This document shows positions 1-32,381 of a stretch of DNA of 32,381 bases, one piece after another. Source of the stretch: an uncultured Trichormus sp. (GTDB lineage Bacteria; Cyanobacteriota; Cyanobacteriia; Cyanobacteriales; Nostocaceae). A program made the translations under genes and the position numbers. Where the stretch lies: NCBI GenBank assembly GCA_936914905.1, contig CAKZGI010000031.1, forward strand, positions 1 to 32,381, read 5' to 3'. The stretch's first letter is position 1. Every line of letters starts with the position of its first letter. Under the pieces are notes generated by a model that did not search any database, was not told where the DNA came from, and saw only the letters and a program-made list of their open reading frames with translations.

Positions 1-110
1 CAATTTCACCAGGGTCAGGGGGCATCATCTACCAGTTCTCCATCTACCCTTCTAGGGTATAGATATTATTGGCACTCTTACACCTTATTTAATCCACTTT
101 CCTTATCAAG

Positions 111-140
111 AAAAAGGCGTGGAATTTGATCTCACGCCTT
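111..140 (-). terminator. Rho-independent terminator of the 50-aa small gene
   Basis: AAGGCGTG (114-121) and CACGCCTT (133-140) form a perfect 8-bp stem with an 11-nt loop. Read on the minus strand it ends in a run of T (complement of 111-115). It lies about 45 bp downstream of the minus-strand small gene, so it probably ends that transcript. Confidence 0.7.
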
Positions 141-185
141 CATTGTTATTACTTATACACTTGTGAAGTTTTTTTAAATAAAAAT

Positions 186-338
186 CTACCAAGATGCTGC
201 TTTACCTTTCTTATAAAGATCTCCAGTAAAAGGTTGGAACCCAATTACAGGATAGGCATCATCTGTAGGGCTAAAAATTCGCATGAAGCCTTCAGACACA
301 AATTGAGTCATACTAGCAAGCATTTTAGTGATAGCCAT
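186..338 (-). CDS. Conserved-looking 50-aa small protein, function unknown
   Basis: The start is taken at the ATG at 338 rather than 371, because an AGGGAG ribosome-binding site lies about 11 nt upstream of it. The product begins MAITKMLASMTQFVSEGF and continues with MRIFSPTDDAYPVIG. An amphipathic or hydrophobic N-terminal helix is followed by a polar, Pro/Gly-rich tail with PVIGFQPFTGDLY; there is no signal peptide and no cysteine. It is monocistronic, with its own terminator at 111-140. Upstream are two direct copies of ATATCTATAC (377-386 and 402-411), 25 nt apart, which could be regulator sites. Its composition looks like a real protein, but I cannot name the family or assign a function. 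Confidence 0.6.
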   Translation of the reverse strand: MAITKMLASMTQFVSEGFMRIFSPTDDAYPVIGFQPFTGDLYKKGKAASW

Positions 339-567
339 AATATTTAGACTCCCTTTTTTTATGCTTTCCATCTGTCATATCTATACTTTACTTTAATGGT
401 GATATCTATACACTTGCTCATATTAGCAATATATTTATATTATCTGCAATGATTATTCAGATATATTCGTAATACTTGATTTTCTTGAATTTGCCAACTG
501 TTCCCTTTAATTATAATTGTAACTGCCATTGTAGTAAAGGGCATTTCCACCGCTTAATTATTGGTAT

Positions 568-582
568 TACTATTAAATAGTA
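568..582. promoter_or_regulatory. Perfect 15-bp palindrome, candidate operator
   Basis: TACTATTAAATAGTA is a perfect odd palindrome centred on 575, about 70 bp upstream of the candidate pncB -35 box. A second short palindrome, AGCAATTTTGCT (691-702), lies just before the start codon. Because an NrtR-like repressor is encoded downstream in the same cluster, either may be its operator. This rests on symmetry and position only; I did not match it to a known NrtR consensus. Confidence 0.3.
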
Positions 583-652
583 TAAAATAATAGGTGCTTA
601 TCGCTTAATTTACCTGTATTTACAAGACTTTCAAGCATAATTATTCTTAGAC

Positions 653-681
653 TTGACATTAGTTATGGTATTATTTACTTT
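653..681 (+). promoter_or_regulatory. Candidate sigma-70-type promoter of the NAD cluster
   Basis: A consensus -35 box TTGACA (653-658) is followed after 17 bp by TACTTT (676-681), matching four of six positions of a -10 box. It sits about 35 bp upstream of the pncB start and on the correct strand. Confidence 0.4.
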
Positions 682-715
682 AATGAGATAAGCAATTTTG
701 CTACGATACAGTTAT

Positions 716-2092
716 ATGACCACTTTTATAGATGTGGGCTATGGCTACCAAAGCCCAGAACTGAATCTCAGTCAAGAAGATTACAGCTTGCTGACTGACC
801 TTTACCAGCTAACAATGGCAGCTTGTTACACAGGTGAAGGGATAGAACAAAAACGGGCAAGTTTTGAATTATTTGTGAGACGCTTACCTAATGGTTTTGG
901 CTATTTAATAGCTATGGGTTTGGCGCAAGCTTTGGAATATTTGGCTAAATTCCGCTTTAATTCCGCGCAAATTGCTGCTTTGCAGGATACGGGAATTTTT
1001 ACCCATGTACCTGAGCATTTTTGGTCATTACTGGCTGAAGGGGCTTTTACTGGGGATGTATGGGCTGTACCAGAAGGAACTGCGGTATTTGCCAATGAGC
1101 CATTTTTACGGGTGGAAGCGCCTTTATGGCAAGCACAGTTAGTAGAAACCTATCTTTTAAATACTATTAATTACCAAACTTTAATTGCTACAAAGGCAGC
1201 TAGATTACGTGATATTGCGGGAGAAAAAGCAACACTTCTGGAATTTGGTACGCGCAGGGCTTTTAGTCCCCAAGCTTCTTTATGGGCTGCACGGGCAGCT
1301 TTAGCTAGTGGTTTAGATGCAACGTCTAATGTGTTAGCAGCGATACAACTAGAGCAAAAACCAAGTGGTACTATGGCACACGCTTTAGTTATGGCTTTAT
1401 CAGCTTTAGAAGGAAGTGAAGAACAAGCTTTTACAGCCTTTCATCAATATTTCCCGGGTGCCCCATTGTTAATTGATACCTATGATACTGTTGCTAGCGC
1501 TCAAAAGTTGGCGCTGAAAGTAAAAATGGGGGAAATGAAATTAACGGGGGTGAGGTTGGATTCTGGAGATTTGGTTAGTTTATCAAAAACAGTGCGAGCG
1601 CTCCTACCAGAAGTTTCAATTTTTGCCAGTGGTGATTTAGATGAATGGGAAATTCAGCGACTCAAAACAGAAGGTGCAGAAATTGATGGTTATGGTTTAG
1701 GAACAAAATTAGTTACAGGTTCTCCTGTCAATGGAGTTTATAAATTAGTAGATATTGATGGCATTCCAGTGATGAAAATGTCTAGTGGTAAGTTTACTTA
1801 TCCAGGACGTAAACAAATATTTCGTTCTTTTGGAGGAAGTAAATTACAAGCGGATAAATTAGGTTTATTAGATGAAAATGAGGCTGAAAAAAAACCTTTA
1901 TTACAGTTGGTGATGAAAGAGGGTAAACAATTAGAAAAACCTGAAATTTTAACAAAAATTCGTCAGCGGACAGAGTTTTCTGTTGCTAGTTTATCAGAAG
2001 AAATACGAAGATTAAAAAATCCTATTTCTGTGAACGTAGAAATTTCTCAAATGTTGCGAAATTTGACTGAGGAAACGAAGGCAAAACACTAA
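716..2092 (+). CDS. pncB: Nicotinate phosphoribosyltransferase
   Basis: Converts nicotinate, PRPP and ATP to nicotinate mononucleotide, the entry step of the Preiss-Handler NAD salvage route. Family hallmarks are LLTDLYQLTMAACY near residue 25, LEFGTRRAFSPQASLWAARA, the TMAHALVMAL segment with the likely catalytic histidine, LIDTYDT, and the phosphate-binding GVRLDSGDL. Its 458 codons are normal for the family. The open frame extends 18 bp upstream to a TTG at 698, but the ATG at 716 is the better start; no strong ribosome-binding site is visible for either. It is first in a cluster with nadD, an NrtR-like gene and nadE. A promoter and palindromes lie upstream. It appears intact. Confidence 0.95.
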   Translation: MTTFIDVGYGYQSPELNLSQEDYSLLTDLYQLTMAACYTGEGIEQKRASFELFVRRLPNGFGYLIAMGLAQALEYLAKFRFNSAQIAALQDTGIFTHVPEHFWSLLAEGAFTGDVWAVPEGTAVFANEPFLRVEAPLWQAQLVETYLLNTINYQTLIATKAARLRDIAGEKATLLEFGTRRAFSPQASLWAARAALASGLDATSNVLAAIQLEQKPSGTMAHALVMALSALEGSEEQAFTAFHQYFPGAPLLIDTYDTVASAQKLALKVKMGEMKLTGVRLDSGDLVSLSKTVRALLPEVSIFASGDLDEWEIQRLKTEGAEIDGYGLGTKLVTGSPVNGVYKLVDIDGIPVMKMSSGKFTYPGRKQIFRSFGGSKLQADKLGLLDENEAEKKPLLQLVMKEGKQLEKPEILTKIRQRTEFSVASLSEEIRRLKNPISVNVEISQMLRNLTEETKAKH

Positions 2093-2201
2093 TTTTGAAC
2101 ACAGATACACAGATGATTAACTTATAGTAGTGGTGAGTGAGTAGTTAGCAATTTATAACTGTGACCTGTCAACTGTCACCTACTTCTTGAACTCCTATAT
2201 T

Positions 2202-2235
2202 ATGAACATTACCTTATTATGAACATTACCTTATT
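2202..2235 (+). repeat. 17-bp perfect tandem duplication across the nadD start
   Basis: ATGAACATTACCTTATT occurs twice back to back (2202-2218 and 2219-2235). The second copy is the genuine nadD start. The first copy opens a six-codon minigene, MNITLL, whose TGA stop (2220-2222) overlaps the nadD ATG as ATGA. This looks like a slippage duplication that created a short upstream ORF coupled to nadD. Confidence 0.85.
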
Positions 2236-2782
2236 TGGAACAAGTGCTGATCCACCAACTGCTGGACATCAAAAAATTATCAAGTGGTTATCTGAAGATT
2301 CTGATTGGGTTGCTGTTTGGGCTGCTGATAATCCCTTTAAGTCTCAGCAAACTCCTTTACCTCATCGGGCGGCTATGTTACAACTTTTAATCAGAGATAT
2401 AGAAAATCCCAGAGATAATATTTCTTTGGAACAAGATTTGAGCAGTTGGCGAACTTTTGAAACAGTAGAAAAGGCTAAATTACGTTGGGGTGATAATGCC
2501 GAATATACTTTAGTAATTGGTTCAGATTTATTGCATCAGCTACCACGATGGTATCATGTTGAAGAATTGTTAAAACAAGTGCGACTTTTAGTAATTCCTC
2601 GACCAGGCTATGTCATAAATGATTCGAGTTTGGAGGAAATTAAGCAGTTAGGAGGAAAAATTGCGATCGCCAGTTTAACTGGTTTAGATGTCTCTTCCAC
2701 GGCTTTTCGTAAACAAAAAGATCCCGAAACTCTTACCCCCCCTGTTATCGCTTATATTTATCGAGAGCATTTGTACGTTTAA
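2219..2782 (+). CDS. nadD: Nicotinate-nucleotide adenylyltransferase
   Basis: Transfers AMP from ATP to nicotinate mononucleotide, giving deamido-NAD, the step after PncB and before NadE. The N-terminus MNITLFGTSADPPTAGH carries the nucleotidyltransferase (H/T)xGH signature as TAGH. The TLVIGSDLLHQLPRW region matches the substrate-binding part of the family. Near the C-terminus, DVSSTAFRK is the cyanobacterial version of the ISST-x-xR motif. At 187 codons it is of normal length. Its start lies inside a 17-bp tandem duplication, and its TAA abuts the ATG of the next gene, so the downstream regulator is probably translationally coupled to it. A HIP1 site lies at 2663-2670. Confidence 0.92.
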   Translation: MNITLFGTSADPPTAGHQKIIKWLSEDSDWVAVWAADNPFKSQQTPLPHRAAMLQLLIRDIENPRDNISLEQDLSSWRTFETVEKAKLRWGDNAEYTLVIGSDLLHQLPRWYHVEELLKQVRLLVIPRPGYVINDSSLEEIKQLGGKIAIASLTGLDVSSTAFRKQKDPETLTPPVIAYIYREHLYV

Positions 2783-3529
2783 ATGCCAGCACGCAACCAC
2801 AAAAAAAATCCCAATCCGATAAATCAACAACCTTTGGCTGATTTCAAAGTCGGTGTAGATAATGTAATTTTTTCTGTAGATACAGCCCAAAATCGGCTGT
2901 TAGTTTTATTAGTAATGCGACAGCAAGAGCCATTTGTAAATTCTTGGAGTCTTCCCGGTACTTTAGTACGTCAAGGAGAATCTTTAGAAGATGCGGCTTA
3001 TCGCATTATGGCAGAAAAAATAAAAGTCAATAATCTCTATTTAGAACAACTCTATACTTTTGGTGGTCCCAATCGTGATCCAAGGGAAAAGACTGATAGT
3101 TATGGAGTGCGTTATTTATCAGTAAGTTACTTTGCTTTAGTCCGGTTTGAAGAAGCAGAATTAGTTGCTGATAAAGTTGCTGGTATTGCATGCTATCCAG
3201 TTAAACAAATACCCCAACTAGCATTTGATCATCATGAAATTATCACCTATGGACACAGAAGATTAAAAAATAAATTAGAGTACAGTCCTGTAGCTTTTGA
3301 AGTCTTACCAGACACCTTTACTCTCAATGATTTATATCAGCTATACACCACGATTTTAGGGGAAAATTTCTCAGATTATTCTAATTTTCGGGCGCGTTTA
3401 CTAAAGCTAGGTTTTTTATCGGATACTGGAATCAAAATATCAAGAGGAGCAGGACGACCTGCTAGTTTGTATAAATTTGATGCAGAAGCCTTTGCACCTT
3501 TTAAAGATAAACCTTTAGTGTTTATTTAA
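2783..3529 (+). CDS. nrtR: NrtR-type Nudix/winged-helix regulator of NAD metabolism
   Basis: A two-domain protein. Residues about 20-150 form a Nudix fold (VDNVIFSVDT, WSLPGTLVRQGES), and about 170-248 form a winged helix (NFRARLLKLGFL, then RGAGRPASLYKF). This architecture is that of NrtR, a repressor that senses ADP-ribose and controls NAD genes in several bacteria including cyanobacteria. The Nudix box is degenerate: GESLEDAAYRIMAEK lacks the RE and EE catalytic glutamates, so hydrolase activity is unlikely and a sensing role is favoured. It starts immediately after the nadD stop (TAAATG) with no separate ribosome-binding site. Placement among pncB, nadD and nadE supports local autoregulation. 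The symbol rests on architecture and context. Confidence 0.82.
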   Translation: MPARNHKKNPNPINQQPLADFKVGVDNVIFSVDTAQNRLLVLLVMRQQEPFVNSWSLPGTLVRQGESLEDAAYRIMAEKIKVNNLYLEQLYTFGGPNRDPREKTDSYGVRYLSVSYFALVRFEEAELVADKVAGIACYPVKQIPQLAFDHHEIITYGHRRLKNKLEYSPVAFEVLPDTFTLNDLYQLYTTILGENFSDYSNFRARLLKLGFLSDTGIKISRGAGRPASLYKFDAEAFAPFKDKPLVFI

Positions 3530-3531
3530 AT

Positions 3532-3561
3532 AGGTGATAGTTAAGAAGGTGATAGTTAAGA
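3532..3561 (+). repeat. 15-bp perfect tandem duplication between nrtR and nadE
   Basis: AGGTGATAGTTAAGA occurs twice in direct succession (3532-3546, 3547-3561), just after the nrtR stop. The rest of the 97-bp gap is AT-rich and repetitive. This is the short tandem repeat style common in heterocystous cyanobacterial intergenic DNA. Confidence 0.85.
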
Positions 3562-3626
3562 GGGAATAGGGAATAGAAAATAATTATTTACCAATCAAAA
3601 ATCACTAATTACTCATTACCTTTTAT

Positions 3627-5300
3627 ATGAAGATAGCCATTGCTCAACTTAATCCTATTATTGGTGACTTGCCTGGAAATGCCCAAAAAATTCTGGAAAC
3701 TGCACAACACGCAGTATCAGCAAATGCAAGTTTATTATTGACACCAGAACTTTCTTTATGTGGTTATCCACCACGAGATTTATTATTGAATCCTAGCTTT
3801 GTGGAAGCTATGAATACCACATTACAAAAATTAGCTAAAGACTTACCACCCAATTTAGCTGTATTAGTGGGAACTGTTGTCAAAAATACCGAAGCATATA
3901 TTACTGGGGGTAAAACTTTATTTAACAGTATTGCTTGGTTAGAAGCAGGAAAAATCAAGCAATATTTTCACAAACGACTATTACCAAATTATGATGTATT
4001 TGATGAAAAACGATATTTTGAACCAGGGTTACAGGCTAATTATTTTTCTCTGGATGATATCAATATTGGAGTGACAATTTGCGAAGATTTATGGAATGAT
4101 GAGGAATTTTGGGGCAAACGTAGTTATGCAGTCAATCCCATTGCTGATTTGTCAATTTTAGGTGTAGATTTAATTATTAATCTATCGGCTTCACCTTACA
4201 CAGTTGGTAAGCAAAAGTTACGGGAAGCAATGTTGAAGCATAGTGCTGTAAACTTTCAAGAACCAGTAATTTATACTAATCAAGTCGGCGGAAATGATGA
4301 TTTAATTTTTGATGGTCGCAGTTTTGCTTTGAATCTTCAAGGTGAGATTATTTGTCGTGCTAAAGGATTTGAGACTGATTTGTTAATTGTTGAATTTGAT
4401 GAAACACAACGAGATTTACAGCTAGGTTCTATTTCCCCAGTTTATGAATCTGAAGATGAGGAAATTTGGTCTGCTTTGGTTTTGGGTGTGCGCGATTATG
4501 TTAATAAATGTCGCTTTTCCGAAGTTGTCTTAGGTTTAAGTGGCGGGGTTGATTCGGCTTTAGTCGCTGCTATTGCTACTGCGGCATTAGGCAAAGAAAA
4601 CGTTTTAGGAATTCTGATGCCTTCTCCTTATAGTTATGAACATTCTATTAGTGATGCTTTGGCATTAGCTGATAATTTGGAAATTAAAACCCATATTTTA
4701 CCCATTGGGGAATTAATGCAAGGGTTTGATAATTCTCTGGTTGAGTTATTTGCCGGAACAGAATTTGGCATTGCCGAAGAAAATATTCAATCCCGAATTA
4801 GAGGTAATTTACTAATGGCTATAGCAAATAAATTTGGTTATCTGCTCTTATCTACTGGGAATAAATCAGAAATGGCTGTTGGTTACTGCACTCTCTACGG
4901 TGATATGAATGGTGGTTTAGCGGTAATTGCAGATGTTCCTAAAACTCGTGTTTATTCTCTTTGTCATTGGTTAAATTTCCATAGCAATAGGGAAATTATT
5001 CCCCAAAATATCCTCACTAAACCACCAAGCGCCGAACTCAAACCCTGTCAAGTTGATCAAGATTATCTACCTGCTTATGAGATATTAGATGATATATTAC
5101 AACGCTTGGTTCATGACCACCAATCAGGAGAACAGATAGTTGCATCTGGTCACGATTCAGCTATTGTCAACCGAGTGTTGCAAATGGTAGCGCGGGCTGA
5201 ATTTAAGCGCCGACAAGCACCCCCTGGACTCAAAATTACTGACCGCGCTTTTGGTACTGGTTGGAGAATGCCTATTGCTAGAGTTTTTAGTATTCAGTAA
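3627..5300 (+). CDS. nadE: Glutamine-dependent NAD+ synthetase
   Basis: Amidates deamido-NAD to NAD using ammonia released from glutamine and ATP, the last step of NAD synthesis. The N-terminal nitrilase-type glutaminase domain (about 1-260) shows the catalytic triad in context: Glu in LTPELSLCGYPPRDLL, Lys in YFHKRLLPNYDVFDE, and Cys in GVTICEDLWND. The C-terminal synthetase domain (about 280-557) has the PP-loop LGLSGGVDSALVAA, then STGNKSEMAVGYCTLYGD and KPPSAELKPCQVDQDYLP. Its 557 codons are normal for the two-domain bacterial form. It is the last gene of the cluster. Its 3' end overlaps, on the other strand, a remnant ending at 5287. It appears intact. Confidence 0.95.
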   Translation: MKIAIAQLNPIIGDLPGNAQKILETAQHAVSANASLLLTPELSLCGYPPRDLLLNPSFVEAMNTTLQKLAKDLPPNLAVLVGTVVKNTEAYITGGKTLFNSIAWLEAGKIKQYFHKRLLPNYDVFDEKRYFEPGLQANYFSLDDINIGVTICEDLWNDEEFWGKRSYAVNPIADLSILGVDLIINLSASPYTVGKQKLREAMLKHSAVNFQEPVIYTNQVGGNDDLIFDGRSFALNLQGEIICRAKGFETDLLIVEFDETQRDLQLGSISPVYESEDEEIWSALVLGVRDYVNKCRFSEVVLGLSGGVDSALVAAIATAALGKENVLGILMPSPYSYEHSISDALALADNLEIKTHILPIGELMQGFDNSLVELFAGTEFGIAEENIQSRIRGNLLMAIANKFGYLLLSTGNKSEMAVGYCTLYGDMNGGLAVIADVPKTRVYSLCHWLNFHSNREIIPQNILTKPPSAELKPCQVDQDYLPAYEILDDILQRLVHDHQSGEQIVASGHDSAIVNRVLQMVARAEFKRRQAPPGLKITDRAFGTGWRMPIARVFSIQ

Positions 5301-5444
5301 CCGGAACCTTCCAGATACCAGATTTTCGAATCACAAAATTCTGAGAATCCTTGACTATACTCCCAGGAGTCCAATACATTCCAGAATATACAATGTGTTG
5401 ACCTACCTGATGGTTTACTCCAACTTGTGTGTACACCGTAGCCC
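5287..5444 (-). pseudogene. C-terminal fragment of an unrecognised protein
   Basis: On the minus strand a frame runs without stops for about 50 codons and ends in TAA at 5287-5289, 14 bp inside the 3' end of nadE. Parts of it read TVYTQVGVNHQVGQHIVY and GMYWTPGSIVKDSQNFV, a protein-like composition. No start codon or N-terminal part is found upstream, where a 14-bp tandem repeat begins at 5450. I read it as the tail of a lost gene; I cannot name the family. Confidence 0.4.
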
Positions 5445-5449
5445 TCTTT

Positions 5450-5477
5450 GAGAGAGCGCCTATGAGAGAGCACCTAT
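5450..5477. repeat. 14-bp tandem repeat, two copies
   Basis: GAGAGAGCGCCTAT (5450-5463) is followed directly by GAGAGAGCACCTAT (5464-5477), with one mismatch. It separates the unknown fragment from the restriction remnant. Confidence 0.75.
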
Positions 5478-5499
5478 GGTATCGCCAATCTTTTTACAT

Positions 5500-5838
5500 T
5501 TAAGCTACCCAGTCTTTACACAATAATTCTCCCTGTTCTAAAACTGTGGAAGTTGCTTTATCACATTTATCTGGTGGATAACCATGCTTTTTCAAAAATC
5601 ATTTAACTGTTACTCGTAATTTAGCTCTGACATTTTCTTTCACTGTCCAATCAATGGTTCAATTAGCACGAGTTGCTTTTACTAAATCACGAGCGATAAC
5701 TTTAAGGGAGTAATCTCCCAAAATCATCACTGCACTGTCGTTTACTTCCAAGGTATCATAAAAAGCTGTTTCATCGACCGTTAGTCCTAAGTCTTCATCC
5801 CATCTTTGTGCCTCCCGCATGGCTTTTGCTAGTTCAAA
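5500..5838 (-). pseudogene. hsdR: C-terminal remnant of type I restriction endonuclease subunit R
   Basis: One minus-strand frame reads [52 protein letters not shown] and [14 protein letters not shown] before a TAA at 5500. This matches the C-terminal region of HsdR, the subunit that translocates and cleaves DNA. Two in-frame TGA codons (5659-5661 and 5599-5601) break it; the second follows Lys where Arg would be expected, so CGA to TGA is likely. The motor and nuclease domains are absent. Its 5' end joins directly to hsdM at about 5838, as expected if a deletion removed the end of hsdM, any hsdS and most of hsdR. Confidence 0.75.
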
Positions 5839-6906
5839 GCCGGAATTTGGGTATTATAAAATAACTGTCCTGGGAACGCCACCATGCAATCAACTAAATC
5901 TGCTTCAATTAAAGATTTTCTAATCTCTTTTTCCCCAGATTGATTAGAACTCATTGAACCATTAGCTAATATAAACCGCGCATAATCTTAAGGGTATCAA
6001 TGACTAATAATATGTTGAAACCAGGCGTAATTGGCACTAGTAACCGCAGGAGTTCCGTAAATCCAACGTCCATCTTCTTGTAATTTGTCTCCTACCCAAT
6101 CACTCATATTAAAAGGAGGATTTGCTACTGTATATATAGTCTGCTCTTAAATCTTTGTGTAAATCACTGCAGAATGTATCACGATTCTGATTACCAATAT
6201 TTCCCTCAATCCCCCGGATAGCTAAATTCATTTTGCACAGCTTCCAAGTTGTGGGGTTAGATTCTTGTCCATATATAGAAATATACCCAACTTTTCCACC
6301 ATGAGACTCAACAAATTTCTCTGACTGGACAAACATTTCCCCAGAACTGCAACAAGGATCATAAACTCGTTCTTTGTAGGGTTCTAGTATTTCTACTAAC
6401 AATTGAACTACACATCTAGGAGTGTAAAATTGTCCTCCATTCTTTTTTTCTGCACTGGCAAACTGCCCTAAAAAATACTCGTAAACTCTACCTAAAATAT
6501 CCTTAGAGCGACTTTCAGCATCTCCTAAACCAATGGTGCTAATTAAATCTATTAATTCCCCCAGTAATCGTTTATCTAGGGAGGGTTTACCATATTTTTT
6601 GGGTAATACGCCTTTGAGAGAGGTGTTTTCTTTTTCTATGGCCTCCATCCCCTCATCAATTAACTGCCCAATCAGCGGGTTTTTAGCATTACTCTGGAAA
6701 TTTAACCAGCGTGCAGCCTGGGGGAGGTAAAATATATTCTCTGCTTTGTATTAGTCTCCTTGTTCTGGGTCTGCGTATTCATCCTCTGCTAATTTCTCGT
6801 AGAGTTTGTTAAAAGCATCGGAAATGTACTTGAGCAAAATCAACCCCAGGATAACGTGCTTGTATTCGGCAGCATCTAAGTGACCCCACAATCTATTAAA
6901 CTTCAT
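5839..6906 (-). pseudogene. hsdM: Decayed type I DNA methyltransferase subunit M
   Basis: Reading starts at ATG 6906 ([17 protein letters not shown], then [13 protein letters not shown]), the HsdM N-terminal helical domain with a few residues missing after LW. A TAA at 6751-6753 interrupts it. The frame resumes with [26 protein letters not shown] and [11 protein letters not shown], then shifts near 6130 so that the catalytic NPPF is in another frame, with further stops at 5997-5999 and 5988-5990. It ends at [11 protein letters not shown], fused to hsdR sequence. AdoMet motif I, usually DPxxGSGGM, has lost both key glycines (SSGEM). The longest open piece, 6109-6648, cannot give an active enzyme. 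Confidence 0.85.
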
Positions 6907-6910
6907 AGTT

Positions 6911-6928
6911 AGTCTGCGTTAGCAGACT
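6911..6928. terminator. Hairpin downstream of the TPR gene
   Basis: AGTCTGC, a 4-nt loop and GCAGACT form a perfect 7-bp stem about 20 bp beyond the stop of the minus-strand TPR gene. There is no clear T-run, so this may be a weak terminator or an mRNA 3'-end stabiliser. It also lies just upstream of the hsdM remnant start. Confidence 0.4.
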
Positions 6929-6947
6929 TAGCTACAAGCTGCAATAA

Positions 6948-7631
6948 TTAACCGCCTATTTCTCGTAACAAGGCTTCTACCCGGTCTATACCTTCTGGGT
7001 CATTACTACTACGATATAAATTCAGGGCTTTTCTTAATACATTGCTGGCTTGTTGAGTTTGTCTTCGCTGGTTAAACATTGAACCCATCAACTCATAGGT
7101 GCGGGGGTTGTTCCTATTCAGGTTTATTGCTTGTTCATAAGCCCACATTGCTGATTCGTAGTCTCCCAAAGTAGTTTGGGTTACACCTAAACCTAAATAA
7201 GCATTAACGTTATTACGGTTTAGCTGGATGGCACGACGATAAGCTTCCTTAGCGCCACGTGTGTCTCCTGTGTTACCTTTGATATAACCTACGGCGTAAT
7301 AAAAATCACTGTTATTAGGGTCGATAGTGATCGCTCGGCGATAAGCAGCTAACGCCAATTGAAAATTACTTTGTTGAGCATATAAATAGCCAATCCCAGA
7401 ATGAATTTTGGGATTTCTAGGATCTAATTTCCCTGCTTCCTGATAAACTGCGATCGCTCCATTATAATCCCCCGCATCTACTAGCCTCCGTCCTTCTTCC
7501 AGCAGTTCCTTTAACCGCTCATTACTGGCTTGAGCAACTAATACTTCTGCACGCACTGCTACCAAAGGAGTAGTAGTAACCAGAGATCCTAATAATAGAA
7601 CAGTCACTAAAAATGATGTCTGTTTATACAC
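6948..7631 (-). CDS. Exported TPR-repeat protein
   Basis: A 227-residue protein with an N-terminal signal peptide (MYKQTSFLVTVLLLGSLV, cleavage probably near residue 29), followed by about five tetratricopeptide repeats from about residue 40 to 215. Examples are AIAVYQEAGKLDPRNPKIH, ALAAYRRAITIDPNNSDFY and AKEAYRRAIQLNRNNVNAY. TPR arrays are protein-protein scaffolds; here it would act in the periplasm or thylakoid lumen, partner unknown. The start is GTG at 7631, supported by AAGGGA about 9 nt upstream. It stands alone between the hsdM remnant and a 353-bp gap. It appears intact. Confidence 0.85.
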   Translation of the reverse strand: MYKQTSFLVTVLLLGSLVTTTPLVAVRAEVLVAQASNERLKELLEEGRRLVDAGDYNGAIAVYQEAGKLDPRNPKIHSGIGYLYAQQSNFQLALAAYRRAITIDPNNSDFYYAVGYIKGNTGDTRGAKEAYRRAIQLNRNNVNAYLGLGVTQTTLGDYESAMWAYEQAINLNRNNPRTYELMGSMFNQRRQTQQASNVLRKALNLYRSSNDPEGIDRVEALLREIGG

Positions 7632-7984
7632 AATAAATTCCCTTAAATTTTAATGAAGTTTTTGTTTGTATATTAAAACAAAAATCTTTCAATTTGAAAC
7701 CGGTATTTTTCACATTGACAAAATACTCCACTCAAATATAGGAATCCGGTTTGATTACTGATAGTAGTGTCATGAACCCAATTTCCTTGTTATCGTTCAG
7801 GTATAAAGGTAATTTATCAAAACTAAAATTATTAACTGCCTTCTGTTCTCCGTTCCCCTAAGTAGCAACTTACGTTATTAGGATGACAACAACATCTAGA
7901 AAGTTCCAGGCATTGTTGCCTTCTTCATCAAAAAAAATGCAAAATTAGAAAATATCCAGCTATTTGCTATTTATGAGCTAACTT
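7632..7984. other. Intergenic region, nothing recognised
   Basis: This AT-rich gap between divergent genes holds the 5' region of the TPR gene and of the YbjQ relic. I see no convincing promoter boxes, hairpin, or protein-like frame on either strand. Confidence 0.5.
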
Positions 7985-8315
7985 ATGCTTTTCAGTACCA
8001 CCGATGTAATTCAAGGTGCTGTAATTGATTCTTATTTGGGCATAGTAACAGTACAAGTTGTCTATGGTAGCAATTTCCTGCGGGATTTCTTAGCCAGCAT
8101 TCGTGATATTGTTGGTGGATGTACTGGTAGTTATGAGCGTTTGTTTATTTGAAGAAGGACAACGAAAGGCGCTAGGAGAACTAGAAAAAAGAGCGCAGCG
8201 TTTACGAGCCGATGCTGTCATCGGGATTGACATTGAGACTGGTACAATCAACCTTGACCAATCTAGAGTTTTATTACTGATTATTGCCACAGGTACAGCA
8301 GTAAAAATTCGCTAA
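7985..8315 (+). pseudogene. Frameshifted YbjQ (UPF0145) family protein
   Basis: From ATG 7985 the frame reads MLFSTTDVIQGAVIDSYLG to GCTGSYERLFI and stops at TGA 8150-8152. The +1 frame continues as EEGQRKALGELEKRAQRL, RADAVIGIDIETGTI and ATGTAVKIR to 8315. Joined, these give a normal-length YbjQ family protein, a small oligomeric fold of unknown role sometimes labelled heavy-metal binding. The break lies at TTTGTTTATTTGAAG: removing four bases restores LFEEGQ, so a 4-bp slippage insertion is the simplest cause. Either a pseudogene or a sequencing or assembly error in a short repeat. Confidence 0.82.
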
Positions 8316-8691
8316 TATTTTCATCGTTCTCTAATAGATAAAATAGATAAAAGGTCTGACTGATATAATCTAAGTTATACTCAGACTATGATTAAATTTG
8401 ATCATATTTAGATATTAATTAGATATTAAAGATAACTAAACCTAGTATCAAAATGAGTTATAAATCAATACATTATAAGTTGTTTATAAACTTTGAAATT
8501 AGTGGTTTATTTACGCCATAATTTACTAGTTTAATTCAATCAGGTTCGCCCGAATTTATTCTAACTAAAGACATAGTAATTAACTCTTCCCATTGATAGA
8601 GATTAAAAAGCCAAATTGTCAATTTAATTGTAAATATAAGCATAAATATACCTGAGAATCTTTACTGAAATTGCAAGGGAGCAAATAAACT
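8316..8691. other. AT-rich intergenic region
   Basis: No protein-like frame is visible. GTCTGA and TCAGAC flank a 21-nt loop (about 8355-8388), a weak inverted repeat with no T-run. The 12-mer TTTATTTACGCC at 8506-8517 recurs at 9521-9532 beyond the next gene, with similar flanking sequence (ACTAGT). Confidence 0.45.
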
Positions 8692-9324
8692 ATGTCATAC
8701 GTAAATCGAGTAGGCGATGAAATTATTCCTGAATCTACAGTCGCTACTAGAGTAACAGAATATCGCGATCGCGTGCGTTGGGGTCCAGTTATTTCTGGTG
8801 TTTTGATGGCTTTGGCCATTCAACTAATTTTGAGTTCCTTTTTTGGAGCGCTGGGTGCAGGTAGAATAGCCGACTCCTTAGCACCAAGATCAATTGCCAC
8901 AGGTATTATTAGTAATGTAGGAATTTGGTCAACTGTCGCATTATTACTTTCCCTATTTCTTGGTGGTTGGGTAACAACTCGCGCTTGTGGATCAATGCAC
9001 CGAGATACAGCCCTACTTAATGGCGCAATTCTTTGGGGAACAACCCTAGCAATTAGTTCTTTTCTATTAGCAAGTGGAGTCTGGGGTGCTTTTGGTGTTG
9101 CTGCTTATAATGCTGCCGAACTAATGAACCAACTACGACTACAAGGAAGTACCATCTCACCAAATTTACCTGCACTAACCGCTGCACAAACTCGTGAAAT
9201 AGCAGCAGCAACTTCGAGAACATTATGGTGGTTTGTCTTAGGTTCTTTATTGAGTTTAGCAACAGCATTAATGGGTGCAGTTGTGGGCGCTCGCACACCC
9301 CGGACTAATAATTACAATCATTAA
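8692..9324 (+). CDS. Multi-pass membrane protein of unknown function
   Basis: A 210-residue protein with a short polar N-terminus (about 1-28, containing TEYRDRVRWGPVISG) and about four hydrophobic segments: near 32-55, 75-95, 108-135 and 175-200. The segments are rich in Gly, Ala and Ser (for example LLLSLFLGGWVTTRACGSMH). A loop after the third helix (about 135-170) is Gln/Thr/Ala-rich. The ATG start has AAGGGAG about 13 nt upstream. The N-terminus recalls small cyanobacterial membrane proteins of unknown role, but I cannot assign a named family. It is monocistronic, with related short repeats on both sides, and appears intact. Confidence 0.75.
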   Translation: MSYVNRVGDEIIPESTVATRVTEYRDRVRWGPVISGVLMALAIQLILSSFFGALGAGRIADSLAPRSIATGIISNVGIWSTVALLLSLFLGGWVTTRACGSMHRDTALLNGAILWGTTLAISSFLLASGVWGAFGVAAYNAAELMNQLRLQGSTISPNLPALTAAQTREIAAATSRTLWWFVLGSLLSLATALMGAVVGARTPRTNNYNH

Positions 9325-9609
9325 CCAATATTAGATTTGAAATTTTGGATTTCGTCGTGAGCGATGAGTCGAACAATTTTGGTTTGAAAATTCAAACAAT
9401 AAATTCTATATCCCTGAATTCCTTGAGAATTTGGGGATTCGACTATTACCCTAGTACCGCCGTGAATTAACAATTCAAAATGTATATGGCATGAGCTTTT
9501 CAGAGATTTGGAATGGTTGCTTTATTTACGCCGTACTGTACTAGTAATTAATTTTTTCCAATTACCAGCCCTAACAGATATCATGATTATACTAAAAACG
9601 GTTTAAAAG
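9325..9609. other. Intergenic region with a repeated 12-mer
   Basis: Non-coding in appearance. It holds the second copy of TTTATTTACGCC (9521-9532) followed by GTACTGTACTAGTAAT. It precedes the MITE-like element at 9610. No regulatory signal is recognised. Confidence 0.4.
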
Positions 9610-9768
9610 TGTCATTCTGAACGTTCGCGGAGCGTCTATGAAAGAGATAGTGAAGAATCTCCGACATACTAGAGCCTACGTAACGCTCCGCGTTCACGCA
9701 GTGTCCCGAAGGGATAAGCTGCACTACGTTACCCATGGTTTACGCCACGCTGCGCTATCAGTATGACA
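9610..9768. mobile_element. MITE-like palindromic element, 159 bp
   Basis: The element is bounded by TGTCATTCTGA (9610-9620) and TCAGTATGACA (9758-9768), inverted repeats matching at 10 of 11 positions. The interior is GC-richer than its surroundings and holds further palindromic pieces such as GTAACG (9680-9685) and CGTTAC (9727-9732), plus CGTTCGCGGAGCG-type sequence typical of cyanobacterial dispersed repeats. It encodes nothing. No target-site duplication is evident. It could equally be a REP-like repeat rather than a transposon derivative. Confidence 0.55.
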
Positions 9769-9831
9769 TAAGTCCAGGTTTAACCCGTTTGCAGTATATT
9801 TAACCGATCATGATATGAGTTTTGTTGGGTT

Positions 9832-12249
9832 TTATTCACCACCACCATACTCACCTTTAATTAATTGTTGAAATCTGGAATCTTTGTTAACATCATCAAA
9901 GTCTATATCAGTTGCAGCATCTTCTCTGTAGCTAAGTTTAATTTCAATAGCTTTTTGGAGATTCTCTAAAGCTAGTGCAACTTCTCTTTGCAGTGCAAAA
10001 CAAGCTGCTTTATTATAATAAGCACTAGGATAATCTGGATTAATTTCTAATGCTTTATCAAAATTTCTAATCGCTTCGTCATCTTGCCCCAATCTTACCA
10101 AAGTGTAACCACGTTTATCCCAAATCTTGGGGGAATTTGGTTGAAATTCCAAAGCTTTATCAAAGGACGAAATAGCATCTTCATAATTTTCCAATTCTAG
10201 CAAAGATAACCCACGATTTAACCAAGCCACACCATCATCAGGCTTAATTTGCGTAGCTTTGTCAAAACAGTTGTAAGCTTCTTGATGTTTACCTAAATTA
10301 CCGCAGGCTACACCAATATCACACCAAGCTTGATGATAATCAGGATTAATTTTAATGGCTTGATTGTAAGATATAATCGCATCCTTATAGCGTTTTAACC
10401 TATTCAGAATTAAACCTCGCTTTAGCCAAATTTCTGCATCATCAGGCCTAATTTTAACGACTCGCTCATAAATCGATAAAGCCTCATTATAGCGTTTTTC
10501 TGAAAATCTTATTTCCGCTTCTTTGATATCATCATCAGCAGAAATTTCTGGTTGTTTTTGTTCTAGGATTGTTTGCAGTTCTGGAGTAGGTTTAGGTTTG
10601 ATTTCAACTGACTCTTGTAAAATTGCATTTTTACGTTGGTGAGCACCTAAGAGGATGTTTGAAAGTTGATCAACAAATTCAGATTCTAACTTTTCTAAGT
10701 TGTCTAATTTCTGTGAAATCTTCAATTTTTGTTGTTGAATATAAGATTGAATATCTGAAAACTGATTAGTAAATTCATGACCAGATGCTTCTAAATTATC
10801 AATAATTTCTTGTTGACGCACTTGAGCATCATTGTATAATGCTGTAACTTCATTGATAAATTCAGATTCTAAATTTTGAAACTTATGTAAAATCTTCAAT
10901 TTCTGTTGTTGAACATCAGATTGGATATCTGAAAACTGAGCAGTAAATTCACTACCAGATGCTTCTAAATTATCAATAATTTCTTGTTGACGCACTTTAG
11001 TATCATTCTGTAACTCTGAAATTTGGTTAATCAATTTGGCTTCTAATTGGTGTAGATTTTCCCAAATCATAACTTGCTGTTGTTGAATATCTTTGTGCAC
11101 ATCAATTTGAATCTCTGAAAACTGAGAGGTAAATTCACTGCCAGATTTTTGTAAATTATCAATAATTTCCTGTTGACGCAGTTGAGCAGTATTCTGTAAT
11201 TCTGAGAGTTGGTTAGAAAATTCTAATTGTAATTGCACTAAACCAACACCCAGGTTATCTTTTTGGTTTTGAGCATCAATTTGTAATTCAGCAATTTGTG
11301 ATTTCAATAAATCATTTAATTTTTTAAGATAATCTATAAATACATTTTTTTGATTTTGAGTATCTACTCGAAATTGAGATAATTGTTCAGTAAACTCTGA
11401 CTGGTATTTTGATAGACTTTCAAAAGTCTGTTCTTTTTGTTGTAGAGTTTCCGACTCTAACCCATGAAGTAGAGATATGAACTGAGAACGGGATTGTTCA
11501 ATATCATTAACAGCAGTATCTTTTTGATTTCCAACTTCTAACTTCACTTCGGTAAATTTAGAAACTAAATCAGCTTCTAATTTTTTGACATTTTCAATAG
11601 TTATCTTTTGTTGCTGAGCAGATAGAGTTACTTGTTCTAATTGTGTATTCAGTTTAAATTCTAAATTGCTGATATTCTCCTGAGCAGATTCAACTTCACG
11701 TTCTAAGGCTGTTAAAAATTCTTGTTTTGATTTTGGTAAGTCTGATAAAAGAATAGATAAATTTTCTTCTTCACCTTGAATTGCTTCCTTGAGTCTATTA
11801 ACTTCCTGTGCTAATTCTTGAGTGAGATGTTGTGATGCTTGAATCGAGTTCCCTACATCTTGATTAACAGTCAGTAATTGAGTTTGCAATTTGTCTATTC
11901 CTTCTATTTTTTGCATTGATCGCTCGATAATCTCCCGAATAATGGCTTTTCTTAAAAACCATACTGTAGCGATTAAAACTACTGGAAATAAACTTAAAAT
12001 AGTTAACCAGATATTTAGTAGGGTATTCGTGCGAGTAAAAGCACGCTCAAAATCTGACTGCACTTGCTTTTGAATGCCGTTTTCTGTTCGCAGTCTGGTT
12101 AATTCTTCCCGTTCCTGATTTGATATTACCTGAGCAGTAGCTGATGGTTCCAGTTTTCCACTGAAAAAACTAGTACATATCAACAGGGGTGACAATAAAA
12201 TGGCGCTTTTTAAAGCTAATGTTGAGAACATGGGTTTTTTGCTGTTCAT
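9832..12249 (-). CDS. Membrane-anchored coiled-coil protein with C-terminal TPR domain
   Basis: An 805-residue protein. Residues 1-40 are signal-like (SAILLSPLLICTSFFSG), and about 78-98 form a transmembrane helix (TILSLFPVVLIATVWFL). Residues about 100-555 are a long Gln/Glu/Leu-rich coiled coil with internal repeats of about 58-62 residues; each unit has QQEIIDNL, then SEFTxQFSxIQ, then QQKLKI. The matching DNA repeat starts at 10781, 10955 and 11141. From about 570 to 770 there are five or six TPRs (ALSIYERVVKIRPDDAEIW, AIISYNQAIKINPDYHQAW). The ATG start has AGGAAAGG upstream. It may be a scaffold or envelope-spanning tether; partners are unknown. The codon pattern is intact throughout. 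Confidence 0.85.
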   Translation of the reverse strand: MNSKKPMFSTLALKSAILLSPLLICTSFFSGKLEPSATAQVISNQEREELTRLRTENGIQKQVQSDFERAFTRTNTLLNIWLTILSLFPVVLIATVWFLRKAIIREIIERSMQKIEGIDKLQTQLLTVNQDVGNSIQASQHLTQELAQEVNRLKEAIQGEEENLSILLSDLPKSKQEFLTALEREVESAQENISNLEFKLNTQLEQVTLSAQQQKITIENVKKLEADLVSKFTEVKLEVGNQKDTAVNDIEQSRSQFISLLHGLESETLQQKEQTFESLSKYQSEFTEQLSQFRVDTQNQKNVFIDYLKKLNDLLKSQIAELQIDAQNQKDNLGVGLVQLQLEFSNQLSELQNTAQLRQQEIIDNLQKSGSEFTSQFSEIQIDVHKDIQQQQVMIWENLHQLEAKLINQISELQNDTKVRQQEIIDNLEASGSEFTAQFSDIQSDVQQQKLKILHKFQNLESEFINEVTALYNDAQVRQQEIIDNLEASGHEFTNQFSDIQSYIQQQKLKISQKLDNLEKLESEFVDQLSNILLGAHQRKNAILQESVEIKPKPTPELQTILEQKQPEISADDDIKEAEIRFSEKRYNEALSIYERVVKIRPDDAEIWLKRGLILNRLKRYKDAIISYNQAIKINPDYHQAWCDIGVACGNLGKHQEAYNCFDKATQIKPDDGVAWLNRGLSLLELENYEDAISSFDKALEFQPNSPKIWDKRGYTLVRLGQDDEAIRNFDKALEINPDYPSAYYNKAACFALQREVALALENLQKAIEIKLSYREDAATDIDFDDVNKDSRFQQLIKGEYGGGE
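10781..11200 (-). repeat. Long-period internal repeats in the coiled-coil gene
   Basis: Three diverged copies of a unit, each beginning CCAGAT on the plus strand at 10781, 10955 and 11141, share TAAATTATCAATAATTTC and TGTTGACGCA. The periods are 174 and 186 bp, both multiples of three, so the repeats keep frame (58 and 62 residues). This suggests growth of the coiled coil by in-frame duplication. Confidence 0.7.
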
Positions 12250-12500
12250 TAAACCTTTCCTATCCGTTGGTTAGTATTTGCAGCGGTATGTGTCTATGCA
12301 ATCTATGATATATGATGGATGTAAGGTTACTGGATTTTAGGGTGGTCATTTGATGTTAGCAGATTTATGATGCGTGATCTCTCTATCAATAAGCTTGTAA
12401 CAGTGTTTGATAAAGGTATGAAAATCTTTATTATAGCTGGCTGAAAAATGTTTGAGGTGTCAGTATTGTTATCCTCCTAAAAGGATGAAGAGTAAGTAAA
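12250..12500. other. Upstream region of the coiled-coil gene
   Basis: No gene-like frame was recognised between the coiled-coil gene and the vapC remnant. It probably carries the minus-strand promoter of the 805-residue protein, but no boxes are convincing. Confidence 0.35.
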
Positions 12501-12572
12501 TCAGAGATTATCATTTAGCTGATTTCGCCGCAATGCAAGAGTCCACACGGAATTATCAATAAGGACGTTCAT
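12501..12572 (-). pseudogene. vapC: Truncated VapC (PIN-domain) toxin
   Basis: The frame begins at ATG 12572 with MNVLIDNSVWTLALRRNQL and stops at TGA 12501 after 23 residues. The opening strand with its Asp (LIDNSVW, family form LIDTSVW) is the start of a PIN-domain ribonuclease. The rest of the domain, with the other acidic residues, is missing, so no toxin can be made. Its ATG overlaps the vapB stop as ATGA, the usual arrangement of vapBC operons. Confidence 0.7.
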
Positions 12573-12770
12573 ATTGTTTGTCCTTGTTGCTTGTAGTTAT
12601 AATCTTCCTCGTCAGTTAATAGTACCAAAAAGTTCCAATACCTTAACTTGTTTACGACGTTGGATTTACTCATGTAAAGCAGTTTTTGTCAATGAAGTGG
12701 CTGTTCGATAGTTACTCAAAGCTTAGGCTTCTTGAGCCAGATTTTCGTTAATTTCAATGTTAGTTACCAT
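12569..12770 (-). pseudogene. vapB: Decayed VapB-type antitoxin
   Basis: From ATG 12770 the frame reads MVTNIEINENLAQEA, stop, ALSNYRTATSLTKTALHE, stop, IQRRKQVKVLELFGTI, then shifts to DEEDYNYKQQGQTI and TGA at 12569-12571. The in-frame TAA codons are at 12723-12725 and 12666-12668. The order (N-terminal DNA-binding part, then an acidic C-terminal tail that would wrap the toxin) is typical of VapB antitoxins. With two nonsense codons and a frameshift the antitoxin is gone, consistent with the toxin also being broken. Confidence 0.75.
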
Positions 12771-12946
12771 ATATTTTTTCTTTTGTCAGTGGGGTATGAC
12801 AAAATTTTTAATAAACATTATTGTGATTTAATTTTACTACAATCCCAGGATATAGATTTTTACTTATCAAAGAAGTCGGGGATATAGTTATTCAAAATAT
12901 GAGCTTAAATACTTAAATCATCCCCGAATCACCATAGAATAATTAG

Positions 12947-13717
<771 letters not shown>

Positions 13718-13908
13718 TTTCTAATTCTTAATAATGCCTCCGGCTCCCATGAGGGATATGTAATTCGTAATTCGTAATTAAGGGACTTCCAATTAAATTT
13801 GAGTTTGGAAAAATACAAGTTCTAGGCAAAAAATGCTTTCAATCATTATATGATTTGCATCTTAATTAGTAATTTGTATGATTAATTACGAATTACGCAT
13901 TATTAATT
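13718..13908. other. Repeat-rich intergenic region after fabG
   Basis: Contains TAATTCGTAATTCGTAATTA (about 13761-13780) and related AATTACGAATTACG further on (about 13884-13897). These are common short repeats of heterocystous cyanobacteria. No gene-like frame is seen. Confidence 0.5.
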
Positions 13909-14133
13909 AGGGCTTGCTGATAGCCTAGCGTGGCGTTAAGCTATATAAACAGAAAACCTCTATGAATCAAGAGTTTCAGGGGTTGAAAAGGTGAATAATG
14001 TGCAAGAAATAAGCCTTGAAACCATCAAAAGCCAATCACTTTCCCAGATTTGAGACTATTCTTACCTCCTTCTAATTCTCCCTCCTGACTCCTGACTCCT
14101 AGTCCTTACGAAAAGACTTTTTCAGCAAACCCT
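13909..14133. mobile_element. MITE-like element with 12-bp terminal inverted repeats, 225 bp
   Basis: AGGGCTTGCTGA (13909-13920) and TCAGCAAACCCT (14122-14133) are inverted copies matching at 11 of 12 positions. Including the flanking AATT on both sides extends the symmetry. The right end, read inward, continues as AAAAAGTCTTTTCG, a familiar-looking insertion-sequence end. The interior carries no transposase and has a CTCCTGA microrepeat. The right end stops 2 bp from the wecA-like stop codon, so insertion may have reset the end of that gene. Confidence 0.6.
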
Positions 14134-14135
14134 AA

Positions 14136-15218
14136 TTACGAATTACTATGGATTCTCTGCCAGATAGTAAAACCCAAAAGCAAAATAATAGTGGTGGCAG
14201 AAGCCAGCATCACAGATAAAGTCATACCTTGTATTCTCATTGCCAGCAAATTGAAAAACAAGGTGATTGACCACAGAGTAAAAGCTGCATGACGTTGCGA
14301 GAAACCCCAAGCCAGCAAACGGTGGTGTAGATGGTCTTTACCGGGTGTACTCAGGGGATTTTTTCCTGCTAAAAGTCGCCGCACAAACACCTGAGTGGTG
14401 TCTAATACCGGCAACATCATAAATAAAATCGTCGGGACAAGAGCATAAACAGTATTTTGTTGAAGTTTTCCTAATATGCTAGTTGCTGCTAGTAGATAGC
14501 CAAAAAAGTATGCTCCAGCATCACCCATGATGATGCGTGAAGGGTGAAAATTGTGTCTTAAAAAGCCGAGTGCTGCACCTCCCAAAGCAGCTAAAACTAG
14601 CGTTGCTGCTGCCCGATTGTCAAACTGAGCAGAAACCCCTAACAAACTGATGGCAGTAATAAAACTAATCCCGCCAGCTAAACCATCCATCCCATCCATC
14701 AAGTTAATGGCATTGGTAATACCTACTACCCACAATACTGTCAATGCCATTGACAATAGTGAGTCGATAGGTGTACCAAATGTGACTTTTATACTAATCC
14801 CATTAGCCACCAACAACAGGGCTGTGATCATCTGCGCCCACAAACGCACAGAAGGAGGTAAGCCAAATTGGTCATCAATAAAGCCAACTAGGACTAATAT
14901 CGAACCTCCCAGAAGTACAGTTAACACCTGAGCTAATACGCCTTGGAGTTCAATGGGTCGTAAAAGACTAGCTAATACTAAAGCGGCAATAACACCGGCA
15001 TAGATAGCCAAACCTCCGGCATTAGGTAAGGGTTCTCGGTTAAGTCGTCGAGCGTTCGGTTGGTCAGCCCAACCTACCCGCAAGGCAAATTTACGGATGG
15101 CGGGAATCAAACGCCAAGTTACAAGCCAAGCCAAAATAAAAGTAAATACTACCGCCAACCAGCCGGTGCCGCTAGGGTTAGCAATACCAAGGGATCTAAG
15201 GGAGTTGTCTAAATTCAT
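14136..15218 (-). CDS. WecA/TagO-type polyprenyl-phosphate sugar-1-phosphate transferase
   Basis: An integral membrane enzyme of the MraY/WecA glycosyltransferase-4 family, which moves a sugar-1-phosphate (often GlcNAc-1-P) from a UDP-sugar to undecaprenyl phosphate to start a cell-surface polysaccharide. There are about ten hydrophobic segments. Signatures in order: PNAGGLAIYAG, the Asp pair in VLVGFIDDQFG, NAINLMDGMDGLAGG, RIIMGDAGAYFFGY, and the C-terminal HLHHRLL motif typical of the WecA/TagO branch rather than MraY. The ATG at 15218 is used, though GGGAG abuts it too closely; a TTG at 15230 is the alternative. It is divergent from groEL2, with a MITE-like element just beyond its stop. 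Confidence 0.85.
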   Translation of the reverse strand: MNLDNSLRSLGIANPSGTGWLAVVFTFILAWLVTWRLIPAIRKFALRVGWADQPNARRLNREPLPNAGGLAIYAGVIAALVLASLLRPIELQGVLAQVLTVLLGGSILVLVGFIDDQFGLPPSVRLWAQMITALLLVANGISIKVTFGTPIDSLLSMALTVLWVVGITNAINLMDGMDGLAGGISFITAISLLGVSAQFDNRAAATLVLAALGGAALGFLRHNFHPSRIIMGDAGAYFFGYLLAATSILGKLQQNTVYALVPTILFMMLPVLDTTQVFVRRLLAGKNPLSTPGKDHLHHRLLAWGFSQRHAAFTLWSITLFFNLLAMRIQGMTLSVMLASATTIILLLGFTIWQRIHSNS

Positions 15219-15317
15219 CTCCCGATTCAACCATTACTGCTAGTATCCAAAATGAGCATCAACTGTAATATTAATCAATTTTTTATGACTAGTTGTAAAA
15301 TTGAATAGCTCAAAATA

Positions 15318-17074
<1,757 letters not shown>

Positions 17075-17114
17075 TCACCCTTGTCCCAAATAAATAAAGT
17101 ATAATTTTTTCTAC

Positions 17115-17146
17115 AGTTTGTCTTCACAAAAGGCAAACTTTTTTTT
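17115..17146 (+). terminator. Rho-independent terminator of groEL2
   Basis: AGTTTGTC (17115-17122) pairs with GGCAAACT (17132-17139) through one T-G wobble, closing a 9-nt loop, and is followed by an eight-T run. It lies 40 bp after the groEL2 stop. Confidence 0.85.
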
Positions 17147-17252
17147 ATACAAGCAACAGGGAAGAGAGGACGTAAACTAAGGTTAGTGCGGTGATCATAT
17201 ATCAGACACCAACTACCAACCGCTGACGGCTAACTACTATAGGTAAAATTTG

Positions 17253-18398
17253 ATGATTAAGAAAGTTTGCCGTCTTCCTAAAAATATAAATAAACTCACG
17301 TCCATACAGGACTATTATCATCAACAAGGAACTATTCCAGGCTCAATAATTATTGATGAAAATGCTGTACAGCCAAATATTATTTGGGTTGATTACAACC
17401 AAACTGAATTAATTCGTGTACAAATAAATAAACCAGAAGATTGTACTAATTATTTAGATAGTGAATCAGTTTCCTGGGTTGATGTTCAAGGTTTAGGGAA
17501 TAGAGATATCTTAGAAAGATTGGGGCAGGTTTTTAATTTACATTCTCTGGTGTTAGAAGATGTGGTAAATATGGCAGAGCGTCCCAAAATGGAGGACTAT
17601 GAAGACCAATTACTGATTATTGCTCGCATGGTAATACCAAAAGAAATAAGCTATGGTTTTCATAGTGAGCAAGTAAATTTAGTATTGGGAAAACATTATT
17701 TACTGACAGTTAAAGAAGAACCGGAATATGATTGTTTTTACGGAGTAAGAACGCGAATTGAAAAGAACAAAGGCATAATTCGTAAACAAGGATCAGACTA
17801 TTTAGCTTATTCTCTATTGGATGCAATTGTTGATGGTTTTTTTCCAGTGCTAGAACTCTATGGAGAACGCATTCAAGAATTAGAGGAAGAAGTAATTGTT
17901 AAGGCTACGCCGCAAACATTACAACAAATTTACACAATCAGGAGAGAATTATTACAATTACGTCGAGCAATTTGCCCTCAAAGGGATGCAATTAATTCTT
18001 TGATTAGAGATAGTAGTGAAATAATTAGTGATTATGTACGCATCTATCTACGAGACTGTTATGATCATACTGTACAAGTGATAGATATGGTGGAAACTTA
18101 CCGAGAATTGGCATCTGGTTTAATGGATGTATATCTTTCAGCAGTTAGCAATAAAATGAATGAAATCATGAAATTACTAACTGTGGTTTCATCAATTTTT
18201 ATCCCTCTAACCTTTGTAGCTGGAATATATGGGATGTATTTTAATACTGAAAAATCACCATATAATATGCCCGAATTAAATTGGTATTGGGGATATCCAT
18301 TATGACTATGTCTGGGATTGATGGCAGTAATCTCTGGTTGGTTAATAATATTTTTATTGCAAAAGGGTTGGCTTTCTAATTCATTTCAAATTAAGTAA
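17253..18398 (+). pseudogene. corA: CorA-type magnesium/cobalt channel, interrupted by TGA
   Basis: CorA forms pentameric Mg2+ channels in the inner membrane: a long cytoplasmic domain, then two C-terminal helices joined by a GMN-containing loop. This copy has the full cytoplasmic part (WVDVQGLGNRDILERLGQVF, FFPVLELYGERIQELEEE, AICPQRDAINSLIRD) and the first helix (VVSSIFIPLTFVAGIYGM). A TGA at 18303-18305, after ELNWYWGYPL, removes the second helix. The same frame continues as LCLGLMAVISGWLIIFLLQK to TAA 18396-18398, so one nonsense change, perhaps TGG to TGA, is the only break. The selectivity motif is GMY, not GMN. ATG 17253 is the start. The truncated product probably cannot conduct. Confidence 0.85.
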
Positions 18399-18440
18399 GA
18401 ATAAAGTTTAAAAATCTACAGGGAGTTGATTAACAGTTCT

Positions 18441-19157
18441 ATGGCAGTACAAAGCGGCGATCAAAATCTAATTATTTTGACAGTTTATATTCTAGGAATA
18501 TATTACACAGTCAATCGGATGATTGAATCTATCGACGACATGGTGATGCTAAATTTCCAAAAAAGTGCTGTTGATGAACAATTGAAAGAACAAAATATTG
18601 AAAATAAAGTAGGGATTTCCTTTGGTACTGGCACATATTCTTTGGAGAAATTGAAAGACAATTTGAAAGAAATGTCAATTACTATTGATAATAAGTCGGA
18701 AAGTTTAGCGGTATATGTGGACTGGGATAATAGTTCTTGGGTTGTTGAACATACCAAAAAATCCCGCAGAGTGATTCGTAAATCTCCAGACCTCAGCCGT
18801 GATTTAGCAATACCACAAGTTCCAACTATTATTGCTCCTAAGAAAACAATTTCTGAAAATGTTACAGCAGAAGATGTTTTAAAGAGGGACAAAGACACAG
18901 GAACATATCAACCAGGAGAACCTTTAATTGATATTGTTGGTATGAGGAATAGTAAAAACTTCAAGGGTTTGTACAAAGATTTTATGGATGGTAAAAAGAA
19001 AGTAGAATTTTCTTTTCAATTGGTGCTGAGAATATCTGAATTGCGTGTTGGTTTAGCTCCGGGTCTAAATATTCCTCCAATATCAATTATCAATTGTCCG
19101 TTTACTATTGAGAAATTACACTGGACTTATGCTTTACCTTGGAATAAGAAAAAGTGA
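18441..19157 (+). CDS. Hypothetical protein, 238 residues
   Basis: I do not recognise a family. From ATG 18441 (MAVQSGDQNLIILTVYILG) there is one hydrophobic stretch at about residues 8-27, then a Glu/Lys-rich helical part to about 75, then a mixed beta-looking domain. The latter includes SLAVYVDWDNSSWVVEH, DLAIPQVPTIIAPKK and a C-terminal PPISIINCPFTIEKLHW segment. A single-pass membrane anchor with a soluble domain is possible. GGGAG lies 15 nt before this ATG; a TTG at 18426 is too close to it. It follows corA by 42 bp in the same direction and may share its transcript. No stops or frameshifts are seen. Confidence 0.65.
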   Translation: MAVQSGDQNLIILTVYILGIYYTVNRMIESIDDMVMLNFQKSAVDEQLKEQNIENKVGISFGTGTYSLEKLKDNLKEMSITIDNKSESLAVYVDWDNSSWVVEHTKKSRRVIRKSPDLSRDLAIPQVPTIIAPKKTISENVTAEDVLKRDKDTGTYQPGEPLIDIVGMRNSKNFKGLYKDFMDGKKKVEFSFQLVLRISELRVGLAPGLNIPPISIINCPFTIEKLHWTYALPWNKKK

Positions 19158-19241
19158 TGGGGAGTGGGGACTGGGGAAAAATTACCAATTACCTGATAAC
19201 TGAACAACACAAAAGGGGCTATCAAGGCTTAAACTGGATCT

Positions 19242-19642
19242 AGGGGAGAGTAGGCGCAGGCAGTTGTAGATCAGTTATTAAGACTGGTTTGAGGAAAGTC
19301 CGGGCTCCCGAAAGACCAGACTTGCTGGATAACGTCCAGTGCGAGTGATCGTGAGGATAGTGCCACAGAAAGATACCGCCAAAACAATTAAAAATTAAAA
19401 ATTAAAAATTAAAAATTTTGAATTGAATGGTAAGGGTGCAAAGGTGCGGTAAGAGCGCACCAGCAGTATCGAGAGGTGCTGGCTCGGTAAACCCCGGTTG
19501 GGAGCAAGGCCAGAGGAACTATGGTTGGTCTTTTACCAGTTCCGTTAAACAAGAGCCGCTAGAGGCGTTTGGTGACAAGCGTCCCAGATAGATAACTGCC
19601 CTCGCAAGAGAACAGAACCCGGCTTATGTCCTGCTCTCTCTT
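19242..19642 (+). ncRNA. rnpB: RNase P RNA, bacterial class A
   Basis: The catalytic RNA that trims tRNA 5' leaders. Recognised by GAGGAAAGTCCGGGCTCCC near the 5' end, TGCCACAGAAAGATACCGCC, GGTAAACCCCGGTTGGGAGC, and the 3' AGAACAGAACCCGGCTTATG with CTCTCTCTT pairing back to the 5' AGGGGAGAG (helix P1). The ends are set by that pairing and may be off by a few bases. After ACCGCC there is an inserted run of four AATTAAA heptamers (19386-19413). Short tandem heptamers in rnpB are known from heterocyst-forming cyanobacteria and support the taxonomic guess. A strong terminator follows. Confidence 0.95.
19386..19413 (+). repeat. AATTAAA heptamer array inside rnpB
   Basis: Four perfect copies of AATTAAA, followed by AATTTT, form an AU-only insertion in a peripheral part of the RNase P RNA. 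Copy number is expected to vary among related strains. Confidence 0.9.
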
Positions 19643-19647
19643 TTGAT

Positions 19648-19685
19648 GAACTATGGATGTTTGATTTTTCCATAGTTCGTTTTTT
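19648..19685 (+). terminator. Rho-independent terminator of rnpB
   Basis: GAACTATGG (19648-19656) and CCATAGTTC (19670-19678) form a perfect 9-bp stem, followed by G and six T. It lies directly after the RNase P RNA. Confidence 0.9.
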
Positions 19686-19758
19686 AACGGTGGTGAGTTT
19701 AAGTTTTTTGGGAAGATGTGATCGCTCTATACTAGTTAAGTACAGGTATAAACCGAAG

Positions 19759-20280
19759 ATGTTCAGGCAATTTACAAAGATTGAATTGTTAAAAGGCGTG
19801 CAAAAACCATAAAACGAATTTTAACTTTATGGATTTGATAAAAAAAATATAAAATATCAAAACACGGCGAATAGAGTTTTATCTGTTGCTATATCAGGCA
19901 AAATTGAAGAAAGTCAAATTGCCAAAGGAGTTGTCAATCTTAAAAAGATAGGTGAACTAGAGGATGTTATAAAATCTGTGAGTGAATCTATGTTGAAATA
20001 CCCTAATCTTGCTCACAATTCTACACTTTTAGAAAAACGATCTACTGCCAAAATAGATATGGCGGAAAAATGTATAAATACATCACGAGACTACAAAAGC
20101 AAGCCAAAAATAAAGGCAAGGGTATGGGAAATGTGCCGAGAATTGTTGGAAGAAGCAGAAAGAGATTTGAATGTAGCGTTAGAAAATACTGAAAATCCCA
20201 ATGAAAATTTTTTTATTGAAAAGGATATTAATTTCTTAAATGATTTGAAACAGACTTCCAGAAAACCATCAAATAGATAA
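19759..20280 (+). pseudogene. Decayed unknown gene with two in-frame stops
   Basis: From ATG 19759 one frame reads MFRQFTKIELLKGVQKP, TAA, NEF, TAA (19822-19824), then stays open for 151 codons to the TAA at 20280. The open part includes LSVAISGKIEESQIAKGVVN and ARVWEMCRELLEEAERDL. The coding-like sequence clearly continues upstream of the first usable start in the open part (GTG 19978 or ATG 19990), so a 100-residue protein from there would be N-terminally truncated. Both stops are TAA where CAA (Gln) would fit. The product would be a helical, charged, soluble protein. No family is recognised. Confidence 0.5.
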
Positions 20281-20352
20281 TATACTTTGTATTTATGCTT
20301 TATATTTAATGCTAAGTTAAGAGTTATTAGCCCTTTTTTCCACACTTACCTA

Positions 20353-21066
20353 ATGTCCCGCGTTTATCCTCGCCGTCAACGGCAACTTGAAAGTTTAGTC
20401 CAAAAGTTAGGTTTGTCACCAGATAGTCCCATAAAGTGGCCTTTACTTGATTTGGCACTAACTCACGCCACTGTTTCTGAGTCGGCAAATTATGAACAAC
20501 TGGAGTTTGTTGGTGATGCGGTAGTGCGGCTGGTGGCTGCTGTGGTTTTATGGGAACATTACCCATATTGTTCAGTGGGGGATTTTGCGGCTATTCGTTC
20601 GGTGTTGGTGAGCGATCGCATTCTCTCCCAACTCGCAAGACAATATGGTTTAGAATTATACTTACTAGTTGCTGGTAGTGCTACTGCTGATCACGTTGGT
20701 CAAGAGTCACGTCTAGCAGATGCCTTTGAAGCGGTTCTGGGAGCGCTTTACCTTAGCACTCATAATTTAGAATTGATACGTCCTTGGTTAGATCCCCACT
20801 TTCAAGAACTAACAAAAGAAATTCGCCTTGATCCGGCTAGACTCAATTATAAAGCAGCTTTGCAAGAATGGACTCAGGCACAATTTAAAATTTTACCAGA
20901 GTATCGAGTTATGGAAGTTAATCAACCTCACCGTACTCATGAGCGTTTTATGGCTGAGGTTTGGTTGCATGAAAAAATGTTAGGACAAGGTAAGGGACGC
21001 TCGATAAAAGCGGCTGAACAGGCTGCTGCTAAAGTAGCTTATTTGGCAGTTACTGAAGAAGTGTAG
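20353..21066 (+). CDS. rnc: Ribonuclease III
   Basis: Cleaves double-stranded RNA in rRNA maturation and mRNA turnover. The endonuclease domain (about 1-155) carries the signature YEQLEFVGDAVVRL with the catalytic acidic residues, and the second acidic pair in LADAFEAVLGALYL. The dsRNA-binding domain (about 160-237) has NYKAALQEWTQAQ and the C-terminal KGRSIKAAEQAAAKVAYLA. The start ATG 20353 (MSRVYPRRQRQLESLV) is preferred over an upstream in-frame start at 20287 because the added 22 residues are not family-like. The length of 237 residues is typical. A HIP1 site is at 20612-20619. It appears intact. Confidence 0.92.
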   Translation: MSRVYPRRQRQLESLVQKLGLSPDSPIKWPLLDLALTHATVSESANYEQLEFVGDAVVRLVAAVVLWEHYPYCSVGDFAAIRSVLVSDRILSQLARQYGLELYLLVAGSATADHVGQESRLADAFEAVLGALYLSTHNLELIRPWLDPHFQELTKEIRLDPARLNYKAALQEWTQAQFKILPEYRVMEVNQPHRTHERFMAEVWLHEKMLGQGKGRSIKAAEQAAAKVAYLAVTEEV

Positions 21067-21178
21067 GGGTGTGGGGGTGTAAGGGTGTAGGGGAAGAATA
21101 ATCTCTTGCCCAATGCCTAATGACTAATAACTAATAACCAATCACTAATAACCAATGACTAATGACCAATGACTAAAA
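21064..21178. repeat. Short tandem repeat tract between rnc and the oxidoreductase
   Basis: First come diverged GGGTGTA-type units (21064-21095), then a run of CTAATAAC, CAATGAC and similar 7-8 bp units (21112-21173). The last unit contains the ATG of the next gene (ATGACTAA...), so the start codon itself appears to derive from a repeat unit. Confidence 0.8.
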
Positions 21179-22230
21179 TTAAACTTGCAGTTATGGGGGT
21201 TGGACAGTGGGGAGTACATTTGTTCCGGAATTTTCTCGCACATCCCCAGGTAAGTGTAGTGGCTGTAGTAGATCCACATAAAGAAAGATTAACAAAAATC
21301 AAACTGTTCTTTGATTCAGATGAAAATGTATTATTAACAACGGAATGGGAGTATGTAAAACAGATTGAGGGACTCACAGCCGTGGCGATCGCAACTCCAG
21401 CTACTACTCACTATGCCTTAATTAAAGATGCTCTCCACCAAGGATATCATGTTTTGGCAGAAAAACCTCTGACTATTGACCCAGAAGAATGTCGGAAACT
21501 TTGCCAAATAGCAGAGTATCAGCAATTAATACTGATGGTTGACCACACTTATTTATTTCACCCAGCAGTGGAAAAAGGTCAAACAGTGGTTCAATCGGGT
21601 CAGTTAGGTCATTTACGTTATGGTTATGCTACCCGTACTCATTTGGGACCTGTTCGCCAAGATGTTGATGCACTATGGGATTTAGCAATTCATGATATTG
21701 CTATCTTCAACACTTGGTTAGGTAAATTACCTATAAGAGTACAAGCAACTGGCACAGTTTGGTTACAAGGAAATAGGGAAGTGGGGGAAAACACCATGAC
21801 CAGATTACCTGAAACCCAAGGTTTAGCTGACTTAGTTTGGGTGACACTGACTTATCCAGATAATTTTCAAGCTTATGTTCACCTGTGCTGGCTGAATCCT
21901 GATAAACAGCGTCGGTTGGGGATTGTGGGTAGTAAAGGTAGTTTGATTTTTGATGAAATGTCAGCTTCTTCACCGTTAACTTTTATACATGGTGAATTTG
22001 CAAAAGAGGGAAATTCATTTATACCTTTAAATCAACGTCAAGAAGTGGTGGAAATTGAAAAAGCTGAACCTCTGGCAAAAGTGTGTGATCACTTTGTTTC
22101 TTCTGTTATTCAGAATACACCTTCACTGATTTCCTCTGGTTGGGTAGGAAGAGAGTTAGTAGTAATTCTCCGTGCTTTAACCACATCACTCAATCAAAAA
22201 GGAAAATCCATCAAAATCAGTAATGATTGA
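21169..22230 (+). CDS. Gfo/Idh/MocA family NAD(P)-dependent oxidoreductase
   Basis: A 353-residue two-domain dehydrogenase. The N-terminal Rossmann fold has VMGVGQWGVHLFRNFLAHP and VVAVVDPHKERL. The family motif is HVLAEKPLTIDPEECRKL, with the conserved EKP lysine. The C-terminal domain has VDALWDLAIHDIAIFNTW, where the His is a likely catalytic or substrate contact. Members act on sugars, inositols or related polyols, including nucleotide-sugar intermediates; the substrate cannot be deduced here. The start is the ATG in the last unit of a tandem repeat tract, and no ribosome-binding site is visible. HIP1 is at 21385-21392. It is downstream of rnc, on the same strand, and appears intact. Confidence 0.85.
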   Translation: MTKIKLAVMGVGQWGVHLFRNFLAHPQVSVVAVVDPHKERLTKIKLFFDSDENVLLTTEWEYVKQIEGLTAVAIATPATTHYALIKDALHQGYHVLAEKPLTIDPEECRKLCQIAEYQQLILMVDHTYLFHPAVEKGQTVVQSGQLGHLRYGYATRTHLGPVRQDVDALWDLAIHDIAIFNTWLGKLPIRVQATGTVWLQGNREVGENTMTRLPETQGLADLVWVTLTYPDNFQAYVHLCWLNPDKQRRLGIVGSKGSLIFDEMSASSPLTFIHGEFAKEGNSFIPLNQRQEVVEIEKAEPLAKVCDHFVSSVIQNTPSLISSGWVGRELVVILRALTTSLNQKGKSIKISND

Positions 22231-22376
22231 TAATCAACCTATTTGGCTTTTTTCAGGTAAGCATTCAGCCATCAGCAGTCAGCTTTTTCAGGCTAACGCA
22301 AAAATACTTATTTGATCATTAACCAATTTCTCAGCCAACATTAATCTATCTGCTTGGCTCACGTGCCGGTTCAACT

Positions 22377-22802
22377 ATGAAACTTCCTGGAGCTGAAATA
22401 GGGTATGCTAACCAATAAATTCTGGAAGGTATACCTCTAACTTGGGGTGAAGCGACCAAAGATTGTACTCGCATTCCCACTAGTTCTGAATATGTAGCAA
22501 ATGCAATTAAACTAGCAAAAGTTTGGGGAGGAGTAAGAGAAAAATTTGATTCACCAATTAGAATTACTTCTGGTTACCGTCCACCGCAGGTAAATAAGAG
22601 TGTTAGTGGCGTTAGTAACAGCCAACATATTTACTTTCGCGCCCTGGATATGCAGCCCCTGAATGAAGATTTTGGGAAACTTTGGGAGGTGTTAAAAGCT
22701 TCTCAATTTACAGGTTTGGGAGGTGCTGTATTCATGGGGCGCAATAAAGGATTTTTTCATGGAGATACTAGACCTAGTGGCAGACTTATTTTCCCTTATT
22801 AA
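22377..22802 (+). pseudogene. M15-type (D-Ala-D-Ala carboxypeptidase-like) peptidase remnant
   Basis: One frame reads MKLPGAEIGYANQ, TAA (22416-22418), then ILEGIPLTWGEATKDCTRIP, PIRITSGYRPPQVNKSVSG, SNSQHIYFRALDMQPLNED and NKGFFHGDTRPSGRLIFPY to TAA 22800-22802. The SxHxxxRAxD-like segment and the later His-x-Asp correspond to the zinc ligands of peptidase M15 enzymes, which trim peptidoglycan peptides. The protein-like frame extends upstream of the ATG at 22377 to about 22323 and its beginning is lost. After the stop there is no suitable start for the 127-codon remainder. Called a pseudogene on those grounds. Confidence 0.7.
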
Positions 22803-22847
22803 TAGCTCAAAGCTGCAATTAATCAATTAGTACAACAGGGGAAAATA

Positions 22848-24902
22848 CTACAGCGTGGTTGCTTTTTCCCCTTTTTGTAAAAATAGACTTATTTCGCCAC
22901 TATCAACCGATTCTGTATTTAATTTTCCTGGATAAAAATCGTCAATCTCTGAAGATTTATCTGGCGACCAGTAAGAATAATTAGTACCTTTGACTTCATT
23001 AATCGAAGCTGGTTCATGATTACCTAAATCTCCCTTTTTAGCGGATGCAGATAATAGGGAAATATCAATTAAAGGTAATATAATTTTCACCGTTGTTCCA
23101 TGGTGCAAACCCAAACTCTCCAGAGTAATTTTCCCTCCCATCAGTTCAATTAAATTCCGGGAAATTGCCAATCCTAATCCAGTACCTTCAAATTTGCGTG
23201 TAGTTGTACCATCCACCATCACAAAAGGACGGAACAGTTTATCTTGTTGTCCAGGATCAATACCTATACCTGTATCTTTTACAGAAATTAAAACATGAGA
23301 TGAGCCGTTATTGTGGTGAATGTCCGTACTAATAACGATGCTACCTTTATCGGTGAATTTAGTAGAATTACCAATAATATTAATCAGGACTTGTTTAAGT
23401 TTTAGCTCATCTGCCCTAACTGGTATCAGTTCATTATCAATTTCACATTTTAATTGTAGTCCCTTTTGTTGAACATTAACTGATTGTAAATTAACCACGT
23501 CTAGTAGTAATTTACGTAATTCTAGAGGTGTCGTAATTACAGAAAGTTTACCCGCTTCAATTTTGGAAATATCGAGTAAATCATTAATAATCCCTAATAA
23601 GTGAATTGCTGTTTCATCCGCTCGCTGAAGAAACTCTAATTCTTCTTCTCGATCATCACACAAACCATCTCTAACTAAGCGAACACAGTTAATAATAATA
23701 TTAAGTGGGTTTCTCAATTCATGGGAAGTTGTTGCTAAAAACTGACTCTTAACAAAGTTAGCTGATTTGGCTTCTTTCCAGGCTATTTCTAGTTCTTCCG
23801 CCCATGCTTTGAGTCGTTCAACCATTTGGTCTAGTGCTTGAGCAAGTTGATTAAATTCCCGGATTTTAAAGTTTCTAGGAATTGGTTGTGCAGCGTGGTG
23901 ACTGTGAATGTTCAAAGCATAGTCTCTGAGTTCTTCTAAAGGACTAGCTAAGTAAGGTGCTAAATATAAAGATACTAACAAACTAGCACCAATTAAACCA
24001 GCAGTTAATACTATGAGAATCACTTTGATTTCATTTAAACCCAACAGGGCATCTTTGACACTGGCAACACCTAAAATAATCCATTTCTGTTGTTTTTGTT
24101 GTGTAATCGGATTAGGGATTGCTGTATAACCAACGATTGATTCTTGTCCATTTGGGAAGTTAATATTTATGGAGTTATTATTTCCTTGAATGGCATTTTT
24201 AATAATGTCTTGTATTTGTTGGATATGTGAAGGATTCTTAAGATTAGTTACGAACTTTTCACGTGATAAATTGGCCAAGATAGTACCATCTTGAGCAATT
24301 ACTACCCAGTAACCTATCAGTGAACCTTGCTGATCTTTAATTTGTTGATGTAATGTAGTTTTGATAATTAAGGTATAAGCTAAATTTCCTCCTTGATTAT
24401 AAACTGGTGCTGATAATAGTAATTGCAGTTGATTATCTGGGTTTTTTTTACCAGTTATTCCTGGTTGTGGTGGTGAAATAGCAGTAATTTGCACTTCATC
24501 ATTGGTAAATGATATTGGCAATTCGGCAATTGTTTGCTCGCCGCAGCTACTAGCAATAATTTTGTGTTTTCGGAGAGTTTTAAGTTGAATACAAGCAATT
24601 TTAGTAGGTAATTGCTTGGCTAACTGAGTGAGGAATTTTTGCGCTTGATATGATGATCCAGACTGAACGGCTTTTGTTTGACTGGCACTCAGTAAATTAG
24701 TTTTCAGTGCAGCGATATCATCAGTGATTTTTTCTCCTTTATTAATAGCACTATCTGTTAGATTTTGACGTGCAGTTGTCAGAAGGCTGGAACGTGCCTT
24801 ATTGAGTGTAACCATTTCCCCAATTAGTAAAACTGGGACAAATAGTAGCAATATTCTAGTTACTAAAATTCGTCGAAAGGACGATTGACGGGACTTAGCC
24901 AT
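22848..24902 (-). CDS. Membrane sensor histidine kinase
   Basis: A 684-residue two-component sensor. A transmembrane helix (about 12-32) and a second (about 293-318) enclose an extracytoplasmic region that looks like a Cache-type sensor (WVVIAQDGTILANLSRE near residue 200). Then come HAMP (about 320-370), HisKA with the phospho-acceptor His in ATTSHELRNPLN (about residue 394), and HATPase with the N box IIGNSTKFTDKG, G1 DTGIGIDPG and G2 FEGTGLGLAI. The polar tail of about 70 residues has no receiver domain. ATG 24902 is preferred over an in-frame GTG at 24932. No response regulator is adjacent, so the partner and signal are unknown. All catalytic motifs are intact. Confidence 0.9.
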   Translation of the reverse strand: MAKSRQSSFRRILVTRILLLFVPVLLIGEMVTLNKARSSLLTTARQNLTDSAINKGEKITDDIAALKTNLLSASQTKAVQSGSSYQAQKFLTQLAKQLPTKIACIQLKTLRKHKIIASSCGEQTIAELPISFTNDEVQITAISPPQPGITGKKNPDNQLQLLLSAPVYNQGGNLAYTLIIKTTLHQQIKDQQGSLIGYWVVIAQDGTILANLSREKFVTNLKNPSHIQQIQDIIKNAIQGNNNSININFPNGQESIVGYTAIPNPITQQKQQKWIILGVASVKDALLGLNEIKVILIVLTAGLIGASLLVSLYLAPYLASPLEELRDYALNIHSHHAAQPIPRNFKIREFNQLAQALDQMVERLKAWAEELEIAWKEAKSANFVKSQFLATTSHELRNPLNIIINCVRLVRDGLCDDREEELEFLQRADETAIHLLGIINDLLDISKIEAGKLSVITTPLELRKLLLDVVNLQSVNVQQKGLQLKCEIDNELIPVRADELKLKQVLINIIGNSTKFTDKGSIVISTDIHHNNGSSHVLISVKDTGIGIDPGQQDKLFRPFVMVDGTTTRKFEGTGLGLAISRNLIELMGGKITLESLGLHHGTTVKIILPLIDISLLSASAKKGDLGNHEPASINEVKGTNYSYWSPDKSSEIDDFYPGKLNTESVDSGEISLFLQKGEKATTL

Positions 24903-24932
24903 CGAGTCTCTCACTTCGTATCTGCAAACCAC

Positions 24933-25095
24933 AATAATAACGATATGCGATGAGTTTAGCTAAATGATGCATTTTATGAAGTTATGAGAACTTTTTTGTA
25001 ATTTGCTAAAGGTATCAAATTGTGATTTCTTTAGAACCTACGCAAGTCTCACACTCAATGTTTCTTGTAGGGTTAGTCAGATGTCAAAAATCAGT
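24933..25095. other. 5' region of the histidine kinase gene
   Basis: AT-rich, with no gene-like frame. It should hold the minus-strand kinase promoter; no boxes are clear. Confidence 0.35.
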
Positions 25096-25269
25096 TGATG
25101 CTAACCAATTTATAGGTCTGATGCACCTTAGTAATATGCCAGTTACGTAAATTCTGTGGTTAAAAAAAACTTTATATACCAATGATGCTAACCAATTTAT
25201 AGGTCTGACGCACCTTAGTAATATGCCAGTTACGTAAGTTCTGTGGTTAAAAAAAACTTTATATACCAA
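25096..25269. repeat. 87-bp tandem duplication, two copies
   Basis: Copy one (25096-25182) and copy two (25183-25269) both begin TGATGCTAACCAATTTATAG and end TTTATATACCAA, differing at two positions (ATGCACC/ACGCACC and GTAAATTC/GTAAGTTC). On the minus strand this keeps a frame open (2 x 29 codons), but the hydrophobic, Cys/Trp-scattered translation is not convincing as a protein. Two substitutions suggest a fairly recent duplication. Confidence 0.9.
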
Positions 25270-25406
25270 AACTTTGGGACCGTAGATGTAATAATGATTT
25301 GTGTGGCATATCGATCCAGAAGTGAAACTGTTCAATAAGGAGTTCAGAATACAAGAGTTAACAAGAGTTAATGAGAAGTTTGTAGTTGGTTTAGCTTAGG
25401 TACTGG

Positions 25407-25474
25407 TGTAACAGTGCTATTAAGCTTTGTATTTACGGTACAATAATTACCATATCAAATCCAGCACTGTTACA
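25407..25474. other. 68-nt inverted-repeat structure
   Basis: TGTAACAGTGCT (25407-25418) and AGCACTGTTACA (25463-25474) are perfect 12-bp inverted repeats around a 44-nt loop that itself contains GGTA...TACC (about 25437-25451). There is no T-run, so it is not a simple terminator. It could be a structured 5' leader of the GNAT gene, a small RNA, or a mini inverted-repeat element. Confidence 0.6.
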
Positions 25475-25721
25475 ACAGAGAAAGAAAGAAAATAAATCTC
25501 CTTAGCCTCTTCATATAGTGCTTTCAAGTTCTAGAAACCTCAATCCGGATATTAAATTCTTTCAACAACTGGTTAAATACTCTGTTTGTTACTAGAAGTT
25601 TACACAGTTGTACTGGAAGTATTTTTCCATGATCCGCGGCAATAATCAGTGGTGATGGATTAGGCTAAATAAAGCTTTTGCTAACTTTTAGATATTCAAA
25701 GTAGATATTCAAAACTACACA

Positions 25722-26906
25722 ATGCTGAAACAATTCAAACCAAACAACAGAGTAGTTTGGACTAATAAAATTACCGAAGTTCCTCAAGCAGGCTGGGATG
25801 CTTTGGCTATGCCCCTGAAAACCCCGTTTTTGGAGTGGGATTGGCTGAATAATATGGAAACTTCCCATAGTACGATAGCAAATGCAGGTTGGTTGCCAAA
25901 TCACCTAACTTTGTGGCGAGATAGAGTATTAATTGCTGCTGCCCCACTGTATCTAAAAGGGAATAGTCAGGGTGAATTTGTATTTGATCATCAGTGGGCA
26001 GAATTAGCTTCTCGCATTGGGGTAGAGTATTATCCAAAAATGTTGGGAATGTCACCTTTTACTCCGGCTGAAGGCTATCGCTTTCTAATTGCAGATGGGG
26101 AAGATGAGGAAGAAATCAGCGCGTTAATGGTGTATGAGATTGATGCTTTTTGCGTTAAACATGGGATTTCTGGTTGTCATTTTCTTTATGTGGATCCTCA
26201 ATGGCAGGCAGTGTTGGAAAGACAAGGTTTTACGCCTTGGTTGCACCATAACTATATTTGGGAAAATTCTGATTTTCAAACTTTTGATGATTACTTAAAA
26301 GTATTTAATGCTAATCAAAGACGGAATATTAAGCGGGAACGTAAGGCTGTAGAAAAGGCAGGTTTACGACTGCAAGCAATAACTGGGGATGAAATTCCTA
26401 AGTCGCTGTTTCCATTGATGTATGATTTTTATGCTGATACCTGTGATAAGTTTGGTTGGTGGGGCAGTAAATATTTAACCAAAAGGTTTTTTCAACAACT
26501 ATTTCATAATTATCGCCATCGAGTGGTGTTTTTTGGTGCTTATGCTGAATATAATCAGCATCAGCCTGTGGGGATGTCATTTTGTCTATTTAAGGATAAC
26601 AAACTTTATGGACGCTATTGGGGCAGTTTTCAGGACATAGATTGCTTGCATTTTGATGCTTGTTATTATGCACCGATTGAGTGGGCGATTGCTCACGGTA
26701 TCCACACTTTTGACCCCGGTGCAGGTGGAAGACATAAAAAACGCCGTGGGTTTCCCGCTACCCCCAATTACAGCCTACACCGCTTTTACAATAATCGTTT
26801 AGGACAAATCTTACGTCCCTATATCTTGGAGGTGAATCAAATGGAAGAGGAGGAAATAAAAGCAATTAACGCAGAGTTACCTTTTGCTACCAGGAATTCA
26901 GAATAA
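25722..26906 (+). CDS. FemAB-like GNAT-fold protein (putative peptidoglycan-related acyltransferase)
   Basis: A 394-residue soluble protein of the FemAB_like/GNAT group, often annotated as involved in peptidoglycan or surface polymer modification; no member's reaction is firmly known to me. Supporting segments: TPFLEWDWLNNMETSHST near residue 35, FNANQRRNIKRERKAVEKAG (about 200-220), the GRYWGSFQDIDCLHFDACYY core (about 300-320), and the conserved DPGAGGRHKKRRGFPATP near 345. The ATG start has no clear ribosome-binding site; AGATATTCAAA occurs twice just upstream. It stands alone after a long intergenic region. It appears intact. Confidence 0.8.
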   Translation: MLKQFKPNNRVVWTNKITEVPQAGWDALAMPLKTPFLEWDWLNNMETSHSTIANAGWLPNHLTLWRDRVLIAAAPLYLKGNSQGEFVFDHQWAELASRIGVEYYPKMLGMSPFTPAEGYRFLIADGEDEEEISALMVYEIDAFCVKHGISGCHFLYVDPQWQAVLERQGFTPWLHHNYIWENSDFQTFDDYLKVFNANQRRNIKRERKAVEKAGLRLQAITGDEIPKSLFPLMYDFYADTCDKFGWWGSKYLTKRFFQQLFHNYRHRVVFFGAYAEYNQHQPVGMSFCLFKDNKLYGRYWGSFQDIDCLHFDACYYAPIEWAIAHGIHTFDPGAGGRHKKRRGFPATPNYSLHRFYNNRLGQILRPYILEVNQMEEEEIKAINAELPFATRNSE

Positions 26907-27006
26907 ATTTCCAGTACCAGCCTGTAATTTTTAAGAGAAAGCTAACTTAAGAATTACACTTGAATTGTAATGTAAAAAAACTGTTGACATAATTTATCTT
27001 TTTAGA

Positions 27007-27396
27007 ATGGGTATGGATTTAATAGTTGATGATTTAACGGCCATTGATGATAAACTTTCACAGCGTCATATTGACCTTGACCCTAACGGCTATTTCATTA
27101 TTTACATCGACCGCAATGATCGGTTAATTTATGCCAAGCATTTCACAAATGTGATTGATGATTGCGGTTTGGCTGTAGATCCAGAAACAGGCAAGGTGAT
27201 TCCAGCACGGGGTAAGGTGGAAAGAACTCACACAATGGTATTTAGCGGGCGGACGGCAAAAGAATTATCTGTGAAAATTTTTGAAGAAACTCAACCCTGT
27301 CCTGTTACTTTCTTAGATCATGCTGGTTATTTAGGGCGAGAATTTGTCCGGGCTGAAGTTGCTTTGGTGACAGGGAAGGATTACGTGCAGGATTAG
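27007..27396 (+). CDS. DUF4346 family protein
   Basis: A 129-residue protein starting MGMDLIVDDLTAIDDKL, with IDLDPNGYFIIYIDRNDRL, KHFTNVIDDCGLAVDPETG, PCPVTFLDHAGYLGREFVRAE and the end VTGKDYVQD. This matches the compact DUF4346 domain found throughout cyanobacteria; in some other organisms the domain is linked to pterin-binding or methyltransferase proteins, which hints at pterin-related binding. The exact role is unknown. Two in-frame ATGs (27007, 27013) are possible. A TTGACA at about 26983 lies upstream, but close to the start. It appears intact. Confidence 0.75.
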   Translation: MGMDLIVDDLTAIDDKLSQRHIDLDPNGYFIIYIDRNDRLIYAKHFTNVIDDCGLAVDPETGKVIPARGKVERTHTMVFSGRTAKELSVKIFEETQPCPVTFLDHAGYLGREFVRAEVALVTGKDYVQD

Positions 27397-27545
27397 GGAC
27401 AGTTATCAGTTATCAGTTATCCCGGTTTACTGTTTCCTATCTCATACCTCCAATCATGACACCATCTTTAAAATGGTTGCTAAAAAATAATCTCGGTTGT
27501 GTTAAGAACGGAGAGGTTCGACAATATAGTTAAAGGTAGGAAAAG

Positions 27546-27695
27546 TCATTCTAATCCCATTGCTCGTTTATATTCAGCAGCAGCTTTCATCATGCGCTGA
27601 TTAGCTGCTGGGGGATTAATAAGTGAAGCCACAAATGCATTTCCACTTTCTCCTATTCTATGTCTATTTTCCGTACTTATAATGTGGGGAACGGG
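27546..27695 (-). pseudogene. C-terminal fragment of an unrecognised protein
   Basis: A minus-strand frame between TGA at 27696-27698 and TGA at 27546-27548 reads PVPHIISTENRHRIGESGN then AFVASLINPPAANQRMMKAA and AAEYKRAMGLE. The composition and clean ending look like the tail of a real protein, but there is no start codon in the first half and nothing upstream. I cannot name the family. The rest of the 27397-27735 gap holds the microrepeat CAGTTATCAGTTATC (about 27407-27421). Confidence 0.4.
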
Positions 27696-27735
27696 TCAAT
27701 ATTGATAGGTTATTAGCCACCCAATCCCCAATTAT

Positions 27736-28473
27736 CTAGCCTTGATTTGAGGGCTGATTGATTTGATAGATGTAATAAGTTGCCATGGGGATGACAGTGG
27801 CAGCAATTAACAATCCTACTACCCAAGCGGTAGCATTGCCCTTGTTTTTGTCGGTGTCTTCAGCTTTGGTAAATGTTCCTTCTACCTGTATGGTTTCTTT
27901 TTCTTCCGGTGGACCGGGATCAGGTTTACCCGAAAGAACTGTTACTAAGCGATCGCTCGCATCCAATAATCCTTGATTATATTTATTACCATTGCGTAAA
28001 GCTGCACCCAGGGTTTCCTCAGTCACACTATTAGCGATTGAATCAGTCAATAGAGATTTAACTTGATCCCCGCTAATAATAGTTGCGCCATTGGTAACAG
28101 TATCAATCACAAACAGACTTTGATTGGCCTGTTCCTCTGGTGTAGGAAACCATTTTGTAAATAGTCCTTTGGCGAAACTTTCCGGTGTTTGCCCATAGTC
28201 AAGACGATGAATGGTAACAATCCTGACTTCCTTGCCAGTTTCCTTAGCCAAGTCTTTAAAAGTGCCGCTAATTTGACCTTCATTGAGACGGCTAATAACT
28301 TCACCTTCATCTACAATCCAAGTATCCGCTGTCAGGTTGGGGATTTGATATACACCTGTAGCTAATGCTGGTGCACTAAACAGAGAAGTTGCCATCAAGA
28401 TCACCATCAAGGGTAAAATGAGGCGAATAATGTATTTTTGACTACTAAATAATTGCTTGAGTAGCTGTTCCAT
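27736..28473 (-). CDS. psb32: TPM-domain protein Psb32, photosystem II repair factor
   Basis: A 245-residue thylakoid-lumen protein. Signal peptide LILPLMVILMATSLFSAPALA (about 18-38), then a TPM domain of about 150 residues: LTADTWIVDEGEVISRLNEG, KDLAKETGKEVRIVTIHRLD, FAKGLFTKWFPTPEEQANQS and FVIDTVTNGATIISGD. An acidic linker and a C-terminal membrane helix follow (TAWVVGLLIAATVIPMATYY). The same architecture is found in cyanobacterial Psb32 and plant TLP18.3, which support photosystem II repair under high light. ATG 28473, with TAGGAT about 9 nt upstream, is preferred over an upstream in-frame start at 28500. It appears intact and is divergent from surE. Confidence 0.85.
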   Translation of the reverse strand: MEQLLKQLFSSQKYIIRLILPLMVILMATSLFSAPALATGVYQIPNLTADTWIVDEGEVISRLNEGQISGTFKDLAKETGKEVRIVTIHRLDYGQTPESFAKGLFTKWFPTPEEQANQSLFVIDTVTNGATIISGDQVKSLLTDSIANSVTEETLGAALRNGNKYNQGLLDASDRLVTVLSGKPDPGPPEEKETIQVEGTFTKAEDTDKNKGNATAWVVGLLIAATVIPMATYYIYQINQPSNQG

Positions 28474-28613
28474 GGGATGAATCCTAAGACACTCTAGCAC
28501 TCAAAATACTACACAACCCATGTCAAAAGCATCTCATTTGTGGATAATTTTCCAACCCAAAACTCTGTGTACCTCCGCGCTACCTTCGCGTTCCTCTCCG
28601 TTAAAATACAATA

Positions 28614-29315
28614 ATGACAATTATCTTAACTAACGACGACGGTATCGATGCACCAGGTATCCAAGCCTTAGTCAAAGTCGTAAACAACAAAAATGTAATT
28701 ATCGCTGCACCACAAGAATATCAGTCTAGTTATGGATATCAAGTTACTACCCATCCTCCTATTAACCTACAACACCGTTCTGAGGTTGAGTATAAAATTG
28801 CTGGTACTCCCGCTGACTGTGTCACAATTCCAATAAAACAAATTTGCGAAGATGTCAAATTTGTCCTCTCAGGTATTAATGCTGGTGTAAACTTAGGAGT
28901 GGATGCATACATTTCTGGTACTGTTGCGGCTGTTCGCGAAGCAGCAATGCACAGTATTCCCGGAATTGCCATTTCTCTGTATCCCAAATCCAAGCTAAAT
29001 TATGATCGGGATTTAGCCACTAAATGGACATCAGAAATATTAGCAAACTTGCTGGAACGTCCTTTAGAACCTGGTGGCTTTTGGAATGTTAACTTACCCC
29101 ATCTATTACTAGGAGATACTGATCCTGAAGTTGTATTTTTTCAACCTTGTACCAAACCTTTACCTGTGAATTATCGAATAGAAGGTGATAATTTTCATTA
29201 TGGAGATGAAGATGGTAAACGCTTTAGCGAAGCTCACTGAAGGTATCGCACTCCTGCTAGTGATGTAGATATATATTTTTCTGGAAATATTGCAATTACT
29301 GAGTTAAAGCTTTGA
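28614..29315 (+). pseudogene. surE: 5'/3'-nucleotidase SurE, with TGA before the last 25 codons
   Basis: SurE removes phosphate from nucleoside monophosphates and acts in stationary-phase survival. Metal-site motif TIILTNDDGIDAPGI, then QEYQSSYGYQVTTH, AGTPADCVTIP and VLSGINAGVNLGVDAYISG are all intact. A TGA at 29238-29240 stops the frame after GDEDGKRFSEAH at 208 residues; the same frame continues RYRTPASDVDIYFSGNIAIT to a TGA at 29313-29315, the normal C-terminus. Only the last beta strands and oligomerisation part would be lost, so partial function is possible. CGA or TGG changed to TGA is the likely event. Classed as a probable pseudogene with some doubt. Confidence 0.7.
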
Positions 29316-29324
29316 TTTAAAACC

Positions 29325-29684
29325 TCATGTTTCTTCATCTGAAGATTGCAGCAAAGATAAGATTTTATCTAAAGTTTGTGTCAATTGACTAATTTCTTGT
29401 AGTGAGTCTTTCTGAGATTCAGCTAAACTTTGAACAGCATCACACAAAGCAAAAATTTGATACCCTTGCTGCTGTACTTGTTTTCCTTGAGCCTCTACTT
29501 GTGAACTGAGAGCATCTAATCTTTGAGCGAGACGTTCAACTGTCTCAGTTGTTGAGAGCACGGCCTCACCAATTTGCTCAACAATAGATTCTAATCTGTT
29601 GATTTTAGCTTCGATGCTTACTGAAATCATTTCCTGAGCGCCCCAATTTTGAGAAATCATCATAGTAATATCGTTAATATTCAT
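29325..29684 (-). CDS. Small coiled-coil protein, unknown
   Basis: A 119-residue protein from ATG 29684 (MNINDITMMISQNWGAQEM). Residues about 20-110 form a nearly continuous heptad coiled coil (RLESIVEQIGEAVLSTTETV, RLAQRLDALSSQVEAQGKQV, LTQTLDKILSLLQSS), with no membrane segment or signal peptide. No ribosome-binding site stands out. Its stop lies 10 bp from the end of the surE frame, convergent. Coiled-coil proteins are hard to place by eye and I do not recognise a family. The role is unknown. The frame is clean. Confidence 0.6.
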   Translation of the reverse strand: MNINDITMMISQNWGAQEMISVSIEAKINRLESIVEQIGEAVLSTTETVERLAQRLDALSSQVEAQGKQVQQQGYQIFALCDAVQSLAESQKDSLQEISQLTQTLDKILSLLQSSDEET

Positions 29685-30014
29685 CAAATAATTTCATAAT
29701 CAGCTATAAACTATGTTAATTGAAATTTCGGAATCATAAGAAAGTTCCATAGCAGTGTTGTTTTATTTGTTCACTTGTGGAAGCAGGTATATAGACAAAA
29801 AAATTCACACACACAAATGATTAAGGATGACTAGATTCTGTGATCTAGTAGTTAGTTGGTAATAATTTTGACGTCTTTTTTACAAAAGTTAGGGTTGTTA
29901 GCAACAATAATACTGAGTGTGTAATTGGGCAAATTATTTTAATCTTTCTTAAAGACAATTATCAACCTAGTAATATTCCAAGTAGCAAAACAACCGTTAA
30001 CTATTTTGTTAATC
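29685..30014. other. Intergenic region with a 7-bp hairpin
   Basis: No gene-like frame. ACTAGAT (29830-29836) and ATCTAGT (29843-29849) form a perfect stem with a 6-nt loop and no T-run. It lies about 150 bp upstream of the coiled-coil gene and downstream of the hupE remnant. It could be an operator or a weak transcript end. Confidence 0.4.
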
Positions 30015-30718
30015 CTAGATTACTGCATTGCCCAAAAATACGATACCAACTCCACAAAAAGTTAACTCAATCCAGGGAATTATTCTAGATAACATCTGAG
30101 TCATTACCTTTTGAGTGATCATTATGCATATTCTTCTAGCAGACATTGCGATCGCAATTTGAGTTAAGCTAACAGCAATCAAATATGGAACTAGAGTTAC
30201 AATTTCTTTACCCATGATGGCTTGACCATCAGTATAAACTTGAGATAGACCAGCAGTAACACTGAGTATAGCACCAGTCAACCAAGTTATTTGCGTAGGT
30301 ACAATTAACACTACACCAAATATGATACTGCATAAAGCGACTACCATTTCTGCACCTTGGAGATTTAGCTCAGATAAATGAAGTATTTGTCCACATAAAG
30401 CAGATAAGACAAAAAATACACCTATCCAAGCACCACTGACAAACCTGGCAGACAGTAAACCCAGAGCAAGTATACCAGCTAACTGACTTAACCCAATAAC
30501 AGGATATGCTATACCGCCAATAAACCCTTCCCAACTCTTAGAAATGGTATCCTGGAATTGGCGCTCCATCAGATCAAGTCCACAGACTAATTAAAACTAG
30601 AACTGCGCTCGCCCCCATAAAACGATACTGTTTATTAGATGTGGGGAGTTTTTCGGGAATAGCTGATGTTGATAATGGAATTTCGAAACATAGATCTCAA
30701 ATTCTTGGTTTCGGTCAT
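30015..30718 (-). pseudogene. hupE: HupE/UreJ family metal-transport protein, frameshifted
   Basis: HupE/UreJ proteins are membrane proteins thought to import nickel or cobalt. The original start is probably ATG 30718 (MTETKNLRSMFRNSIINIS), with GGAGT 7 nt upstream. The frame then shifts, continuing from about 30630 as QYRFMGASAVLVLISLWT, a signal-peptide-like piece, and shifts again into the open part from 30569 (SWEGFIGGIAYPVIGLSQL, then five or six hydrophobic helices). The His-rich N-terminus is missing. The family motif HPxxGxDH reads YPVIGLSQ, so the metal-binding His and Asp are gone. The open 184-codon part alone lacks its export signal. Confidence 0.75.
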
Positions 30719-30953
30719 TTATATTACTCCAATCCTCAAAAAGATTAATGTAATTACATATATTCCTCAGCATCCTGCTTCAGGCTTATAGATAAACGAT
30801 TGATTCACTTATGGGAATCCCTCAATAGTAGTCACAGATTGGCTAAAATGACAGAATAGAATAAATTTGAGTTCTCAAACTCAGTAACCTCCTGTAGCCT
30901 CTACTACTTTCGTAAACATTTATTTTCCCTGAATTCAACCTGAACGAAAATTT
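30719..30953. other. Divergent intergenic region, hupE relic / SUI1 gene
   Basis: Carries the hupE ribosome-binding site (30726-30730, minus strand). I looked for a cobalamin riboswitch, sometimes found before such transporters, and saw no convincing B12 box. No promoter boxes are clear for either gene. Confidence 0.4.
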
Positions 30954-31310
30954 ATGTCTTCTTCCAATCCCAAATCAGACAAACGCTTTGTTTACCAGGA
31001 ATTTGGTAACGGTATCTCACCTGCATTAGAACGCGCTCTAGAATGGGGAATCCAAGATTTACCCCCAAATCACCAAAATGTGAGAGTACAAGCTACTCGT
31101 GCTGGACGCAAAGGTAAAACTGTGACAATAATTACTGGGTTTCAAACTAAACCAGAAAATTTGGCTGCTTTATTGAAACAGTTAAAAACCCAATGCAGTA
31201 CAGGTGGAACTGTGAAAGAGAATGAAATTGAAATTCAGGGAGATCATAAACAGAAAGTATTAGAGATTTTAATCAAGCTTGGTTACAAAGCCAAAATCAG
31301 CGGTGGTTAA
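30954..31310 (+). CDS. SUI1/YciH family translation factor-like protein
   Basis: A 118-residue homologue of eukaryotic eIF1 and bacterial YciH. After a variable N-terminus (about 1-40) comes the SUI1 fold: VRVQATRAGRKGKTVTIITG (about 44-63), the PENLAALLKQLKTQCSTGGT helix, and EIQGDHKQKVLEILIKLGYK at the end. The basic loop RAGRKGK corresponds to the RNA-contacting loop of eIF1. Its role in bacteria is unsettled, with suggested effects on start-site fidelity. It ends with a terminator hairpin 5 bp after the stop. It appears intact. Confidence 0.88.
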   Translation: MSSSNPKSDKRFVYQEFGNGISPALERALEWGIQDLPPNHQNVRVQATRAGRKGKTVTIITGFQTKPENLAALLKQLKTQCSTGGTVKENEIEIQGDHKQKVLEILIKLGYKAKISGG

Positions 31311-31314
31311 GAAG

Positions 31315-31335
31315 TACGGTTTACCGTATCTTTTT
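31315..31335 (+). terminator. Terminator after the SUI1 gene
   Basis: TACGG (31315-31319) and CCGTA (31324-31328) with loop TTTA are followed by TCTTTTT. A short stem, but with a good T-run and immediately after the stop codon. Confidence 0.6.
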
Positions 31336-31399
31336 AGGAATCGTATTTATGGCAGGTCATGTTAATTGTACAGACGTGGAATATTAACGGGAGGCTGAA

Positions 31400-31558
31400 A
31401 TGGATTTAGTACGGATTTTATGCGCGGTTTTTCTGCCACCTTTAGGAGTATTTTTGCAAGTAGGTTTCGGTTGGGATTTTTGGATTAATATCGTTTTGAC
31501 TTTGTTCGGTTATATTCCGGGAATTATCCACGCGGTTTGGATAATTGCGAAGAAGTAA
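31400..31558 (+). CDS. Pmp3/YqaE (UPF0057) family small membrane protein
   Basis: A 52-residue protein too short for usual ORF cut-offs. It has two hydrophobic helices: MDLVRILCAVFLPPLGVFLQ, then WINIVLTLFGYIPGIIHAVW, ending in KK. The PPLGV motif and the GYxPGIIHA motif are diagnostic of the Pmp3/YqaE family, which affects membrane potential and salt or cold stress tolerance in fungi and plants. Start ATG 31400 has a GGGAGG ribosome-binding site at 31389-31394. A 10-bp hairpin follows at 31567-31595. It appears intact and monocistronic. Confidence 0.88.
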   Translation: MDLVRILCAVFLPPLGVFLQVGFGWDFWINIVLTLFGYIPGIIHAVWIIAKK

Positions 31559-31566
31559 TTATGGCT

Positions 31567-31595
31567 GAGAGGTAGGTGGTATTTTCCTATCTCTC
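31567..31595 (+). terminator. Hairpin after the Pmp3/YqaE gene
   Basis: GAGAGGTAGG (31567-31576) pairs with CCTATCTCTC (31586-31595) through one G-T wobble, with a 9-nt loop. The downstream T-run is weak, so it may act as a 3'-end stabiliser or an imperfect terminator. Confidence 0.55.
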
Positions 31596-31661
31596 GACTT
31601 ATTTCTCTAATGTTATTGACTTGTATAAGTATCTCATTTTACCTTCACCAAAGAGTTTCTT

Positions 31662-32056
31662 ATGAACTATAAAGCTATTGCTTTAGCAACAATTTTGGGT
31701 ATTTCTGCACCTGCGATTATTGATGTTGCCATTCCTCAACCTGTACTAGCCGCAAGATACAATTATCCAAAAGCAACTTTTGCTGATAAAGACTGGAGAG
31801 TAAGTTTGTCTTTTGATAATAATTTCTATTATTATTATGGCTTATGGCGAGAACCGTAAGATTAATTCTTATATTACCTTGTCTGGTGCTATTGCTTCAG
31901 GAACTAAATAAGCATTAAGTTTATTATTGGAATAATAATAGTACAAAATATCAAGTAAGTTGGCGACCAAGTGATCCGAGTTTTATTCGGGTAGAGGTAA
32001 AAAGTTCTAGTGGTAAGGTGATTTTGAGTCGGTTGCTGATGGCTACGGGAGATTAG
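31662..32056 (+). pseudogene. Exported small protein broken by two frameshifts
   Basis: Frame one: MNYKAIALATILGISAPAII, a signal peptide with cleavage near PVLAAR, then ATFADKDWRVSLSFDNNFYY and a stop at 31857-31859. The next frame continues ENRKINSYITLSGAIASGTK (stop about 31906). The third frame reads YYWNNNSTKYQVSWRPSDPS then FIRVEVKSSSGKVILSRLL to a TAG at 32056. Joined, these make one secreted protein of about 130 residues with a beta-rich, Trp/Tyr-rich domain, like small secreted proteins seen in cyanobacteria. The 65-codon open part alone would give a truncated domain. Function unknown. Confidence 0.7.
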
Positions 32057-32172
32057 AGAGATTTATTGATAATAGGTAATGGGTAATAGGTGAAAGCTTA
32101 TTACATGTTTTCTATACCATTTATAAAATTTATCATCATTGTCATGAATTTTTACGGTATATATGTAATATT

Positions 32173-32336
32173 TCTTAGTCTTCACCTATACTCCGCTAGG
32201 AAGACGTGAAAATGAAGAAATATCAGGTTTTAGCAAAAGATTTTGCGCAGATATTAGTTATGGGTCAGTTTTGAGTGATTTGGCTACTCAAGTGCTGCAA
32301 GAATTTGGTTTTCCAGTTCCAGAACTTAAGGATTGA
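32173..32336 (+). pseudogene. Open fragment without start codon, unrecognised
   Basis: Between a TAA at about 32170 and TGA 32334-32336 one frame reads FTYTPLGRRENEEISGFSKR and FCADISYGSVLSDLATQVLQ, then EFGFPVPELKD. It looks like the C-terminal end of a protein. There is no ATG in frame. An ATG in another frame (32212) gives only about 20 codons. Family unknown; possibly a remnant. Confidence 0.35.
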
Positions 32337-32381
32337 GGTGGTGGGGTATTGACAAGTGTGATAGGTGAGGCAGAATATAGC

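Follow-up and report, generated by a model that had tools for sequence, protein, structure and literature searches.

The nadD gene of an uncultured Trichormus sp. begins twice, and the question that this locus raises is whether the additional start is a device for controlling the gene or the chance product of a replication error. Two perfect head-to-tail copies of the 17-bp unit TATTATGAACATTACCT, at positions 2198–2214 and 2215–2231 of the plus strand, lie across the nadD start in the window, by which we mean the whole 32,381-nt stretch of DNA that was analyzed. Matching runs 4 nt further (TATT) beyond the second copy, to 2235, and the whole array (2198–2235) measures 38 bp. Tandem Repeats Finder describes this array with a period of 17, 2.2 copies, and 100% matches, and a separate repeat finder returned the same two copies, bearing out the perfect 17-bp tandem duplication that an earlier note on this DNA had claimed at the nadD start; the start of the repeat, placed by that note at 2202, is moved to 2198. 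First-order Markov copies of the window (n = 20) yielded one perfect tandem repeat with a period of at least 10 and none with a period of at least 14, which rules out a chance origin of the 17-bp repeat.

The second ATG (2219) opens a 187-aa frame beginning MNITLFG, which is nadD, encoding nicotinate-nucleotide adenylyltransferase (2219–2782, plus strand). This identity is backed by the NCBIfam model NF000842.0 (E = 1.4e-78, 263 bits against a cut-off of 167), and the N terminus aligns with those of relatives. The upstream gene, for nicotinate phosphoribosyltransferase (698–2092, plus strand; NF006696.0, E = 5.8e-194), ends 126 bp before nadD. Directly 3′ of nadD sits a Nudix gene with an NrtR/AraR-type winged helix (2783–3529, plus strand; matches to NrtR_WHD and AraR_C), after which comes a NAD synthase with an amidase-type domain (NF010588.0; PF00795 and PF02540). 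The TAA stop of nadD abuts the ATG of the regulator-like Nudix/winged-helix gene (2780–2783), and this junction is likewise a candidate site of translational coupling. The same genome also contains a second, distant NadD homologue (G000:C46:18325-18708; 30% identity, E = 5.6e-8), and comparably weak second NadD matches occur in 26 of the other 59 genomes in the homologue search.

Whether the duplication is unique, a question for which the earlier note had looked to alignment with related strains, was answered in favor of uniqueness among the genomes compared. The congener sample consists of one genome, G001, the only other genome from the genus search, whose NadD is 94% identical to that of the window. 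Its leader, CTTGAACTCCTATATTATGAACATTGCCTTATTTGG, contains a single copy of the unit, and alignment with the window, locally collinear here, opens a 17-nt gap that coincides exactly with the repeat; within the same 198-nt stretch, the two sequences also differ by a gap of 3 nt some 70 nt further upstream and by a few substitutions. L001, L005, and L084, three other relatives whose leader is similar, are single-copy too. A pattern search of 217 family genomes that tolerated up to 3 mismatches returned the doubled start from one genome, the window's own; this search is weak for relatives with a differing N terminus (e.g., MRIALFG).

A sequence-independent survey for any perfect tandem repeat with a period of 8–40 within 60 nt of the nadD start gave a similar picture. 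Across 80 loci, taken from 180 that encode a relative and possibly without records of the own or a very near genome, such a repeat is present near the start in 6 and reaches the start in none, with the start placed 3–6 nt off in loci whose match begins at residue 2 or 3. The closest homologue among these 80 loci is that of Sphaerospermopsis aphanizomenoides (L001, 87% identity); the remaining loci we take, from titles and taxonomy, to belong to heterocyst-forming cyanobacteria. Among 30 further loci (L082–L111), the start is spanned by a repeat in L082, which is the own genome, and is just reached by 14-nt repeats (double heptamers) in L088 and L101. The survey thus covered the 80 loci and L082–L111, with loci L117–L144 left out, and the two sets, which partly overlap (e.g., L008/L086), do not amount to 110 independent genomes. 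In L101, the heptamer array contains an ATG about 14 nt 5′ of the nadD start; the frame that it opens reads ATG AAG AAT TAA and ends 2 nt before the nadD ATG, a comparable, independent mini-frame made by repeats. A published account of the window's duplication was not found among the titles and abstract openings listed, which is no proof that none is in print.

The reading that we favor, with a probability of about 85%, is that replication slippage recently produced the tandem duplication, which is probably near-neutral and was not selected as a regulator. Short tandem duplications that arise by replication slippage between micro-homologies are a general mutational class. In the single-copy sequence of the congener, TATT stands immediately 5′ of the ATG and recurs in codons 5–6, at a spacing of 17 bp, so that a short direct repeat bounds the unit on either side; in the window, the adjacent copies are identical, and the unit is single in the close relatives available, namely one congener and a few further genomes. 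The nadD array resembles other members of the class in this bounding 4-nt direct repeat, in the perfection of its copies, and in having several comparable duplications elsewhere in the 32-kb window, and it differs in that the duplicated unit spans a start codon. Re-pairing of the nascent strand from one TATT to the other would have caused the 17 bp between them to be copied again. Both copies in the window carry ATTACC in place of the congener's ATTGCC, indicating that this base change is probably older than the duplication.

The duplication has siblings. The long alignments between window and congener contain 17 indels of at least 6 nt. Six of them match the sequence next to them at 90% or more, with the extra copy in the window in five cases and in the congener in one; the remaining 11 of the 17 are not copies of neighboring sequence by the same measure, which counts against the slippage view. 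Direct inspection revealed that the window's tandem repeats at 3532, 5446, 8408, 25096, and 25351 are single-copy in the congener, and the first of these, a perfect 15-bp tandem duplication within the nadD cluster (3532–3561, plus strand), provides a comparison case. As several window-side tandem duplications are missing from the congener, small tandem duplications appear to be routine mutation here. The direction of change rests on G001 and the few single-copy relatives named above, and loss of a copy elsewhere is conceivable. Taken from the sequence comparison, the nadD duplication is probably young, apparently lineage-specific, and ordinary in origin.

What the duplication has created can be read directly. 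The first ATG opens a putative cryptic minigene, ATG AAC ATT ACC TTA TTA TGA (MNITLL*; 2202–2222, plus strand), the TGA of which (2220–2222) overlaps the nadD ATG (2219) to form ATGA at 2219–2222, such that an upstream stop overlaps a downstream start as in AUGA pairs. An upstream ATG followed by five codons and a TGA overlapping the true ATG is what the earlier note had described, and reading the sequence confirms it; its further statement that the two copies encode the same N terminus holds for five residues and fails at the sixth, where the codon is TTA (Leu) in the first copy and TTT (Phe) in the second. The overlap follows automatically from the duplication, as an ATGA start that is duplicated with a shift of 2 modulo 3, and with no stop in between, makes the first frame end in that TGA. 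Since the nadD start reads ATGA in 76 of the 80 relatives (starts placed by script), selection is not needed to explain the overlap; given the duplication, it would have required a frame chance of about one in three and an open stretch of five codons. An upstream ATG frame that ends on the nadD ATG is present in 4 of the 80 relatives (L001, 25 codons; L028, 28; L038, 10; L051, 27) within a search reach of 59 codons, so such overlaps arise easily; these longer frames have no visible likeness to MNITLL. Neither the small ORF nor its position is conserved in the congener and the 80 relatives. A conserved leader peptide was considered and is unsupported, given the single-copy congener and a doubled start confined to the own genome among the family genomes searched.

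With the doubled start in a different frame, the intact protein would still be read from the second ATG at 2219, and the first ATG, which retains the old upstream context, opens the six-codon minigene that ends at ATGA. A ribosome starting at 2202 would terminate precisely where nadD begins and may resume translation at that point. The impact on nadD would thereby be softened and the duplication left probably close to neutral, with no selection for it as a regulator. An evolved control device is not supported, as the duplication is absent from the congener and the other genomes examined, sibling duplications lie in the same 32 kb, and the overlap is automatic. What is supported is a cryptic minigene with a probably small effect on nadD.

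Two further readings concern the effect of the duplication and are compatible with its origin by slippage, so that the confidences attached to them need not sum to one with that of the favored reading. In the first, the upstream copy would be a working leader minigene, in which translation starts at 2202, runs through six codons to TGA, and sets nadD output by reinitiation at the overlapping ATG, as the earlier note had proposed; we regard this as possible but doubtful. The architecture is in place, with a mini-ORF and an ATGA overlap, and the first ATG is preceded by the sequence that precedes the single ATG of the congener, an inherited context that makes initiation at 2202 plausible; 2202 could well be initiated and nadD output altered. 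Coupling was strict in 13 of 14 overlapping pairs tested in Haloferax and E. coli, and the same study states that cyanobacterial (re)initiation typically does not depend on a Shine–Dalgarno (SD) sequence (PMC6728339). Minigenes can act on the gene that follows in either direction, by raising or by lowering its expression (PMC8708949). Against a working leader stand the confinement of the doubled start to this genome among those examined, the other tandem duplications of the window, which have no such role in view, and the missing SD before the second ATG. A scan for pieces of AAGGAGG/AGGAGGT of at least 4 nt, from about 20 to 4 nt upstream of the ATG, found none before either 2202 or 2219, in agreement with the earlier note, which had seen no obvious ribosome-binding site before either copy. 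The lack of such a signal before the small ORF is weak evidence, SD-less starts being common in the group: among the 80 relatives, 50 nadD starts are without an SD piece, 21 have a 5-nt piece, and 9 have a 4-nt piece. For the second ATG, a comparison can be drawn with cyanobacterial overlapping pairs, 40% of which are preceded by an SD compared with about 20% or less of leading genes (PMC6728339). Together, these SD statements are neutral to mildly against efficient reinitiation at the minigene/nadD junction.

The strongest form of this reading, in which one slippage event put nadD under a new translated minigene and most nadD synthesis would now proceed by termination-reinitiation at ATGA, seems to us similarly doubtful from the sequence. 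If true, it would present a newly arisen leader ORF on which selection has not yet acted, and the congener would serve as a ready-made single-copy control; if the first ATG is used, the locus would be a clean natural case of one slip creating an upstream minigene with a coupled overlap. As it stands, the finding matters little and adds one more apparently lineage-specific tandem duplication.

The second reading, a mild disruption in which the first ATG captures ribosomes, most of them fail to reinitiate, and nadD output falls, we consider improbable. The old upstream context now lies directly before the first ATG and not the second, no SD was found that could assist reinitiation, and folding predictions give start codons less open than that of the congener (0.18 and 0.19 vs. 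0.33, from fragments of unequal length); the divergent NadD homologue on C46 might tolerate a lower output, if it is active as NadD. However, SD-less initiation may use both ATGs, and the mean predicted unpaired fraction over 36 nt around the start is not lower than in the congener (0.66 and 0.59 vs. 0.56). The predicted RNA folding is thus mixed and was not taken as evidence.

An assembly or sequencing artefact is very improbable even in a draft genome of 485 contigs with 3.5% estimated contamination, as the array is only 38 bp long and usual sequencing reads are longer, several other tandem duplications occur at unrelated sites of the window, and the locus is matched only once in the assembly. 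Just as little credit can be given to a transcriptional effect, in which the duplication separates a −10-like TATATT/TATTAT from the nadD ATG and a transcript could start between the copies: a 9-of-12 promoter-like match is present (CTGTCA-17-TATATT, 2173–2201), but such matches are no commoner than in shuffles (2 on both strands vs. 1.5, sd 1.4), and the TATATT of the congener lies directly before its sole ATG and is hardly that gene's own promoter. A promoter effect of the duplication was rejected on this match count.

Among known systems, the MIRU elements of mycobacteria are the best model for a near-neutral outcome at nadD. When a MIRU inserts at a start codon, an ORF remains that is coupled to the gene at −4 nt, and a review considers the consequence for the gene likely to be small (PMC12548453). 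The two cases are alike in that sequence added at a start codon results in such a coupled ORF, and they differ in that MIRUs are repeated, apparently mobile units, whereas the nadD case is a single local 17-bp duplication. Very short ORFs just before or overlapping a gene, which the nadD minigene resembles, include mg2 of axe-txe and small ORFs overlapping pssA, yoaE/yoeE, baxA, and argF, and axe-txe illustrates how a minigene can adjust, in cis, the expression of the gene downstream (PMC8708949); those examples were tested by mutants or fusions, whereas the nadD minigene is known from sequence alone. With the AUGA termination-reinitiation pairs demonstrated elsewhere (PMC6728339), the locus shares the four-nucleotide overlap, whereas its upstream frame is putative, only six codons long, and apparently new, and no SD was found within it. 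For cyanobacteria and others, heptamer repeats have been reported close to start codons (PMC4679880), and the nadD locus is similar in its repeat turnover beside a start codon. The leader itself contains a degenerate AACTGTC heptamer array at 2157–2178 (Tandem Repeats Finder). The 17-bp array is not of this STRR-like type, as its period of 17 is neither 7 nt nor a multiple thereof and its unit contains the start codon itself.

Several further repeats and differences were observed in the window. The tandem duplication at 25096–25269 has an 87-bp unit with 97% matches, is single in the congener, and lies in a stretch without an ORF of at least 120 aa. Near 22480, the congener has about 1.2 kb of extra sequence, the flanking alignments meeting in the window and lying 1.2 kb apart in G001. 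About three 174-bp repeats with 78% matches (10716–11223) fall inside an 805-aa minus-strand ORF (9832–12249), a repeat-built protein. At 16975–17065, ten perfect copies of TGGTATGGG lie at the 3′ end of the ORF at 15338–17074 and resemble a GroEL-type GGM tail; this array of a 9-bp unit is repeated in both the window and the congener, and that of the congener is one unit longer, with two variant units.
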